From contig NZ_VAUP01000038.1 of the NCBI RefSeq assembly GCF_005871085.1, positions 62,001 to 126,000 on the forward strand: a stretch of DNA of 64,000 nucleotides, in the 5' to 3' direction. Of the stretch, positions 1 through 64,000 are shown one piece after another; the first letter of the stretch is position 1, and each line of letters opens with the position of its first letter. The translations under genes were made by a program, and so were the position numbers. This stretch comes from Xanthobacter autotrophicus. Its GTDB lineage: Bacteria; Pseudomonadota; Alphaproteobacteria; Rhizobiales; Xanthobacteraceae. The notes under the pieces are model-generated. The model was not told where the DNA came from and did not search any database. It saw nothing but the letters and a program-made list of their open reading frames with translations.

Positions 1-627
1 GAACAGCACGTAGACCATCATCAGCGCGCCGACGATCACCACCGCGATCCAGTAGTCGAGGCCGAACAGCAGCTTGATCAGCTGGCCGGCACCCACCATC
101 TGGGCGATGAGATAGAAGGCCACCACCACCAGCGTGCCGGAGGCCGCGAACACGCGCACCGGGGTCTGGGCGAAGCGGAAGGCGGCCACGTCGGCGAAGG
201 TGAACTTGCCGAGGTTGCGCAGGCGTTCCGCCATCAGGAAGGTGAGGATGGGCCAACCCACCAGGAAGCCGATGGAGTAGATGAGGCCGTCGAAGCCGGA
301 GATCATCACCGCCGCGGAGATGCCGAGGAACGAAGCCGCGGACATGTAGTCGCCGGCGATGGCGAGGCCGTTCTGGAAGCCGGTGATGCCGCCGCCGGCG
401 GTGTAGAAGTCGGCCGCCGACTTGGTCTTCGCCGCCGCCCATTTGGTGATGAAAAGGGTGCCGACCACGAAGATCGCGAACATGGCGATCGCGGTCCAGT
501 TGGTGGCCTGTTTTTCCGAGGCGCCGATGGCCTCGGCAGCGAAGGCCGCCGCGGGAGCCAGCGCCAGCGCGCAAAGGGTCAGGCCCGCAAGGCGCGCCGC
601 CTTGCCGATGAAAGCATGCGTCGACAT
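1..627 (-). CDS. actP: Cation/acetate symporter ActP, N-terminal part (3' end outside window)
   Basis: Sodium:solute symporter family permease that takes up acetate and similar short carboxylates across the inner membrane. The 209 visible codons match the start of ActP closely: a cleavable-looking hydrophobic N-terminus, a first membrane helix, then the signature stretches [20 protein letters not shown] and [13 protein letters not shown] and further helices up to the window edge. The ATG at 625-627 overlaps the TGA of the upstream DUF485 gene as TGATG, so the two are translationally coupled. This is the usual yjcH-actP arrangement. The gene is truncated only by the window boundary. Identification is strong; the exact substrate range is inferred from the family. 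Confidence 0.93.
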
Positions 628-935
628 CACTTGAGCACCTGCTGCTTGATCTTCTCGGAAAGGTCGTCGAACTCGCTGTTCGCGCGGCGGACATAGATGG
701 CGGTGATGAGGATCGTGAAGACGATCACGCCGAAGCCGATGGGAATACCCCATGTCATCACGCCGGAGCCGATACGCGCGGCAAGAACGGCCTTGTCGAA
801 GGCAATAAGCAGGATGAAGCCGTAGTAAACGACCAGCATCGCGAAAGTGAGAATCCAGCCGAAGCGCGAGCGCGTCGCCTTCAACTTCTGATAATTGGGG
901 TCGGCCGCAATGCGCGCGGCCAGAGATGCGTCCAT
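627..935 (-). CDS. yjcH: DUF485 inner-membrane protein (YjcH-like)
   Basis: Small membrane protein of 102 residues with two hydrophobic helices (about residues 28-50 and 60-82) and charged termini, the DUF485 pattern. Members sit directly upstream of actP and are thought to assist or accompany the acetate permease; the molecular role is unknown. The start at 935 ([18 protein letters not shown]) has a clear purine-rich ribosome site (GGGAGGGG) just upstream. An in-frame extension to 1133 exists but lacks such a site and has no family support. The TGA overlaps the actP start codon. Promoter probably lies in the gene-free region above 935. Confidence 0.9.
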
Positions 936-1667
936 CGGAGCCCCTCCCTTTGCGGTCCACGGCTGTTCCGCGGACCTGATTGTTATCGTGGGACGACGCA
1001 GGGCCGGAGCGGGCCACACGTCGCGCCTGCAATCTGGACCAGCCGCGCGGCGGACGCTAGTTGGGGAGATACCGTACTTTGGGCGATACTCCTGCGGCAG
1101 GCTCCCGCACCGCACACAGTGCTTTTGGGGCAAAGAATCGCTTCAGATCAGAAGTTTAGCGGTATTTTCGGTGTTTTGCAGTTGCGTTCGACCAGGTCCG
1201 GAGCGGCTTTTTCCAAAGCCGCCAGAATCTTATACTTTCGGGTGAAGCAACTCAACGCTCCGCCCTTCGTATTATGAGGATCAGCGCGATCTGTTCCGTG
1301 TGAGGTAGCGGGCGGAGGGGTGGCCGGCATTCCGGTGCTCCGGCAGGGGCGCTCTCGGCCCCAACGAATTCCATGTCCTGCCGGAGTCGCTCCGGTGGAC
1401 ACAGGCCGCGCGGGGCGCGCCATGGTGTGCGGTGCAGCACCGCCACCTTGCCGCCGCTCCCGGGGCTGCGGTGCTCTATTTCGGCATCCTCTGCCCCGTT
1501 CCCCCTCGACGTGGCGACGACACCCTTGCCCCCACCGTGCCCTCCGCCCGAAATTGGCAGGCGCCGAATCCGGCTACGGTGCGGCAGAGGGGCCGGGCGG
1601 GGCCCGGCCGCAGCATCAGAATTCCAGGCCCGGGCCGCGCCCCGCGCCGATCCATCGAGGACAGGTC
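936..1667. other. Gene-free region between divergent actP operon and hydroxyacid dehydrogenase
   Basis: No open frame here has a ribosome site or recognisable protein. The stretch around 1060-1280 is less GC-rich than its surroundings and is the likely control region for yjcH-actP on the minus strand. At 1061-1092 the sequence shows GGAGATAC, then GATACTCC, an imperfect inverted pair that could be an activator site. No promoter could be assigned with confidence. Confidence 0.5.
1203..1222. repeat. 8-bp perfect inverted repeat in actP upstream region
   Basis: GCGGCTTT and AAAGCCGC are separated by four bases (TTCC). It is not followed by a T run on either strand, so an operator or an RNA hairpin in the actP leader is as likely as a terminator. 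Seen in sequence; function unknown. Confidence 0.45.
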
Positions 1668-2603
1668 ATGAAGCCCGAGATCATCCAGTTTTGCCCGCAG
1701 CTGCCCGGCCTTGAGGCGGCGCTGGCCGAGCGCTTCACCGTGCATCGCTTCTTCGAGAGCAAGGACCCCGAGGGGTTCCTCGCCCGCCACGCCGGCGCCA
1801 TCCGGGGCCTCGTCACGGGCGCCCACCTCGGCCTGCCGCCGGACCTCGGGGCGAGGCTGCCGGCGCTGGAGATCGTCGCCATCAACGGCGTGGGCTTCGA
1901 CAAGGTGGATCTGGTGGAGGCCCGTCGCCGGGGTGTTCGCGTCACCAACACGCCGGATGTGCTCACCGAGGACGTGGCGGACTTCGCCATCGGCCTGTCC
2001 ATCGCACTGCTGCGGCAGATCGTGAGGGGCGACGCCTTCGTGCGCGCCGGCCAGTGGCCGGGCGGGACTCTGCCGTTCGGCGTCAAGGTCTCGCGGCGGC
2101 GCTTCGGCATCTTCGGGCTGGGCCGCATCGGGCGGGCCATCGCGCGGCGGCTGGAGGGCTTCGACGCGCAGATCGCCTATTGTGGCCGGACCAGGCAGGA
2201 CGTGCCCTATGATTTCAAGCCGACGCCGCTGGCGCTTGCGGCGCGTAGCGATGTGCTCGTGCTGGCGGCGTCGGCTTCGGCGGAAACGCGCAATGTCATC
2301 GACCGCCCCGTCATGGACGCCCTCGGGCCCAGCGGCGTCATCGTGAACGTGGCGCGCGGCGCGCTGGTGGATGAGCCGGCGCTGCTGGCGGCGCTGCAGG
2401 AGGGTCGCCTCGGGGGCGCCGCCCTTGACGTGTTCGCCGACGAGCCGCGGGTGCCGGACGGCTTTTTCGGCCTGTCCAACGTGGTGCTTGCGCCGCACAT
2501 GGGGAGCGCCACCGGCGAGACTCGGCAGGCCATGGCGGATCTGGTGCTGGCCAATCTGGTGGCACACTTTTCTGGGGAAGCCCTGCCCACCGCCGTGGTG
2601 TGA
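1668..2603 (+). CDS. D-2-hydroxyacid dehydrogenase (glyoxylate/hydroxypyruvate reductase type)
   Basis: NAD(P)-dependent oxidoreductase of 311 residues that reduces 2-oxoacids such as glyoxylate or hydroxypyruvate. The Rossmann fingerprint GLGRIG lies at residues 150-155. The family's catalytic triad is present: Arg230 in VNVARGALVDE, Glu259 in DEPRVP and His277 in APHMGSAT. Length is normal for the family. ATG 1668 is chosen because the frame continues upstream to 1320 only as arginine- and proline-rich sequence without homology, and GGACAG precedes this ATG at proper spacing. Tail-to-tail with the ChaC gene. Substrate cannot be fixed from sequence alone. Confidence 0.88.
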   Translation: MKPEIIQFCPQLPGLEAALAERFTVHRFFESKDPEGFLARHAGAIRGLVTGAHLGLPPDLGARLPALEIVAINGVGFDKVDLVEARRRGVRVTNTPDVLTEDVADFAIGLSIALLRQIVRGDAFVRAGQWPGGTLPFGVKVSRRRFGIFGLGRIGRAIARRLEGFDAQIAYCGRTRQDVPYDFKPTPLALAARSDVLVLAASASAETRNVIDRPVMDALGPSGVIVNVARGALVDEPALLAALQEGRLGGAALDVFADEPRVPDGFFGLSNVVLAPHMGSATGETRQAMADLVLANLVAHFSGEALPTAVV

Positions 2604-2619
2604 GGCCGGGGCCATCGTG

Positions 2620-3327
2620 CTACGGGGTGCGGCCGCAGGCCTCCCGTATCATGGTCTCGTCGCGGGCGGCGGCCACCTCCACCGCCAGCGCCTCCAGCAC
2701 CGGGTCGGGGATGCCGTGGGAGCGCAGCCCGGCGCAGGTCTGGAACAGATAGTCCGCCGCCGAGCCGATGGCGCCGGAGGCGTGGGCGAGCCGGCGGATG
2801 ATTTCGGCGTGGGTGAGCCCGCCGGCATATTGGCAACTGCTGCGGTCGATGGTGAAGGAGATGGCGCTGCCGAAGCGCGCGCCATCTGCATCGAAAACGT
2901 CCAGCCAGCGTGGCACATAGGCGCCCGACAGCATCTCCCGTCGCCACAGGATGGACAGCTCGCGCTCCAGGATCGCCTCGTCGATGCGCAGGGCGATGCC
3001 GTGGCAGGCGCCGCCCTCGTCGAGGCCGAGGGTGAGGCCGGGATTGTCGGTGGTGCCGCGCCCGATCAGGGTGGTGAGGCAGAACGCCCGGTGCCAACCC
3101 TCGATGCGGGCGGTGCGGTGCTCCTTGGCATGCACCGTGGGATTCCAGATCAGCGATCCATAGGCGAACAGCCAGGCCTCCCCGTCGGGGCGGGCGTCCA
3201 GGGTGGCGCGCAGGGAGGCGGCGCGCTCTTCATCGCTGAGCACGCGCAGGGCCGGGGCGTCCCGCGCCGCGATGGCGTCGATGCCGCCGGATTCGATCAG
3301 TTCGCGGGTGAGCTCTTGGATCTTCAT
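2620..3327 (-). CDS. chaC: Glutathione-specific gamma-glutamylcyclotransferase (ChaC family)
   Basis: Cytosolic enzyme, 235 residues, that cleaves glutathione to 5-oxoproline and Cys-Gly. The nucleotide-like binding loop YGSLIWNP sits at residues 56-63, followed by GWHRAFCLTTLIGRGTTDNP and the GGACHGIALRI strand, the order seen in ChaC. The chosen start (MKIQELTREL, 3327) gives a normal ChaC length; the in-frame extension to 3417 looks non-coding. It ends 16 bases from the hydroxyacid dehydrogenase stop on the other strand. No partner operon is visible; the role is likely glutathione turnover under stress. Confidence 0.88.
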   Translation of the reverse strand: MKIQELTRELIESGGIDAIAARDAPALRVLSDEERAASLRATLDARPDGEAWLFAYGSLIWNPTVHAKEHRTARIEGWHRAFCLTTLIGRGTTDNPGLTLGLDEGGACHGIALRIDEAILERELSILWRREMLSGAYVPRWLDVFDADGARFGSAISFTIDRSSCQYAGGLTHAEIIRRLAHASGAIGSAADYLFQTCAGLRSHGIPDPVLEALAVEVAAARDETMIREACGRTP

Positions 3328-3508
3328 GGTGACGAAGGGATATAAGCAGGAAGTGCGCCAATGCCATGGCCGTCCGACGCGCGCCAGATGCACCGGCGCA
3401 AGCGGCGCTTGCACCATATCCCTGCGCCATTTGCGCCTGCGCGGATGCGTCTGGCCTCGCCGGATCCTTCCTCTCAGCCCGCGCGGCCCCTGATCGAGGT
3501 TTCCCCTC

Positions 3509-4195
3509 TCAGACCGCGTGGCCGATGACGGCGCCGATGGCGGCGGTGACGGCCATGGCGAAGGCGCCCCAGAAGGTGACGCGTACCGTGGGCTTCAGCA
3601 GCCCGGCGCCGCCGACGCGGGCGCCCACTGCGCCGAGCAATGCGAGGCAGACGAGGGACCCGCCCGCCACCACCAGCGGGATCGACCCCAAAGGCGCCAC
3701 GGCGGTGAGCGCCAGCGGCAGGGCCGCTCCGGCGGCAAAGGTTCCGGCGGAGGTGAGCGCCGCCTGGATCGGCCGCGCCACCATGTGCTCGGAGAGGCCC
3801 AGCTCGTCGCGGGCGTGGGCGGCGAAGGCGTCCTTCTCCATCATCTGCTGGGCGACCTTCAGGGCGAGCGCCTTCTCGACGCCCCGTTCCACATAGATCT
3901 GCGCCAGCTCGGCGAGTTCCGCGCGGGGCTGCTCGGCCAGCTCCTTGCGCTCGCGGGCCATGTCCGCCGCCTCGGTATCGGCCTGGGAGCTGACGGAGAC
4001 ATATTCCCCCGCAGCCATGGACATGGCGCCCGCCACCAGCCCCGCGACGCCCGCCACCAAGGGCTCGTTGGCCGAGGCGGAGGCGGCGGCGACGCCGATC
4101 ACCAAGCTCGCGGTGGAGATGATGCCGTCATTGGCGCCGAGCACCGCCGCCCGCAGCCAGCCGATGCGGGAGATGAGATGATTTTCCCGATGCAT
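3509..4195 (-). CDS. VIT1/CCC1 family metal transporter
   Basis: Integral membrane protein of 228 residues related to the VIT1/CCC1 iron or manganese transporters. It begins HLISRIGWLRAAVLGANDGI, typical of the first helix, then AGAMSMAAGEYVSVSSQ, the conserved metal-path segment, a charged helical cytosolic stretch with many Glu residues (about 75-125), and three C-terminal helices. Start 4195 is preceded by AGGGAGAA at good spacing; a far longer open frame upstream is not coding. Function in iron or manganese efflux or storage is inferred from the family. Confidence 0.88.
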   Translation of the reverse strand: MHRENHLISRIGWLRAAVLGANDGIISTASLVIGVAAASASANEPLVAGVAGLVAGAMSMAAGEYVSVSSQADTEAADMARERKELAEQPRAELAELAQIYVERGVEKALALKVAQQMMEKDAFAAHARDELGLSEHMVARPIQAALTSAGTFAAGAALPLALTAVAPLGSIPLVVAGGSLVCLALLGAVGARVGGAGLLKPTVRVTFWGAFAMAVTAAIGAVIGHAV

Positions 4196-4329
4196 GGCAC
4201 TTCTCCCTGAGCCTTCCCGTCGATACGCGGCGCGGCACGTCCCTCCATACCCCTTTCCCTGCAACAGGATATGACGCAAATCAGGTGCCTGAAGGAAAGC
4301 GTGCCGGGACGGTCTTTCGCGCCTTGGCC

Positions 4330-5115
4330 CTATGCCGGGAACACGGTCGGGCGGCCCGGCTCCAGCGTGACGAGGCGGTCGGCGATGCCGAGGGTGGCGA
4401 AGGCGGCGGCCAGCTCCGTGGCGCTCTCCTTGAAATGCACCCAGCCGTCGGTGTGGGCGGCGACCAGCGTGGCATTGGGAAAGGCGTTCGCGGTTTCCAG
4501 CGCGTCGTTGGCGTCCATGGTCATGTGGAAGCGGCCGCGGGGCTCCGCCGAGCCGGCGAAGACGATGACCACCCTGGGCGAAAACCGCCGCGCCACCTCG
4601 GCCACGCCCTCGTAGAATACCGTGTCGCCGGTGACATAGATAAGGTCCCCCGGCGCGTCGCGGCCGAGGAGGAAGCCCACCACGTCGCCGGAAATGGGCT
4701 CGATCCCCGGCGGCCCGTGGCGGGCGGGGGCGGCGGTGACGAACAGTCGGCCCTTGCCGGGCACATCGAGGGTAGTGGTCTCGAACGGGGCGAGGGCGCG
4801 GAGATTGTCGCCACCCAGCCGGGTGGCGCCGATCTGCGTGGTGAAGACGGTGCCCGCCTTGGGCAGCAATGCGCGGCCGGCGTGATCGAGATTGTCGAGG
4901 TGCTGGTCGTGGCTCAGCAGCACCGCGTCCAGCGGCAGCACCGCCTCGGCCTCGATGGCGGGGCCGACCGTCTTCTCGAAGTGCACCGGCGCGGTCTGGT
5001 AGAGCCGGGGCGGGTCGAAGGTGGGATCGGTGACGAGGCGCAGGCCGTCCGTCTCGATCAGCACGGTGGGGCCGCCGATCAGGGTGAGGGTGAGGTCGCC
5101 GGACGGGCTGGTCAT
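4330..5115 (-). CDS. MBL-fold metallo-hydrolase
   Basis: Predicted cytosolic zinc hydrolase of 261 residues with the metallo-beta-lactamase fold, close to UPF0173/lactonase-like members. The metal motif appears as LLSHDQHLDNLD (residues 67-77), with further histidines in APARHGPPG and VAAHTDGWVH. The substrate is unknown. ATG 5115 has AGGAG about eight bases upstream. The gene is divergent from a LysR regulator with only 69 bases between starts and a shared inverted repeat, so that regulator probably controls it. Confidence 0.8.
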   Translation of the reverse strand: MTSPSGDLTLTLIGGPTVLIETDGLRLVTDPTFDPPRLYQTAPVHFEKTVGPAIEAEAVLPLDAVLLSHDQHLDNLDHAGRALLPKAGTVFTTQIGATRLGGDNLRALAPFETTTLDVPGKGRLFVTAAPARHGPPGIEPISGDVVGFLLGRDAPGDLIYVTGDTVFYEGVAEVARRFSPRVVIVFAGSAEPRGRFHMTMDANDALETANAFPNATLVAAHTDGWVHFKESATELAAAFATLGIADRLVTLEPGRPTVFPA

Positions 5116-5135
5116 GGGGAAGCTCCTGTTTCGCG

Positions 5136-5181
5136 GCGACAATGGCGCGCTTCAGACTCCGCGAAAATCCGCTATTGTCGC
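5136..5181. promoter_or_regulatory. Inverted repeat in the divergent MBL/LysR promoter region
   Basis: GCGACAAT (5136-5143) and ATTGTCGC (5174-5181) are perfect 8-base arms separated by 30 bases, and they fill most of the 69-base gap between divergent start codons. The right arm ends three bases before the LysR start codon. Geometry fits binding by a LysR-type regulator acting on both genes; this is inferred. Confidence 0.5.
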
Positions 5182-5184
5182 GCA

Positions 5185-6081
5185 ATGGCTGATCGAAATC
5201 GCACAGGGCTCGACTGGGAGGACGCCCGCTTCTTCGCGGCGCTGGCACGCCACGGCAGCCTGTCGGCCACGGCGCGGGCGCTGGGCGTCAATCACGCCAC
5301 CGTGGCCCGGCGCGTGGCCGCCATGGAACAGGCGCTGGGCGAAAAGCTGTTCGAGCGCCGGCCGGACGGCTATGCCTTGACGCCTGCCGGCACCCGCGCT
5401 CTGGAGGCGGCCGACGCCATGGAAAAGGCGGCCCGCCGCCTCCTGCGGGCGCAGGAGGAGCGGCCGCTGGGCGGCCTCGTGCGTATCGCCGCCACGCCGA
5501 GCCTTGCCGACCTCTATCTGGTGCCGCGCCTTGCCGCCCTCGCGCTGCGCCATCCCGCCATCGACGTGGAGATCGTCTCCGAGCGGCGGCTGGCGAGTCT
5601 CGCCCGTCGCGAGGCCGACATCGCCCTGCGCCTCGGCGCCCCCAAGGATGCGGAGGTGATCGCAAGGCGTCTCGCCACCCTGGCCTTCGGCTTTTACGGC
5701 ACGGCGGACTGGCGCGGCCGGATCGCGGCCGGGGCGGCGCCGGTTTTCGTCGGCTTCGACGAGGCCAACGTCCATCTGCCGGAGGCGGCGTTCCTCGCCC
5801 GGCATTTCCCCCGGGCGCGGCTGGCGGTGCGGGCCAATACCCAGTCCACCCAGGCCATTGCCGCCCGCGCCGGCCATGGCATCGCGCTTCTGCCGCGTTT
5901 CATCGCGGCGGGGGAGGACGCTTTGGTGAGCGTGCCTCTGGCGCCCCTGCCGCCGACGCGTGACCTGTTCCTGCTCACCAATCGCCTGAGCGCGGACGAC
6001 GGGGCGGTGCGCGCGGTGCGTGATTTCCTCGCCGAACTATTTCACGCAGATATCATGTTGTTTTCAGGTTTGGACGATTGA
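5185..6081 (+). CDS. LysR-family transcriptional regulator
   Basis: 298 residues. The N-terminal winged helix-turn-helix is clear (ARFFAALARHGSLSATARAL, then VNHATVARRVAAMEQALGEK), followed by the linker helix and a LysR substrate domain from about residue 90, containing GHGIALLPRFIA near the end. ATG 5185 lies just past an inverted repeat shared with the divergent MBL hydrolase gene, consistent with autoregulation and control of that neighbour. The effector is unknown. A longer upstream frame on this strand is antisense to the hydrolase and is not coding. Confidence 0.9.
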   Translation: MADRNRTGLDWEDARFFAALARHGSLSATARALGVNHATVARRVAAMEQALGEKLFERRPDGYALTPAGTRALEAADAMEKAARRLLRAQEERPLGGLVRIAATPSLADLYLVPRLAALALRHPAIDVEIVSERRLASLARREADIALRLGAPKDAEVIARRLATLAFGFYGTADWRGRIAAGAAPVFVGFDEANVHLPEAAFLARHFPRARLAVRANTQSTQAIAARAGHGIALLPRFIAAGEDALVSVPLAPLPPTRDLFLLTNRLSADDGAVRAVRDFLAELFHADIMLFSGLDD

Positions 6082-6243
6082 GGGGCAGCACGCCTTTTAC
6101 CGCGCCGCCGGCGTTCCTATCTGAGGAGCGGGGCGATCCGCTGGAGCACGCGCCGGAACGCTTGCGGGGCGGGCCGGACAAGGCGTGCTCTTTCCTGAAG
6201 TCTGGCGCCGGATGCGGCGCCAGCGCGGTTGAGGCAGGGTCTC

Positions 6244-7254
6244 ATGGTGCAGCTTTCCATTCTCGATCTGGTGCGGGTGCGGCAGGGGTCCGGTCCCCGC
6301 GATGCGCTCGACAATGCCCGCGATCTGGCCGCCCACGCGGAAGAGTGGGGCTATCGCCGTTTCTGGGTGGCCGAGCATCACAACATGCAGGGCATCGCCA
6401 GCGCCGCCACCTCGGTGGTCATCGCCCATGTGGCCGCCGGCTCCCGTCACATCAGGGTGGGGGCAGGGGGCATCATGCTGCCCAACCACGCGCCCATGAT
6501 TATCGCCGAGCAGTTCGGCACCCTGGCCCAGTTGTTCCCCGGCCGCATCGACCTCGGCCTTGGCCGGGCGCCGGGCACCGACCAGAACACCATGCGGGCG
6601 CTGCGCCGCTCGCTGACCAATTCCGACCATTTCCCCAATGACGTGGTGGAGCTGCAGGCCTATCTGGGCGATGCGGAGCCGGGCCAGACCCTGTTCGCGG
6701 TGCCCGCCACCGGCACCAACGTGCCCCTGTGGATCCTCGGATCGAGCACGTATGGCGCGCAGCTCGCGGCGGCGCTGGGCCTGCCCTATGCGTTCGCCTC
6801 CCATTTCGCGCCGGCCGACCTGATCCCGGCGCTGGAGCTGTATCGCGCCCGCTTCCAGCCCTCGGCGCAGCTCGCCCGGCCCTATGCCATGGCCGGTATC
6901 AATGTGATCGCCGCCGAGACCGATGAGGAGGCCCGCCACCTCGCCACCACCCAGCAGATGTCGGTGGCGGACATTTTCCGCGGCGCCCGCGGCCTCAGCC
7001 AGCCGCCTATCGACGATATCGAGACCTATTGGTCGCCCATGGAGAAGGCGCAGGCCGCCCGCTTCCTGTCCCGCTCCGTGGTGGGCAGCCCGCAGACCGT
7101 GCGCGCCGGCATCGAGGCCTTCGTGGCCGAGACCTTGGTGGACGAGGTGATGATCGTGTCCGATGTGTTCGATCACCAGAAGCGCCTCGCCTCCTATCGC
7201 ATGATCGCGGACTCGGTGCCCCACGCCGCCGACTGGGAGAAGTCGGCGGCGTGA
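6244..7254 (+). CDS. LLM-class flavin-dependent oxidoreductase (luciferase-like)
   Basis: 336-residue member of the bacterial luciferase-like family, TIM-barrel flavin oxidoreductases. Recognisable stretches are [54 protein letters not shown] and the C-terminal [14 protein letters not shown], all typical of the MsnO8/LLM subgroup. ATG 6244 is preceded by GAGG; a TTG five codons upstream (6229) is an alternative. The substrate is unknown. It stands between a LysR gene and OsmC with no obvious operon. Confidence 0.87.
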
Positions 7255-7271
7255 GGCCGGGGGCCTGACCC

Positions 7272-7703
7272 TCAGCCCTTCAGCGACGCGTCGAGGCTGA
7301 TGGCGGCGCGGATCACCTTCGAGAGGGGGCAGTTGGCCTTGGCCTTGCCGGCCAGCTCCGCGAACTGCTCCGGGGTGGCGCCGGGCACCGTACCCACCAG
7401 GGTGAGGTCCACGGCGGTGATCTCGTAGCCCGCCTCCTTCTTCTCCAGCGATACCTTTGCGGAGGTTTGGAGATCGGTGGCGGTGAGGCCCGCCTCGCCG
7501 AGGATCAGCGAGAGCGCCATGGTGAAGCAGGCGGCGTGGGCGGCGCCCAGCAGTTCCTCGGGGTTCGAGCCCTTCTGCCCCTCGAAGCGGCTGGCGAAGC
7601 CATAGGGATAGGCGGAAAGCGCGCCGCTCTCGGTGGAGATCGCGCCCTTGCCGTCCTTGATGCCGCCGCTCCACTGGGCCGAGCCGGTGCGGATGATCGC
7701 CAT
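7272..7703 (-). CDS. osmC: OsmC-family peroxiredoxin
   Basis: 143-residue thiol peroxidase of the OsmC/Ohr superfamily, reducing organic hydroperoxides in the cytosol. The two catalytic cysteines are visible in AHAACFTMALS (about residue 59) and ANCPLSKVI (about residue 124), and the length and N-terminus (RTGSAQWSGGIKDGKGAIST) fit OsmC rather than Ohr. AAGGAG precedes ATG 7703. Stands alone, tail-to-tail with the luciferase-like gene. Probably stress induced, but no clear EcfG site was found upstream. Confidence 0.9.
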   Translation of the reverse strand: MAIIRTGSAQWSGGIKDGKGAISTESGALSAYPYGFASRFEGQKGSNPEELLGAAHAACFTMALSLILGEAGLTATDLQTSAKVSLEKKEAGYEITAVDLTLVGTVPGATPEQFAELAGKAKANCPLSKVIRAAISLDASLKG

Positions 7704-8164
7704 TTTGGTCTCCTTGGATCGGGGGCCATTCCCCGGGGTCGACGGCGCGCCTGCAGTCGCGTGCGCCGCCCCGACCTTGGCCTAAACCATCGCCACGGCA
7801 TTTCGTTCACGCCCGCCGGCAGGTTTTCACAGTGCGATTGTCTGTGCCCGGTCGGCTCCCGCCGGAAACGTTCGGATACGGGCGGGCAAACAAACGATGC
7901 GTCCGGGTCCTATTGCTGTCACCTCGGCCGTGACACTGGCGGCATGACGTTAAAGCCGACGACTTGCCCCGCTCCCTCGATCCCTTCCGCCCTTCCGCCG
8001 TGTGCCGGGATGCCCCCGCATGCCGTCCATGAGGGTGTCGTCGAGACATGTTGCGGTGGCGCGGGTTCGGGCACCGGATTTCGGCCCGCGTGAGGACCTC
8101 GCGCGGCATCAAAAAGCATTGGGCGGCACAGCAGTTGCATAGTATTCACGAAAGGCGATCCGTC
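7704..8164. other. Gene-free divergent region between osmC and SGNH hydrolase
   Basis: No supported gene. It should contain both outward promoters. An inverted repeat TGTCAC-N7-GTGACA lies at 7917-7935 and could be an operator. An in-frame ATG at 8048 would extend the downstream hydrolase, but the extra 39 residues look non-coding. Confidence 0.4.
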
Positions 8165-8893
8165 ATGACCGAACCTTCGGCCCCTACCGTCGCCGCTCCC
8201 GCCGAGCCCACCACCACGCGCGGGGCGGACAAACGCGGGGCGGACAAGCGCAGGGTGGATCCGGCGCGGCTGCGCCGCCTCCTGATGTGGGCGCTGGCGA
8301 TGGGGGGCATCATCGGCCTTGGCCTGATCCTGTGGCACCGGGTTCCCCTTCACACGCGCATGATCTGGCAGACCTACCGCACGACGCTGTTCTCGGGCGC
8401 GCCGGTGCTGGCCATCGGCGACAGCATCACCTTCCAGGCCGCGCCCTCCCACCTGTGCGGGGCCAAGGTGGTGAACGCCGGCATCCCCGGCGACCAGATC
8501 GACGATCTTTTGGCCCGCGCGCCCATGTTCAGCCGGCTGGCGACGCCCCGGCAAGTGGTGGTGGCCATCGGCGTCAACGATGCCCGCACCGGCCACATGG
8601 ACATCGCGACCTGGACCGCCAAATATCGCACCCTGCTCGGCTATTTTCCCCAGAGCGGGCTGGTGCTGGTGGAGATCAATCCGGTGGACCTCAGCCATCC
8701 GGGCTACCTCCCGGTACATGACCGGGACTTCATCGCCAGCCAGAATGCCGCCATCCGCGCCCTGGCGCGGGAGACCGGCGCGCGCGTGGTGACGGCGCCC
8801 GCCATCTCCCCCACCATGGACGGGCTCCACCCCGACAAGACCGGCGTGGCGCTGTGGCAGGAACGGCTGGCGGGGGTTGCCTGCGCGGGGTGA
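8165..8893 (+). CDS. SGNH/GDSL-type hydrolase, membrane-anchored
   Basis: 242 residues: a charged N-terminus, one membrane helix (about residues 38-57, LLMWALAMGGIIGLGLILW) and a periplasmic SGNH esterase domain. Block I is AIGDSITF, the oxyanion block is NAGIPGDQ, block III is GVNDAR and the catalytic Asp-His block is DGLHPD. Such enzymes deacylate or esterify lipids or polysaccharides; the substrate is not evident. Start at 8165 chosen over ATG 8048 because the extension is arginine-rich and unconserved in appearance. Confidence 0.82.
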   Translation: MTEPSAPTVAAPAEPTTTRGADKRGADKRRVDPARLRRLLMWALAMGGIIGLGLILWHRVPLHTRMIWQTYRTTLFSGAPVLAIGDSITFQAAPSHLCGAKVVNAGIPGDQIDDLLARAPMFSRLATPRQVVVAIGVNDARTGHMDIATWTAKYRTLLGYFPQSGLVLVEINPVDLSHPGYLPVHDRDFIASQNAAIRALARETGARVVTAPAISPTMDGLHPDKTGVALWQERLAGVACAG

Positions 8894-9044
8894 GCGCTGC
8901 CCGCCCGGTCCGGTCGCCGTCCCATGGCGCGCCGGATCAAGTCTTCGGAGCGGATGGGGTTCCGCTTTCGCGCCTGAGGCTCCTATAAGGGCGGCCGCCC
9001 GCGCATGGGCCGGATGGCGCGTGAATGCAGGAAGCCGCACCCCA

Positions 9045-9830
9045 ATGAGTTCCATTCTGGCGAGCCTCCTCGCCCTTTTCGCCATCTGCGGCAGCGCGGT
9101 GGCCGGCCTGTGGCTGGCGCCCAAGCTGCCGGAGCACCACCTGACCGGGGAGACCGGCACCGCCGTGTCCGTATCCATGGCGGTGGTGGGCACGCTGGCG
9201 GCGCTGGTGCTGGGGCTGATGGTCAACAGCGCCTCGTCCTCCTTCAGCGCCCGCACCACGGCCATCGAGGCGCTGGCCGCCGATATCATCAAGCTCAACC
9301 GCGTGCTGCTCGGCTACGGCAGCGAGACGGCGGGGATCCGCGACGCGCTCGCCATCTATGCCCGCGCCAAGGCGGACGAGATTTCGAGGCCCGCCTCGAC
9401 CACCGACGAGGTCGGGGTCACCACCCTGCACGAGCTGGAAGCCCTCAATGACGAGGTGCTGCGGCTGGAGCCGAAGACCGACCGCGAGCGGCACATCCAG
9501 GCCCGCGCCATCAGCATCCTTGAAAACATGGTGGATGCGCGCTGGACGCTGGTGGAGAAGTCCAAGATGGTGATGCCCGCCCCGTTCTTCGTGATGCTGG
9601 TGGCGTGGCTGTCGCTGCTGTTCGCGAGCTTCGGCCTGTTCGCGCCCCGCAACGCCACGGTCATGGCCTTCCTGCTGCTGGGGGCCTCCGCCATCGCCGG
9701 CTGCGTGTTCATCATCCTGGAGCTGGGCGCGCCCTCGCAGGGGCTGATCCGGCCCTCGGCGGACCCGCTCTACCAGGTGGTAAAGGAACTCCAGATCACC
9801 ACCGTGCGCCCCGTCCGCGCGCCGGCCTGA
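9045..9830 (+). CDS. DUF4239 membrane protein
   Basis: 261 residues with two hydrophobic helices near the N-terminus (about 5-25 and 45-65), a soluble helical middle rich in Glu/Asp, and two C-terminal helices around 185-230. This layout, with LAALVLGLMVNSASSSF after the second helix, is that of DUF4239, a bestrophin-like group of unknown function. ATG 9045 chosen because upstream in-frame sequence is not membrane-like. No operon partner is close (200 bases to the thioesterase). Confidence 0.75.
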   Translation: MSSILASLLALFAICGSAVAGLWLAPKLPEHHLTGETGTAVSVSMAVVGTLAALVLGLMVNSASSSFSARTTAIEALAADIIKLNRVLLGYGSETAGIRDALAIYARAKADEISRPASTTDEVGVTTLHELEALNDEVLRLEPKTDRERHIQARAISILENMVDARWTLVEKSKMVMPAPFFVMLVAWLSLLFASFGLFAPRNATVMAFLLLGASAIAGCVFIILELGAPSQGLIRPSADPLYQVVKELQITTVRPVRAPA

Positions 9831-9962
9831 ACCGCGCCCGGACGGCAGGGTGGCACCAAGGTAAGGCATACTGCCCTTGTCGTGCTGAAATCCTGCCGCA
9901 ACGCAGCAAGAGCCCTTGAGCGGCCTGGCTTTTCACGCTTATCTCAGCGTGAGGGGCACGCC

Positions 9963-10025
9963 ATGCAGATGATACGCCACGTCCGTTCCGTGATGCGCCG
10001 CAGCACCCGCGCCGGGAGGGCCTGA
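9963..10025 (+). CDS. Possible 20-codon leader ORF upstream of the thioesterase
   Basis: A short frame (MQMIRHVRSVMRRSTRAGRA) ends three bases before the thioesterase ATG and contains that gene's ribosome site GGGAGG. An inverted repeat CACGCT-N6-AGCGTG (9934-9951) lies just upstream. The peptide is basic and too short to identify. It may be a coupling or regulatory leader or chance. Confidence 0.25.
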   Translation: MQMIRHVRSVMRRSTRAGRA

Positions 10026-10028
10026 ACC

Positions 10029-10739
10029 ATGCGGCTCGTCTGCCTGCCCCATGCCGGCGCCTCGGCGGCGCTGTTTCGGCCCTGGAAGGTCACCCTCTCC
10101 GGCATCGCCACCGTGGACAGCCCGGAGCTGCCCGGGCGCGGCACCCGCTACGGCGCCCCCTTCGCCACCGACATCGCCGCGCTGGCCGATGATCTTGCCG
10201 ACACGCTGGCGCAGCGCACCGTGCCGCTGGTGCTCTACGGCCATTCCATGGGCGCGCTGCTGGCCTTCGAAGTGGCGCGGTCGCTGGCCCGGCAGGGGGT
10301 GAGCGTGGCCGGGCTGGTATTGTCGGGTCGCGCCGCGCCGCACCTCGACGGCCCGCCCCGCGCCCGCCACACCATGACCGACGCCGAGCTGGTGGCCGAA
10401 CTGAGCGCCATCGGCGGCACCTCCAAAGAGGTGCTGGCCCAGCCGGACCTTCTGGCCATGACCCTGCCCGCCGTGCGCGCCGACTTCCGCATGGTGGACA
10501 CCTACGCCTTCAAGCCCGGCCCCGCGCTGGCGGTGCCGGCTGTCATCCTCGGCGGCTCCGAGGATGCCGCGACCCCGCCCGAGACCCTCCACGCCTGGAA
10601 CGCGCTGATCTGTGGCCCGCTCACGGTGGAGCTGTGGCCCGGCGGCCATTTCTTCGTGCGCGATCAGGAAGCGCGGCTGCTCGCCCTGCTGGCCAAGGTC
10701 ATCCCCGCCTGGCGGACCGCCCGCGCGCCTGTCGGCTGA
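10029..10739 (+). CDS. Type II thioesterase (alpha/beta hydrolase)
   Basis: 236-residue alpha/beta hydrolase of the GrsT/RifR type II thioesterase group, which removes stalled acyl groups from carrier proteins of nonribosomal peptide or polyketide synthases. Hallmarks: LPHAGASAALFRPW at the N-terminus, nucleophile Ser73 in GHSMGALLAFE, Asp in GGSEDAATPPE and the final His in WPGGHFFV. No synthase, carrier protein or phosphopantetheinyl transferase lies in the window, so its partner is elsewhere or its role differs. RBS GGGAGG about eight bases before ATG. Next gene downstream is cydD, 144 bases away. Confidence 0.83.
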   Translation: MRLVCLPHAGASAALFRPWKVTLSGIATVDSPELPGRGTRYGAPFATDIAALADDLADTLAQRTVPLVLYGHSMGALLAFEVARSLARQGVSVAGLVLSGRAAPHLDGPPRARHTMTDAELVAELSAIGGTSKEVLAQPDLLAMTLPAVRADFRMVDTYAFKPGPALAVPAVILGGSEDAATPPETLHAWNALICGPLTVELWPGGHFFVRDQEARLLALLAKVIPAWRTARAPVG

Positions 10740-10883
10740 GGGGTCGGCCGCGCGGCCCGGCCTCGGCCTAGCTCTCCCGCCGATCAAGCGGATGTGCCCG
10801 CGCCCGCCAACCTGTCGCGTTGGGGCCGCCCCGCCGCCGTGCTATGCGAGCCGACCGGAGCAGGGCGCGGGAGATCATCAGCG

Positions 10884-12830
10884 GTGAGCGACGCCAACGC
10901 GCGCGACGACAAGCGCCTGTCTGCCTTCCTCTCAGCGCTGCGGGCGCCGGCGCGGCGCGATCTGTCCCGCGCCTATGTCTTCGCTTTCGTCGGCGGCCTG
11001 TGCGTCATCGCCCAGGCGGCATTGGCGGCGCGGCTGGTGGATCAGGTCATCTTCGCCCATCGGCCGTTGACGCAGGCGGGCGCTGAAATCGCCGGCTTCC
11101 TTGCCGCCGTTGTCCTGCGGGCGCTGTGCGGCTGGGCGGCGGAGCGGGCCGGCTTTGCCGCCGCAGCGCGGGTGATGCGCACGCTGCGCGCCGACCTCCT
11201 GGACCACGTGGCGCGGCTCGGCCCCGCCGGCCTCTCCGCCCTGCGGACGGGTGAGACCGTGGCGGCGCTGTCTGCCGGCATCCGGGCGGTGGAGCCTTAT
11301 TACACGCGCTACCTGCCCGCCTCCATGATGGCGGTGGTGCTGCCGGTCGCCATCCTGGTGGCGGTGTTTCCGCTCGATTGGGTGTCCGGCCTCATCTTCC
11401 TTGCCACCGCGCCGCTCATCCCGCTGTTCATGATCCTCATCGGCAAGGGGGCGGAGGCGCTGAACAAGCGCCAGTGGCGCGCGCTCGCCCGCATGTCCGG
11501 CCATCTGCTGGATGCGGTGCAGGGCCTTGCCACCCTGAAGGCGTTCAACGCCACGGCGCGCATGGCGCAGCGGGTGGGCGAGGTGGCCGACGCCTATCGC
11601 CGCGACACCATGGCGGTGTTGCGGGTGGCCTTCCTGTCGTCGCTGGTGCTGGAATTCTTCGCCACGGTCTCCATTGCGCTGGCCGCCATCTTCATCGGCT
11701 TCCGGCTGCTGTGGGGCGGCATGGATTTCTTCAACGGCCTGTTCATCCTGCTGCTGGCGCCGGAATTCTACCAGCCGCTCCGGGCCATGGGCACGGCTTA
11801 CCACGCCAAGATGGAAGCCATCGGCGCCGCCGAGCGCATCGTCGCCCTGGCCGACGCGCCCGCCCTCGCCGAGCCGGGTGGGAGTGGGGTCGTGCCGGGG
11901 GGGATGGGCAGGGGCGTGCCCTTTTCCGCCGCCGCCGGTGTCGATGGCGCGCCCCTCCCTCTCCCCAACCCTCCCCCGCAAGCGGGAGAGGGGGCCGACC
12001 GCGCGGGGCTGGAGGGTGCTCTCGGGCTTTCTGGAATCCCGGCCGACACCAGTGACCAAAACGCCCTGGACCGCCCCCACCCCATCACCCTGCGCTTCGA
12101 GGATGTCACTCTCACCTTCGCAGGCGGGCGCCGCGCCCTCGATGGGATCACGCTGGAGGTGCCCGCTGGCGCGCGGGTGGCGCTGGTGGGCGCCTCGGGC
12201 GCCGGCAAGTCCTCCCTCATCCATCTGGCGCTGGGCTTCGTGCGGCCCACCTCCGGCCGGGTGCTGGTGAACGGCGTGCCCCTCGGCGACCTGAACATGG
12301 TCGACTGGCGCCGGCACATTGCCTATGTCGGCCAGCGCCCGCGCCTGTTCGCGGGGACGCTGGCCGACAATATCGCCCCGGGCGAGGCCGCCCCCGACCC
12401 GGCCCGCCTCACCGCCGCCCTTGAGGCCGCTGGCCTCGGCCCGGCGGTGGCGCGCCTGCCTGGTGGCCTTGCGGCGCGGGTGGGAGAGGGCGGCTCCGGC
12501 CTTTCGGGGGGCGAAGCCCACCGCCTCGCGCTGGCCCGCGCCTTCTATCGCGCCGCGCCCTTCATCGCGCTGGACGAGCCCACCGCCCATCTCGACCGCG
12601 CCACCGAGGCCGAGGTGAATGCCGCCCTCTCCCGCCTCATTGCGGGCCGCACCGCCTTGTTCGCGGTCCATCGCCTGGGCCAGGCGGCGGAGGCGGATCT
12701 GGTGGTGGTGCTGGACGCTGGCCGCATCATCGAGCGCGGCCCGCCCGCCGACCTTCTCGCCCAGGGCGGGGCCTATGCCCGCCTCGCCCGCACCGGACCG
12801 GATCTCGCCGAAATGGAGGCGCTGTCATGA
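10884..12830 (+). CDS. cydD: CydD, ABC transporter subunit for cytochrome bd assembly
   Basis: One half of the heterodimeric CydDC exporter needed to assemble cytochrome bd oxidase; it moves cysteine/glutathione or supports haem handling. An N-terminal six-helix membrane domain is followed by an ATPase domain with Walker A GASGAGKSS, signature LSGGEAHR and Walker B FIALDEP. GTG 10884 is taken as start because GGGAG lies upstream; another GTG at 10794 is possible. At 648 residues it is longer than usual: residues about 330-392 form a Gly/Pro-rich linker insert containing an in-frame palindromic repeat. Its TGA overlaps the cydC ATG. Confidence 0.9.
   Translation: MSDANARDDKRLSAFLSALRAPARRDLSRAYVFAFVGGLCVIAQAALAARLVDQVIFAHRPLTQAGAEIAGFLAAVVLRALCGWAAERAGFAAAARVMRTLRADLLDHVARLGPAGLSALRTGETVAALSAGIRAVEPYYTRYLPASMMAVVLPVAILVAVFPLDWVSGLIFLATAPLIPLFMILIGKGAEALNKRQWRALARMSGHLLDAVQGLATLKAFNATARMAQRVGEVADAYRRDTMAVLRVAFLSSLVLEFFATVSIALAAIFIGFRLLWGGMDFFNGLFILLLAPEFYQPLRAMGTAYHAKMEAIGAAERIVALADAPALAEPGGSGVVPGGMGRGVPFSAAAGVDGAPLPLPNPPPQAGEGADRAGLEGALGLSGIPADTSDQNALDRPHPITLRFEDVTLTFAGGRRALDGITLEVPAGARVALVGASGAGKSSLIHLALGFVRPTSGRVLVNGVPLGDLNMVDWRRHIAYVGQRPRLFAGTLADNIAPGEAAPDPARLTAALEAAGLGPAVARLPGGLAARVGEGGSGLSGGEAHRLALARAFYRAAPFIALDEPTAHLDRATEAEVNAALSRLIAGRTALFAVHRLGQAAEADLVVVLDAGRIIERGPPADLLAQGGAYARLARTGPDLAEMEALS
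11969..11992. repeat. Palindromic repeat core inside the cydD coding sequence
   Basis: The arms CCCTCCCCCGC and GCGGGAGAGGG flank AA. Read on the other strand, all 24 bases are identical to the palindrome at 61998-62021 in the nrtA-nrtB gap. It is preceded by CTCCCCAAC, which also precedes the second palindrome of that gap. In cydD it is translated in frame as part of PLPNPPPQAGEG in the linker. This is a dispersed repeat copied into, or captured by, a coding region. Confidence 0.8.
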
Positions 12831-14539
12831 GCACCTTCCTGCGGCTCCTCGCCCTCATGCGCCGGGAGGCTGGCTGGATGGCGCTCGCGGTGCTGCTGTC
12901 GGCGGCAGCGAGCCTGTCCCAGGTTGGGCTCTTGGCGGCTTCTGGCTGGTTCATCACCGCCATGGCCCTGGCCGGCGCGGCCGGGGCGGCCATGAACCCC
13001 TTCACCGCCTCCGCCGCCATTCGCGCCTTCGCCCTTACTCGCACCGGCGCGCGCTATGGTGAACGGCTGGTGGGCCACGACGCCACCCTGCGCTTCCTCG
13101 CCCGGCTGCGGCCATGGTTCTTCACCCGGCTGGTGCCGCTGGCCCCGGCGGCGCTGGAAGAAGAGCGTTCCGGCGATCTCCTCGCCCGCCTGCGCACCGA
13201 TATCGACCGGCTGGAATTCGCCTTCCTGCGCATCCTCTCGCCGGTGCTGGCGGCCCTTGTGGTGGTGGTTGTGGCGGTGGCCTTCATGGCCGCATATGAC
13301 GGCGCCATCGCGCTGCTGCTGCTTGGCTTGGCGCTGGTGGCCGGGGCCGGGGTTCCGGCTCTGGTGCACGCGCTGGGCTCCGGCGCCTCGCGGCGCCTCG
13401 CCGCCGGCACCGGGGCCTATGAGGCGGCGCTGGTGGATCATCTGGAAGGCGCGGCCGAGCTGGCCATCTATGATCCCGCAGGTCGCCACCGGCTGCTGAT
13501 CGAGGCGCAGGGCGATGCCCTGCTCGCCGACGAGCAGCGCCTCGCCAGCCTGTCCGGCGCCGCCGGGTCCGGGGTGGGACTGGTGGCGCAAGTAGCTTTC
13601 CTGGGGGTGCTGCTTATGGGCGCCCCGGCGGTGCTCGGCGGCACGCTTGCAGCCTCCGACTGGGCCATGCTGGCGCTGGCCTGCCTCGCCGTGTTCGACG
13701 CCCTGGCCCCGCTGCCGCTGGCCATGCAGGCCCTGCCGACGACGCTGGCCAGCGCAAGGCGCATCTTCGCGTTGGTGGACCGGCCGGCCCCGGTGAACGA
13801 GGCCGGCGGGTCGGCCCCGGCCGAGGGGGCGCTGGTGTTCGCCGGCGTCGGCCTCACCTATCCCGGCGCTACGGGTCCAGCGCTGGTGGATATCGACCTT
13901 ACGCTGGCGCCGGGCCGCCATGTGGCGGTGGTCGGCCCCAGCGGCTCCGGCAAGTCGAGCCTGATCGCCCTCGCTTTGCGCTTCCGCGCGCCGGACCAGG
14001 GGCGCATCACCTATGGCGGCGTCCCGGTGGAGACCATCGAGGCCGACGCCCTGCGCCGCCGCCTCGGGGTGCTCCGGCAGGACGACCACCTGTTCGCCGA
14101 CACCCTCATGGACAATCTGCGGGTGGCGGACCCCGATGCCTCGCCCGCGCGGTGCGCCGCCGCCTGCGCCACGGCGGGCATCCTCGGCTTTGTCGAAGCG
14201 CAGCCGTTGAAGTTCGAGACCTTCGTGGGCGCCCACGGTGCCAGCCTGTCCGGCGGAGAGGCGCGGCGACTGGCTTTCGCGCGCACCCTGCTGAAGGACG
14301 CGCCGATATTGATGTGTGACGAACCTCTTGAAGGTCTGGATGCAAACACCGCCCGTGAGGTGATGACGGCGGTATTGGATGCCTCCCGCGGGCGGGCGCT
14401 GCTGCTGGTCACCCACAGCCGGGTCGGGCTCTCCCGCATGGACGAGATCGTGGTGCTGGAGGCCGGCCGCATCACCCGGCGCGGGTCGCCGGACGAGGTG
14501 CTGCCGTTTCTGGATAACCCTGATTTGGTAGAGGGTTAG
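12827..14539 (+). CDS. cydC: CydC, ABC transporter subunit for cytochrome bd assembly
   Basis: 570-residue partner of CydD in the inner membrane. Six predicted helices occupy residues 1-300 (opening LLALMRREAGWMALAVLLSA), and the ATPase domain from about 325 carries GPSGSGKSS, signature LSGGEARR and Walker B ILMCDEPLEGLD. It starts with ATGA overlapping the cydD stop, so the two are coupled. Its TAG overlaps the convergent ClC stop by two bases. The oxidase genes cydAB are not adjacent, unlike many operons. Confidence 0.92.
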   Translation: MSTFLRLLALMRREAGWMALAVLLSAAASLSQVGLLAASGWFITAMALAGAAGAAMNPFTASAAIRAFALTRTGARYGERLVGHDATLRFLARLRPWFFTRLVPLAPAALEEERSGDLLARLRTDIDRLEFAFLRILSPVLAALVVVVVAVAFMAAYDGAIALLLLGLALVAGAGVPALVHALGSGASRRLAAGTGAYEAALVDHLEGAAELAIYDPAGRHRLLIEAQGDALLADEQRLASLSGAAGSGVGLVAQVAFLGVLLMGAPAVLGGTLAASDWAMLALACLAVFDALAPLPLAMQALPTTLASARRIFALVDRPAPVNEAGGSAPAEGALVFAGVGLTYPGATGPALVDIDLTLAPGRHVAVVGPSGSGKSSLIALALRFRAPDQGRITYGGVPVETIEADALRRRLGVLRQDDHLFADTLMDNLRVADPDASPARCAAACATAGILGFVEAQPLKFETFVGAHGASLSGGEARRLAFARTLLKDAPILMCDEPLEGLDANTAREVMTAVLDASRGRALLLVTHSRVGLSRMDEIVVLEAGRITRRGSPDEVLPFLDNPDLVEG

Positions 14540-15915
14540 TCCTTGGTGCGGCGCTCGCGCTCGTCCCATCCGCCCAGTTCCTCGCTGGCGGGCGGGGCCT
14601 CCTGGCGCGGGGTTCCGGCAAGGCGCAGGGTGCGGTCGAGCAGCACCTCATAGATGGGCTTGCCGCCCAGCGCCTCGGCCACCAGATTGGCGGTAACGCA
14701 GGTCAAAATCACTGGAACAAGAAGGCCATAGGAGCCGGTAAGTTCGGCCACCAGCACCATGCCCACCAGCGGCGCCCGCACCGTCGCCGAGAACAGCCCG
14801 CCCATGGCCGCGATCCCGAACGCCGCCACTGCATCCGGAGGCAGCGGTACCACCAGCGCCAGAAGGGTAGCGAACAGCACCCCCACAGCGGTCGCCAGCG
14901 CCAGGATCGGGGCAAAGATTCCGCCTGGAATTCCAGTGGAGTAGCTTGCCATGGTCATGGTGAAGCGGATCAGCACGATGCCCGCCAGCGTCAGCGCCGG
15001 CAGGCCGAGGCCGGGCAGCGAGACGGCCAGTTGCTCGCCGCCGAAGGTCGCCTCCGGCCGCAGCAGGATCAGCGGCCCCACAGCAGCCCCCACCAGCACC
15101 GGCAACAGATAGGGCGAGACCTTCAGCGCCAGCATCCGCGCCCCATCGAGCGATGCCACCAGCGCCCGGTTGAAGGCGACCCCCACCGCCCCCAGCACCG
15201 CCCCCAGGGCGAGGAAGGCGGGCAGCAGCAAGAGCGGCATGTCCGGCACGTCGAGCTTCATGTCGGGGGCGGTCCCACCGATGGCCTCGGCCATCACCGC
15301 GCTCGCCACCGAGCACAGGATGACGGCGCTATAGGTGCGCAGGCCATAAGGAAATTGGCGCCGCGTCTCCTCGATCACGAACAGGATGGCGGCCAGCGGG
15401 GCGTTGAATGCGGCGGCAAGACCGGCCGCCGCGCCGGCGGCCAGCAGGCCCCGGCTGTCCCGCGTGTCGAGCCTCACCGCGTCCGACAGGGCCTTGGCGA
15501 TGGCGGCGCCCATGTGGATGGTCGGCCCCTCCCGCCCGGCCACAAGGCCCGAGCCCAGCGCCAGCATGCCACCCACGAACTTCACCGGCAGCACCCGCTG
15601 CCAGCGCACCGGCCGCAGGCCTTCCAGCGCTCCTTCGATCTCCTGCACCCCCGACCCCGCCGCCTCCGGCGCGAAGGCGCGCACCAGGGCGACCGCGAGC
15701 GCCACCATCACCGCCGCCATTGCGGACATGGCGAGGTAGAGCAACGGTCCATCAAGGTGGGAGCGGATGAGGTCCGGCCATTGGGAGAGCACGTCCACGG
15801 CCATGTGGAAATAGGCCCCGACGGCGCCCACCAGCAGCCCCGCGCCCACGGCGAGGACATAATAAAGCAGATCTCGCGGCGTTCGGCGGGCGGCGGCAGG
15901 CGCGTGTCGCGTCAC
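14536..15915 (-). CDS. ClC-family chloride/proton antiporter
   Basis: 459-residue ClC protein. The three anion-pathway signatures are present in order: GSGVQEIEG, GREGPTIHMG (with the gating glutamate) and GIPGGIFAP. The FVIEETRRQF segment keeps the inner proton glutamate (equivalent to E203 of E. coli ClcA), so it is probably a Cl-/H+ exchanger rather than a channel. The GTG start at 15915 begins MTRHAPAAARR and leads into the first helix. No CBS domains follow. The role may be acid tolerance or charge balance. Confidence 0.9.
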   Translation of the reverse strand: MTRHAPAAARRTPRDLLYYVLAVGAGLLVGAVGAYFHMAVDVLSQWPDLIRSHLDGPLLYLAMSAMAAVMVALAVALVRAFAPEAAGSGVQEIEGALEGLRPVRWQRVLPVKFVGGMLALGSGLVAGREGPTIHMGAAIAKALSDAVRLDTRDSRGLLAAGAAAGLAAAFNAPLAAILFVIEETRRQFPYGLRTYSAVILCSVASAVMAEAIGGTAPDMKLDVPDMPLLLLPAFLALGAVLGAVGVAFNRALVASLDGARMLALKVSPYLLPVLVGAAVGPLILLRPEATFGGEQLAVSLPGLGLPALTLAGIVLIRFTMTMASYSTGIPGGIFAPILALATAVGVLFATLLALVVPLPPDAVAAFGIAAMGGLFSATVRAPLVGMVLVAELTGSYGLLVPVILTCVTANLVAEALGGKPIYEVLLDRTLRLAGTPRQEAPPASEELGGWDERERRTKD

Positions 15916-16071
15916 GCAAGGACCTCGGTTGCAAGAGAGCAGACGCTTGGTGCGCCCCCCGAAGCCTTACCGGAGGCAGGCCCTGCGGGGCAAGCCGTCT
16001 GGCCGCAGAAGCGGGGCGCGCGCCGTCGCGGCCGGTCGCGCCGACGCACGTTCCCCTTGCTGACCCACGCT

Positions 16072-17841
16072 TTAAACAGGCACGACGCCGCCCTCTGGCG
16101 GGTGGAACATGGGCGTGGAGACCGGCCTCAGCGTGCGCGGCGCCTCATCGCCGTGAAGGTGCAGCACCCGGTCGTGGAGGTCGGCGAGGGTGGAGCGGTG
16201 GCCGATGGAAATGAAGGTGGCGTGCGGCAGCCGGTCCTGAAGCAGGGCATAGAGCGCCGCCTCGGACGGCTCGTCCAAGGCCGAGGTGGCCTCGTCCAGC
16301 AGCAGCACGTCGGGGGCGTCGAGCAGCGCGCGGGCGATGGCGAGGCGCTGCTGTTCGCCCAGGGACAGTTCGTGGGGCCACAGCGCCTCTTCCTCCAGCC
16401 GGTCGGCGAGGGCGGGCAGGCCTACGGCGGCGAGGATCTCGGTGAGGCGCTCCTTCGGCACCATATCCACCGGCCGCGGATAGGTGAGGGCGACGTCGAG
16501 GCGGCCCACCGGCACATAAGGCTTCTGGGGCAGGACCAGCAACCGCTGGTCCTCGTTCCGGTGCACCGTGCCCGAGCCGAACGGCCAGATGCCGGCGATG
16601 GCACGCAGAAGCGTGGTTTTGCCGGCGCCGGATGGGCCGGTAATCAGCACCCGCTCGCCTCGATCGATGGCGATCTCTCCGGTCTGGATGAGCGGGGCAC
16701 CGCCAGGCAGCCGCACGTCGAGGTCGCGCAGGGTGAGGCCCTGGGAGCCGGCCTCGCGCGGCATGCCGAAGGCCGGCACATCCGCGCCCACGCGGGCCTT
16801 GGCGATGGCCGTCTCGAAGCCGGTGAGGCGGTGCACCACCGAGGCCCATTCGGCCAGCGTGACATAGCTGGAGATGAAGAAGGAGAAGGAGCCCTGCACC
16901 GAGCCGAAGGCGCTCGCAGTCTGCATCAACTGCCCGAGCTGGATCTGGCCGGCGAAGTAGGCGGGGGCCACCACGACGTAAGGGAAGATGGTGGAGATCT
17001 GGTTGTAGCCGGCGGTGAACCAGGTGAGGCGCTTCTGCGCCTTCATGAGATCCACGAAATTGCCGAAGATGCGCGAGAAGCGTCCGTCGAGCTTGCGATC
17101 CTCGGCCGGTGAGCCGTTGAGCAGGGCGATCTGCTCGCCGTTCTCGCGCACCCGCACGAGGTCCACGCGGAAGTCGGCTTCATAGCGCTGCTGGTCGAAG
17201 TTGAGCTTCACCAGCGGCCGGCCGATGAAATGGGCAATGACCGTGCCCGCCGCGGCATAGATCAGCGCCGCGAAGAACAGATAGCCGGGAATATTGATCT
17301 CGTGGCCGAACAGCTTCAGCCCCAGCGGGCCGGACAGATTCCACAAGATGACGCTGAAGGAAAACAGCGAGACGACGGTGCCGAGCAGCCCCACACCCAC
17401 CGAGATGGTACGGTTGACGAAGATCTGCACGTCCTCGGCGATGCGCTGGTCCGGGTTGTCGGCGGCATCGCCCGACAGGCGCAGGCGGTAGTGCACGTCG
17501 TCGGAGAGCCAGGCGTCGAGATAGCGCTTGGTGAGCCAGCGCCGCCAGCGGATCTCCAGTCCCTGCTTCAGGTAGACTTGATAGACCGCCACCCCGATGG
17601 CACCGGCGGCGAGGCCGCAGAACACCAGGATCTGCTTCTGGAATGCCGGGAAGTCCTTGTCCTGGATGGCATTGTAGAAGGCGACGTTCCACTCGTTGAG
17701 CAGCACGGTGGCGAACACCCAGGCGAGTTCCAGGGCGATGACGGCGGCGAGCAGGCCGATGGCGGTCCACCGCTCCTCGCTCCTGAAGTAGGGCATGGCG
17801 AGGCGGCGGATGTCGCCGATGAGGGTGAAAAGCGCGCGCAC
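16072..17841 (-). CDS. ABC transporter, fused permease/ATPase (SbmA/BacA-YddA-like)
   Basis: 589-residue half-transporter with membrane and ATPase domains in one chain. The membrane part (about residues 20-330) resembles the SbmA/BacA-related, ABCD-like family: NEWNVAFYNAIQDKDFPAF, then WRRWLTKRYLDAWL and NPDQRIAEDVQIFV. The ATPase has GPSGAGKTT, signature LSLGEQQR and Walker B LLLDEATSALDE. GTG 17841 (VRALFTLIGDIRRL) is preceded by GGGAGAG at good spacing; the longer frame to 17913 has a basic tail without homology. Substrate unknown; relatives handle peptides, fatty acids or cobalamin. Confidence 0.85.
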   Translation of the reverse strand: MRALFTLIGDIRRLAMPYFRSEERWTAIGLLAAVIALELAWVFATVLLNEWNVAFYNAIQDKDFPAFQKQILVFCGLAAGAIGVAVYQVYLKQGLEIRWRRWLTKRYLDAWLSDDVHYRLRLSGDAADNPDQRIAEDVQIFVNRTISVGVGLLGTVVSLFSFSVILWNLSGPLGLKLFGHEINIPGYLFFAALIYAAAGTVIAHFIGRPLVKLNFDQQRYEADFRVDLVRVRENGEQIALLNGSPAEDRKLDGRFSRIFGNFVDLMKAQKRLTWFTAGYNQISTIFPYVVVAPAYFAGQIQLGQLMQTASAFGSVQGSFSFFISSYVTLAEWASVVHRLTGFETAIAKARVGADVPAFGMPREAGSQGLTLRDLDVRLPGGAPLIQTGEIAIDRGERVLITGPSGAGKTTLLRAIAGIWPFGSGTVHRNEDQRLLVLPQKPYVPVGRLDVALTYPRPVDMVPKERLTEILAAVGLPALADRLEEEALWPHELSLGEQQRLAIARALLDAPDVLLLDEATSALDEPSEAALYALLQDRLPHATFISIGHRSTLADLHDRVLHLHGDEAPRTLRPVSTPMFHPPEGGVVPV

Positions 17842-18029
17842 GAAGGATCTCTCCCGATACCAAGGGCGCGCAGCTTTGCCGGCTGGCGCATGACCGCACC
17901 ATGGCCGCCGCATGAACGATTGGAAAGGTGCCGAAGGGGAAGTGGGGCGTGGCGGAGGGCAGGTTACAGACAGGATTGATCACTCTGTCTGTAACGCTGC
18001 GCCAGAATCCATGAAGCGCGCGAACGCGC

Positions 18030-18242
18030 TCAGGCCTTCTTCACGAACTCCGTGCGCAGCACGAGGCCCTTGACCTTCTCGACCTTGCAGTCGATCTCCT
18101 CCGGGTCGTCGGTGAGGCGGATGCCCTTCACCAGCGTGCCCCGCTTCAGGGTGACGGACGTGCCCTTCACCTTGAGATCCTTGATGAGGGTCACGTTGTC
18201 GCCATCCTTCAGGATGGCGCCGTTCGCGTCCTTGACGTCCAC
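18030..18242 (-). CDS. PhnA-like (YjdM) small protein
   Basis: 70-residue protein matching the C-terminal PhnA/YjdM domain: VKDANGAILKDGDNVTLIKD, then LKVKGTSVTLKRGTLVKGI and LVLRTEFVKKA. The family was named for alkylphosphonate use, but its function is unsettled. The N-terminal zinc ribbon of longer members is absent, as in many rhizobial versions. GTG 18242 immediately follows the TGA of the acyl-CoA ligase gene (TGAGTG), with GGAGG upstream inside that gene, so translation is coupled to it. Confidence 0.82.
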   Translation of the reverse strand: MDVKDANGAILKDGDNVTLIKDLKVKGTSVTLKRGTLVKGIRLTDDPEEIDCKVEKVKGLVLRTEFVKKA

Positions 18243-19871
18243 TCAGACCTCCTTGGCCATCTCGCGCAGCCGGAACTTCTGGATCTTGCCGGTCGACGTC
18301 TTCGGGATCTCCTCGAAGACGATGTGGCGCGGGCACTTATAAGCCGCCAGATGGGTCCGGCAATGGGCGATCAGGTCGTCGGCCGTCGCGCTCGCGCCCT
18401 CGCGCAGCTCCACAAAGGCGACCGGCGTCTCGCCCCACTTCTCGTCGGGCTTGGCCACCACCGCCGCCGCGCTCACCGCCGGGTGCTTGTAGAGGGCGTC
18501 CTCCACCTCGATGGACGAGATGTTCTCGCCGCCCGAGATGATGATGTCCTTGGAGCGGTCCTTGAGCTGGATGTAGCCATCAGGGTGCTTCACCCCGAGG
18601 TCGCCGGAATGGAACCAGCCGCCGGCGAACGCGGCGTCGGTGGCGGTGGGATTCTTGAGGTAGCCCTTCATCACGACGTTGCCGCGGAACATCACCTCGC
18701 CCAGCGTCTCGCCGTCGGCGGGCACCGGAACCATGGTCTCGGGATCCAGCACGTCGAGGGCTTCCAGCGCGCCGTAGCGCACGCCCTGCCGCGCCTTCTT
18801 AATGGCGCGGTCCTGCGCGGGCAGGGCGTCCCATTCGGCATGCCACTCGTTGACCACGGAGGGGCCGTAGACCTCGGTGAGGCCGTAGACGTGCACCACG
18901 TTGAAGCCCGCCTCCTGCATGGCGGCAAGCACCGCCTCCGGCGGCGGGGCGGCGGCGGTGATGAACTCCACCTTGTGGGGCAGGGCCCGCTTGTCCGCCT
19001 CCGGCGTGTTGAGCAGCGTGGACATGACGATGGGGGCGCCGCACATGTGCGTCACCTTGTGGTCGGCGATGGCGTCGAAGATGGGCTTGGCGCGCACTTG
19101 CCGCAGGCACACATGGGTGCCGGCGGCGAGGGTGATGGACCAGGGGAAGCACCAGCCGTTGCAGTGGAACATGGGCAGCGTCCACAGATAGACCGGATGC
19201 TTGCCGAGGCTGCAGGTGACCACGTTGCCCACCGCCAGCAGGTGCGCGCCGCGATGGTGATAGACCACGCCCTTGGGGTCGCCGGTGGTGCCGGAGGTAT
19301 AGTTGAGGGCGATGGCGTCCCACTCGTCGTCTGGCGTCTTCCAGGCGAAGTCGGCGTCGCCGGTGGCGAGGAAATCCTCGTATTCGATGGTGCCGATGCG
19401 GTCACCCTTGCCGGTGAATTCCGGGTCGTCATAGTCGATGACCACGGGCTTCCGCGTCGCCATGGCCAGGGCGGCCTTCATGACGGGGGAGAATTCCCGG
19501 TCGGTGATGAGCACCTTGGCCTCGCCATGGTCGAGGGTGAAGGCCAGGATGGCGGCGTCGAGGCGGGTGTTGAGGGAATTGAGGATCGCGCCCGTCATGG
19601 GCACGCCGTAGTGCGCCTCCAGCATGGCCGGCGCGTTGGGCAGCATCACCGCGACCGTGTCGCCCTTGCCCACGCCGAGCTTGGCGAGGGCCGAGGCGAG
19701 CCGCCGGCTACGAGCGTAGAAATCGCGATAATTGCGGCGCAGCGCGCCATGGATGATGGCGGTGTGGTCCGGGAACACCCCGGCGGCCCGCTCCAGGAAG
19801 CCGAGTGGCGTCAGCGGCTGGAAATTCGCGGGATTGCGGTCGAGATGCAGGTCATAGATGCCGCCGGCCAT
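18243..19871 (-). CDS. Acyl-CoA synthetase (AMP-forming)
   Basis: 542-residue ANL-superfamily ligase that activates a fatty or short carboxylic acid with ATP and CoA. AMP-binding motif YTSGTTGDPKG, then YGLTEVYGPSV, GWFHSGDLGV and the C-terminal KTSTGKIQKF with the catalytic lysine. It is closest to the medium-chain/methylmercaptopropionate (DmdB-like) group, but substrate is not certain. Start 19871 (MAGGIYDLHLDRNPANFQPL) follows a GGGGGGA ribosome site. Divergent from prpE; coupled downstream to the PhnA-like gene. Confidence 0.86.
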   Translation of the reverse strand: MAGGIYDLHLDRNPANFQPLTPLGFLERAAGVFPDHTAIIHGALRRNYRDFYARSRRLASALAKLGVGKGDTVAVMLPNAPAMLEAHYGVPMTGAILNSLNTRLDAAILAFTLDHGEAKVLITDREFSPVMKAALAMATRKPVVIDYDDPEFTGKGDRIGTIEYEDFLATGDADFAWKTPDDEWDAIALNYTSGTTGDPKGVVYHHRGAHLLAVGNVVTCSLGKHPVYLWTLPMFHCNGWCFPWSITLAAGTHVCLRQVRAKPIFDAIADHKVTHMCGAPIVMSTLLNTPEADKRALPHKVEFITAAAPPPEAVLAAMQEAGFNVVHVYGLTEVYGPSVVNEWHAEWDALPAQDRAIKKARQGVRYGALEALDVLDPETMVPVPADGETLGEVMFRGNVVMKGYLKNPTATDAAFAGGWFHSGDLGVKHPDGYIQLKDRSKDIIISGGENISSIEVEDALYKHPAVSAAAVVAKPDEKWGETPVAFVELREGASATADDLIAHCRTHLAAYKCPRHIVFEEIPKTSTGKIQKFRLREMAKEV

Positions 19872-20062
19872 CGGTCCCCCCTTGGTGCAAGCTTTTGGGG
19901 CGCGGCCGTGTCGGCGCGCCGGAATTTGGGTCATATTCGGGCCGCGACCGTAGCCGAGGCGGGCGATCAGGCGCAATCTCGTCAAAGCGCGACGAAAGTC
20001 TCACCGGACATCGCCGGCCGGGCTCCTGGATCGCGAATCGTCGGTTCGGGTCAATTTATTGG

Positions 20063-20077
20063 ACCAGATGATCTGGT
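20063..20077. promoter_or_regulatory. 15-bp perfect palindrome in the divergent ligase/prpE region
   Basis: ACCAGAT-G-ATCTGGT lies between the divergent acyl-CoA ligase (start 19871) and prpE (start 20188). Odd-centre palindromes of this type with TGGT/ACCA ends suit GntR-family acyl-metabolism regulators. The rest of the 316-base gap holds no supported gene. Regulator identity is inferred. Confidence 0.5.
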
Positions 20078-20187
20078 TGGCTCAAGTTTTTTCCCGACCA
20101 AGGTCTTACGCATTTGTGCGAACTTGCGTCGTGGATAGGTGACCGGCAGTAACCATCCCCAACAAGAGGGTCGAATGGGAGGCGTCC

Positions 20188-22104
20188 ATGTCCGAGGTCG
20201 GAACGAGCGGATACGCTGAAGCCTATGCCAGCTGGCGTGCGGATCCTTCCGCTTTCTGGGGCGCGGCGGCGCAATCCCTGGAGTGGTCCAAGGCGCCGGA
20301 GAAGGTGTTCGATCCCGAGGCCGGCGTCTATGGCCGCTGGTTCCCTGATGCCGTCGGCAACATCTGCCACAACGCCCTTGACCGCCATGTGGCAGCCGGC
20401 CTGGGCGACCAGGCGGCGCTGATCTACGACAGCCCGGTCACCGGCGCCAAGCGCACCCTCACTTATGCGCAGATGCTGAAAGAGGTGAGCACGCTTGCCG
20501 CGGTGCTCCAGGATCTCGGCGTCGGCAAGGGCGACCGGGTGCTGATCTACATGCCCATGGTGCCCGAGGCCATCGGCGCCATGCTCGCCTGCGCCCGCAT
20601 CGGTGCCATCCATTCGGTGGTGTTCGGTGGGTTTGCGGCGAAGGAGCTGGCCACCCGCATCGAGGATGCCGAGCCGAAGGTGATCCTCGCCGCCTCCTGC
20701 GGCATCGAGCCCAACCGCGTGGTGGCCTACAAGCCGCTGCTCGACCTTGCCATTTCCATGTCGGCGGTGAAGCCCGAGCGCTGCCTCGTGCTCCAGCGCC
20801 CCGAGGGGCCGGGGTCGCTGACCGAGGGCCGTGACCTCGACTGGGCGGCGGCCTGCGCGGCGGCGGCCGATGCCGGCAAGAGCGCGCCCTGCGCCGACAT
20901 GGCGGCCACCGATCCGCTCTATATCCTCTACACCTCCGGGACGACCGGTAAGCCGAAAGGCGTCGTGCGCGACATCGGCGGCTATATGGTGGCGCTCGAC
21001 TGGAGCATGAAGAACCTCTACGGCATCGCGCCCGGCGAGGTGTTCTGGACCGCCTCCGACATCGGCTGGGTGGTGGGCCATTCCTACATCGTCTACGGCC
21101 CGTTGATCCATGGCGCGACCACTCTCGTCTACGAGGGCAAGCCGGTGGGCACGCCGGACCCCGGCGCCTTCTGGCGGGTGATCGAGGAGCACAAGGTGGT
21201 GGCGCTGTTCACCGCGCCCACCGCCCTGCGCGCCATCAAGAAGGAGGATCCGGACTGCGTGCTGAAGCAGGGCCGTGACCTCTCCCATTTCCGCACCCTG
21301 TTCCTCGCCGGCGAGCGCGCCGATCCCGATACGGTGATCTGGGCGCAGCAGCAGTTGCAGGTGCCGGTGGTGGACCACTGGTGGCAGACCGAGACCGGCT
21401 GGGCCATTGCCGCCAATCCCGTGGGCCTCGGCCTTCTGCCCACCAAGCTCGGCTCGCCCACGGTGCCCATGCCGGGCTATGACATTGCCATCGTGGACGA
21501 GGCTGCCAAGCCTGTGCCGGCGGGCACCATGGGCTCCATCGTCGTGAAGCTGCCGCTGCCGCCCGGCTGCCTGCCCACCCTGTGGCAGCAGGACGATCGC
21601 TTTGCCGAGGGTTACCTTGCCGACTATCCCGGCTACTACAAGACCTCCGACGCCGGCTTCCTCGACGCCGACGGTTATGTCTTCGTCATGGGCCGCACCG
21701 ACGACATCATCAACGTCGCCGGCCATCGTCTGTCCACCGGCGGCATGGAGGAGGTTCTGGCCTCCCATCCGGATGTGGCCGAATGCGCGGTGATCGGCGT
21801 CAAGGACGAACTGAAGGGCGAAGTGCCCTGCGGCTTCGTGGTTCTGAAGGCCGGCGAGCGCCGCGCCCCCGACGTGATCGAGAAGGAGCTGGTGGGCCTC
21901 GTGCGTGACCGCATCGGTCCGGTGGCGGCCTTCAAGCTGGCGGTGACGGTGAACCGCCTGCCCAAGACCCGCTCGGGCAAGATCCTGCGCGGCACCATGA
22001 AGAAGATCGCCGATCACGATGAATGGTCGGTCCCCGCCACTATCGATGACGCGGGCGTGCTGGAGGAGATCGAAGGCGTGCTGAAGGCCCGAGGAATCGC
22101 CTGA
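20188..22104 (+). CDS. prpE: Propionyl-CoA synthetase
   Basis: 638-residue AMP-forming ligase that makes propionyl-CoA from propionate, feeding the methylcitrate or methylmalonyl-CoA route (a meaB gene lies at 46.8 kb). The PrpE-type N-terminus (YAEAYASWRADPSAFWGAAA) is followed by YTSGTTGKPKGVVRD, FWTASDIGWVVGHSYIVYGP, DHWWQTETGWAIAAN and the C-terminal PKTRSGKILRG, whose lysine is the usual acylation control site. Length and the short loop pattern distinguish it from acetyl-CoA synthetase. GGGAGG precedes the ATG. Confidence 0.93.
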   Translation: MSEVGTSGYAEAYASWRADPSAFWGAAAQSLEWSKAPEKVFDPEAGVYGRWFPDAVGNICHNALDRHVAAGLGDQAALIYDSPVTGAKRTLTYAQMLKEVSTLAAVLQDLGVGKGDRVLIYMPMVPEAIGAMLACARIGAIHSVVFGGFAAKELATRIEDAEPKVILAASCGIEPNRVVAYKPLLDLAISMSAVKPERCLVLQRPEGPGSLTEGRDLDWAAACAAAADAGKSAPCADMAATDPLYILYTSGTTGKPKGVVRDIGGYMVALDWSMKNLYGIAPGEVFWTASDIGWVVGHSYIVYGPLIHGATTLVYEGKPVGTPDPGAFWRVIEEHKVVALFTAPTALRAIKKEDPDCVLKQGRDLSHFRTLFLAGERADPDTVIWAQQQLQVPVVDHWWQTETGWAIAANPVGLGLLPTKLGSPTVPMPGYDIAIVDEAAKPVPAGTMGSIVVKLPLPPGCLPTLWQQDDRFAEGYLADYPGYYKTSDAGFLDADGYVFVMGRTDDIINVAGHRLSTGGMEEVLASHPDVAECAVIGVKDELKGEVPCGFVVLKAGERRAPDVIEKELVGLVRDRIGPVAAFKLAVTVNRLPKTRSGKILRGTMKKIADHDEWSVPATIDDAGVLEEIEGVLKARGIA

Positions 22105-22178
22105 GTTCGATCTGAGTCTGGACACCGTTCGGAGGCTGTAGCTTTTAGGCTTGTGTCCGGACTGAACCGCCGCTGAAT

Positions 22179-22198
22179 GCCGGGGCCGGAGCCCCGGC
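22179..22198. terminator. Hairpin after prpE
   Basis: GCCGGGGC-CGGA-GCCCCGGC, an 8-base stem located 75 bases past prpE and before the convergent small-protein gene. No T run follows, so termination is possible but not shown. Confidence 0.35.
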
Positions 22199-22273
22199 GG
22201 AACCGTTCCCTTAAGTTCGAGGAAGGAGCGGCCGATCAGGCCGGTTCTTCGGGACCGAATCCGACGCGGTCCG

Positions 22274-22609
22274 TCATCGGCTATAGCTGCCGCCGCGGAA
22301 CGGCTCGAAACAGCTATAGCCGATGAAACACTGGGGATTGTCCTTCGTAGGCACCCATTCCGGCTTCGTGTCCTGATCGTAGAGGCAAAAGCTCCGGTCA
22401 CGCACATAGCGATCGTAGAGCGTGCGGGAGGTGGCGAGTACGGCCGACCCCCGCGTATTGATGAGCGCGGCCGCTTCGGCGCAGGTCATGGTGATGCTCG
22501 GCGTCGGGGTGACCATGCGATCGGTTCCGGCCAGCAGTGGGGCGCCAGCAAGAAGGCCGGAACCCGCCAGAAAGGCCAACGTGCCGAAGGCAAGGGGCAA
22601 TCGTCTCAT
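22274..22609 (-). CDS. Small secreted cysteine-containing protein, copy A
   Basis: 111 residues with a standard signal peptide (MRRLPLAFGTLAFLAGSGLL, likely cut after APLLA). The mature part has the pattern TCAEAAALINTRGSAVLATS, YDRYVRDRSFC, PEWVPTKDNPQCFIGYSCFE. Four cysteines suggest two disulfides in the periplasm or outside the cell. The next gene (22771-23085) is a clear paralogue in the same orientation. I do not recognise a named family; similar small hypothetical proteins are common in Rhizobiales. RBS GGAAAGG upstream. The in-frame extension to 22663 is not signal-like. Confidence 0.72.
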   Translation of the reverse strand: MRRLPLAFGTLAFLAGSGLLAGAPLLAGTDRMVTPTPSITMTCAEAAALINTRGSAVLATSRTLYDRYVRDRSFCLYDQDTKPEWVPTKDNPQCFIGYSCFEPFRGGSYSR

Positions 22610-22770
22610 GTTCGACCTTTCCGTTCGGCAAGCCAGATCGATTCGCAGGCTAGACCGCTTCACAGCCCAAGTCGTTCGCAGACCAGCTTACCGAATCTGG
22701 GGCGGACGACCGCATCTCTCAAGGGCGCTATGACTTCCATGACTTCAAAGCCGCCTTTCTCGGGGCGCCC

Positions 22771-23085
22771 CTAGCGGCCCAGGCTGTTGTCGCGGCTCGG
22801 CACGTAGCAGGTGTAGCCGATGAAGCATTGTGGATTGTCCCGCGTCTTCACCCACTCCGCCTTGAGCTGCTCGGCGCCCGAGCAGTAGCGAATCTGGCTG
22901 ACGTACCGATCGTAGATGTTGGGTCCCGTGCCGAGCACGATGGCTCCGTTCTTTGTCACCAGGGCGGCGGCCTCCTCGCAGCTCAGGGCCAGGGTGTCCG
23001 GTCGCGCCTGGGCCTGGATCGGGCTGGCGGCCAGCGCCGTGAGGAGGGACACGGCCGACAGCGTGGGTACTCGGATAAATTGCAT
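22771..23085 (-). CDS. Small secreted cysteine-containing protein, copy B
   Basis: 104 residues, signal peptide MQFIRVPTLSAVSLLTALAA with cleavage near IQAQA. It shares with copy A the blocks SCEEAAALVTKNGAIVLGTG, YDRYVSQIRYC and AEWVKTRDNPQCFIGYTCYV, including all four cysteines. Divergence elsewhere means an old duplication. Strong AGGAGG ribosome site. It is divergent from the outer-membrane protein genes. Function unknown; the shared core YDRYV-C-NPQCFIGY-C is the part most likely to matter. Confidence 0.74.
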   Translation of the reverse strand: MQFIRVPTLSAVSLLTALAASPIQAQARPDTLALSCEEAAALVTKNGAIVLGTGPNIYDRYVSQIRYCSGAEQLKAEWVKTRDNPQCFIGYTCYVPSRDNSLGR

Positions 23086-23406
23086 GGAAAGAGTCCTCCT
23101 TGGGGATCACGCCACTCGATTCGCAGTCTTGTCCCAGTAAGGCAGCCGAGAGCGCTGTATTTACGATCCTTTTACCGTTTCACGATGGCGCCGGTCTTGG
23201 GTGCGTTGCAAGCGGTGCTATGGGAGCTAAATGGCGGTACCCCATTAGTTTTTTGCCATTAGGTTGTACTGATTTGGAGTGAGTGTGGCAGGAATGTAAC
23301 GGCCTCCATAGGCAGCCTCTGCTAAATAGATCGCACTGGACGAAGTCACTCGTGTCCCACGTCTAAAACGACATTAATTCGCGTAACGCACTCAAGGGGG
23401 TTGGTC
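23086..23406. promoter_or_regulatory. Divergent control region with a duplicated promoter block
   Basis: No gene. TGTGGCAGGAATGTAAC at 23284-23300, followed by CCTCTGCTAAATA, recurs with small changes (TGTGGCGGGAATGTAAC, then CCTCTGCTACATA) at 24487-24503. Both lie 120-135 bases before the start of an Omp gene. This marks the region as the promoter/leader that was duplicated along with the gene. The exact -35/-10 boxes are not certain. Confidence 0.5.
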
Positions 23407-24180
23407 ATGAAGCGGTTCCTTCTCGCCACTGTCGCGCTTGCGGCGCTCTCGGCTCCGGCCGCGGCTGCTGACCTGGCGACGAAGTACCCGGTCAAGGCGG
23501 TCGCCGTCGTGCCGGTGTTCTCTTGGACAGGGTTCTACATCGGCGGTAACTTTGGTTATGGCGGCGACAAGTTCACCCTGGATGAAGTGAATACCTACTA
23601 CGGCGACTACTACAGCGCCGAGAGCCGTTCCGTGAATTCCTCCGGCTTCTTCGTCGGTGGTCAGATCGGCTACAACTACCAGTTCGCCAACAACGTGGTG
23701 CTCGGCCTCGAGACTGACCTGCAGTGGACGAACATCGAAGGTAAGTATTCCGAAAATTACGCCACCTATTACGGATACACTTCGACGTTCAACGCCGGCG
23801 CCTCCGTCGACTACTTCGGCACCATCCGCGCTCGCCTCGGCTACGCGTTCGACCGGTTCCTGCCCTACATCACCGGTGGTGCTGCGTATGGCAAGACCGC
23901 GCTGAACATCAACAGCTCCTACTATGGCGAGGGCTCTGATCTCTGGAGTGTGTCGGGCTCTTCGACCAAGTGGGGCTGGACCGTCGGTGCCGGCGTCGAA
24001 TACGCCATCACCAACAACTGGACGTTCAAGACCGAGTATCTCTACGTCGATCTCGGCAGCACCGACTTTTCCTATTTTGGCACCTGCTGCGGCGGCAGTG
24101 TGAACTACAACGACATCTACAGCGGCTCTGTGGACACCAAGTTCCACACCCTCAAGGCCGGTGTGAACTACAAGTTCTGA
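23407..24180 (+). CDS. Outer-membrane beta-barrel protein (Omp25/31-like), copy 1
   Basis: 257 residues: signal peptide MKRFLLATVALAALSAPAAA, cut before ADLATKYPVK, then an eight-stranded type beta-barrel ending in the classic C-terminal KAGVNYKF with a final Phe for outer-membrane insertion. Conserved barrel turns include SWTGFYIGGNFGYGGDKFT, GFFVGGQIGYNYQF and FLPYITGGAAYGK. ATG 23407 follows AAGGGGG. Tandem with a close paralogue 439 bases downstream; the copies diverge mainly in the loop around residues 155-185 and near residue 225. Role: abundant surface protein/porin, inferred. Confidence 0.88.
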   Translation: MKRFLLATVALAALSAPAAAADLATKYPVKAVAVVPVFSWTGFYIGGNFGYGGDKFTLDEVNTYYGDYYSAESRSVNSSGFFVGGQIGYNYQFANNVVLGLETDLQWTNIEGKYSENYATYYGYTSTFNAGASVDYFGTIRARLGYAFDRFLPYITGGAAYGKTALNINSSYYGEGSDLWSVSGSSTKWGWTVGAGVEYAITNNWTFKTEYLYVDLGSTDFSYFGTCCGGSVNYNDIYSGSVDTKFHTLKAGVNYKF

Positions 24181-24202
24181 TCGAAGCATCCGCTTCCTGG
24201 GA

Positions 24203-24233
24203 AAAGCCCGCTGCTCCTGCAGCGGGCTTTTTT
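24203..24233 (+). terminator. Rho-independent terminator of Omp copy 1
   Basis: AAAGCCCGCTGC-TCCT-GCAGCGGGCTTT, a perfect 12-base stem followed by TTT. It begins 23 bases after the stop codon. An almost identical stem ends copy 2, so the terminator was duplicated with the gene. Confidence 0.9.
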
Positions 24234-24618
24234 GTGCGAGTGGCCCTGAAAGTTGCCCTGCCCGACCGGCGTGCTTCTTCTGGCGCGCTGCAGGCGGTAT
24301 CCTGGCCTGCAAATTTCGGTCCCGGCTTATCGCTGTGAGCGGCGGCCTCGTGTCCGGTAACGGGAAGGCCAGATGCTGTCCTGCCCCAGAGCCGTGGCTA
24401 TCGCTGCCGTATCTGTCGATCACCGGCTCAAAATGGGTAATTTTGGTATTCCGTTAAGGGAGTTGGGTCTGCCGTTTCAGGTCGACTGTGGCGGGAATGT
24501 AACAGCATTCTGGTGGGGCCTCTGCTACATAAGCTCCTAGGACACGGCGGCTCCTGAAACGGGGTCGCGTCCAAAACGAATTCACCCAAATGGGTAATGC
24601 CCAAATAAGGGGTTGGTC
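24234..24618. promoter_or_regulatory. Intergenic region and promoter of Omp copy 2
   Basis: No gene supported. Holds the second copy of the conserved block (24487-24503). An 11-base direct repeat AAATGGGTAAT occurs at 24431-24441 and 24588-24598, the second just upstream of the ribosome site. The repeats could bind a regulator or be duplication scars. Confidence 0.45.
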
Positions 24619-25365
24619 ATGAAGCGTTTCCTGCTCGCCACTGTCGCTCTCGCGGCGCTCTCTGCTCCGGCCATGGCTGCTGACCTGGCGACGAAGTACC
24701 CCGTCAAGGCGGTTGCCGTCGTCCCCGTGTTCTCTTGGACCGGCTTCTACATCGGCGGTAACTTTGGTTACGGCGGCGACAAGTTCACCTTCGACGAGGT
24801 GAACACCTACTACGGCGACTACTACAGCGCCGAGAGCCGTTCCGTGAACTCCTCCGGCTTCTTCGTCGGTGGTCAGATCGGCTACAACTACCAGTTCGCC
24901 AACAACGTGGTGATCGGTGTCGAGACCGACCTGCAGTGGTCGAACATCGAAGGCAACTACTCGGCCAACTACGCCACCTACTATGGCTACGCTGAGACCT
25001 TCAATGCCGGTGCGTCTGTCGATTACTTCGGCACCATCCGCGCCCGCCTTGGCTACGCCTTCGACCGGTTCCTGCCCTACATCACCGGTGGTGCTGCCTA
25101 CGGCAAGACCAAGCTCGACCTGAACTCCACCGACAGCTACGGCAACTTCTACACCGCCTCCGGCTCGTCCACCAACTGGGGTTGGACTGTCGGTGCCGGC
25201 GTCGAGTACGCCATCACCAACAACTGGACGTTCAAGACCGAGTATCTGTACGTCGATCTCGGCAGCACCGACTACACCTACGCCTATGACGTGAACGACG
25301 TCGTCGCTGGCTCGGTGGACACCAAGTTCCACACCATCAAGGCCGGTGTGAACTACAAGTTCTGA
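24619..25365 (+). CDS. Outer-membrane beta-barrel protein (Omp25/31-like), copy 2
   Basis: 248 residues, nearly the same as copy 1 for the first 150 residues and the last 20. Signal peptide MKRFLLATVALAALSAPAMA, mature ADLATKYPVK, terminal KAGVNYKF. Copy 2 uses more C-ending codons where the two encode the same residue (for example in DYFGTIRARLGYAFDRFLPY), hinting at stronger expression. AAGGGG precedes ATG 24619. It has its own promoter block and terminator, so copies can be expressed independently. Confidence 0.88.
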   Translation: MKRFLLATVALAALSAPAMAADLATKYPVKAVAVVPVFSWTGFYIGGNFGYGGDKFTFDEVNTYYGDYYSAESRSVNSSGFFVGGQIGYNYQFANNVVIGVETDLQWSNIEGNYSANYATYYGYAETFNAGASVDYFGTIRARLGYAFDRFLPYITGGAAYGKTKLDLNSTDSYGNFYTASGSSTNWGWTVGAGVEYAITNNWTFKTEYLYVDLGSTDYTYAYDVNDVVAGSVDTKFHTIKAGVNYKF

Positions 25366-25386
25366 TCGAAGCACCGCTTCGTCGGG

Positions 25387-25418
25387 AAAGCCCGCTGCTT
25401 CGGCAGCGGGCTTTTTTA
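25387..25418 (+). terminator. Rho-independent terminator of Omp copy 2
   Basis: AAAGCCCGCTGC-TTCG-GCAGCGGGCTTT, perfect 12-base stem closed by a stable C(UUCG)G tetraloop and followed by TTTATT. Confidence 0.92.
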
Positions 25419-25611
25419 TTGTGCCAACGATCCACCTGTGACGATCGGCTTGATTTCCGGCGCGCCCCACGCGCGATCCAAGCCCCGCTGCTGGGACATC
25501 CGCCGGTTTGCCTGGGTAAACGCCCCTTGAGTTTCCGCGCAGATTCCCCGATCAGCTTGGATCAGACCCGTTCGCACCCAGCTCCGACCGTCTGAGCCGC
25601 GAAATCGTGTC

Positions 25612-25644
25612 ATGAGGCCCGGCGTCATGAGGCTTGCGTCATGA
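25612..25644 (+). CDS. Possible 10-codon leader overlapping the MBL hydrolase start
   Basis: ATG AGG CCC ... GCG TCA TGA (MRPGVMRLAS) ends on a TGA that overlaps the next start as ATGA. The segment contains three spaced copies of GTCATGAG, the last holding the real start. No good ribosome site precedes the downstream ATG, so coupling by this mini-frame is possible. Confidence 0.25.
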   Translation: MRPGVMRLAS

Positions 25645-26558
25645 GTGAGGACATCGCCTTCAACCGCACCTTTGATGTGCCCCCGGGACGGGTGGATGAG
25701 GTGTCGCCCCTGGTGCGCCGCATCTTGGCGCCAAACCCCTCGCCCTTCACCTTCACCGGCACGTGCTCCTACATCATCGGCCGCGGGCAGGTGGCAATTC
25801 TCGATCCAGGCCCCGATGATCCGGCTCACGTAGCGGCATTGCTCGATGCTGTGCGCCATGAGACGGTGACGCATGTCTTCGTGACCCATACCCACCGCGA
25901 CCATTCTCCGGCCGTGCGCGCGGTGGTGGCTGCGACCGGCGCAGTCACGTTGGGGGAGGGGCCCCATCGTGCTGCCCGCCCCCTGGCCATCGGTGAGGTC
26001 AACCCACTCGATGCCAGCGCCGACACCGACTTTTCTCCCGCCGTCAGCCTTGGCGATGGCGATACGATCGCGGGTGCCGGCTGGACCCTGACCGCCCTGA
26101 CGACTCCCGGGCATTGCGCCAATCACCTTGCCTTCGCCCTTCGGGAAGACGATCTGCTGTTCTCGGGCGATCATGTGATGGCTTGGGCGACCTCCATCGT
26201 CGCGCCGCCGGATGGGTCCATGGGCGACTATATCCACTCCCTCGAAAAACTCGGTCGGCGGGAGGAGCGTACCTATCTCCCCGGCCATGGCGGGCCGGTG
26301 TCCGATGCGCCCAACTTCGTGCGGGCCTACCTGACCCACCGCATGGCCCGTGAAGCCGCCATCCTGCGCGCCCTCGACCGGGAGGTTGAGACCATCCCCG
26401 ATCTGGTGCGCGGCATCTATATCGGCCTTGATCCGCGTCTGGTGGGGGCGGCGTCCCTCACGGTGCTGGCGCACCTGGAGCATCTGGTCTCGAGTGGCCG
26501 CGTGGTGACCGATGACTTGGCGCCAGCCATCACCGGGCGATTCCGGCGTGCCGCCTGA
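25641..26558 (+). CDS. MBL-fold hydrolase (LACTB2-like)
   Basis: 305-residue metallo-beta-lactamase-fold hydrolase. Metal ligands appear in THTHRDHSP, TPGHCANHLAF, FSGDHVMAW and YLPGHGGPV, followed by the C-terminal helical domain typical of the LACTB2/RNase-like group. Members cleave RNA or thioesters; which applies here is unknown. It is followed after 27 bases by the SRAP gene in the same direction, probably one transcript. The start region is unusual, with overlapping ATGAG repeats. Confidence 0.85.
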   Translation: MSEDIAFNRTFDVPPGRVDEVSPLVRRILAPNPSPFTFTGTCSYIIGRGQVAILDPGPDDPAHVAALLDAVRHETVTHVFVTHTHRDHSPAVRAVVAATGAVTLGEGPHRAARPLAIGEVNPLDASADTDFSPAVSLGDGDTIAGAGWTLTALTTPGHCANHLAFALREDDLLFSGDHVMAWATSIVAPPDGSMGDYIHSLEKLGRREERTYLPGHGGPVSDAPNFVRAYLTHRMAREAAILRALDREVETIPDLVRGIYIGLDPRLVGAASLTVLAHLEHLVSSGRVVTDDLAPAITGRFRRAA

Positions 26559-26585
26559 AGCCGGACCCACGGAGGCCCGCACCTG

Positions 26586-27347
26586 ATGTGCGGCCGGTTC
26601 GTCCAGCAGATACCACCGGCCCGCGTCGGCGAGATGTTCGACGTGGACCCGGCGCTGGCGGCCTTGCCCAACGCGCCGCCGCGCTACAATGCTGCGCCGA
26701 CGCAGGATCTTATGGTGGTCCGCCGCCATCCGGAGACCGGCGCGCGGCACCTCTCGCTGCTGAAGTGGGGCTTGGTACCGTCCTTCGCCAAGGATACGTC
26801 GGGCGGCGCGCGGCTCATCAATGCCCGAGCCGAGACCGCGCCGGAAAAGCTCTCCTTTCGCGCGGCTTGGCGGGCCCGGCGCCGCTGCATCGTGCCGGCG
26901 GACGGCTTCTATGAATGGGTGCGCGCGCCCGGCCACCGCCAGCCCTTTTTCATCAGCCGCTCCGACGGCCGACCCATGGCGCTGGCGGGATTGTGGGAGG
27001 GCTGGAAGGACCCGGCGACCGGCCAGTGGCTACGCACCTTTACCATTCTGACTACGACCGCCGATTCGAAGCTGCGCCCCCTCCATGAACGAATGCCGGT
27101 GATTCTCCCTGAATCGGACATTGCCGCTTTCCTGGAGGCCGAGGACCCGCGCGGGCTGATGCGGCCATTTCCGGGCGCTGGCCTCGACCTGTGGCCGGTC
27201 TCACCCCGGGTCAATGCGGTGCGCAACGACGATCCGACCCTGATGGAGGCTCTGTCGGCCGACGCCGCGACAGAAGCCATGGGACTGCTGGCCGCCCAGC
27301 CTGACGGGGCGGCCGGGGGCTCCGCTGGGGACTACGATGGCGGCTGA
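26586..27347 (+). CDS. yedK: SOS-response-associated peptidase (SRAP/YedK, HMCES-like)
   Basis: 253 residues. SRAP proteins crosslink to abasic sites in single-stranded DNA through Cys2 and shield them. All key residues are visible: Cys2 (MCGRFVQ), the Asn in RLINARAET, Glu in GFYEW and His in LHERMPVIL. Length is normal, with a short Gly-rich tail. No LexA-like box was identified upstream. Downstream of the MBL hydrolase by 27 bases; convergent with the DUF1499 gene. Confidence 0.93.
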   Translation: MCGRFVQQIPPARVGEMFDVDPALAALPNAPPRYNAAPTQDLMVVRRHPETGARHLSLLKWGLVPSFAKDTSGGARLINARAETAPEKLSFRAAWRARRRCIVPADGFYEWVRAPGHRQPFFISRSDGRPMALAGLWEGWKDPATGQWLRTFTILTTTADSKLRPLHERMPVILPESDIAAFLEAEDPRGLMRPFPGAGLDLWPVSPRVNAVRNDDPTLMEALSADAATEAMGLLAAQPDGAAGGSAGDYDGG

Positions 27348-27367
27348 GGCCGTCCGGGCGCCCGCCC

Positions 27368-28147
27368 TCAGCGGTGGCGGCGTTCGGCCGCGAGGTCGGC
27401 CATCAGGGCTTCCACGCGCTCGGAATTGGTACCGAGATCGTGGGTGCCGTAGCGGGAGGCGGACCGCACGTCCACCCGCGCGCCCTTCGCTGTGGGACGG
27501 ATGCGGATGGAGACGTTGGAGCGAAAGCCCATGATTGGCGACACTGCCACCGCCTCGATCTGCCCGTCGCGCCGCGTGCCGCGGGGTGGAACTGCGTCGA
27601 GGATGGTCCAGCGGCGCTTCTGCACCAGGGCCAGAACGGTGTTGAAAGCCTCTTCCGGCGTCGCGGTGAGATCCACGGGCTTGATACCGGGATAGGCCAT
27701 GCGCTGCGCGGCGGCATTGTCGATGCCGCCGTAGACCAGCGTGTTGGCTTCGCGCGGAAAGGCGAGGGCAAGGGAGCGAAAGCGCGGCGGGTCGGCCGAG
27801 TCGGTGGAGATGTCGGTGAGGGGGGGCAGCATCATGCCCCGCGCCAGCACTGCGGCGGGGCCGGCAAGCACCAGCACCGCGATGCCCACCGCCGCCATGG
27901 CCCGGCCGATGCCGAGCCAGCCGGTTTCCCACGTGATGAAGAAGGCCACGGTGCCGAGAATGCCGGCGATGGCCGCTAGGCCAAGCCCGGTGGCGAGCGT
28001 GACCAGCGCCGGCTGGAAATCGAGGAAGCCGGTACGGTAGAGCAGCGCCGCGAGCGCCACCACCGGCAGCGAGAACAAGGCGAGCCGGAAGCTCCACCGC
28101 GCCAGCGGGGAGAAGCGCTCTTCCGTATAAAGCCTGCGTCTGATCAT
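27368..28147 (-). CDS. DUF1499 membrane protein
   Basis: 259 residues with three hydrophobic helices in the first 110 residues (LALFSLPVVALAALLY; VTLATGLGLAAIAGILGTVA; MAAVGIAVLVLAGPAAVLA) and a soluble C-terminal DUF1499 domain from about 140 (PEEAFNTVLALVQKRRW ... GFRSNVSIRIRP ... VDVRSASRYGTHDLGTNSER). The closing SRSR-like stretch with conserved Gly-Thr-Asn is the family hallmark. Function unknown. Stands alone, convergent with the SRAP gene. Confidence 0.82.
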   Translation of the reverse strand: MIRRRLYTEERFSPLARWSFRLALFSLPVVALAALLYRTGFLDFQPALVTLATGLGLAAIAGILGTVAFFITWETGWLGIGRAMAAVGIAVLVLAGPAAVLARGMMLPPLTDISTDSADPPRFRSLALAFPREANTLVYGGIDNAAAQRMAYPGIKPVDLTATPEEAFNTVLALVQKRRWTILDAVPPRGTRRDGQIEAVAVSPIMGFRSNVSIRIRPTAKGARVDVRSASRYGTHDLGTNSERVEALMADLAAERRHR

Positions 28148-28180
28148 TCCATCCGTCCGCTCGCGGGCGATCGCTTGATT

Positions 28181-28228
28181 AGAGCATTTTTGAGCGAAGT
28201 GGACCCCGGTTCGCGCGAAGAAATGCGT
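28181..28228 (+). repeat. Dispersed 47-bp repeat, copy 1
   Basis: Contains GAGCGAAGTGGA then CCGGTTCGCG then GAAGAAA. A second copy in the opposite orientation lies at 50457-50505, matching at most positions. Lies between the DUF1499 start and the HAD stop. The motif resembles a repeat I remember as frequent in Rhizobiales intergenic DNA; a genome search would settle copy number. Confidence 0.7.
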
Positions 28229-28240
28229 CGGTTCTCGATT

Positions 28241-28975
28241 CTAGACCGCGTTTTCCCGCGCCTGGGAAGAGGGGCGCGTGGCCAGAATGAGGGGCAGGTC
28301 GTCGATGCTGTCCACCACCAGGTCGGCTTCCGGCAGCAGGTCATCGATGGGGGCGGGGCCGGAGCGCACGGCGATGAAACGGGCACCGGCACCGCGTGCG
28401 GCGGCCAGATCGTGGGCGCTGTCGCCGATCACGGCCATCGTGTGCGGAGCAAGCCCGAAGCGCGCGCCAAAGGCCGCAACCATGCCCGGGCCGGGCTTGG
28501 AGCCGAAGCCGGAATCATAGCCGTGCACCGCAGCCAGCAGCGGCAGGATGCCAAGGGCTTGCGCCTGCTTGCGAGCGCTGTCCTCGGCGTCGTTGGTGAC
28601 AATACCGAGGGTGAAACCGGCGCTCTTGAGGCAGGCAAGGGTGTCTTGCGGCCGGCCGATGGGGGTGAGAGAGGCGAGGCCTTCGCGGGCGAACAGCTCG
28701 TCGATTTCAGCGAGAAACGCCGGGGTCGTCGCCCGGCCGAGCGCTTGCGCCCACATGGGGCCGTAGTGGGCCGATGACCCCGAGACCAGAGGCGAGGTGT
28801 GCAGGAAGCGTTCTTCCGCTGGTAGATAGTGGCTCACCTGCTGGAGGCGCGCCAGGGCGGCCAGATCGTCCCCCGCCAGGGCGCGCATGGCCGCCCCACA
28901 GGCGGGACCCCAGGTTCGGTCGAAATGGACGAGGGTGCCATCCTTGTCGAACAGCAGGGCGGAAATATCGCGCAT
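28241..28975 (-). CDS. HAD-family hydrolase (phosphoglycolate phosphatase-like)
   Basis: 244 residues, haloacid dehalogenase superfamily, subclass with a helical cap. Motif I is LLFDKDGTLVHFD (nucleophile Asp and acid/base Asp), motif II is GIVTNDAED (T in place of the common S), motif III lysine is in GSKPGPGMV and motif IV is AVIGDSAHDL. Similar to Gph but substrate not certain. The start at 28975 is taken as MRDISALLFDKDGTL; the ribosome site is weak. Divergent from the extensin-like gene. Confidence 0.85.
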   Translation of the reverse strand: MRDISALLFDKDGTLVHFDRTWGPACGAAMRALAGDDLAALARLQQVSHYLPAEERFLHTSPLVSGSSAHYGPMWAQALGRATTPAFLAEIDELFAREGLASLTPIGRPQDTLACLKSAGFTLGIVTNDAEDSARKQAQALGILPLLAAVHGYDSGFGSKPGPGMVAAFGARFGLAPHTMAVIGDSAHDLAAARGAGARFIAVRSGPAPIDDLLPEADLVVDSIDDLPLILATRPSSQARENAV

Positions 28976-29075
28976 GGGCAGGTCCGGACGAGGCGGCCGA
29001 AGGCGCGCCGGGAGGAAAATGGTACCGGTTCGGCCGTATCGACCGGGCGGCTCGCCTTCTCTACTATCACGCATC

Positions 29076-30359
29076 ATGCATTCGCGACGATTTGCGCCGC
29101 CCGGCGTCCGCCTTCCCGCCCCGCCGGCCGCCGCCGCGTCGGATCCCGCCCGAACCGCATGGAGGCGGATCGTCGGCTCAAGAGCGCGAGCCGGGCAAAG
29201 AGGGGCCCTTAGCCTTGAGAATCGCCCGCGCGTTCCTGCAAGGAGCGCGCGTTGTCCCACCACCTGGCGGTTGAGGCTGATCGGTGCGTGCACTGGCGTG
29301 TCCTGCCTGGTGCTGGCCGCTGGCGGAGCCGCCCTTGGGGCAACGGCACCCTTGCCGCCGAAGAAGCCGCCGGGGTTGTCCGTGTCGGTTCCGGCGCCCT
29401 CCGCCGTGCGGCGTGCTCCCCTGCGCGGGATGCCGCTGCCGCCGCCGCGCCCAGCGGAACTGGATGCGGGGGAGGAAGCGCCGGAGCCGAAGGCTATGCC
29501 ACGCCTGGCCGCCCGGACGGTCGGGCCACAGGAGGATGTGGAGGCCGGACAGGCGGGCCTGCCCGGCGCCGTTCCGTTGCCGCCGTCCCGTCCCGATGCG
29601 CAGGCCCCCGCTGGGGAGGAAGCGCCCGCTGCGGAGAGGCCGGCTTCTGGCATTGCCCCGGAGATGCCGGCGGCGTGCGCGGCCCTGATCGAGGAGGGAA
29701 CCCTGGTCGCGACCCTGGGTGCGCCAATCGCGCCGAGGGGGGGATGTGGTCTTGAGCAGCCCGTGCGCCTGACCGGCGTGCGCCTGCAGGACGGCCGGCT
29801 CATCGCCCTCAAGCCGGCTTCCGTGACCCGATGCGAGGTGGCCGCCGCAATGGCCGGCTGGCTGCGCGAGGATCTGGCCCCGGCGGTTGCCGCACTGGGG
29901 TCGGAGGTTGTGGCGGTCACGGTGGCGGCCTCCTATGAGTGCCGCTCGCGCAATCGCGTTTCCGGCGCGCGCATGAGCGAGCACGGCGTTGGCAACGCAC
30001 TGGACGTGGGCGGCTTTGAACTCGCCGATGCCCGCGTCCTCAAGGTGGAGAAAGGCGGTCTGCCGACGCGCTTGCGCGCCGCCATGAAGGAGAGCGCCTG
30101 TCGTCGCTTCACGACCGTGCTCGGTCCCGGATCGGATGGCTATCACGAGGACCATATCCACGTGGACCTGGCCCAGCGTCGGCTCGACTTCCGCCTTTGC
30201 CGCTGGAACCTCGACGCCGGCACAGTGGTAGCCCGGAAGGACAAGCCGAAGGCGAAGGGTGCTGTTCCGGCACCGGCCTCCTCCGGCAGCTCGGGAGAGG
30301 ACGGCTCGGCGACCGAAGCCGAAACCGATGGCGACGCGGCGAAAGCGGACGGGAAATAG
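29076..30359 (+). CDS. Extensin-like C-terminal domain protein, exported (start uncertain)
   Basis: The C-terminal 190 residues are a clear extensin-like (Ext_CTD) domain: CGLEQPVRLTGVRL, TRCEVAAAMAGWL, YECRSRNRVSGARMSEHG, NALDVGGFELADG-like core, ACRRFTTVLGPGSDGYHEDH and HVDLAQR, resembling DD-carboxypeptidase/VanY folds. A secretion signal starts at an in-frame TTG at 29271 (LRLIGACTGVSCLVLAAGGA), followed by a Pro-rich linker. ATG 29076 is the nearest ATG but its first 65 residues are Arg/Pro-rich and unconvincing, so 29271 may be the true start. Cell-wall role in the periplasm is inferred. Confidence 0.75.
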   Translation: MHSRRFAPPGVRLPAPPAAAASDPARTAWRRIVGSRARAGQRGALSLENRPRVPARSARCPTTWRLRLIGACTGVSCLVLAAGGAALGATAPLPPKKPPGLSVSVPAPSAVRRAPLRGMPLPPPRPAELDAGEEAPEPKAMPRLAARTVGPQEDVEAGQAGLPGAVPLPPSRPDAQAPAGEEAPAAERPASGIAPEMPAACAALIEEGTLVATLGAPIAPRGGCGLEQPVRLTGVRLQDGRLIALKPASVTRCEVAAAMAGWLREDLAPAVAALGSEVVAVTVAASYECRSRNRVSGARMSEHGVGNALDVGGFELADARVLKVEKGGLPTRLRAAMKESACRRFTTVLGPGSDGYHEDHIHVDLAQRRLDFRLCRWNLDAGTVVARKDKPKAKGAVPAPASSGSSGEDGSATEAETDGDAAKADGK

Positions 30360-30548
30360 CGAGCGTTCCGGTGCCGACCCGGCAAGAGCAAACGCTGGCA
30401 AGAATAAGCACTGGTGAAGGGTGTTCGCCGGAAAACTGTGACGGCTCCAGCCAACGGCCTCCAGTCTTGGCGTGCGGCCGGGCGGGGTGGCCGCACGGCG
30501 CCACGCTCCCGCGTGACCCAAGAGCGGTGGGGAAGGACGGCAGATAAG

Positions 30549-30577
30549 AAAAAGGGCGCGGATGAACCGCGCCCTTT
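30549..30577 (-). terminator. Intrinsic terminator of the L,D-transpeptidase gene
   Basis: AAAGGGCGCGG-N5-CCGCGCCCTTT, 11-base perfect stem, between convergent genes. On the minus strand it is followed by TTTTTCTT, so it chiefly serves the transpeptidase gene; it can also fold for the extensin transcript. Confidence 0.88.
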
Positions 30578-30618
30578 GATCAATCCGTCTCACGCGTTCG
30601 GATGGGAGGCCCGTGGGG

Positions 30619-31221
30619 TCAGAGCACCACCACTTCGGTACCAGTCGGCACGCGGTTGTAAAGGTCGATCACGTCCTCGTTCAGCATGCGGATGCAGCCG
30701 GAGGAAATGGCCTGCCCGATGTATTCTGGCTGGTTGGTGCCGTGGATGCGGAACAGCGTGTCCTGGTTGCCCTGGTACAGGTACAGCGCGCGCGCACCCA
30801 TCGGGTTGTGCGGGCCGGGGGCGACATAGGACGGAAGCCCGGCGATGCGCTGGTGAATTTCGGGGGTCGGGGTCCAGCTCGGCCATTCGGCCTTGCGGCC
30901 CACCTTCGCCTGGCCGCGGAACGCGAGGCTTTCCTCGCCCACGGTGACGCCGTAACGGATCGCCTTGCCGGGGGCTTCCACGTAGTAAAGGAACTTGTTG
31001 GGCGTATCGATGACTATGGTGCCCGGCTTCTTGTTCGTCGGATACTCGACGATGTGCCGCGCGAATTCACCACTCGGCTTCACGTTGGGATACGGCTTGT
31101 TCGCGAGAAGCTGCTTGTCCCGCGCCGTCATCGCCGTTTCAGGCGCTGGCGCATAGGTCCCCGACATGCAGCCGCTGAGCATCAAGCCCGCCAGCACTGC
31201 CCCGACAGCCCGCCACATCAT
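30619..31221 (-). CDS. L,D-transpeptidase (YkuD) lipoprotein
   Basis: 200 residues. A lipobox LSGC at about residues 15-18 predicts a lipid-anchored periplasmic protein. The YkuD catalytic motif is complete: HGTNQPEYIGQAISSGCIRM with His and Cys. Upstream blocks VIDTPNKFLYYVEAPGKAIR and YGVTVGEESLAFRGQAKVGR are typical of rhizobial family members. It would form 3-3 crosslinks in peptidoglycan or attach proteins. Two adjacent ATGs (31221, 31218) are possible starts. Confidence 0.92.
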   Translation of the reverse strand: MMWRAVGAVLAGLMLSGCMSGTYAPAPETAMTARDKQLLANKPYPNVKPSGEFARHIVEYPTNKKPGTIVIDTPNKFLYYVEAPGKAIRYGVTVGEESLAFRGQAKVGRKAEWPSWTPTPEIHQRIAGLPSYVAPGPHNPMGARALYLYQGNQDTLFRIHGTNQPEYIGQAISSGCIRMLNEDVIDLYNRVPTGTEVVVL

Positions 31222-31537
31222 GTTCGCCTCGTTCTACTCGCCTTGCTGTGCAAGGAGGAATCGGTCCCGCTCCGATTGGATTAACCCAATGCTCGCCATG
31301 CTTGAAGGGTTCTGCGCTGCCCCTCGCCTGCTTATGCGAAAGCGTTGCAGAAATGCCGCACAGGCTGCCGTTTCGTCACCGCCCTTTGGAGTTTCTCAAG
31401 GAATTGGGCGCGTACTCCTCGGATGACCTCGGAGAAGTCGCATCGGTTGCACAGTTTTGACGCAGTCGAACGCCATTTCTGGAATGGTCACGCGAAGGTG
31501 CCGCAACGTCAAAAGTCGCACCGTACAGGAGTAGGAT
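31222..31537. other. Gene-free divergent region
   Basis: Between the L,D-transpeptidase and the 70-residue protein. Short frames here lack ribosome sites and show no familiar protein. Presumably holds two outward promoters; none is clear enough to assign. Confidence 0.4.
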
Positions 31538-31750
31538 ATGTCTACCGGACAGCCGTCGCAGGGGCTCAGCACCCGGGTGGAATCGGATCTGAAGCGCATG
31601 GCGCAGAATCAGCAGTGGCGCGAAATCGGGATTTCCGCCGTTGCCGCTGCCGCCCAGCAGGCGAGCGAGAAGCGCGTCGTCGAGGGCAAGGGCGGTGGTG
31701 AGCCGAACCGGGTGGTGACACTCAAGGACATCGACTTTCTCGCGGCCTGA
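31538..31750 (+). CDS. Small hypothetical protein
   Basis: 70 residues, soluble, no signal peptide or membrane helix. A helical, charged first half (TRVESDLKRMAQNQQWREIG) leads to an Ala-rich helix (ISAVAAAAQQASEKRV) and a short tail VVTLKDIDFLAA. I do not recognise the family. Support for coding comes from a strong AGGAG site seven bases upstream of the ATG and a codon pattern like its neighbours. It stands alone before corA. Confidence 0.6.
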   Translation: MSTGQPSQGLSTRVESDLKRMAQNQQWREIGISAVAAAAQQASEKRVVEGKGGGEPNRVVTLKDIDFLAA

Positions 31751-31807
31751 GGCCACGTGACGCCGATGGGATCCGGCGCGGGGGCCGGCCCACGGAACTG
31801 ACCAACG

Positions 31808-31822
31808 CCGGGAAAATCCCGG
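31808..31822 (+). promoter_or_regulatory. Hairpin in the corA upstream region
   Basis: CCGGGA-AAA-TCCCGG, 6-base stem, followed at 31858-31868 by GTCCG-C-CGGAC. These lie 78-138 bases upstream of corA and could be part of a structured leader. I could not match it to a known Mg2+ riboswitch. Confidence 0.3.
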
Positions 31823-31945
31823 TGGGGGGTACGACAAGCCTAAGCCGCGAGCGAGCCGTCCGCCGGACCCGGTTCGGCACAAGAGTATATTTCCATCGGT
31901 GTCCTGCCGGCGCTACAAGAGCCGGAGAACCCGGGGATATGCCGC

Positions 31946-32920
31946 ATGCTCGTTGCCTATGTGTTCAGCGATGGGGGCCTGAAGGGCAGTCCCGTCGCTG
32001 AAGGGCCGATACCGGCCGACGTGGTTTGGCTCGACCTCGTTTCGCCAACCGAAGCCGACGACACGCTGGCCGAAGCCTTCGCCGGCATTTCCGTGCCCAC
32101 CCGCGAGGAGATGGGCGAAATCGAGCAATCGAGCCGCCTCTATATAGATGGCGAAGCGCGATATATGACGGCCTCGCTCCTGTGCGGGGCCGACACTCCG
32201 GCACCGGTCATGCTGGCAGTGACCTTCATCCTGAGCCGCGGCCGCCTGATCACGGTGCGATACGGTGATCCCCGCGCGTTCCCCTCGGTTTCTGGGCGGC
32301 TGGCCAAATCCTGTCCTGCGACCATTACCGGCGAAATCATCCTCATCGATCTGCTCGAGGCCATCGTGGATCGCGCCGCCGATGTGCTGGAGCAGATCGG
32401 CGCCGACGTGGAACGCATCTCCAAGCGGATCTTCGAGCGCGACCAGGGCAAAGAGAACGCCAACCAGCGCTATCGCGCCATTCTCTCCCATGTCGGTCGC
32501 AAGGAAGGCCTCGTCTCCTACGCCCGCGAGAGCCTCGCCTCGCTGCAGCGGCTGCTGTCTTTCCTGGGCACCGAGACCGAAGGGGCGGCCGTGAGCAAGG
32601 ATTCCAAGGCCTCCGTCAAGTCCATGAGCCGGGATGTGTCTGGCCTGTCCGATTACGCGGCCTTCATGGGTGACAAGCTGCAATTTCTGCTCGATGCCAC
32701 CATCGGCCTCGTCAGTCTCGAGCAGAACAATATCATCAAGATCTTCGCAGTGCTCTCGGTGGTGTTGATGCCGCCGACGCTGATCGCGTCCATCTACGGC
32801 ATGAACTTCCACAATATGCCGGAGCTGGACTTTACCTATGGCTATCCGCTGGCGCTCTGCGCCATGGTGGTGTCGGGCATCCTGCCCTACGTCTTCTTCA
32901 AGTGGCGCCGCTGGCTCTGA
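31946..32920 (+). CDS. corA: CorA-family divalent metal transporter
   Basis: 324 residues. Large N-terminal cytosolic domain, then two C-terminal membrane helices with the selectivity signature YGMNFHNMPEL between them and a basic tail KWRRWL. The long stalk helix (QYRAILSHVGRKEGLVSYAR region to NIIKIFAVLSVV) fits the CorA pentamer. Transports Mg2+, possibly Co2+ or Ni2+. Single-gene unit. Confidence 0.92.
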   Translation: MLVAYVFSDGGLKGSPVAEGPIPADVVWLDLVSPTEADDTLAEAFAGISVPTREEMGEIEQSSRLYIDGEARYMTASLLCGADTPAPVMLAVTFILSRGRLITVRYGDPRAFPSVSGRLAKSCPATITGEIILIDLLEAIVDRAADVLEQIGADVERISKRIFERDQGKENANQRYRAILSHVGRKEGLVSYARESLASLQRLLSFLGTETEGAAVSKDSKASVKSMSRDVSGLSDYAAFMGDKLQFLLDATIGLVSLEQNNIIKIFAVLSVVLMPPTLIASIYGMNFHNMPELDFTYGYPLALCAMVVSGILPYVFFKWRRWL

Positions 32921-32973
32921 ACTCAAGCCCGCGCTGCGCCTGAGCGAAGGCGCCTCAAGATCCCGCGCCAGCG

Positions 32974-33723
32974 TCACACATGCTGGCCGCCGTTGATGTG
33001 GATCTCCGCCCCGTTGAGGTAAGACGAGGTATCCGTGCACAGCACGTAGATGATCTTCGCCACCTCGTCCGTCGTGCCGAGCCGCTGCATGGGGATCTGC
33101 TCGACGATCTTGTCGGTGCCCGGCGAGAGAATGGCGGTGTCGATCTCCCCCGGCGCGATGGAGTTGACGCGGATGCCGCGCCTACCGAAGTCAGACGCCA
33201 TCTCCCGCGTCAGCGAGGCCAGCGCCGCCTTGGAGGTAGCATAGGCCGCTCCGGCGAAGGGATGCACCCGCGAGCCGGCGATGGAGGTGACGTTCACCAC
33301 CGAGCCCTGTGCCTTCTCCAGCTCCGCCGAAAGTCCCCGCGCCAGCATGATGGGGGCGAAGAAATTCACCTGGAACACGTCCACCCACGTCTCAAGGTCG
33401 GTGTCCAGGGTGCCGAGCCGTGAGCCGCCCTCGCCCTTGGGGGAGATGGCAGCGTTGTTGACGAGGGCGTCGAGCCGGCCGTCCGGCAGGCGGCGCTTCA
33501 CCTCGGCGATGGCATCCTTGGTGCTGGAGGGGCTGGAGAGGTCCACCTGGATATGGTCCTCCGGCCCGGCGCCCCACGGGCATTTGTCCGGAAACGCGTG
33601 GCGCGAGCAGGAGATGACGCGCCAGCCGGCGGCGGAGAAGCGCTTCACCGTGGCATGGCCGATGCCGCGCGAGGCCCCGGTGAGGAGCATGATGCGGGGC
33701 GGGGCTTCGGGTTCGACGGTCAT
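32974..33723 (-). CDS. SDR-family oxidoreductase
   Basis: 249-residue short-chain dehydrogenase. Cofactor motif TGASRGIGHATV near residue 15; NNAAISP; active-site Ser in TSIAGSRV and Y-x3-K in YATSKAAL. Classical SDR length with the C-terminal NGAEIHINGGQHV, as in FabG-like enzymes. Start 33723 (MTVEPEAPPRIMLL) is preferred to the in-frame ATG at 33744. Substrate unknown. Followed downstream on the same strand by nothing; pdxH lies upstream on the same strand with a 100-base gap. Confidence 0.87.
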   Translation of the reverse strand: MTVEPEAPPRIMLLTGASRGIGHATVKRFSAAGWRVISCSRHAFPDKCPWGAGPEDHIQVDLSSPSSTKDAIAEVKRRLPDGRLDALVNNAAISPKGEGGSRLGTLDTDLETWVDVFQVNFFAPIMLARGLSAELEKAQGSVVNVTSIAGSRVHPFAGAAYATSKAALASLTREMASDFGRRGIRVNSIAPGEIDTAILSPGTDKIVEQIPMQRLGTTDEVAKIIYVLCTDTSSYLNGAEIHINGGQHV

Positions 33724-33823
33724 GGAAGGGTTCCGGGCCGGCATTCAGGTGTGATGCGTGTGGACCCCGACAGGCCGCTCCCGCACGCTGGAAGGTCAAG
33801 AAATGGGGTGAGGGCAGGCGGCC

Positions 33824-34465
33824 TCACGGGAAGAGACGCGTCTTGGACCAGTCCACGCCTTCCTCCTCGCGGCGGAACACCACCCGATCGTGGAGCCGGA
33901 AGGGGCGGTCGTGCCAGAACTCGATGGCCACCGGCAGAACGCGGAAGCCAGTCCAATGGGGCGGGCGGGGCACTGTACCGAGGGCGTATTTCGCAGTCGC
34001 GGAGGCCACCGCCGCCTCCAGCGCGAACCGGCCCTCCAGCGGGCGCGACTGGCTGGAGGCCCAGGCGCCGATCTGCGACAGGCGGGGGCGGGTGGCGAAA
34101 TAGGCGTCGGCCTCCTCCGCCGTCACCTGTTCCACCGGCCCGCGCACCCGCACCTGCCGGCGCAGCGATTTCCAGTGGAAAACCAGCGCCGCCTTGGGGG
34201 TCTGCGCCAGCTCGCGGCCCTTGGCGCTCTCCGTGTTGGTGAAGAAGACGAAGCCGCGGGCATCGAGTCCCTTCAGCAGCACCATGCGGGCGTCCGGCAG
34301 GCCGTCGGGATCGACGGTGGCGAGCGTCATGGCGTTGGGATCGTTCGGCTCGGTCTTCTCGGCCTCGGCGAGCCATTCGGCAAACAGCCGGAAGGGCTCG
34401 GAGACTTCCGTAAAATCACCGGATGTTAAGGGGTTGTGGGCTTCCATGCCTGAGCTTGAAGTCAT
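33824..34465 (-). CDS. pdxH: Pyridoxamine 5'-phosphate oxidase
   Basis: 213-residue FMN enzyme that oxidises pyridoxine/pyridoxamine 5'-phosphate to PLP in the cytosol. Clear family blocks: [65 protein letters not shown] and [16 protein letters not shown] 34465 has GAGG about 12 bases upstream; ATG 34447 is an alternative. Divergent from a lipoprotein gene across 70 bases. Confidence 0.94.
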
Positions 34466-34535
34466 GTGGGAGCCCCTCGTGCCTCGCCTCTCGCGCGCCG
34501 TCCCCATGGCCGGCTGCCATTCCTTATATAGAAGC

Positions 34536-34976
34536 GTGATCCGCTGGCGCGAAGCTCTCTGTCGCATGGCGGTCGCAGGGCTCGTCGTCGCGGGGCTCGG
34601 CGGCTGCTCGACTGTCAACGTGTCTTCGGATGATGCCATCGTCACCGGCTCGATCCGGGCGACGCCGGCCTCGCTTCCGGTGCCGGACGGCCACGCCCCC
34701 ACCGGGGTTGCGGCCAGCGACTGGGTTCAAGCGAAGATCGCCCTCGACCAGGCGCTTGCCGCCCGTAACAAGGACGTTTCCATTCCCTGGGACAATCCGG
34801 AGACCGGCTCCCGCGGCACGGCGACGCCGGTCGGGCCGGCCCGCGCCGGCGGCTGTCAGGATTTCATGATCTCGCTGGTGGACGGCAAGACCGCCGACCG
34901 CTGGATCCAGGGCGAGGTCTGCAAGGCCCGCGGGGGCACCGTCCTGTCGCAGGTCCGGGTGCTCGGGCAGGCCTGA
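34536..34976 (+). CDS. Surface-antigen-like lipoprotein (RT0821/Lpp0805 family)
   Basis: 146 residues from GTG 34536. A basic N-terminus (IRWREALCR) and hydrophobic stretch end in the lipobox LGGC, predicting an outer- or inner-membrane lipoprotein. The C-terminal part ([20 protein letters not shown], then [16 protein letters not shown] and [18 protein letters not shown]) matches the 17-kDa/RT0821 surface antigen group common before a DnaJ-like gene in Rhizobiales. ATG 34566 is an alternative start but lacks the positive n-region. Function unknown. Confidence 0.75.
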
Positions 34977-35098
34977 GGCAAGGCAAAGGTGCAAAAAAGG
35001 CGCCGGTCGCCAGCGCGGGCGTTGCATTTTCCGCGCCGCGAACCACATCCTGAGGTGCGGCTGGCCGCCTGAGTGCCGGCCGGCGAGGTGATTGACCC

Positions 35099-36052
35099 AT
35101 GCGTGATCCTTACGACGTCCTCGGCGTCTCCAAGACCGCCGACGAGGCCGAGATCAAGCGCGCCTATCGCAAGCTTGCGAAGAAGCTGCATCCCGACGCC
35201 AATGCGTCGGACCCCAAGGCCCAGGACCGTTTTGCGGAACTGAATACCGCGCACGAAATCCTTGAGGACAAGGAGAAGCGCGCTCAGTACGACCGCGGCG
35301 AGATCGATGCCGAGGGCAAGCCGAAAGCCCCCGAATTCACCGGCTTTCGCGGCGGTGGCCCGCGGCGCGGCCCCGGCGGCTTCTCCGGCTACGACGGTGA
35401 TACGATTTTCGAAAGCTTCTCCTTCGGTCCCGAGGGCGCGCGCCGTTCGTCCGGGCGCGGCGGCGGTGGCGGCTTCGAGGATATCGGCGACATTTTCGGC
35501 TTCGGCCGCCAGCGCCGCTCGGCCGGCGGCGGCTTTGCGCCCCAGCCCGGCGCGGACATGGAAATAACGCTCCCGGTCTCCTTCGAGGAGGCGGCCGAGG
35601 GGGCGTCCAAGCGCGTCGGCCTGCCCAACGGCAAACAGATCGACATCAAGATCGCCGCCGGCACCCGCGAGGGGCATCGCATGCGCCTGAAGGGGCAGGG
35701 CGAGCCGAGCGCCATGGGTGGCCCGCCGGGCGATGCCTATGTCACCATCTCCTACGCCCCCCATCCGATCTTCGAGCGGGACGGCGATGACCTGCGCCAG
35801 AACCTCGACGTCGCCCTTGCCGACGCGGTGCTGGGGGCCAAGGTTCGCGTGCCCACACTCAAGGGGGCGGTGGAGCTGGCTATTCCCGCCTGGACCTCCG
35901 GCGGGCGCACCTTCCGTCTGCGCGGCAAGGGCCTGCCCACCGCGACCGGCGGTCACGGTGATCTCCTGGTGCGCACCAATCTCGTCCTGCCCAAGGACAA
36001 GGACGAGGAGCTGGAAGCCATCATGAGGAAGCTGCGCGAGCAGGCGGACTGA
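35099..36052 (+). CDS. DnaJ-like co-chaperone (CbpA type)
   Basis: 317 residues. N-terminal J domain (DPYDVLGVSKTADEAEIKRA) with the HPD motif in KLHPDANASD, a Gly/Phe-rich linker (about 75-140) and a C-terminal DnaJ substrate domain. There is no cysteine zinc-finger, so it is CbpA/DnaJ class II rather than DnaJ. It would stimulate DnaK. GAGGTG precedes the ATG. Follows the surface-antigen gene by 122 bases. Confidence 0.9.
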   Translation: MRDPYDVLGVSKTADEAEIKRAYRKLAKKLHPDANASDPKAQDRFAELNTAHEILEDKEKRAQYDRGEIDAEGKPKAPEFTGFRGGGPRRGPGGFSGYDGDTIFESFSFGPEGARRSSGRGGGGGFEDIGDIFGFGRQRRSAGGGFAPQPGADMEITLPVSFEEAAEGASKRVGLPNGKQIDIKIAAGTREGHRMRLKGQGEPSAMGGPPGDAYVTISYAPHPIFERDGDDLRQNLDVALADAVLGAKVRVPTLKGAVELAIPAWTSGGRTFRLRGKGLPTATGGHGDLLVRTNLVLPKDKDEELEAIMRKLREQAD

Positions 36053-36211
36053 TTGCGGCGGCCGGATCATCGGCCGTCGAGCCCGCCTGCGCGGGGTCTG
36101 GGAGAGTGCTTGCGACCTTCATTCGTGGCCTACCGCGTTTAGGGGATGCCTGCCCGGGGCAGGCGGACGCATGATCCATGGGTTGCAACCTGGGTTCTCA
36201 GGAGGCGATCC

Positions 36212-37705
36212 ATGGCAAAGCCGACCTTGGACGACCAGCTCGCCGCCGAATATGCCGGCCTGTTCGCGTCCCTCGTCATCCGGCCCGAGCGCCGCGACGA
36301 GGTCCAGCGTGTCGCCGACCGCGTCCTGCGCCCCGCCAACCGCAAGCAGTACGAGACAGTGGAGGCTGCGACCTCCGTGCCTTGGTTCGTGGTGGCGATC
36401 ATCCACAATCTGGAGGCCGACATGGCCTTCTCGGCGCATCTGCACAATGGCGATCCGCTGACGGCCCGCACCGTCAACGTGCCCGCCGGCCGCCCGAAGA
36501 AGGCCCCCGCCGGCGGCGGAGTCTACAATTGGGTCGAGAGCGCCATCGACGCCCTGGCCTATGACGGGCTCGACACCTGGAGCACGTGGACCGTTCCTGG
36601 CATCGCCTACGCGCTGGAGCGCTACAACGGCTTCGGTTATCGCACTCGCTTTCCCTTCGTCAAAAGCCCCTACCTCTGGGGCTTCAGCAACGTCTACACG
36701 CGGGGCAAGTTCATCCGCGACGGTGTGTTTTCCCCGGACGCGGTGAGCCAGCAATGCGGCGGCATGACCCTTTTGTCCGCCCTCATGGACGAGGATGACA
36801 TCGCCAAGCGCCTCCTCTTCCAGCCGCCGCCGGACAGCGACGACGTGGCCAAGCCCACGCCGTTCCTTCCCGCCGATGGCAGTGTGTTGGAGTTCCCCGA
36901 CAATCCCCCCCGCTTTCCGGGCAAGTATCTGATGGAGAACACGGGCGACAAGGTCTCCGTCACGCGCCTGCAGAAGCGCCTTGCCGACATGGGCGCCTCG
37001 CCGGGAGCGCCCACTGGCACCTTCGACACCCCCACCAAATACGCGGTGCAGCTGTTTCAGGCGCGCTCCGTGGACCTCGACGGCGCGCCACTGGAGATCG
37101 ACGGCATCGTCGGTCCCATGACCTGGGGCGCGCTGTTCGGCCCCTTGTCCATCGAGAGCGAGTGGGTGAAGCCGCGCGTCGCCATCAAGAAGGCGGAGCG
37201 CACCCTGGCCTCGGCGGTCCTCGACGTGGCGTCAGACCAGATCGGGGTGAGGGAGATCCCCCCGAACAGCAATTGCGGCCGCGAGGTGGAGGCCTTTCTC
37301 GGCAGCGTCGGACTTGGCCGGGGCAACCCGTGGTGCATGGCCTTCGTCTATTGGTGCTTCGCCCAGGCGGCGCAGGACCTCGGCGTCGCCAACCGGGTGC
37401 CGCGTAGCGGTCACGTGCGCACCGCCTGGAAGGAAACCTCCGCCCGCACCTCCGGCGTGCGGGTGGTGACCGGGCGCGAGGCGCGGGTCGATCCCTCGCT
37501 GGTGACGCCGGGCATGGTGTTCTTCCTCGGCCTGTCGGGCAGCACCGGCCATGCTGGAATCGTTGCCGACAATATCAACGGCAAGCTCGTGACCATCGAG
37601 GGCAACACAAACCAGGACGGCGTGCGCGACGGCGGCGGCGTGTTCCGCCGCGTCGGTCGCAAGGTGACGGACGGTACGATCCTCGGCTTCGCGGCCTTCG
37701 GTTGA
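36212..37705 (+). CDS. Three-domain cell-wall hydrolase: lysozyme-like (COG5526) + PG-binding + CHAP
   Basis: 497 residues. Residues about 1-190 resemble the COG5526 lysozyme-family domain (VPWFVVAIIHNLEADMAFSA; WTVPGIAYALERYNGFGYR; SQQCGGMTLLSALM). Residues about 245-310 form a peptidoglycan-binding repeat (VTRLQKRLADMG ... EIDGIVGPMTWGALFG). Residues about 340-490 are a CHAP-like amidase with Cys in RGNPWCMAFVYWCFAQ and His in STGHAGIVADN. No signal peptide or membrane helix is visible. Perfect AGGAGG ribosome site. Exit route is unknown; phage- or GTA-related origin is possible but nothing phage-like adjoins. Confidence 0.8.
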   Translation: MAKPTLDDQLAAEYAGLFASLVIRPERRDEVQRVADRVLRPANRKQYETVEAATSVPWFVVAIIHNLEADMAFSAHLHNGDPLTARTVNVPAGRPKKAPAGGGVYNWVESAIDALAYDGLDTWSTWTVPGIAYALERYNGFGYRTRFPFVKSPYLWGFSNVYTRGKFIRDGVFSPDAVSQQCGGMTLLSALMDEDDIAKRLLFQPPPDSDDVAKPTPFLPADGSVLEFPDNPPRFPGKYLMENTGDKVSVTRLQKRLADMGASPGAPTGTFDTPTKYAVQLFQARSVDLDGAPLEIDGIVGPMTWGALFGPLSIESEWVKPRVAIKKAERTLASAVLDVASDQIGVREIPPNSNCGREVEAFLGSVGLGRGNPWCMAFVYWCFAQAAQDLGVANRVPRSGHVRTAWKETSARTSGVRVVTGREARVDPSLVTPGMVFFLGLSGSTGHAGIVADNINGKLVTIEGNTNQDGVRDGGGVFRRVGRKVTDGTILGFAAFG

Positions 37706-37830
37706 GGGCGGGGCCCTGGCCTGATCGGCATCAAGGGACAGGGCGGGGCTACCTCACCTTTTGGCCGACTTTCCACGCGCTCCGGCGCCCTCTAAAGTCC
37801 GCGTCCGAAAAAGGACAAGGAAGCGCGCCC

Positions 37831-38283
37831 ATGTTTCTCGAGCTGCAGAACCTCTATTTCGAAGACCTGACCCTGGGCCGCATCGAGCGCATGTCCAAGA
37901 CCGTGTCGTCCTCGGATATCGTCGGTTTCGCCGAGCTGACAGGTGACCGCAACCCCATCCACCTCTCCCAGCATTTCGCCGCCAAGACCCCATTCGGCGG
38001 CCGCATCGCCCACGGTCTCTACACGGCGAGCCTGATTTCCGCCGTGCTCGGCACCCGCCTGCCCGGTCCTGGCGCCATCTACATCTCCCAGACCCTGAAC
38101 TTCCGGGCCCCGGTGCGCATCGACGATACCGTGGACGTGGAAGTGAAGGTGGTGGAACTGATTCCCGAGCGGTTCCGTGCCCGGCTGTCGTGCGTTTGCA
38201 GTGTGAAGGGCGAGGTGGTGCTGGACGGAGAGGCGCTGGTGAAGGTGCCGTCCTCCGGCGTGCAGAAGGTTGCGTCGGCCTGA
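37831..38283 (+). CDS. MaoC-family dehydratase
   Basis: 150-residue hot-dog fold enoyl-CoA hydratase of the MaoC/PhaJ type. The hydratase signature is visible as GDRNPIHLSQHFAAKTPFGG followed by RIAHGLYTASLIS, giving the catalytic Asp and His. It hydrates trans-2-enoyl-CoA, feeding fatty-acid or polyhydroxyalkanoate metabolism; the precise substrate is uncertain. ATG 37831 follows AAGGAAG. 42 bases upstream of the polyphosphate kinase gene, likely co-transcribed. Confidence 0.87.
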   Translation: MFLELQNLYFEDLTLGRIERMSKTVSSSDIVGFAELTGDRNPIHLSQHFAAKTPFGGRIAHGLYTASLISAVLGTRLPGPGAIYISQTLNFRAPVRIDDTVDVEVKVVELIPERFRARLSCVCSVKGEVVLDGEALVKVPSSGVQKVASA

Positions 38284-38325
38284 GGTGTCGGCCACGCTGC
38301 CCTTCTTGAGGACAAGGAGGGCGGC

Positions 38326-39813
38326 ATGTTCGAATCGGCTACGTTTGAGCATCGGCTGGACAAGGCCGCCTTCAAGGCGCTGGAGCCCAGCCTGCGCGAA
38401 GACCTCCTCAATGCCCAGTTCGCCCTCATCGAGGCGAAGCGGCGCAGCCTGATCGTGCTGATCCACGGTCCTGACGGCGCCGGAAAGGGTGCAGTGCTCA
38501 ACCGGCTCTACAGCTGGCTCGACGTGCGCAAGGTGCAGACGCTCACCTTCGAGATGCCCTGCGCCGAAGAAGACCGCCCGCCCATGTGGAAATACTGGCG
38601 CGAACTGCCGCCGTTCGGCCAGATCGGCGTCATGCTCGGCTCCTGGTACCACGCGCCTTTGTGCAAGCGGGCGCTGGGCACCATGGGGCGGGCCGATTTC
38701 ATGGCCTCCCTCGACGAGATGGAGCGCTTCGAGAGCATGCTCCACGCCGAGGGCGTGAGCCTGCTGAAGATCTGGCTCTATCTGGACGGGGACGAGGCCC
38801 GGCGCCGGCTCAAGGCCCTGAGCAAGGGCGACTACCAGCGCCCCATCGTGCGCGAATGGGCCGAGATCGAGGGTGCCGCCGCCCGCAAGCGGCTGCATCT
38901 GGCGTCCGAGGAGGCCGCCCGCGCCACCTCCACGGAAATCGCCCCCTGGCATGTGGTGCCGGCCGCCGACACCGAATATTGCGACGCCATGGTGGGCAGC
39001 CTGCTGCTGGAGAAGCTGCGCGCCATGGCGGCGGAGCCGGAGCCCGCGCCGCTGCCCCTGCCGCCCAATCCCACCCACGTGCCGAGCCTGCTGCCCCCCT
39101 TCTCCATCCTCTCCACCCTCGACATGTCGCGCAGCCTGCCGGAGGCGGAATACGACCGCGAGTTGGCCCATGCGCAGAGCCGCATCACCCGCCTCACCAA
39201 CGCGCCGGCCTTCGCCGGCTCCGGGCTGGTGATCGCGTTCGAGGGCTCGGACGCGGCGGGCAAGAGTTCCACCATCATGCGCCTGCGCCGGGCGCTGGAC
39301 CCGCGTCGGTTCCGCGTCCATCCCATCGCCGCGCCCACCGACGAGGAGCAGGCGCGGCCCTATCTGTGGCGGTTCTGGCGGCACATTCCCACCCACGGGC
39401 GCACGGCCATCTTCGACCGCTCCTGGTACGGCCGGGTGCTGGTGGAACGCGTCGAGGGCCTTTGCGGCCCGGACGACTGGGGCCGGGCCTATGGCGAGAT
39501 CAACGACTTCGAGGCCCAGCTCACCCGCGCCGGCTATGTGGTGGTGAAGTTCTGGCTGGCCATCAGCCAGGACGAGCAGGCCCGCCGCTTCGAGGAGCGC
39601 GAAAAGATCGCCTACAAGCGCTTCAAGCTGACCCCCGAAGACTGGCGCAACCGCGAGAAATGGCCGCTCTACGAGGCGGCGGTGACGGAGATGGTGGACC
39701 GCACTTCCACCCGCGAGGCGCCGTGGACGCTGGTGGAGGCGGAGGACAAGCACTTCGCCCGGGTGAAGGTGCTGAAAACCATCGCCGACCGGCTGGAGGC
39801 GGCGCTGGCCTGA
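38326..39813 (+). CDS. pap: Polyphosphate:AMP phosphotransferase (two-domain PPK2)
   Basis: 495 residues made of two tandem PPK2 domains, as in polyphosphate:AMP phosphotransferases that turn AMP into ADP using polyphosphate. N-domain Walker A HGPDGAGKG (about residue 48); C-domain Walker A FEGSDAAGKSS (about 305) and Walker B FDRSWYGRVLVERVEG. In the N-domain the equivalent of DRSWY is LGSWY, so the Asp-Arg pair is lost and only the C-domain should be catalytic. Linked to the MaoC gene upstream. Cytosolic. Confidence 0.9.
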   Translation: MFESATFEHRLDKAAFKALEPSLREDLLNAQFALIEAKRRSLIVLIHGPDGAGKGAVLNRLYSWLDVRKVQTLTFEMPCAEEDRPPMWKYWRELPPFGQIGVMLGSWYHAPLCKRALGTMGRADFMASLDEMERFESMLHAEGVSLLKIWLYLDGDEARRRLKALSKGDYQRPIVREWAEIEGAAARKRLHLASEEAARATSTEIAPWHVVPAADTEYCDAMVGSLLLEKLRAMAAEPEPAPLPLPPNPTHVPSLLPPFSILSTLDMSRSLPEAEYDRELAHAQSRITRLTNAPAFAGSGLVIAFEGSDAAGKSSTIMRLRRALDPRRFRVHPIAAPTDEEQARPYLWRFWRHIPTHGRTAIFDRSWYGRVLVERVEGLCGPDDWGRAYGEINDFEAQLTRAGYVVVKFWLAISQDEQARRFEEREKIAYKRFKLTPEDWRNREKWPLYEAAVTEMVDRTSTREAPWTLVEAEDKHFARVKVLKTIADRLEAALA

Positions 39814-39832
39814 AGCGCCGGCCGCGCTTCAG
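39810..39832. terminator. Palindrome covering both stop codons of convergent genes
   Basis: CTGAAGCGC-CGGCC-GCGCTTCAG, 9-base perfect stem. It includes the TGA of the PPK2 gene and the stop of the convergent MBL hydrolase. No T run on either side, so it may be a weak bidirectional terminator or 3' end protector. Confidence 0.5.
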
Positions 39833-40821
39833 CTGGGTGTCCGCCACACCTCGCCGGGATGAAGTGCCAGGAAGCGCTCTTGAGCAATGCCGGCGCCATG
39901 CAGCGCCTCGGAGAGCGCGTGCTTCGGCGCGTCCTGCGCCTCGTCGGTGAGGCGGAAGGTGCCCCAGTGGATGCCGAGGCCCTGCTCCGCCCCGGTATCC
40001 TCCAGGATGCGGACGGCCTCGTCCGGATTGGTGTGCTGGGGCGCCATGAACCAGCGCGGCTCGTAGGCGCCGATGGGGATGAAGGCGAGGCGCGGCGGCC
40101 CGAAGGCGCGGCGCACCGCGCGGAAGATCTCGCCGGTGCCATAGCCCGTATCGCCGGCGAAATAGATCACGCCCTCCGGCGTTTCCAGCACGAACCCGCC
40201 CCACAGGGCGAAACGGCGATCCTTCAGGCTGCGCGCCGACCAGTGGTTGGCGGGGTGGATGATCGCGTCCACACCCGCGCTCAACGCGAAGCGATCCCCC
40301 CAGTCACCGGTGGCCATGGCCAGGTCCGGCAGCTTGCGGCGGATGGTGGCGTCGTTGCCAAGGGGGGCGATGAGCCGTGGGCGATGCGCCCGCGCCAGCC
40401 GGCCGAGGGTCGGCAGGTCGAGATGGTCATAATGGTTGTGGCTGAGCAGGACCGCATGGATCTGCGGCAGTGCCTCGAACGGAATCCCCGGCGGATTGAA
40501 CCGCTTCGGCCCGACGAAGGGCAGCGGGCTCGCGCGCTCGGACCAGACCGGATCGGTGAGGATGTTGAGCCCCGCCACCTGGATCAGCACGCTCGCATGC
40601 CCGACCATGCTCACCCGGATGCCGGACGTGACCTCGTCCGGGGGCGTGTCGGTGCCCGTAGGCAGGGCCGGCACGGCCGGCCAGGCACCGCGTTCCGTGC
40701 GCCGTTTGCGCCAGCGCATCAGGTCGCGCGCGGACTTGTCGGTGGAGGGGTGATCCGGGTTGAAGAAGCGCGTGCCGTCGAAATGGTCCGAGGGCGCGCC
40801 ACGATGGTAGGGGCGGGGCAT
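39829..40821 (-). CDS. MBL-fold hydrolase (NAPE-PLD/RomA-like)
   Basis: 330-residue metallo-beta-lactamase-fold enzyme. The metal motif is LLSHNHYDHLDLP, followed by HWSARSLKDRRFALWGGFVL and FAGDTGYGTGEIF; these blocks and the start (HFDGTRFFNPD) are characteristic of the N-acyl-phosphatidylethanolamine phospholipase D-like/RomA group. Possibly acts on membrane lipids; the bacterial substrate is unknown. No signal peptide. Convergent with the PPK2 gene. Confidence 0.86.
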   Translation of the reverse strand: MPRPYHRGAPSDHFDGTRFFNPDHPSTDKSARDLMRWRKRRTERGAWPAVPALPTGTDTPPDEVTSGIRVSMVGHASVLIQVAGLNILTDPVWSERASPLPFVGPKRFNPPGIPFEALPQIHAVLLSHNHYDHLDLPTLGRLARAHRPRLIAPLGNDATIRRKLPDLAMATGDWGDRFALSAGVDAIIHPANHWSARSLKDRRFALWGGFVLETPEGVIYFAGDTGYGTGEIFRAVRRAFGPPRLAFIPIGAYEPRWFMAPQHTNPDEAVRILEDTGAEQGLGIHWGTFRLTDEAQDAPKHALSEALHGAGIAQERFLALHPGEVWRTPS

Positions 40822-40936
40822 CGGCTGTTTATATCAGCGTGCGCCGGCAAGGTCCTGTGCCGCCCGTCGCGGAGTGCACCGTCCTGGGCCTGGAACGGCG
40901 CCGCTAAACCTGCCGCCGCATCTACGGTTCCGCGGA

Positions 40937-41011
40937 TGGCTGGGGCGCCTGGATTCGAACCAGGGAATGGGGGAATCAAAATCCCCTGCCTTACCACTTG
41001 GCTACGCCCCA
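40937..41011 (-). tRNA. tRNA-Gln (anticodon TTG)
   Basis: On the minus strand, 7-base acceptor stem TGGGGCG/CGCCCCA, D arm GCCAAGTGGTAAGGC, anticodon stem GGGGA/TCCCC around loop TTTTGAT (anticodon TTG), T arm CCTGG-TTCGAAT-CCAGG, discriminator G and an encoded CCA tail at 40937-40939. The sequence closely parallels E. coli tRNA-Gln. Confidence 0.97.
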
Positions 41012-41190
41012 ACACGGCGGCGGACCATATAGCCGCGTGATGGGCTTCTGTCCAACGCTGCTCCGCTGGTCTTGCCCCAATGTCGCTATGCCGAAGTGTG
41101 CGGCGTGCTACATCTTCATGGTGAGGTCGATTCCGGCTTCACGTCGCAAAGGCCTGCGCGTCCCGGCGCAGCATTTCTGGAGGCCGCGCA

Positions 41191-41556
41191 ATGTCGTTGC
41201 GCATCGCGTTCTTCTGCGTTGCCCTGGCCGCAACGCTTCCGGCATCCGCCGCCCTCGCCCAGGCCACCGCAACGCCACCGACCCAGACCGCCCCTGCGGC
41301 CAACGCTCCGGCGCCCAAGCCGGGGACGGTCGCGCCGGCAACCACCACTGCCGCGCCCACCCCTTCGGCGCCCTCGGCCACGAAGCCGGCTGCCCCCAAG
41401 GCGACCACTCCTGCCCAGACCGCCGCGCACCAGCGACAGACGACCTGCGGGGCGGAGTGGCGTGCCGCCAAGGCGGCCGGGAAGCTACCCGCCGGCCAGA
41501 AGTGGCCTCAGTTCTGGAGCGCTTGCAACAAGCGCCTCAAGGCCCAGGGCAAATAG
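41191..41556 (+). CDS. Secreted Pro/Ala/Thr-rich small protein with PsiF-like C-terminus
   Basis: 121 residues. Signal peptide MSLRIAFFCVALAATLPASA, cut near ALAQA. A low-complexity Ala/Pro/Thr linker (about 25-80) leads to a compact C-terminal module TTCGAEWRAAKAAGKLP then GQKWPQFWSACNKRLKAQGK, with two cysteines probably forming a disulfide. This C-x(12-)-W-x2-F-x3-C module is common in rhizobial periplasmic proteins of unknown role. GGAGG ribosome site. Single gene after tRNA-Gln. Confidence 0.75.
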   Translation: MSLRIAFFCVALAATLPASAALAQATATPPTQTAPAANAPAPKPGTVAPATTTAAPTPSAPSATKPAAPKATTPAQTAAHQRQTTCGAEWRAAKAAGKLPAGQKWPQFWSACNKRLKAQGK

Positions 41557-41583
41557 CGGAAGGCACGCGGCCAATTCAGGCAA

Positions 41584-41603
41584 GGCGCCCGCTTCCGGGC
41601 GCC
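41584..41603. terminator. GC-rich hairpin between convergent genes
   Basis: GGCGCCCG-CTTC-CGGGCGCC, 8-base perfect stem in the 51-base gap between the secreted protein and the enoyl-CoA hydratase stop. No T run; probably a weak terminator for either side. Confidence 0.4.
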
Positions 41604-41607
41604 GCCC

Positions 41608-42390
41608 TCAGCTTCCGGAGAAGCGCGGCGCGCGCTTCTCGGCGAAGGCCAGTCGGCCTTCGCGATAATCGGCGCTGGCATTGGCTGCGGCCGTGGCACG
41701 GCGGGCCTCGCCCAGCAGCGCCTGCGCCCCCGTCTCGGCGGCGCGGATGGCGAGCTTGGCGGCTTTCAGGGTCAGCGGCGCGTTCTCCGCAATGCGATGG
41801 AGTGTGCGTTCGGCCGTGGCTTCCGCCTCGGCGGCGGGAATGAGCACGTCCACCGCGCCGATGGCATGCGCGCGCGCCGCGGTCAGCCGTTCTGCAGTGA
41901 AGAACAGGTGGCGTGCGCCCTGGCTGCCAAACACCCTAAGGGCCCGCGCCATGCCGCGCGGATCGTATCCAAGGCCCAGGCGGGCAGCCGGAATGGCGAA
42001 GAAGGCGTCATCGGCGGCGATCCGCATGTCGCAACTCGCCGCCAGCGCCGCGCCGGCCCCCACGCAGGCCCCCTTCACCAGGGCGATGGTGGGACAGGCC
42101 AGTCCCTCGATGGCCGAGCAGGCCAACTCCACCAGGTCGTCATAGCTCTGCGCGCCGGAGGCGTCGGAGCGGGCGGTGTCGAAGTCCGATATGTCGGCGC
42201 CACCGGAAAAGGCGAGGTCACCCTCGCCGCGCAGCACCGCAACCCGGATGTCGCTGCGATGGGCGGCCTCCTGCGCGAAGGCGATCAGGGCCCGCCACAT
42301 GGTGCTGGAAATGGCGTTGCGCCGCTCCGGATTGGTCAGCACAAGGCGGGCGATGCCGCCCTCGACGGAAATGGCGATGCTGCCAGCCAC
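41608..42390 (-). CDS. Enoyl-CoA hydratase/isomerase family protein
   Basis: 260-residue crotonase-fold enzyme. Typical blocks: LVLTNPERRNAISSTMW, LAFSGGADISDF (oxyanion hole), KGACVGAGAALAASCDMRIA (second oxyanion residue) and the C-terminal ADYREGRLAFAEKRAPRFSG. The second catalytic Glu position in the segment AAARLGLGYDPRGMA appears not to hold the usual Glu, so the reaction may differ from hydration. Substrate unknown. Single gene with a 507-base upstream region. Confidence 0.84.
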   Translation of the reverse strand: MAGSIAISVEGGIARLVLTNPERRNAISSTMWRALIAFAQEAAHRSDIRVAVLRGEGDLAFSGGADISDFDTARSDASGAQSYDDLVELACSAIEGLACPTIALVKGACVGAGAALAASCDMRIAADDAFFAIPAARLGLGYDPRGMARALRVFGSQGARHLFFTAERLTAARAHAIGAVDVLIPAAEAEATAERTLHRIAENAPLTLKAAKLAIRAAETGAQALLGEARRATAAANASADYREGRLAFAEKRAPRFSGS

Positions 42391-42897
42391 GCGTCCCTCC
42401 CCCAGGCTCTCTCCGAGCCATGGTGCTCGAAGTCGTCTTGCTCGCAGCGACCTTGCCCTGCCCTGTCGTGTCTATGCGGAACGGCAGGAAGAGGGAAGTT
42501 GCCACATGCAGGGTTCCGCCGGCATCGGGGCTAACTTTCGGCGCAGAAGGCCGCAGAAGGCCGAGGAACGCGCGCGGCGCCTTTCGATCAGGATCGAGGC
42601 GCGGGGTTCCGGGGCGGCGCATGAAGCGCCACCCCGTCCCCTACGGGCGCCGGTCAGGGCTTGGCACCCGAAGCTTGATGCTCTGAAGCCACATTGAATC
42701 GGTCCGATCCGGCCAATCGGGCTGGAGGTAGCTTATTCGTGATGTGACACTTGCTCTTGTGTGACCTTGGAAAAAAGCAGTTTCAAGAAAAAAATGAGAC
42801 GGCGGCCGACAAAGCCCGTTATCGGTAACCGCGTCCGCGCATATTGCTAAATGAATGGTTGTAGCGCGGGTTGCGCTCCCGCACTCCCGAGCGGTCT
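42391..42897. other. Gene-free region
   Basis: No supported gene. Holds the promoter side of the enoyl-CoA hydratase gene and the 3' flank of the TIGR02186 gene. It contains a bulged hairpin at 42577-42602 (GCGCCTTTCGATC facing GATCGAGGCGC) and a less GC-rich section (42730-42800) with runs of A. The A-rich part is a possible promoter or small RNA site, but nothing can be assigned. Confidence 0.4.
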
Positions 42898-43668
42898 TCA
42901 GTCGCGACGGAACAACAGGTTGCCGACAAAGCCCACCACGAGACTACCCAATGCAACCGCGAGACCGTACAACCAACCATCGCTCTGGGAGAATTCTGCG
43001 ATTTTTTGCTCGAAACCGGTTTTGTTCACATCGAAACTGGAAAGTTCCGTAGCGGAAACAGTCCCGTTTTGGAAGACCTTGACCGCGACCGTGTAGCGCC
43101 CCAGCGGTGCCGTCCCCGGAATGCCCACTTCCGCGCGAAAAACGCGCGGCGCGAGGAAGGCGACGCCCTGAGGGTCTTCGCGATAGACGCCTTGGGCGGT
43201 CTGGATCCGCAGGAAGGCGGTGCGGAAGGGGTCGCTTGGCACCACATCCGCAAAGTCCGGTCCCACGCGCTGGACCAGGATGTTGTAGTTGAGGCCGATC
43301 TGCTCGACCCGCAGCGTTTCCGGGCTGGCGATCTGGGTGGTGGGTCGGCTGGAGAGCACGGCGAGGAATGCCGGGGCCTCCACGAAGGTGCGGCTGTCCG
43401 AATTGACCCACAGGCCGAGCACCCGCGACTTGCGCCAGGTGGTGAAGCTCTCACCCGGCCCGCGCACGGTCACCACCACATCGATGGCGCCATCATCGCC
43501 ATTCCGGGCCTCGGCCACGCCGAAAACCACCAGCTCCGCGCCGGTGAAGCTCGACGTGATCCGCACCTGGGGCTGCGAGACCGACACCACCAGCCGGTCG
43601 GCCCGCGCCGGCATCACGGCAAACGCGCTCAGCAGGACGAGAAGCGCCGCGCCGCTCCATGTCTTCAC
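42898..43668 (-). CDS. TIGR02186 family transmembrane protein
   Basis: 256 residues: signal peptide (WSGAALLVLLSAFAVMPARA), a periplasmic beta-rich domain (DRLVVSVSQPQVRITSSFTG, ELVVFGVAEARNG) and a single C-terminal membrane helix (GWLYGLAVALGSLVVGFVGN) with a short basic tail. Matches TIGR02186, unknown function, found beside TauE/SafE permeases in Rhizobiales. The GTG start at 43668 overlaps the TGA of the TSUP gene as GTGA, with GGAGG upstream. Probably an accessory to that transporter. Confidence 0.84.
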   Translation of the reverse strand: MKTWSGAALLVLLSAFAVMPARADRLVVSVSQPQVRITSSFTGAELVVFGVAEARNGDDGAIDVVVTVRGPGESFTTWRKSRVLGLWVNSDSRTFVEAPAFLAVLSSRPTTQIASPETLRVEQIGLNYNILVQRVGPDFADVVPSDPFRTAFLRIQTAQGVYREDPQGVAFLAPRVFRAEVGIPGTAPLGRYTVAVKVFQNGTVSATELSSFDVNKTGFEQKIAEFSQSDGWLYGLAVALGSLVVGFVGNLLFRRD

Positions 43669-44588
43669 GGCTGCGCCTCCTGAGTGATGGCGAAGGTGTC
43701 CGCCGGCCGGCTGACGAGATCGACGGCGACGCGCACCGCCACCGAAAGGACCAGGATGCCGAGAAGGAAGCGCAGGTGTTCCGCCTTCAGGGTCTGGCCG
43801 GTCCGCGCGCCGAACTGGGCGCCCATGGTTCCGCCCACCATCAGCACGAAGGCCAGCACCGCATCCACGGTGCCGTTGGCCTCGGCATGGAGCACGGTCG
43901 CCGCTGCCATGGTCACGAGGGTCAACACCAGCGATGTGCCCACCGAGGTCTGGGTCGGCACCCGCAGCAAATAGATGAGGGCGGGAACCAGGATGAAGCC
44001 GCCGCCCACGCCGAGGACCGCCCCGAGCAGGCCGATGATGAAGCCGATGCCGATCACCGGCAGCGCCGACACATAGATGCGTGAGCGGCGGAACCGCATC
44101 TTCAGCGGCAGCCGCATGAACCAGGCCCGGGTACCGGGGCGCCGCACCGTGGGCGGCAGGCCCTGCCGCATCCGCACCATCGCCTTCAGGCTCTCCACCA
44201 GCATGAGCGAGCCGATGGCGCCAAGCAGCAGCGTGTAGGAAATGCGGATGGCAAGGTCCACCTGGCCGATCATCCGCAGCCACAGGAACAGGAGCACGCC
44301 GGCCAGGGTTCCGGCCAGGCCCCCGGTCAGCAGCACGCCGGCGAGGGGCAGGTCCATCATGCCCTTGCGCCAGTAGGAAAGGGCGCCGGAAAACGATGAG
44401 GCGGCCATGTAGGGCGACACGCTCGCCACCGCCACCGCTGGCGGCACGCCGGTGAAGATGAGGAGTGGCGTCATCAGGAAGCCGCCGCCGACGCCGAACA
44501 TGCCCGAGATGAAGCCCACCGCCAGCCCCATTGCGAAGACGGTGAAGATGGCGATCGGAAGCTCGGCGATGGGCAGGTAGATGGTCAC
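43665..44588 (-). CDS. TSUP-family permease (TauE/SafE, sulfite exporter-like)
   Basis: 307 residues, about eight membrane helices in two inverted halves. Each half carries the family repeat: GFISGMFGVGGGFLMTPLL near residue 25 and GLLGAVLGVGGGFILVPALI near residue 190. Substrates in the family are sulfite, sulfonates or organic anions. GTG start at 44588. Overlaps the TIGR02186 gene downstream, a conserved pairing. Confidence 0.88.
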   Translation of the reverse strand: MTIYLPIAELPIAIFTVFAMGLAVGFISGMFGVGGGFLMTPLLIFTGVPPAVAVASVSPYMAASSFSGALSYWRKGMMDLPLAGVLLTGGLAGTLAGVLLFLWLRMIGQVDLAIRISYTLLLGAIGSLMLVESLKAMVRMRQGLPPTVRRPGTRAWFMRLPLKMRFRRSRIYVSALPVIGIGFIIGLLGAVLGVGGGFILVPALIYLLRVPTQTSVGTSLVLTLVTMAAATVLHAEANGTVDAVLAFVLMVGGTMGAQFGARTGQTLKAEHLRFLLGILVLSVAVRVAVDLVSRPADTFAITQEAQP

Positions 44589-44826
44589 GGGGGAACTTTC
44601 GCTGGCGCGCGGCGTCCCTGCCTATACGGCTGGAGTTTGACGGATGAAAGCTGATGCGGGCCCATCGGGCAAATGGATGCGTCTGCGCTCGGCAAGTTGC
44701 GTGCGCAGATCACCATAGTACCTTGACACGAACACCTTGACCGTACGTTCGGTTTGGGTGGCCCTAAGGGATGTGACCTTCGGACCATATGTCCCGGGAT
44801 AGAAGGCGGCGAACAGGACGGGTCGG

Positions 44827-46116
44827 GTGCCAAATCTAAAGACGTACGGTTTCATCGGCGGTTTGCTCGATTCCATCGACATCGCGATATGCCTGTTTGA
44901 CGCGGACGATCGCACGCTGGTGTGGAACGACTGCTTCCTGCGTTTCTTTCCCGAGCATGCAGGCCATGTTCATTGCGGCGAGCCCTACCGGGAAAATCTT
45001 CGCCGCTTCTACGACAGCCGGCTTGAAGGCGACGAGCGTCGTCACATGGATCGCTATGTGGAGGAGGGCATCGCCCGCCACAGGGCGCAGTCGCGGCCGT
45101 TCGTCTTCACCCACCTCGGCCGACGGCTGCGCGTCGCCTCGCTGCCGACGCCGGAGGGACTGCGCCTGCGCGTCTGGCAGCACCTGCACGAGGAGCCGCA
45201 GCATATGCGTCCCGGCAGCTGGGACAGTTTTCCCATCGACCTGCTTGACCATATCGCCGACGGAGCCATGGTGCTTGATCAGAATGACCGCATCATCGCC
45301 ACCAATGACGAGTTCCGCATTCTTTATGATGTTCCGGAAGGCCATTCGGTCATCGGGGCCACGCTCCAGGACGTGGTGCGTGACGCCTGGGCCAAGGTCA
45401 ACCAGCCGGAACGCTGGTCCGACGGCTTCGTGCAGGACAGCCTGCATTTCGTCGGCGCGCCGTTCGAGGTGGAACTGCCCGGGGGCCGCTGGCGCCGCGT
45501 CATCGCCCGGCGCACGGCCTCCGGCATCGGTTACTTCACCCACTCCGACATCACCGAGCTGAAGCGCCAGCAGGCTGCGCTGGAACGCGCCCTGGCGGAG
45601 CTGTCCGCCATCGCCGCCACAGACGTGCTTACCGGCCTTGCCAACCGGCGCGGGTTCGAAAAGGCCATCGCCGGGGCCTGGCAGGCGTGCGGCGAGACGG
45701 GCACGCCCCTGGCGGTGGTCATCATCGATCTCGACCACTTCAAGGCGGTCAACGACCGGTTCGGGCACGCCGCCGGCGACGAGTGCCTGCGGCGCATCGC
45801 TGCGGCCGTGCGCAGCGCCGTGACCCGGGCCGACGACCTTGCCGCCCGCCACGGCGGTGAGGAATTCGCCATTCTCCTGCCCAACGCCACCGCCGAGGAG
45901 GCGCTGGCGATCGGCCAGGGCATCCGCCGCTCGGTGCGCATGGAGCCGTGGGCCCAGGTGCATCCCGATCTCAGCCGGCTCACGGTGAGCATGGGCATCT
46001 GCGCGGTGAAGACGGCGAGCGACGTGGATATCGCCTCGGCCATGCGGCAAGCCGACGAGGCCCTTTACCGGGCCAAGAAGCGCGGCCGCGACCGGATCGA
46101 GATTCAGCGCGCCTGA
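44827..46116 (+). CDS. Diguanylate cyclase with PAS-like sensor domains
   Basis: 429 residues, no membrane helices. Two PAS-like domains (about 10-115 and 135-250; IDIAICLFDADDRTLVWNDC and LLDHIADGAMVLDQNDRIIA), a short coiled linker and a GGDEF domain from about 260. The active site is intact as RHGGEEFAILLP, and the inhibitory I-site RADD sits five residues before it, so it should make c-di-GMP with product feedback. Start GTG 44827. The signal sensed is unknown; stand-alone gene. Confidence 0.9.
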   Translation: MPNLKTYGFIGGLLDSIDIAICLFDADDRTLVWNDCFLRFFPEHAGHVHCGEPYRENLRRFYDSRLEGDERRHMDRYVEEGIARHRAQSRPFVFTHLGRRLRVASLPTPEGLRLRVWQHLHEEPQHMRPGSWDSFPIDLLDHIADGAMVLDQNDRIIATNDEFRILYDVPEGHSVIGATLQDVVRDAWAKVNQPERWSDGFVQDSLHFVGAPFEVELPGGRWRRVIARRTASGIGYFTHSDITELKRQQAALERALAELSAIAATDVLTGLANRRGFEKAIAGAWQACGETGTPLAVVIIDLDHFKAVNDRFGHAAGDECLRRIAAAVRSAVTRADDLAARHGGEEFAILLPNATAEEALAIGQGIRRSVRMEPWAQVHPDLSRLTVSMGICAVKTASDVDIASAMRQADEALYRAKKRGRDRIEIQRA

Positions 46117-46134
46117 ACAGCCTGTCGGTCGCGG

Positions 46135-46821
46135 TCAGGCGGGGCTTGCGCCGGACCCTCCGTGTTCCGGTCGCAGCCGGCGGTCGATGGCATTGCGGCG
46201 CCGCGCTTCCGCGACCAGCGCGACGAGCAGGCCGCAAAGCGCCCGCGCGAGGCCGGAGCGGGAGGCGCTGCGCGGAACCCCGGAACGTCCGGGCAGGTGA
46301 ATGAAGAGAACCGGCGCCACGGCGCCGTTTCCCCGCAATTGCCCATGCGTGGCCGCGAGCGCGTGGAAATAGGCGGCGTTGCAAAGATAGCGGCCGGCGT
46401 CGAGGGACGCCGAGGCGGCGATGCCCGCGCGCCGCAGGGCCGCCACCCACGCCAGCGCCGGGGCCGTGGAGGCGAGGACATCCGCCTGCTGGGTCATAAG
46501 GCGCCGCTCCGGGGGATGCCGGCCGGCCGCATCCGGGAAGTCGCGGGCCGCATTCACCGCACGGGTTTCAAGGCAAACCCGCCGGCGCCGGCTGGCGACG
46601 CCCAGCAGCAGCACGGCGTCGAACGCCCGCTCCCGCAGCAGCGCGTCCAGGCGTGGCAGCTCATCCCAGCGCGTGGGCAGGATACTGAGTGTGATCTCCA
46701 CGCCGGAGAGCGCCGGGCGCTTCAGCCGCAGCAGGTCCATGGCGGCGCGCTGCGAGGGGTTCACCGGCACGCCCGCAAACGGCCCGAACGCCGTCACCAG
46801 AATGCGGAGCGGGCGCGCCAC
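46135..46821 (-). CDS. pcp: Pyroglutamyl-peptidase I-like protein (peptidase C15)
   Basis: 228 residues. Family C15 features: TAFGPFAGVPVNPS at the N-terminus, the Glu in CLETRAVNAARDFPD, the catalytic Cys in DAGRYLCNAAYFHAL and the catalytic His in VLFIHLPG. It removes N-terminal pyroglutamate from peptides in the cytosol. Sequence is more Arg/Ala-rich than usual and the C-terminus is extended. The GTG start lies nine bases past the MeaB stop with GAGGG spanning the gap, so it is co-translated with meaB. Confidence 0.82.
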   Translation of the reverse strand: MARPLRILVTAFGPFAGVPVNPSQRAAMDLLRLKRPALSGVEITLSILPTRWDELPRLDALLRERAFDAVLLLGVASRRRRVCLETRAVNAARDFPDAAGRHPPERRLMTQQADVLASTAPALAWVAALRRAGIAASASLDAGRYLCNAAYFHALAATHGQLRGNGAVAPVLFIHLPGRSGVPRSASRSGLARALCGLLVALVAEARRRNAIDRRLRPEHGGSGASPA

Positions 46822-46830
46822 GGCGGGCCC

Positions 46831-47817
46831 TCACAACCCGATGAGGCCGGCGATCTCCGCCGCCGCCAGCGCCGGGGCGAGGGTTCCGGCGGCCACCTCC
46901 TGCTCCAGCGCGGGCAGGCGGGCCTTCACTGCCGGGTCGTGGGTGACCCTTTCGGCGAGGCGCTCATTGAGCAGGGTCCACATCCAGCGCACCTGCTGGG
47001 CCCGGCGGGTGGCGGCGAAGGTGCCCGCCGCCTCGCACTTGGTCCGATGCAGCCGCACCTGTTCCCACACCTCGGGAATGCCGGCCCCGGTGAGCGCCGA
47101 ATAGGTCAGCACCGGCGGCGACCAATGGGGCAGGCGGGCGCCCAGCAGGTGCAGGGCGGTGCGATATTCGCCGGCGGCGGCGCGGGCGCGGGTGATGTTG
47201 TCGCCGTCCGCCTTGTTCACGGCCACGATGTCGGCCAGCTCCAGCACGCCCTTCTTGATGCCCTGCAATTCGTCGCCGGCTCCCGGCAGCATCAGCACCA
47301 GGAAGGTGTCGGTGAGATCGGCCACCGCGGTCTCGGACTGGCCGACGCCCACGGTTTCCACCAGCACCACGTCGAAGCCGGCGGCCTCGCACAGCAGCAT
47401 GGTTTCACGCGTCTTGGCCGCGATGCCACCGAGCGTGCCACTGGAGGGCGAGGGACGGATGAAGGCGTTGGGGTCCACCGCAAGGCGGGACATGCGGGTC
47501 TTGTCGCCCAGGATGGAACCGCCGGTGCGAGTGGAGGAGGGGTCCACCGCCAGCACCGCCACCTTGTGGCCCTGCTGGGTCAGATAGGTTCCAAGCGCGT
47601 CGATGGTGGTGGACTTGCCCACCCCCGGCACCCCGGTGATGCCGACCCGGAAGGCGCCGCCGGTGCGCGGCAGCAGGGATTGCAGCAGCACCTGCGCCCG
47701 CCGGCGGTGATCGGTGCGGCGCGATTCGACGAGGGTGATGGCCCGCGCCAGCGCCGCCCGCTCACCTTTGGCGACACCCTGCGCAAGCTTCTCGTCGTCC
47801 TCGTGCCGTGCCGTCAT
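46831..47817 (-). CDS. meaB: Methylmalonyl-CoA mutase-associated GTPase MeaB
   Basis: 328-residue G3E-family GTPase that protects and reloads methylmalonyl-CoA mutase with adenosylcobalamin. G1 is [12 protein letters not shown], the switch regions include [20 protein letters not shown] and [10 protein letters not shown], and the base-recognition motif is NKADGDN. Length and C-terminal dimerisation part are normal. The mutase itself is not in the window, but prpE at 20 kb fits a propionyl-CoA to succinyl-CoA route. First gene of a pair with pcp. Confidence 0.93.
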
Positions 47818-47851
47818 GTTTGGTTCCCCCGTTCCGCAAAAGTTTTAATCC

Positions 47852-47877
47852 GGAACCTGTGCGTCAGCGTGAACGTT
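47852..47877 (+). promoter_or_regulatory. EcfG-type general stress promoter of csbD
   Basis: GGAAC at 47852-47856 and CGTT at 47874-47877, separated by 17 bases, match the alphaproteobacterial EcfG (sigma-EcfG) consensus GGAAC-N16/17-CGTT. It lies 38 bases upstream of the CsbD-family start, a classic stress-induced gene. Confidence 0.8.
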
Positions 47878-47914
47878 CTTCCAGCATCATTCCACTCCTA
47901 TGGAGGACGAACGC

Positions 47915-48121
47915 ATGAACTGGGATCGCATTGAAGGCAACTGGAAGCAGATGACCGGCAATCTCAAGGCGCAGTGGGGCAAGCTCACCGACGATGACAT
48001 GACCGAAATCAACGGCAACCGCGAGATCCTCGAAGGCAAGCTGCAGGAGCGCTACGGCTATGCCAAGGATGAGGTGAAGCGCCAGGTGGATACCTGGTCC
48101 ACCAACATCCGCACCATGTGA
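47915..48121 (+). CDS. CsbD-family stress protein
   Basis: 68 residues: MNWDRIEGNWKQMTGNLKAQ, then WGKLTDDDMTEINGNREIL, EGKLQERYGYAKDEVKRQVD. This is the CsbD fold, a small bihelical protein strongly induced in the general stress response; biochemical role unknown. GGAGG ribosome site; ATG 47915 preferred to a start five codons upstream. Bounded by an EcfG promoter and an intrinsic terminator, so it is a one-gene stress unit. Confidence 0.93.
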   Translation: MNWDRIEGNWKQMTGNLKAQWGKLTDDDMTEINGNREILEGKLQERYGYAKDEVKRQVDTWSTNIRTM

Positions 48122-48140
48122 TTGCGGACCTTTCGGAACC

Positions 48141-48169
48141 GCCCCGCGCCACCCGGCGCGGGGCTTTTT
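48141..48169 (+). terminator. Rho-independent terminator of csbD
   Basis: GCCCCGCGCC-ACCC-GGCGCGGGGC, 10-base perfect stem followed by TTTTT, 19 bases past the csbD stop. Confidence 0.93.
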
Positions 48170-48178
48170 CATGCGTTT

Positions 48179-48667
48179 TCAAGCGTCTACCTTCTCGATG
48201 CCGCTGCGATCCAGCGGCGCCAGCGCATCGGCCGCGCGCACGCCGCCGACCACGATATCTGGCGCGATCTCGGTCAGGGGTACCAGAGCAAAGGCGCGCT
48301 CCAGCAGCCGGGGATGCGGGATCTCCAGGTCCGGCTCGGCGATATTTTCGTTGGCGAACAACAGGATGTCGATGTCGATGCGGCGCGGCCCGAAGCGCAC
48401 CTCGTGGGGCCGGTCGCGCCCCAGCATCCGCTCCACCGAAAGGGCCAGGAACAGCAGGCTGCGGGGCGGGACGGGGCTTTGGATTTCAACCACCTGGTTG
48501 AGGTACGGCCCCTGCGGGATCGGCCCCCAGGGCGGCGTCTCGTAGAGCGAGGAGCGGGCGCCGATGGTCAGCCCGGCGCGGGCCAGCACACCCAGCGCCA
48601 GCCCCATGGTGGCGGCCCGGTCGCCCACGTTGGAGCCCAGGCACAGGTAGGCGGTGCGGCTGGTCAC
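48179..48667 (-). CDS. folK: 2-amino-4-hydroxy-6-hydroxymethyldihydropteridine pyrophosphokinase
   Basis: 162-residue HPPK, the pyrophosphokinase step of folate synthesis. Clear motifs: YLCLGSNVGDRAATM, SSLYETPPWGPIPQGPYLNQ, and the metal/ATP motif RFGPRRIDIDILLF followed by IPHPRLLERAFALVPL. The GTG start overlaps the folP TGA as GTGA, so folP-folK are coupled. The aldolase folB, often between them in relatives, is not here. Confidence 0.94.
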   Translation of the reverse strand: MTSRTAYLCLGSNVGDRAATMGLALGVLARAGLTIGARSSLYETPPWGPIPQGPYLNQVVEIQSPVPPRSLLFLALSVERMLGRDRPHEVRFGPRRIDIDILLFANENIAEPDLEIPHPRLLERAFALVPLTEIAPDIVVGGVRAADALAPLDRSGIEKVDA

Positions 48668-49500
48668 GAGGCGTCCCGGATGGCCTCGGCGACGCGCGCC
48701 GCCTGCACATGGGCGGCCACGTCATGCACACGGATGATCTCCACCCCGGCCATGATGGCGATGACGTTGGAGGCGATGGTCCCCGGCAGGCGTTCCGCCG
48801 GAATGGTCTCGATCACCTTTCCGATCAATGACTTGCGCGAGGCGCCGAGCAGGATCGGCAGGCCCAGCACGCGCAGCTCTTCAAGCCTGCGGATGGCGGA
48901 CAGGTTCTGCGGGAAGCTCTTGCCGAAGCCGATGCCGGGGTCGAGCACCAGGCGCTCGCGCTTCACGCCGGCCTTGTCGGCCGTATCGAGAGCTTTCTCG
49001 AAGAAGTCCAGCATATCGGCGACGATATCGAGGGTTTCATCGACTTCGGTTCGGTTGTGCATGATGACGGCTGCGGCGTCGTACTCCGCCACCACTTTCG
49101 CCATGTCGGGATCGCGGGAAAATCCCCACACGTCGTTGACGATCACCGCCCCCGCCTCCAGCGCCCGCCGCGCGACAGACGCCTTGTAGGTGTCCACGGA
49201 AATGGGCACTCCGGTCTCGGCGGCCAGCGGCGCGATCACCGGGGCGATGCGCGCCCATTCGTCCTCCGCCTCCACCGGGGTGTGGCCCGGCCGCGTCGAT
49301 TCGCCGCCCACGTCCAGCAGGTCCGCGCCCTCGGTCACCAGCCGCCGGGCGTTGGCGAGGGCGCTGTCCGGCGCGGCGCTGGCGCCGCCGTCGGAGAAGG
49401 AATCGGGCGTCACGTTCAGGATGCCCATGACAAGGGTGCGCGGGCCGAGCGCGAGGGCGCGGCCACGGGCGAGAAGGGTGCGGGAGGGAGCAGCGGGCAA
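48664..49500 (-). CDS. folP: Dihydropteroate synthase
   Basis: TIM-barrel enzyme joining the pteridine pyrophosphate to p-aminobenzoate. Signature blocks: GILNVTPDSFSDGG, LLDVGGESTRPG, PISVDTYKASVA, LDPGIGFGKS and GASRKSLIGKV. TTG at 49500 gives 278 residues, the normal size, but the ribosome site is weak. The frame stays open to 49704, so the start is uncertain by up to 68 codons. Coupled to folK. Confidence 0.9.
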   Translation of the reverse strand: MPAAPSRTLLARGRALALGPRTLVMGILNVTPDSFSDGGASAAPDSALANARRLVTEGADLLDVGGESTRPGHTPVEAEDEWARIAPVIAPLAAETGVPISVDTYKASVARRALEAGAVIVNDVWGFSRDPDMAKVVAEYDAAAVIMHNRTEVDETLDIVADMLDFFEKALDTADKAGVKRERLVLDPGIGFGKSFPQNLSAIRRLEELRVLGLPILLGASRKSLIGKVIETIPAERLPGTIASNVIAIMAGVEIIRVHDVAAHVQAARVAEAIRDAS

Positions 49501-49583
49501 GGAGGGGCGAACCTGGGCACGATCAAGGGGAGGGCCAATGAACCGCGCGGCGCCCGCCTTTGCAACAGGGGGCTGAAACGAAG

Positions 49584-49609
49584 CAGGGCACGGCCTGCGC
49601 CGTGCCCTG
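49584..49609 (-). terminator. Hairpin terminator after msrA
   Basis: CAGGGCACGGC-N4-GCCGTGCCCTG, 11-base perfect stem beginning 35 bases past the msrA stop. On the minus strand it is followed by CTTCGTTTC, only a weak U run. Confidence 0.6.
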
Positions 49610-49643
49610 TGTGAACAGCTGTGCTGCTGCCGTGCCTGAGAAA

Positions 49644-50300
<657 letters not shown>

Positions 50301-50456
50301 GGCGGGGCTCCTCGCGGGGGCGCCGCGCCGGGCATCGGACCCGTCGCGCGCGAATGGGGCTTGAAGGAAAGCGCCGGCGGCAAGCCGGGCCGGATCCCCA
50401 ATATGGGATGTGCCCGCCGTTTCCGCGAGGGGGCTCCTCTCGTTCTACCGCGGTGA

Positions 50457-50505
50457 CGCGCTTTCTTCACGCGAACCGGTGTCCACTTCGCTCGAAAACG
50501 CTTTA
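50457..50505 (-). repeat. Dispersed 47-bp repeat, copy 2
   Basis: Minus-strand copy of the element at 28181-28228: shared TTTT.GAGCGAAGTGGA, then CCGGTTCGCG and GAAGAAA. Lies between msrA and the small membrane protein gene and touches the stop codon of the latter. Confidence 0.7.
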
Positions 50506-50820
50506 GCGTGAAACTTCAAAGCGCGAGCGCTCGCGCACCCGGCCGAGGGCGAGCAGGATGAGCCCCACCACCACAAGCAGCAGGAAGGCTGGCAGGGACA
50601 GAAGCGGTAGGATGGCGCTGTTCCAGATGAGCGGCAGGCCGGTGCGACCGGATCGTTCCGCCTGCTCCAGCGTGCCGGGCGACAGCGCGAACCAGGCATC
50701 GCCGGTGGAGGTGAACACCAGTGCGGAGGCCGCGATGGAGCGTGTGCCATCCACAATGAGGGCGACGAAGCCCCCGGCCACAAGCCAGAATCCGATGAAG
50801 CGGAACAGGAAGCGGATCAT
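50503..50820 (-). CDS. Small hypothetical membrane protein
   Basis: 105 residues with two membrane helices (about 5-23, FRFIGFWLVAGGFVALIV; and 66-88, ILPLLSLPAFLLLVVVGLIL) and a basic tail RVRERSRFEVSR. The loop contains SALVFTSTGDAWFALSPGTL. I recall similar unnamed proteins in Rhizobiales but no named family. Start at 50820 (MIRFLFRFIGFWLVAG); an in-frame extension to 50874 is arginine-rich. Ribosome site weak. Confidence 0.62.
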   Translation of the reverse strand: MIRFLFRFIGFWLVAGGFVALIVDGTRSIAASALVFTSTGDAWFALSPGTLEQAERSGRTGLPLIWNSAILPLLSLPAFLLLVVVGLILLALGRVRERSRFEVSR

Positions 50821-51142
50821 GGGTGGGCGCTCGGCTCCCTTGCGTCTGCGGGCTGCGCGCCCGGCCAATCCCATTTAGGCGGGATCGCACAAGATTGCAC
50901 GCCCCTCGGTGCGGGGGTGTGTCGGATGGGAGCGCTGGGGTGAGGCCCGCTTTCCGATTGAGTACCGCCGCAGCTCCCTCTGCCGCTTGCGGGGGAGGGA
51001 GCTGCGGCGGTTTGGGCAGGTAGGTGTGGCTCGCCAATCAGGCCCGCCCCCACCCCCGCCGTCCCCAGCCGGCCGGGTGGTACCGTGGCCCTGCGCGCCA
51101 TTGCCCCTTGAAGCCGGGCGCGGGGAATGCTTCCATCACGTC
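50821..51142. other. Gene-free divergent region with a palindromic repeat
   Basis: Between the small membrane protein and the acetyltransferase. Apart from the large inverted repeat at 50964-51011, nothing is supported. The section 51020-51140 is very C/G-rich and without open frames of interest. Confidence 0.4.
50964..51011. repeat. 17-bp perfect inverted repeat of the CCCTC/GCGGG family
   Basis: ACCGCCGCAGCTCCCTC (50964-50980) and GAGGGAGCTGCGGCGGT (50995-51011) with a 14-base loop that itself folds as CCGC-TT-GCGG. The middle shares CCGCTTGCGGGGGAGGG with the 61998 copy; the outer arms are specific to this copy. Confidence 0.8.
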
Positions 51143-51652
51143 ATGAGCACGGGCCTCATCGAAATCCGCAGGGCCAAGCCGGCCGACGCCAAGGCGATCG
51201 CGGCGGTTCACGACGCGGCTTGGCGCACGGCCTACCGTGGCCTCATCCCCGGCGTCGAGCTTGAGCGCATGGTGGAGCGGCGCGGGCCGCGTTGGTGGGA
51301 TGCCGCGATCCGGCGCGGTAGCCGGCTCTCCGTGCTGCTGGTGGGCGATGATCTCGCCGGCTATGTGAATTACGGTGGCAACCGCGCCAAGAGCCTGCCC
51401 TATGGCGGCGAGATCTATGAAATCTACCTACAACCTTTGTATCAGGGCCTCGGTTTTGGCCAGCGGCTGTTTTCGGCGGCCCGCCGGGACCTAAGTCTTG
51501 CAAGGCTCGATGGTTTGGTGGTCTGGGCGCTCGCCGAAAACGAGAATGCGGTGGGCTTCTATCGGGCCTTGGGGGGGCAACCGGTCGCATCCTCCACGGA
51601 GCAGTTCGGATCGAAAACGCTGGACAAGATCGCGTTCGCTTGGCAGCGGTAG
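51143..51652 (+). CDS. GNAT-family N-acetyltransferase
   Basis: 169-residue acetyltransferase. The N-terminal RRAKPADAKAIAAVHDAAWR, TAYRGLIPG and the acetyl-CoA loop QPLYQGLGFGQRLFSAAR (Q-x2-G-x-G/A) followed by ENENAVGFYRALGGQ are typical. Related to RimI-like and toxin-resistance GNATs; acceptor unknown. ATG 51143 at the first consensus residue; the upstream frame passes through the repeat region and is not coding. 52 bases before ppa. Confidence 0.87.
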   Translation: MSTGLIEIRRAKPADAKAIAAVHDAAWRTAYRGLIPGVELERMVERRGPRWWDAAIRRGSRLSVLLVGDDLAGYVNYGGNRAKSLPYGGEIYEIYLQPLYQGLGFGQRLFSAARRDLSLARLDGLVVWALAENENAVGFYRALGGQPVASSTEQFGSKTLDKIAFAWQR

Positions 51653-51704
51653 CGTCCGCGTGGGCAACCGCCTGCGCGGACCGTAGCCTTCCAGCGAGTG
51701 TCAT

Positions 51705-52247
51705 ATGCGCATCGATGCGATCCCGATCGGCAAGAATCCGCCCCACGATGTGAACGTCGTGATCGAGGTGCCCATCGGCGGCGAGCCCATTAAATACGAA
51801 ATGGACAAGGCTGCCGGCACGCTCTTCGTCGATCGTTTCCTTTATACCGCCATGCGGTACCCGGGGAACTACGGTTTCATTCCGCACACCTTGTCGGGTG
51901 ACGGTGATCCCTGCGACGTTCTGGTGGCCAATACGCGCGCCATCGTGCCCGGCGCCGTGATCAGCGCGCGCCCCGTAGGCGTCCTGCTGATGGAGGACGA
52001 AGGCGGTCTCGACGAGAAGATCATCGCCGTGCCCTCGTCCAAGCTCACCAAGCGCTACGACAAGGTCAGCAATTATTCCGACCTGCCGGACATCACGCTC
52101 CAGCAGATCGAGCACTTCTTCGAGCATTACAAGGATCTGGAACCCAACAAGTGGGTCAAGATCGTGCGCTGGGGCGATGCCGCCGAAGCCCACAAAATGA
52201 TCCTCGAAGGCATCGAGCGCGCCAAGGCCGAAGGCAAGGAAGGCTGA
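51705..52247 (+). CDS. ppa: Inorganic pyrophosphatase
   Basis: 180-residue soluble family I pyrophosphatase. [20 protein letters not shown], the active-site signature [30 protein letters not shown] and [13 protein letters not shown] are hallmark stretches. Hydrolyses PPi to drive biosynthesis, including the ligases in this window. Convergent with nasA. Length normal. Confidence 0.96.
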
Positions 52248-52281
52248 GGCTTTCCTTCCCGGGGGCGGGGAAGACCTGCCC

Positions 52282-54960
52282 TCAGGCCGGTACCGTCGTC
52301 TCCGCGAGGAGGCGGCGGATCTCGGGCAGGCACGAGCCGCAGTTCGTGCCGGCCTTGAGCTTTTCCCCCACCATGGCCGCATCGTGCGCGCCGGCGCGGA
52401 TGGCGCCTGTGATGGCGTCGCGTGGCACGCTGAAGCAGGCGCACACCAGCGGCCCGCACGCGGCCGCAGCCCCCGCCCGCCGGCCCGCCAGCAGGGTGCG
52501 CCGGTCAGCGGCGGAGACGGTGTCTTCCGCAAGCAGGCCCTTCAGCGCATCCCACGCCACGCGCCGGCCCGCCGTGCCCACGAACACCGCGAAATCCAGC
52601 CGCCCGTCCCCATCGAAGGCGGCAGCCCGGTAGAGGCCGGACGGTGCGTCCACCAGCTCCGCCACGTCGGCAGGACCTTCCGCCTTCACCCACTGCGCCC
52701 AGTCGTCCGGCCCGAGGCTGCCGGCCATGCGCCAGCCAAAACCGCCCTCCAGCGCCGCACGCGCCCACCACAGGCCTTGCGGCATCTGAAGCGGACGCCG
52801 CGACAGCACGAAGCCCTCGAACGGCGCGGCATAAGGCGCGAGGGTGGCCGGGGTCGCCTTGGAATCGGGCTGGCCGGAGAGGGGATCGGTCACCGCATGC
52901 ACCAGCGGGCCGACCCGCCCGTGGGACGAGGTGGCGGAGCTCCAGTGGATGGGCGCGAACAGGGTGCCGCGCTTTTGCCCGGCATCGATCCTCACCTCCA
53001 GCACCGCCGCGCCATGGGCGCTCGCCACCCGCGCCAACGCGCCGTCCGCAAGGCTGAGGGGCGCCGCATCGTCCGGATGCACGGCCACGAACGGCGCCAG
53101 GATGTGCGAGCCCAACCGGGGGGAGAGGCCGGTGCGGGTCATGGTGTGCCACTGGTCGCGGATGCGGCCGGTGTTGAGCAGGAAGGGGAAGGCGTCGCTC
53201 CCCCGCGCCGCTTCCACTGGGGCAGGCGCCATGAAGCGGGCGCGCCGGTCGGCGGTGAAATAGCAGCCGTCCGCGAACAGCCGCTGGGTGCCTTCGGGCC
53301 GTCCGTGCGGGGCCGGCCACTGTACCGGGTTGAAATCCTGATAGGCCGCATCCGACAGGTCGGCGAAGGCGGAGATGTCGAAATCGCGGGTGCCGGCATT
53401 CTCGAAGCCGGAGAGCGCCGCGTGCTCGCGGAAGATGTCCGCCGGCCCGCGCCAGGCGAAGGCCGGGCCGAAGCCGAGGCGCGCCGCCACCTGCGCCAGC
53501 GCCCACCAATTGGGCTTCACCGCGCCGGGCGGGGCGAGGAAGGGCCGCTGGCGGGAAATGCGCCGCTCGGAATTGGTGACGGTGCCGTCCTTCTCGCCCC
53601 AGGCGGCGGCGGGGAGCATCACGTGGGGGGCGCATTGGGCGGTGTCGTTGACGGCCACGTTCTCCGACAGCACGAACAGGTCGAGGCCCTTCAATGCCGC
53701 GCGCACGCCGTCCGCCTCGGGCAGGCTGACGGCCGGGTTGGTGCCCATGATCCACAGCGCCTTGATCTCGCCCCGGCCGATGGCGGCGAACAGGTCCACC
53801 GCCTTGTGGCCCTCGCGGGTGGCCATATGGGGCGCATCCCAGAAGCGGCGCACACGGTCCACCTCCTCCGGCGAAAAGCCCATGTGGGCCGCCAGCTGGT
53901 TGGCGAGCCCGCCCACCTCGCGCCCGCCCATGGCATTGGGCTGGCCGGTCAGCGAGAACGGCCCCATGCCCTCGCGGCCCATGCGGCCGGTGGCGAAATG
54001 GCAGTTGAGGATGGCATTGACCTTGTCGGTCCCCGCCATCGACTGGTTCACCCCCTGCGAATAGCAGGTCACGGTGCGCGCGGTGTCCGCGAACAGGGCA
54101 AAGAAGCGCGCTACGTCTTCCACGTCGAGGCCACAGGCGCGGGCGGTGGCCTCGGCGTCGGGGGTCACGGCGCGGGCGTGGGCGAGCGCGGTGTCGAAGC
54201 CGGTGGTGTGGTCGCGCACATAGGTCGCGTCGAAGGCCGGGCTTTGCGCCAGATGGGCGAGCAGCCCGGAAAACAGCAGGGCGTCGGTGCCGTGGGCGAG
54301 GGGCAAATGCAGGTCGGCTTCCGCCGCCGTCTCGGTGCGGCGGGGATCGATGACGATGAATTTCGTGCCCCGCGCCTTGCGTGCCGCCTCCATGCGGCGG
54401 AACAGCACCGGATGGCACCAGGCGGTGTTGGAGCCCACCAGCACGATGAGGTCCGCCGCCTCCAGGTCCTCATAGGACCCCGGCACCGTGTCCGAGCCGA
54501 AGCCGCGCTTGTGCCCGGCCACGGAGGACGACATGCACAGGCGCGAATTGGTATCCACGTGGGCGGTGCCGAGGAAGCCCTTGGCCAGCTTGTTGGCGGC
54601 GTAATAATCCTCGGTCAGCAACTGGCCGGAGAGATAGAAGGCGATGGCCCCCGGACCGTGGGCGTCGCGCACGCTCTTCAGCCCGTCGGCGATGCGGTCG
54701 AGGGCGGTGTCCCACGTCGCGCCGGTGAGCGCTCCGTCTGCCCCGCGCACCAGGGGATGGAGCAGGCGGGTGTCGAGCCCCACCGTCTCCCCCAGCGCCG
54801 CGCCCTTGGAGCACAGCCGGCCGAGATTGGCGGGGTGGGCGGCATCGCCCTCCACCAGGGCGCCGCCGAGGCCGTCCGGCGTCGCCTTCACCCCGCAGCC
54901 GACGCCGCAATAGGGGCAGGTGGTCTTCACCGAGGGGGGCGAGGCGAGAGGCGCGTTCAT
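52282..54960 (-). CDS. nasA: Assimilatory nitrate reductase catalytic subunit NasA/NasC
   Basis: 892-residue cytosolic molybdopterin enzyme reducing nitrate to nitrite. N-terminal [4Fe-4S] cysteines 15, 18, 22 and 50 (CPYCGVGC ... LCSKG), MGD domain with TNSRLCMSSSVAGHKRGFGS holding the Mo-ligand Cys, GVNQSMAGTDKVNAILN and WIMGTNPAVSLPEA. A C-terminal BFD-like [2Fe-2S] domain is present (VCACFSVPRDAI ... GTNCGSCLPEIRRLL), as in NasA types fed by a flavoprotein. Last gene of the nitrate operon, 32 bases after the flavoprotein gene. The in-frame extension to 55242 is not used. Confidence 0.95.
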   Translation of the reverse strand: MNAPLASPPSVKTTCPYCGVGCGVKATPDGLGGALVEGDAAHPANLGRLCSKGAALGETVGLDTRLLHPLVRGADGALTGATWDTALDRIADGLKSVRDAHGPGAIAFYLSGQLLTEDYYAANKLAKGFLGTAHVDTNSRLCMSSSVAGHKRGFGSDTVPGSYEDLEAADLIVLVGSNTAWCHPVLFRRMEAARKARGTKFIVIDPRRTETAAEADLHLPLAHGTDALLFSGLLAHLAQSPAFDATYVRDHTTGFDTALAHARAVTPDAEATARACGLDVEDVARFFALFADTARTVTCYSQGVNQSMAGTDKVNAILNCHFATGRMGREGMGPFSLTGQPNAMGGREVGGLANQLAAHMGFSPEEVDRVRRFWDAPHMATREGHKAVDLFAAIGRGEIKALWIMGTNPAVSLPEADGVRAALKGLDLFVLSENVAVNDTAQCAPHVMLPAAAWGEKDGTVTNSERRISRQRPFLAPPGAVKPNWWALAQVAARLGFGPAFAWRGPADIFREHAALSGFENAGTRDFDISAFADLSDAAYQDFNPVQWPAPHGRPEGTQRLFADGCYFTADRRARFMAPAPVEAARGSDAFPFLLNTGRIRDQWHTMTRTGLSPRLGSHILAPFVAVHPDDAAPLSLADGALARVASAHGAAVLEVRIDAGQKRGTLFAPIHWSSATSSHGRVGPLVHAVTDPLSGQPDSKATPATLAPYAAPFEGFVLSRRPLQMPQGLWWARAALEGGFGWRMAGSLGPDDWAQWVKAEGPADVAELVDAPSGLYRAAAFDGDGRLDFAVFVGTAGRRVAWDALKGLLAEDTVSAADRRTLLAGRRAGAAAACGPLVCACFSVPRDAITGAIRAGAHDAAMVGEKLKAGTNCGSCLPEIRRLLAETTVPA

Positions 54961-54992
54961 GGGGGGCCGATCCTGCCTGAGGCTGTCCGGGG

Positions 54993-56627
54993 TCAGTATA
55001 CGTCGGCCTGGTAGCGGCCGGCGGTCTTCAGGTCCGCCACGAAGCGGGCCGCCGCCTCCGCCGAGAGGCCGCCATGCTCCGCCGCGACGGCGACCATGGC
55101 GGCTTCCACGTCCTTGGCCATGCGCTTGGCATCGCCGCAGATGTAGAAGTGCGCGCCGGCCGCAAGCCACGCCCACAATTCGGGCCCTGCCGCGCGGATC
55201 TTGTCCTGCACATAGACCTTGCCGGCGCCGTCCCGGGACCATGCGGTGTCGAGCCGGGTGAGGGTGCCGCAGGCCTGAAGGCCGCTCAGCTCGTCCTCGT
55301 AGAAAAAGTCCGTGTCGCGCTTCTGGTGGCCGAAGAACAGCCAGTTGCGTCCCGGCGCCTTGGTGGCGAGCCGCTCATGCAGGAACGAGCGGAACGGGGC
55401 GATGCCGGTGCCCGGCCCCACCATGATCACATCCTTGGAGAGGTCGGCCGGCAAGGCGAAGCCGTGGGCCTTCTGGATATAGGCCTTCATGCGCGTGCCC
55501 GCCGCGATGCGGCCGCCGAGGAAGGTGGAGGCAACGCCGAGCCGGGTGCGCCCGGTCTGCTCGTAGCGCACCGCGTCCACCGTCAGGGTGAGCTTGCCGG
55601 GGGTCGCCGTGGGGCTGGAGGAGATGGAATAAAGCCGGGGCTGAAGCGGCTCCAGGCACTCCACCAGAGCCTCCGGATCGGGACGGATGCCGGGGAATTT
55701 CTCCAGCGCCGCCAGCACGTCGAGGGTGGCCGCATCGCCGTCCGGGTCCTCGCCGGAGGCCAGCGCGCGGGCCTTGGCCTTGCGCTCGCCGCCGGTGATG
55801 TAGGAGATGAGGGTGAACAGCGCGTCGGGGGCCGATTTCAGGCACACCTCGCGCGAGAGCACCTCGCCGAGCGTCTTGTCGGCGATGGGGAAATCCGGGG
55901 GGGCGTGGAGCGCTGAGAGCACCGCCGCCACCAGGTCCGGATCATTCACCGGGAACACGCCGAAGCTGTCGCCCGCCACATAGTCGATGCCCGAGCCGGC
56001 AAGGTCGAACTCAATGTGCCAGGTCTCCTTCTCGGAGCCGTCCTTGTTGAGGCGGGTGCGGCCGAGGAAGGTCACCTCGCCGGGATTTTCGCGGGTGCCG
56101 AGGGCCGCCGGGGCGTGGGGCTCGTGGGCGTAGGAGACGGCGGCGGAGGGCGCGGGGGCGGCGGCCGGCTTGGCGGCCGGGGTGGTGGTTTCCTCCGCCA
56201 GTTGCTTCAGCATGCGCAGGGTCTCCTTGCCGCCGGGGGCGCAGAGGTTGAGCTTGCTTTCGGCGCCATCGGCCAGCGCCTTGGCGTAGGTCTCGCAGAC
56301 ATAGCCGCACTGGCCGCAATCCTGCTGGGCCATGGCCGCCATCATGCGCCGGGGCAGGGCCTTGCCTTCCGCCAGCGCCATGCGCTCGGCCAGCGGCATG
56401 GCGGGGTCGTGCCAGGGTGCGCCGTCATCTTCTGCTTCCGCAGCCGGGGCGGGCATGTCGGGCATCAGCGCCGCCGCGTCGCCCGCCGAGAGGGCGGTGG
56501 GAGCGCTGACCTGATCGGCGGAGAGGATGGCGGCGAAGAAGCCGTTCAGCCACGCCCGCTGCTCGCCGGTGAAGGGCGCGCTGTCGGGCAGGACGGGCAC
56601 AACGGGAATGCGGGTCTGGAGGCTCAT
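54993..56627 (-). CDS. FeS/FAD/NADPH oxidoreductase (CysJ-like, lacking the flavodoxin domain)
   Basis: 544 residues. No FMN/flavodoxin domain. Residues about 95-135 form a small Fe-S domain with Cys104, 107, 111 and 129 (CGQCGYVC ... LCAPGG), similar to PF04060 but with one residue fewer between cysteines. From about 180 it is CysJ/P450-reductase-like: FAD motif RLYSISSS, NADPH motifs GPGTGIAPFRSFLHER, FFGHQKRDTDFFYEDEL and YICGDAKRM, with terminal ADVY. Annotated elsewhere as sulfite reductase alpha, but placed between nirA and nasA, it more likely passes NADPH electrons to nitrate or nitrite reduction. Confidence 0.85.
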   Translation of the reverse strand: MSLQTRIPVVPVLPDSAPFTGEQRAWLNGFFAAILSADQVSAPTALSAGDAAALMPDMPAPAAEAEDDGAPWHDPAMPLAERMALAEGKALPRRMMAAMAQQDCGQCGYVCETYAKALADGAESKLNLCAPGGKETLRMLKQLAEETTTPAAKPAAAPAPSAAVSYAHEPHAPAALGTRENPGEVTFLGRTRLNKDGSEKETWHIEFDLAGSGIDYVAGDSFGVFPVNDPDLVAAVLSALHAPPDFPIADKTLGEVLSREVCLKSAPDALFTLISYITGGERKAKARALASGEDPDGDAATLDVLAALEKFPGIRPDPEALVECLEPLQPRLYSISSSPTATPGKLTLTVDAVRYEQTGRTRLGVASTFLGGRIAAGTRMKAYIQKAHGFALPADLSKDVIMVGPGTGIAPFRSFLHERLATKAPGRNWLFFGHQKRDTDFFYEDELSGLQACGTLTRLDTAWSRDGAGKVYVQDKIRAAGPELWAWLAAGAHFYICGDAKRMAKDVEAAMVAVAAEHGGLSAEAAARFVADLKTAGRYQADVY

Positions 56628-56714
56628 GGCTGTGGTCTCGGTGTCGGATGGCGCGCCTGCGGCGCGAAGTCTTGCGTCAGGCCGCCGAGCGGCCGCTCGG
56701 ATCAACAAGCGCCC

Positions 56715-58478
56715 TCATGCCGTCGCCTCCGCCAGCGCCTTCAGCGCGTCGGGGTCCATGCGGCGGGTGAAGGGGGCGAAGGCTTCGCCCTCCTCGCGGT
56801 GGGCGAGCCAGCTCTTCAGCAGGCGCTCCACCACCACGGGGGCGTCTTCGGCCTTCACGTCGCGATAGAGTTCGCGGGCGATGGCGGCGTCCGCGCCGAA
56901 GCCGCCGCCGACGAACAGGTGATAGCCGTCCACCGTGTCGCCATCGTCATTGATGGCCACCCGCGCGCCGATGAGGCCGATATCGCCGATATAATGCTGG
57001 GCGCAGCTGTTGTGGCAGCCGGTGACATGGATGTTCACTGGCCCGTCGAGGTCGAGGCGTTCCTCGCAATGGGCGAGGATGGCGCGGGCCGTGCCCTTGG
57101 TGTCGGCGGCGGCGAAGCGGCAGCCCTTCGACCCCGTGCAGGCCACAAGCCCGGCCTGCAGCGGCGTCGCCTGGGTGGACAGCCCCAGCGCGGCGATGGC
57201 GGTGCACGCCTGCGCCACGTCCGCGTCGGCAACGCCCGAGATCAGCAAATTCTGCCAGACGGTGAGGCGGATGTCGCCGTCGCCCAGGCGGGCGGCGATG
57301 TCGGCGAGGCCGTGCATCTGCTCCACGCTCATGCGGCCCACCGGCAGGCCGACGCCGATATAGTTCAGCCCCGGCTGCTTCTGGGGATGGACGCCGAGAT
57401 GGGCGAGGCGGTCGGCCTCGGCGCGGGGCGCTATCGCCTCGCCCGGCAGGCGGGTGAAGGGGCGGCCGAGCTTCTTTTCCACCAGCGCGAGGAAGCCGTC
57501 GAAGCCCATGGCGTCGAGCACGTATTTCAGCCGCGCCTTCTTGCGGTCGGTGCGGTCGCCGGTGTCGATGAAGGCGCGCACGATGGCGGCGGCCACTTCG
57601 CTCGCCTCCAGCGGCCGCACCACGATGCCGGTGTCGCGGGCAAAATCCTTGTGGCCGGTGATGCCGCCCAGCGCGAGCCGCAGCCATATGCCCGGCGCGA
57701 CGCCGAACCCGTCCTTCACCTCCACCGCCTGGAAGCCGATGTCGTTGGTGTCCTCCAGCGCGCCGATGGTGCCGGCGCCGTCAAAGGCCACGTTGAACTT
57801 GCGCGGCAGGCCGTACATGTCGCGATTATTCAGGATGTAGTGGTGCCACTCCTTCGCCAGCGGGCGGGTGTCGATGAGTTCCTGCGTGTCGATGCCGGCG
57901 GTGGGGGTGCCGGTTACGTTGCGGATATTGTCCGCCCCCGCGCCCTTGGCGGTGAGGCCGAGATCCACCAGCTTTTCCAGCACGGCGATGCCGTCGGTGG
58001 CCGGGATCTCGCGGATCTGCAAATTCGCCCGGGTGGTCACGTCGCTGTAGTTGCCGCCGTGGGCGGCCGCGATGTCGGCCACGCCGCGAAACTGCCAGTG
58101 GGTGAGGATGCCGTTGGGAATCCGCATGCGGCACATGAAGCTGTCCTGCGCCGGTGCCACATGAAACAGGCCGTGGAACTTCCAGCGGAACACGTCCGGC
58201 CCCTTGGGGAACACGCCGTCCTGCGCGGCCGCCTTCATGCGGGGGTAAGAATCAAGGCCGAATTCCTCGCGCTTGCCCTTCTCCTCCGGCGAGAGCTTCT
58301 TGCCCTGTGCCTCGAAGCGGGCCATGGCCTTGAGCCCCGCCGCATCCGGGCCGGTGGGCTCAGCGGCAACCGCCGGGGCACCCGCAGGCGCGGCGCCGCG
58401 GGTGATCTGCACGGCCTTGGCGCCGGAGACGAAGCCTTCCAGATAGCGCTTCTGGTCGATGGAAAAATCGCCGCCCAT
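56715..58478 (-). CDS. nirA: Ferredoxin-type nitrite reductase (NirA)
   Basis: 587-residue sirohaem/[4Fe-4S] enzyme reducing nitrite to ammonium with six electrons. The cofactor ligands are visible as ACTGSKGCRFAAADTKG (C-x5-C) and HNSCAQHYIGDIGLIG (C-x3-C) in the C-terminal half; ISRQ-type N-terminal ferredoxin-NiR repeats (RIPNGILTHWQFRGVADIA; TTRANLQIREIPATDG) precede them. It is the single-subunit NirA kind rather than NADH-dependent NirBD. 11 bases after the FAD reductase gene, so strongly coupled to it. Confidence 0.94.
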   Translation of the reverse strand: MGGDFSIDQKRYLEGFVSGAKAVQITRGAAPAGAPAVAAEPTGPDAAGLKAMARFEAQGKKLSPEEKGKREEFGLDSYPRMKAAAQDGVFPKGPDVFRWKFHGLFHVAPAQDSFMCRMRIPNGILTHWQFRGVADIAAAHGGNYSDVTTRANLQIREIPATDGIAVLEKLVDLGLTAKGAGADNIRNVTGTPTAGIDTQELIDTRPLAKEWHHYILNNRDMYGLPRKFNVAFDGAGTIGALEDTNDIGFQAVEVKDGFGVAPGIWLRLALGGITGHKDFARDTGIVVRPLEASEVAAAIVRAFIDTGDRTDRKKARLKYVLDAMGFDGFLALVEKKLGRPFTRLPGEAIAPRAEADRLAHLGVHPQKQPGLNYIGVGLPVGRMSVEQMHGLADIAARLGDGDIRLTVWQNLLISGVADADVAQACTAIAALGLSTQATPLQAGLVACTGSKGCRFAAADTKGTARAILAHCEERLDLDGPVNIHVTGCHNSCAQHYIGDIGLIGARVAINDDGDTVDGYHLFVGGGFGADAAIARELYRDVKAEDAPVVVERLLKSWLAHREEGEAFAPFTRRMDPDALKALAEATA

Positions 58479-58489
58479 GGTGTCTCTCC

Positions 58490-59710
58490 TCAGGCCGCTG
58501 CGGCGATGGCGTCCCGCCCGAAGGCGAGATCGGCGCGCATGGCGGTGATGGGGGTGCGTTGGGTGATGAGGTCGAGATAGAACAGGCCGTCCGCCGTATC
58601 GCCGAACAGCACGGCGCCGACGAGGAGCCCGTCCTTCACGATGAGCCGGCGATAAACGCCAAGCCCCCGGTCGGTGAGCACGATGTCTTCCGTGCCCTCG
58701 CCGCCGGTGACGTCTCCCGCCGAGAAGACGGGGACGCCCGAAACCTTCAGATTGGTGGCCACCACCGAGCCGTCGTAGCGCGCCTCTTCCCCCGCCAGCC
58801 GGCGGGCGAGCACGCGGGCCTGCTCATAGGCCGGTGCCACGAGGCCATAGGCGATGCCGCGATGCTCGGCGCATTCGCCGAGGGCGCAAATGGCGGGATC
58901 GGAGGTGGCAAGGGTATCGTCCACCACGATGCCGCGCTTCACCTCCAGCCCCGCCGCGCGGGCAAGGTCCGCATTGGGGATAACGCCGCAGGCCACCACC
59001 ACCAGGTCGGCCTCCACCACCCGCCCGTCCTTGAGCCTCAGGCCGGTGACGCGGCCGTGCGCGTCCCCCTCGATGGCGTCGCTGGCGGCCTGAAGCAGCA
59101 CCTCGACGCCCTTGGCTTCCACCGCCCGCCTGAGGAATCCGGCGGCGGCGGGATCGAGCTGGCGCTCCATCAGCCGGTCCATGAGATGGACGAGGGAAGT
59201 CTTCACCCCCGCACCGGCAAGGCCCACGGCGGCTTCCAGGCCCAAGAGCCCGCCGCCGATCACCACCGCCCGCGTGCCGGGCACGGCGGCGGCGGCAAGC
59301 AGCGCCTCCACATCCTTCAGGTCGCGGAAGGTGTGCACGCCATCGAGGTCCATCCCCGGCAACGGCAGGCGGATGGGATGCGAGCCGGTGGCGAGCACGA
59401 GGCGCGCATAGGGCAGGCGCCGCCCGTCCGCCAGCACCACTTCGCGCTGGGCGCGGTCGATGGCGGCGGCGGGGGTGCCGTATTGCAGGGTCACGCCGCG
59501 ATCGCGCCACCAGGAGGCGGGCTTCATCTGCGCGTCAGCGGCGGTCATGTGGCCGGCGAGCACCTCGGAGAGCAACACCCGGTTATAGGCGAGGTGCGGC
59601 TCCGCCCCGATCACCGCGACCGCATGGCGGCCGAGCGCCCGCTGGCTCAGCTCCTCGCAGAGCTTTGCCGCCGCCATGCCGTTGCCGATGATGAGGAGGG
59701 GCTCGCTCAT
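58490..59710 (-). CDS. NAD(P)/FAD-dependent oxidoreductase (NirB N-domain/Flp-like)
   Basis: 406 residues resembling the N-terminal NADH/FAD half of NirB and rubredoxin reductases. FAD motif LLIIGNGMAAAKLCEELSQR, HLAYNRVLLSEVLAG, NAD motif AVVIGGGLLGLEAAVGLAGA, and FSAGDVTGGEGTED for FAD. No [2Fe-2S] or sirohaem domains follow. In Bradyrhizobium a homologue (Flp) beside a globin and NasC carries electrons for nitrate assimilation; the same role is inferred. Neighbours: globin upstream, nirA downstream. Confidence 0.88.
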   Translation of the reverse strand: MSEPLLIIGNGMAAAKLCEELSQRALGRHAVAVIGAEPHLAYNRVLLSEVLAGHMTAADAQMKPASWWRDRGVTLQYGTPAAAIDRAQREVVLADGRRLPYARLVLATGSHPIRLPLPGMDLDGVHTFRDLKDVEALLAAAAVPGTRAVVIGGGLLGLEAAVGLAGAGVKTSLVHLMDRLMERQLDPAAAGFLRRAVEAKGVEVLLQAASDAIEGDAHGRVTGLRLKDGRVVEADLVVVACGVIPNADLARAAGLEVKRGIVVDDTLATSDPAICALGECAEHRGIAYGLVAPAYEQARVLARRLAGEEARYDGSVVATNLKVSGVPVFSAGDVTGGEGTEDIVLTDRGLGVYRRLIVKDGLLVGAVLFGDTADGLFYLDLITQRTPITAMRADLAFGRDAIAAAA

Positions 59711-59733
59711 GTGCGTGTCCTTTGGCTTTGTCC

Positions 59734-60156
59734 TCAGGCCACCGGCTCGGGGGCTTCGGCGGCGGCGATCATGACGGAGGAGAGGAGGCCGTAGGCGTCC
59801 GCCCATGCCGCCTTCACCTCGGGGGTGAAATCGGCGCCGAGGCCCTGTTCCAGCGTCCACAGCAGGGCGGCGCCCACGGGGGCGTAATGCTCGGTCTTGA
59901 CGCCGTAGCCCACATGCTTGCGGGCGAGGTTCTGCGCGGCGGGCACGATGCGCGGCAGGTCCTTCAGGCCGGCCACCACCACGCCGAGGGTGGCCATCAG
60001 CTTCTGGCCCTGGGTGGTCATGTCGCCCTTGAACAGGGGCTTCACCTCGGGCGCGATCTCGAACAGGCGGCCGTAGAACAGACCCGCCGCCGTATCGGCG
60101 ATGGGCGCCACCTTGGCGAAACTGGCCTGGACCAGATCAATCTGGGTCGGTGTCAT
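59734..60156 (-). CDS. Single-domain bacterial haemoglobin
   Basis: 140 residues of the Vitreoscilla-type globin family without a reductase domain. Tyr B10 region GLFYGRLFEIAPEVKPLF, and proximal His81 in NLARKHVGYGV followed by HYAPVGAALLWTLEQ. Such globins in nitrate operons (Bjgb in Bradyrhizobium) scavenge nitric oxide formed during nitrite handling, with electrons from the adjacent FAD reductase; that role is inferred here. GGAG ribosome site before ATG 60156. Confidence 0.92.
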   Translation of the reverse strand: MTPTQIDLVQASFAKVAPIADTAAGLFYGRLFEIAPEVKPLFKGDMTTQGQKLMATLGVVVAGLKDLPRIVPAAQNLARKHVGYGVKTEHYAPVGAALLWTLEQGLGADFTPEVKAAWADAYGLLSSVMIAAAEAPEPVA

Positions 60157-60223
60157 GGCAATCTCCGTGGCTTTGAAAAAGGGCGAGGGGAGCGGGCGCA
60201 CCGGCCCGCTCTGAAAAGAGGCC

Positions 60224-61018
60224 TCAGGCCGCTTCCACGTAGCGGTGGCGCTCGTGGAGGAATTTCAGCACCGCCTCGCGGGCCTTCAGGTAGGTGGCGT
60301 TGGTGACCAGCTCCAGCCGCTTGCGCGGACGCGGCAGGTTCACTTCCAGCACCTCGCCGATGCGGGCGGAGGGGCCGTTGGTCATCATCACGATGCGGTC
60401 GGAGAGCAGCACCGCCTCGTCCACGTCGTGGGTGATCATGAGGATGGTGTTGCCGAGGCTCGCGTGGATCTGCATGACGCTGTCCTGCAGATGGGCGCGG
60501 GTGAGGGCATCCAGCGCGCCGAACGGCTCGTCCAGCAGCAGCACCTTGGGCTCCATGGCCAGCGCCCGGGCGATGCCCACGCGCTGCTTCATGCCGCCGG
60601 AGACTTCCGAGGGGCGCTTGTCCCTGGCATGGCCCATCTGCACCAGATCGAGGTTGTGGATGGTCCAGTCGTGCCGCTCGGCGCGGGAGCGGGTGCCGGA
60701 GAACACCTTGTCCACCGCGAGGCGCACATTGTCGTAGACGGTGAGCCAGGGCAGCAGGGAATGGTTCTGGAACACCACCGCGCGGTCGGGGCCGGGAGCG
60801 TTCACTTCCTTGCCGTCGAGGATGACACCGCCGGTGGTCACCGGGGTGAGGCCGGCGACGATGTTGAGCAAGGTGGACTTGCCGCAGCCGGAATGGCCGA
60901 TGATGGAGATGTATTCGCCCTTGGCGATGTCGAGGGAAACGTCGCGCAGCACTTCCGTGGTGGCGGCGCCGCGGGAAAAGCTCTTTCCGATCTGGCTCAG
61001 CTCGAGATAGGCGGGCAT
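60224..61018 (-). CDS. nrtD: Nitrate ABC transporter ATP-binding protein NrtD
   Basis: 264-residue ABC ATPase: Walker A GHSGCGKST, Q-loop VFQNHSLLPWLTVYDN, signature VSGGMKQRVGIARAL, Walker B LLLDEPFGALDALT and switch His TMITHD-like LMITHDVDEA. Belongs to the nitrate/sulfonate/taurine (SsuB/TauB/NrtD) group; nitrate is inferred from the operon. No NrtC-type fused solute domain exists, so a single ATPase probably serves the complex. Confidence 0.92.
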   Translation of the reverse strand: MPAYLELSQIGKSFSRGAATTEVLRDVSLDIAKGEYISIIGHSGCGKSTLLNIVAGLTPVTTGGVILDGKEVNAPGPDRAVVFQNHSLLPWLTVYDNVRLAVDKVFSGTRSRAERHDWTIHNLDLVQMGHARDKRPSEVSGGMKQRVGIARALAMEPKVLLLDEPFGALDALTRAHLQDSVMQIHASLGNTILMITHDVDEAVLLSDRIVMMTNGPSARIGEVLEVNLPRPRKRLELVTNATYLKAREAVLKFLHERHRYVEAA

Positions 61019-61054
61019 GGGATGCTCCTCGAAAGTGCGGTCAGGACGCAGGGC

Positions 61055-61951
61055 TCAGGACGCCTGGGTGCCACGGGTGACGAAGGAGCCGACGCCGGCC
61101 ACGAGGCGGTCGAGCACGAAGCCGACCACGCCGATGTAGACGAGGGCCACGATGATGTCGGGCAGGCGGGAGGAGTTCCACGCATCCCAGATGAAGAAGC
61201 CGATGCCGACGCCGCCGGTGAGCATCTCAGCAGCAACGATGGCGAGCCACGACAGGCCGATGCCGATGCGCAGGCCGGTGAAGATGTAGGGCGCCGCCGA
61301 GGGCAGCATGATCTTCCAGAAGAATTCGATGGGGTTCAGCCGCAGCACCAGCGCCACGTTGCGGTAATCCTGCGGGATATTTCGGATGCCCACCGCCGTA
61401 TTGATGATCACCGGCCAGATGGCGGTGATGAAGATCACGAAGATGGCGGAGGGGTTCGAGTCGCGGAACGCGGCCAGCGCGATGGGCAGCCAGGCCAGCG
61501 GCGGCACCGTGCGCAGCACCTGGAAGATAGGGTCGAGGCCGCGCATGGCCCATACCGACTGGCCGATCACCGCGCCGACCAGGATGCCCACCACCGCCGC
61601 CAGGCCGAAGCCCACCGCCACCCGCTGGAGCGAGACCAAAACGCGCCAGCCGAGGCCGATATCCTGCGGGCCGGCGACGAAGAAGGGATCGAGGATCAGA
61701 TCCTTGGAGTCAGCCCAGATGCGGCTCGGTGGCGGCAGGGTGGCGCCGGGGCCGGAGCACAAAAGCTCCCACAGCAGGCCCAGAAGCAGCACCATCACCA
61801 GCGGCGGGAGGACGCTGACGGCGACGCTTTTGGCATAGCCCGGCCAGCGCGAGGGGCGCGCCGGGGTGGTGGGGGCGGCAAGGCGGACCACGGCGGCGCT
61901 CCCGGAGCGCCGGGCCTCTTTGGGCGGCTCTTTCAATGCGGTGACGGACAT
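61055..61951 (-). CDS. nrtB: Nitrate ABC transporter permease NrtB
   Basis: 298 residues, about six membrane helices after a 45-residue N-terminus. The BPD permease loop is EFFWKIMLPSAAPYIFTGLR (EAA motif), with GLDPIFQVLRTVPPLAWLPI and AEMLTGGVGIGFFIWDAWNS typical of NrtB/NasE. Forms the membrane channel with NrtA and NrtD. Separated from nrtA by 236 bases of palindromic repeats, unlike the tight spacing elsewhere in the operon. Confidence 0.92.
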   Translation of the reverse strand: MSVTALKEPPKEARRSGSAAVVRLAAPTTPARPSRWPGYAKSVAVSVLPPLVMVLLLGLLWELLCSGPGATLPPPSRIWADSKDLILDPFFVAGPQDIGLGWRVLVSLQRVAVGFGLAAVVGILVGAVIGQSVWAMRGLDPIFQVLRTVPPLAWLPIALAAFRDSNPSAIFVIFITAIWPVIINTAVGIRNIPQDYRNVALVLRLNPIEFFWKIMLPSAAPYIFTGLRIGIGLSWLAIVAAEMLTGGVGIGFFIWDAWNSSRLPDIIVALVYIGVVGFVLDRLVAGVGSFVTRGTQAS

Positions 61952-61997
61952 GGGGCAGGGCTCCGGTTCGGGGCGTGTCATATGTTCGGGGCGGACA

Positions 61998-62174
61998 CCC
62001 TCTCCCGCTTGCGGGGGAGGGCAGGGAGGGGGCTGCGGCGCATCCGCCCTCACCGGTGCTTGGGGATGAAGAGGGCCTGCCCCCTCCCCAACCCTCTCCC
62101 GCACGAAGCCGGATGTTTCCGGCTTCGGCCTTTCGGTGCCGAACTCGGCAACAGCCGAGTTCGGGCGGGAGAGG
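61998..62174. repeat. Composite palindromic repeat between nrtA and nrtB
   Basis: Two inverted copies of one family. Copy 1 (61998-62021): arms CCCTCTCCCGC and GCGGGGGAGGG around TT. Copy 2: CCCTCTCCCGC at 62092-62102 pairs with GCGGGAGAGGG at 62164-62174 and encloses two perfect hairpins, GAAGCCGGA/TCCGGCTTC and CGAACTCGGC/GCCGAGTTCG. TGCGGGGGAGGG-type and CCCTCTCCCGCA-type ends make the unit a large imperfect palindrome. As RNA it would fold strongly between nrtA and nrtB. Confidence 0.85.
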
Positions 62175-62187
62175 GGGCGCGCCGTGC

Positions 62188-63540
62188 TCAGGCCTCGACG
62201 CGCTTGATGCCGAGGCTTTTCAGGTAGGCCTGCGGATCGGCGGGATCGAAGACCTTGCCGTCGAAGAAGGTTTCCTTGCCGCGCGAGGTGCCGGCGGGAA
62301 TATCCGCGGCGGCGACGCCGAGTTCCTTGGCGGCCTCGCGCCAGATGTCCTCGCGGTTCACCTTGTTGACGAGGGCGTTGATGTCGGTGGAGGGCTCGAA
62401 CTTGCCCCAGCGGATGTCCTCGGTGATGAACCAGGCGTCGTGGCTCTTGAAGGGATAGGACGCATGGTCCTTCCAGAACTTCATGTACTGGTCGGTGCCC
62501 TTCTCAACCCGGCCGTTGCCGTAATTGATGTCGCCCTTCAGGCGGCCGATGATGTCGGCGACGGGCACATTGAACCATTGGCGCTTGCCGACGATCTCGG
62601 CCAGCTCCTGCTTGTTTTCCATCTTGTCGCACCACTGCTGGGCTTCCATCACCGCCTTGAGGATGGCCCGCGTGGTGTTGGGGTTCTTCTCCACGAAGTC
62701 GGCGCGCATGCCGAGCGCCTTCTCGGGGTGGTTCTTCCAGATCTCGCCGGTGGTGCAGGCGGTGAAGCCGATGCCCTGGTTCACCAGCTGCTCGTTCCAC
62801 GGCTCGCCCACGCAGAAGGCATCCATGGTGCCCACCTTCATGTTGGCCACCATCTGCGGCGGCGGCACCACGATGGTGGAGACGTCCTTGTCCGGATCGA
62901 TGCCGGCGCTGGCCAGCCAGTAGCGGATCCACAGATCGTGGGTGCCACCGGGGAAGGTCATGGCGACTTTGACTTCCTTGCCGTCGGCCCTCTTCTTGGC
63001 GAAGGCGGCCTTCAGCGCGCTGGCGTCGGTGGTGACCTTGAGGTCCTTGTATTCGTTGGAAACCGAGACGGCCTGGGCGTCGAGGTTGAGGCGCGCCAGG
63101 ATGACCATGGGGGTGGGCACGTTGTTCTGTGTCACCTTGCCGGCGGAGATCAGGTAGGGCATGGGCGAAAGGATGTGCGCGCCGTCGATGCCGTTTTTCT
63201 CGCCGCCGAGCACGAGGTTGTCGCGGGTGGCGCCCCAGGAGGCCTGCTTGTTGACTTCCACGTCCGGCACGCCGTGCTTGGCGAAGAAGCCCTTCTCCTT
63301 GGCGATGACCAGCGGCGAGGCGTCGATGAGGGCGATATAGCCCAGGATCGCTTTGGTGGTTTCCGGCGCGGCTGCATAGGCGGACGGCACGCCGCCGGGG
63401 AAGGCCATGCGCACGGCGTCGAACAGCGCGGCGGTGCCCAGCGTGGCCGCCGTGCCCTTCAGCAGCGAGCGGCGGGACATGCCTTCGGCGGCGGGAGACT
63501 GGGTCGTCGCAGCAGACTTGGTCTTCGAAGCGTCGCTCAT
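62188..63540 (-). CDS. nrtA: Nitrate ABC transporter substrate-binding protein NrtA
   Basis: 450-residue periplasmic nitrate/nitrite-binding protein. A twin-arginine signal is visible: SRRSLLKG near residue 22, with cleavage likely after PSAYA. The mature part shows NrtA/SsuA features: LGYIALIDASPLVIAKEKGF, GKHGVPDVEVNKQASWGATR, LSPMPYLISAG, FPGGTHDLWIRYWLASAG and MVANMKVGTMDAFCVGEPWN. First gene of the operon. RBS AGAGGAA directly before ATG. Export folded by Tat is usual for this family. Confidence 0.93.
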   Translation of the reverse strand: MSDASKTKSAATTQSPAAEGMSRRSLLKGTAATLGTAALFDAVRMAFPGGVPSAYAAAPETTKAILGYIALIDASPLVIAKEKGFFAKHGVPDVEVNKQASWGATRDNLVLGGEKNGIDGAHILSPMPYLISAGKVTQNNVPTPMVILARLNLDAQAVSVSNEYKDLKVTTDASALKAAFAKKRADGKEVKVAMTFPGGTHDLWIRYWLASAGIDPDKDVSTIVVPPPQMVANMKVGTMDAFCVGEPWNEQLVNQGIGFTACTTGEIWKNHPEKALGMRADFVEKNPNTTRAILKAVMEAQQWCDKMENKQELAEIVGKRQWFNVPVADIIGRLKGDINYGNGRVEKGTDQYMKFWKDHASYPFKSHDAWFITEDIRWGKFEPSTDINALVNKVNREDIWREAAKELGVAAADIPAGTSRGKETFFDGKVFDPADPQAYLKSLGIKRVEA

Positions 63541-63585
63541 CTTGGTTCCTCTGGATCGGCGGACGGCGCAGAGGGGACCCGAAAC

Positions 63586-63641
63586 AAAAAAAGCCGCAGG
63601 ACATCACGACCGGCCCAGAGGCCATCGGTGTCAGCGGCTTT
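63586..63641 (-). terminator. Leader terminator (attenuator) of the nitrate operon
   Basis: On the minus strand AAAGCCGC (63641-63634) pairs with GCGGCTTT (63597-63590), enclosing a second paired region around GGCC-TCTG-GGCC, and runs into seven Ts (63592-63586). It ends 45 bases before the nrtA start codon, so it would stop transcription of the whole operon unless antiterminated. It starts seven bases after the second ANTAR-type hairpin. Confidence 0.85.
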
Positions 63642-63648
63642 GCTGCGG

Positions 63649-63699
63649 GTCCCGTCATTGGGACGATTTTATGGGGGGCGCGATCCTCGTTGACCGCGC
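63649..63699 (-). ncRNA. ANTAR-target two-hairpin leader (NasT/NasR-type antitermination element)
   Basis: Hairpin P1 (63699-63678): stem GCGCGGTC/GATCGCGC with one G-U pair and hexaloop AACGAG. Hairpin P2 (63664-63649): stem GTCCC/GGGAC and hexaloop AATGAC. Both loops have A at position 1 and G at position 4, the recognition rule for ANTAR-domain proteins. A 13-base linker separates them. P1 would begin about four bases from the predicted transcription start. Followed by an intrinsic terminator and nrtA. No ANTAR gene is in the window. Confidence 0.87.
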
Positions 63700-63713
63700 T
63701 TGGGGATTACCAA

Positions 63714-63729
63714 TGCAAACGGCGGGCCA
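63714..63729 (-). promoter_or_regulatory. Sigma-54 (RpoN) promoter of the nitrate operon
   Basis: Minus strand TGGCCCG-CCGT-TTGCA: the -24 GG and -12 GC are exactly 10 bases apart and match TGGCACG-N4-TTGCW at every key position. Predicted start of transcription near 63703. Indicates NtrC-type nitrogen control. Confidence 0.85.
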
Positions 63730-64000
63730 AGAGGCGGGGAGGGGTTATGTGTTTGAAATTACACTATTTATGACATGGTGAAAATTCAGGCATCAGCAAT
63801 TCCTGCCCTGTGACTGCGCAGCGGTGCGATGCACTTGCATTCAAATTGTGCGCTGCGGTGGGTGCGAAGCGGGCAGCGTCGAAACGGTTTGTAGCGGTCT
63901 TTAAGTGTTCCAGGACCGTCATGGCCGGGCCTGACGGCGGAGTGACACGGCCAAAGGTCCTGCCTGTGCGGCTAGCTCCCGCCCCCAAGGAACGCCCGCG
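63730..64000. other. Upstream control region, no supported gene
   Basis: A 74-codon minus-strand frame at 63764-63988 has no ribosome site or familiar sequence. At 63815-63867, 85-150 bases above the sigma-54 promoter, GTGC/GCAC half-sites cluster (for example GTGCGATGCAC at 63824-63834 and TGCGCTGCGGTGGGTGC). These resemble NtrC enhancer half-sites without a perfect TGCACC-N5-GGTGCA match. Confidence 0.4.

Follow-up and report, generated by a model that had tools for sequence, protein, structure and literature searches.

The nrt/nas operon of Xanthobacter autotrophicus is preceded by a leader of about 118 bases, from the predicted transcription start to the end of a T run, that is very probably controlled by antitermination through the ANTAR protein NasT and three hexaloop hairpins, named here P1, P2 and P3. 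This joint model concerns the window, i.e. the whole stretch of 64,000 nucleotides that was analysed, which corresponds to contig C38:62001-126000 of its genome. The third hairpin shares bases with the 5' strand of the intrinsic terminator and is likely the switch of the system, P2 being the middle hairpin (Table 1). One loop would thus serve both as a protein recognition site and as a terminator strand, which yields a testable account of how nitrate induces the operon in this group of bacteria.

Table 1. Features of the nitrate leader and of the neighbouring genes. Coordinates are those of the window unless preceded by C38.
Feature	Coordinates	Strand	Description and basis
nasT (ANTAR)	C38:127102-127737	same as leader	just outside the window; PF03861 match
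nasS (sensor)	C38:125972-127105; 3' end in window 63972..64000	minus	about 30% identity to NrtA, gene place
Sigma-54 (-24/-12) promoter	63714..63729	minus	TGGCCCG-N4-TTGCA; sequence, conservation, rpoN in genome
P1	63678..63699	minus	GCGCGGTC-AACGAG-GATCGCGC, read 63699-63678; 8-bp stem, A1/G4 hexaloop; proposed accessory NasT site
P2	63649..63664	minus	GTCCC-AATGAC-GGGAC, read 63664-63649; 5-bp stem, A1/G4 hexaloop; proposed recruiting hairpin adjoining P3
P3	63632..63645	minus	CAGC-AAAGCC-GCTG; third A1/G4 hexaloop; proposed antiterminator
Intrinsic terminator	63586..63641	minus	5' arm 63641-63634, 3' arm 63597-63590, seven Ts 63592-63586; folds
nrtA-like nitrate ABC transporter binding protein	62188..63540	minus	first gene after leader, ATG 63540
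Rest of likely operon	52282..62104	minus	ORFs and NCBIfam

The promoter is composed, on the minus strand, of TGGCCCG (63729-63723), CCGT as the N4 spacer and TTGCA (63718-63714). Its GG (63728-63727) and GC (63716-63715) are separated by exactly 10 bases, as is expected of a sigma-54 promoter and as was proposed in an earlier reading made from the sequence only. Transcription is predicted from the promoter position to start near 63703. Both rpoN and ntrC are present in the genome with scores above their cut-offs. The window leader was compared with those of 79 nrtA loci, nearly all labelled Rhizobiales or Hyphomicrobiales, or as genera of these orders, in public genome records. These loci are the best 80 of 545 among the matches listed, minus L056, of which the contig supplies just 58 bases ahead of the match. 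A promoter was picked in each of the resulting 80 leaders by demanding at least 8 of the 11 consensus bases. In this sample of the best 80 of 545, all 11 bases were matched in 39 leaders, 10 in 34 and 9 in 7. A match of at least 10 of 11 was found in 73/80 leaders, against 0.3% of Markov shuffles. The -12 element, TTGC in the window, is TTGA or TTGT in many relatives (L005-L008, L010, L012, L015-L018, L020, L022 and others), in which the rest of the promoter fits. Sites resembling those of NtrC were also sought 5' of the promoter. Their mean score (8.6 of 11) was barely above that of shuffles (7.9 of 11) and they were dropped as too weak for a claim.

The leader downstream of this promoter has the features of an ANTAR target. 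Three of its hairpins carry a 6-base loop with A1 and G4, the last of which (P3, not P2) overlaps the intrinsic terminator, and the single ANTAR protein found in the genome is encoded adjacently. P1 and P2 had been correctly recognized and located from the sequence alone, including the start of P1 four bases past the predicted 5' end (63699 versus 63703). The terminator, a stem with seven Ts ahead of nrtA, was likewise confirmed. The sequence-only reading did not contain P3, which starts three bases after P2. The 5' arm of the terminator, AAAGCCGC, is formed by the P3 loop together with the two bases that follow it in the P3 3' arm; it pairs with GCGGCTTT, whose GCGGC leads into the seven Ts. 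Since P3 shares these bases with the terminator, it offers a way for protein binding to prevent termination that the earlier reading lacked. Folded as a whole, the leader reaches -71.8 kcal/mol (z -4.35), a value as low as none of 200 shuffles attained. Folding gave -51.1 kcal/mol with the terminator and -40.1 kcal/mol with P3 forced. With the terminator favoured by 11 kcal/mol and therefore the default fold, P3 would need the help of a bound protein. An additional pairing was noticed between GGGACCCG (63646-63653, the 3' arm of P2 and the linker) and CGGGTCCC (63574-63581), just past the T run. It replaces P2 in the full fold of the window leader, and the pairing of CGGGTCCC with the 3' side of P2 is present in this leader and, judged by eye, in some relatives. 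No functional role is claimed for it.

The candidate regulator is encoded next to its presumed target. A single ANTAR domain was found in the 5.0-Mb genome (C38:127126-127284; PF03861, 69.1 bits for a cut-off of 27.3). It belongs to nasT, which together with nasS lies directly upstream of the leader and in the same direction, so that nasT (receiver-ANTAR) and nasS (NrtA-like) adjoin the nas/nrt genes as in NasS-NasT systems. The receiver-domain matches of NasT are below their cut-offs, and NasS is named from its identity to NrtA, of about 30%, and from the position of its gene. An ANTAR protein encoded elsewhere had been postulated, together with a genome search for nasT and nasS. This search found both genes and, as they run straight into the leader just past the window edge, the postulated remote location was wrong.

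Downstream of nrtA, the likely operon comprises a permease-like ORF, an NrtC/D-type ATPase, a single-domain globin, a NirB-type FAD reductase, NirA, a CysJ-like flavoprotein and a NasC-like nitrate reductase. The ATPase, NirA and the flavoprotein score above their NCBIfam cut-offs and the globin, the FAD reductase and NasC below them, while the permease ORF is named by place alone. The name nrtA relies on gene place and on the NrtC/D-type ATPase, the only models matching the protein being general ABC binding-protein models, below cut-off. The globin gene (59734-60201) lies within the nitrate operon like bjgb in the narK operon of Bradyrhizobium, for which excerpts of the published accounts describe a role in nitric oxide detoxification (PMC5424462, PMC4724949, PMC6759348, PMC3795266).

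From this organization, we infer NasT binding, its response to nitrate, its order of loading and the role of NtrC as activator. When nitrogen is short, transcription of the nrt/nas operon would start at the sigma-54 promoter, probably activated by NtrC. Without nitrate, NasS would hold NasT and the strong terminator would form. With nitrate, NasT would be freed and would load on an upstream hexaloop (P2, helped by P1). The loaded NasT would then stabilise P3, the loop and 3' arm of which would tie up the 5' strand of the terminator. The terminator being blocked, the polymerase would continue into nrtA. The general scheme of initiation by sigma-54 and elongation through an ANTAR protein had been put forward in the sequence-only reading and stands as an inference in view of rpoN, ntrC, the conserved promoter and hexaloops, and the published design of related leaders; the remote regulator does not, nor, probably, does the use of P1 and P2 as the switch.

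The conservation of P3 was assessed in the 80 leaders with annotation routines, the first of which covered 78 of them (without L010 and L014). When loops of any letters overlapping the terminator 5' arm were considered, a 6-base loop was found in 74/78 leaders and the next commonest size, 8 bases, in 18/78. With at least four Watson-Crick pairs demanded, the same overlap test gave 32 loops of 6 bases and at most 4 of any other size. P3 carries A1 and G4 in 79/80 leaders, the exception being L038 with G1, and the second routine was also free of loop letters. This count was 77/80 before P3 of L062 and L075 was re-picked by GACACCGACGTC. Loop positions 2, 3 and 5 are variable. The 35 distinct P3 sequences have only standard pairs at pairs 1-3, A-U and G-C being exchanged at pairs 2 and 3, and 19 of them have a standard pair 4. 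G4 of P3 lies within the terminator arm in 79/80 leaders, only arms starting inside the loop being allowed. Little covariation is seen in the terminator helix itself. In P2 and P3, both sides changed in 15 cells, compared to 4.5 in shuffles, and 95.1% of the cells were paired; the number of covarying pairs (4 compared to 2.6) is within the shuffle range. Alignment A2 leaves out L004-L022, L024, L029, L038, L043, L053, L058, L059, L082 and identical rows, and the automatic picks were wrong for some Rhizobiaceae T runs and some terminators (e.g. L016-L018, L027). In the Ancylobacter leaders L011, L013 and L014, P2 and P3 are kept but the terminator stem is not followed by any clear T run; termination may be weak there or of another kind.

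The hairpin that accompanies P3 is far less constant. Upstream of P3, 65/80 leaders have an A1/G4 hexaloop whose stem counts 5 bp or more, for 1.2 expected; like the promoter matches, this exceeds chance. Upstream hairpins were then counted with A1 or G1, plus G4, about four pairs and one mismatch tolerated. By this count, a hexaloop is located within 16 nt of P3 in 21/80 leaders (14 near only, 7 also distant) and only at a distance in 55/80, and none was found in four (L012, L015, L038, L081). The P2 and P3 loops are 10-13 nt apart in 20 leaders, i.e. 19 loci and the window, and 16 nt apart in L029. A consensus of 50 distinct Rhizobiaceae-type sequences, folded without manual input, recovers P1 with its hexaloop, followed by a middle hairpin and then P3. 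The stem of this middle hairpin covaries, and its loop has no conserved ANTAR hexaloop. Judging from these folds and counts, the partner hexaloop is the first hairpin in Rhizobiaceae, the second in Bradyrhizobium-like genomes and both in the window, whose P1, P2 and P3 are all intact. Because the terminator-overlapping hexaloop is constant and its partner varies, P3 is the likely switch.

Closer relatives were collected with the model R1, which gave matches in 67/119 genomes of the window's GTDB family at E of at most 0.05. The 30 best loci were read. Some belong to species already represented in the set of 80 leaders, and the 30 are biased in favour of P2, as the leaders used to build R1 had this hairpin. 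P2 was found in 29/30 loci and has both A1 and G4 in each of them, and P3 has A1 in 30/30 (G4 was demanded by the script). The distance between the two loops is 11-14 nt in 29/30 loci for an examined range of 9-16. P1 combines A1 and G4 with an unbroken stem of 4 bp or more in just 4/30 loci; in the others it has G1 or a mismatched stem, or is a plain hairpin. The P1 loop also has G1 in two leaders of the window's genus. As P2 and P3 are kept and P1 is variable, P2 and P3 look like the constant core in this family and P1 appears accessory. In the genome itself, R1 gave five matches at E of at most 5 without revealing a convincing second target with the same layout, although two-hairpin targets could escape it. 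The second match (C16:592054-592141, 26.9 bits) was rejected as lying inside a 499-aa open frame in the inferred locus layout (1500 bases each side), and the three weakest have E values from 0.33 to 3.2.

These counts bear on the pairing first proposed, in which NasT reads P1 and P2 as a twin pair and P3 would be a by-product of the terminator sequence. It accounts for P1 and P2 both being canonical in the window genome and for their 13-nt linker, which is near the range of 5-12 nt of eut leaders. P2, however, makes no contact with the terminator, which P3 does, and P3 is far better conserved than P1, down to the exchanges within its stem. The scarcity of canonical P1 in the family and the absence of a conserved hexaloop from the middle hairpin of the Rhizobiaceae type also argue against a fixed P1/P2 pair. 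P1 and P2 are probably not the switch, and we consider this reading of the leader improbable.

Even less likely is that the hairpin and T run merely end the upstream nasTS operon without regulated read-through. The hairpin does lie on the same strand as nasS, about 330-390 bases past it, but it is preceded by the sigma-54 promoter and the hexaloops. Furthermore, no nasT match was found in 16/80 loci, and the 15 of them with 6 kb of upstream sequence all have the promoter, the terminator and a hexaloop at the place of P3 (with G1 in L038). The leader being kept in 15/15 loci without a nasT match, it belongs to nrtA and not to nasTS. Attenuation by a leader peptide is very improbable: an open frame does begin at the ATG of the P2 loop (63658), but this ATG belongs to the loop AATGAC, and relatives whose loop reads AACGAC, AACGAT or ACCGAC lack it and keep A1 and G4 instead.

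Antitermination by NasT at P3 may also extend to a catalogued RNA family. The sole Rfam match of the leader is RF03032, the narK RNA (33.9 bits, E 1.1e-4). The window leader resembles this family without being filed as a member, as the gathering score of 43.2 bits is not reached, nor is it in any of the 61 genomes examined from the window's family. The first 15 or so positions of the RF03032 model read as a -24/-12 promoter. The model contains one hairpin, which is an A1/G4 hexaloop, and a further hexaloop can form in the tail that it leaves unmodelled. At E of at most 0.001, 18/299 Pseudomonadota genomes (the window's own included) had matches, 13 over the cut-off, in 8 genera. An ANTAR protein is present in 18/18 of these genomes compared to 111/281 of the others (Fisher p 1.3e-7, relatedness not corrected). 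From distances entered by hand, 24 of the 29 matches are within 2.2 kb of an ANTAR domain, two are at 5.3 and 7.8 kb and three are on other contigs. When the 28 loci other than the window's own were read, a terminator-overlapping hexaloop was identified in 26 (A1 and G4 in 24/26), L176 and L178 being the two in which P3 was not found. Of the 26, 21 also have an upstream hexaloop, for which A1 and G4 were demanded, at 14-20 nt in 19/21. We therefore regard the narK RNA as very probably a target of an ANTAR protein (NasT), the sigma-54 promoter forming part of the motif; compared to it, the window leader carries an extra middle hexaloop. In nine loci (L186, L180, L184, L181, L182, L172, L176, L177, L179), the match precedes the ANTAR domain by about 1.7 kb on the same strand. 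These nine matches possibly lead the nasST operon itself, in which case NasT would antiterminate its own synthesis. The terms 'narK RNA', 'narK motif' and 'RF03032' have no mention in the open-licence literature searched, the original narK RNA paper being outside this scope. The narK RNA would gain a candidate regulator, and part of its conserved 'RNA' is suggested to be promoter DNA. Overall, we favour, with moderate confidence, a scheme in which the nrtA leaders of Hyphomicrobiales have a fixed terminator-overlapping NasT hexaloop and a recruiting hexaloop that has shifted between the first and second hairpins, a three-hexaloop relay exists in the window and in part of its kin, and the narK RNA is a sigma-54 promoter followed by an ANTAR dual hexaloop.

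The control of nitrate assimilation by an ANTAR protein is known from several bacteria. In Klebsiella, nasF expression is under Ntr control and the NasR protein antiterminates in the leader through its ANTAR domain and an A1/G4 loop. NasR fuses the sensor and the ANTAR domain, whereas NasS and NasT are separate in the window. The sigma-54/NasT nitrate leader, NasT binding, hairpin mutations and the joint control by NtrC and NasT are already published. In the excerpts of these accounts, the design is described for Paracoccus nasA and Bradyrhizobium narK and nirA, Bradyrhizobium nosR is a further case of NasS-NasT control, NasT binds the nasA leader RNA and, in Paracoccus, growth on nitrate is lost when the first hairpin is missing (PMC5424462, PMC4724949, PMC6759348, PMC3795266). 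Paracoccus has the same layout as the window, with nasTS directly upstream, a leader of hairpins separating nasS from the first structural gene, and NtrC and NasT control. For Bradyrhizobium, the same excerpts report a requirement of narK-lacZ for NasT in aerobic assimilation and a drop of nirA-lacZ to about half when NasT is missing; in a nasT mutant under denitrifying conditions, the narK-bjgb-flp genes, for which NasT hairpins are predicted, rose instead of falling (PMC5424462, PMC4724949, PMC6759348, PMC3795266). This rise counts against the NasT antitermination model. The accounts of both organisms, in the text available, speak of two hairpins (HI, HII), of 'a series of' hairpins or of a NasT-interaction hairpin, and not of a third hexaloop sharing the terminator. 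More generally, such a hexaloop has no mention in the text of the open-licence literature matches listed. As far as searched, three points are new: the third hexaloop with its shared terminator strand, the change of recruiting hairpin from one lineage to another, and the assignment of the narK RNA.

The closest mechanistic parallel is the dual hairpin of EutV and other ANTAR proteins. In the excerpts consulted, it also has A1/G4 hexaloops and a second hairpin that overlaps the terminator, and recruitment and antitermination hairpins have been proposed (PMC3369931, PMC8934654). According to the same excerpts, natural eutP linkers are of 5-12 nt, linkers of 3 or 14 nt drastically cut induction and a 20-nt linker extension abolished eut antitermination in vitro (PMC3369931, PMC8934654). 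The window leader differs from this system by its three hexaloops and by its linkers as drawn, of 3 nt between P2 and P3 (12 loop to loop) and 13 nt between P1 and P2 (26 loop to loop), neither of which falls within 5-12 nt. This rule is that of EutV and was not treated as defining NasT targets; NasT may have its own hairpin spacing. A leader with three hexaloops, together with relatives having a first-only or second-only recruiter, bears on the question of whether an ANTAR dimer holds two hairpins at once or passes from a recruiting to an antiterminating step.
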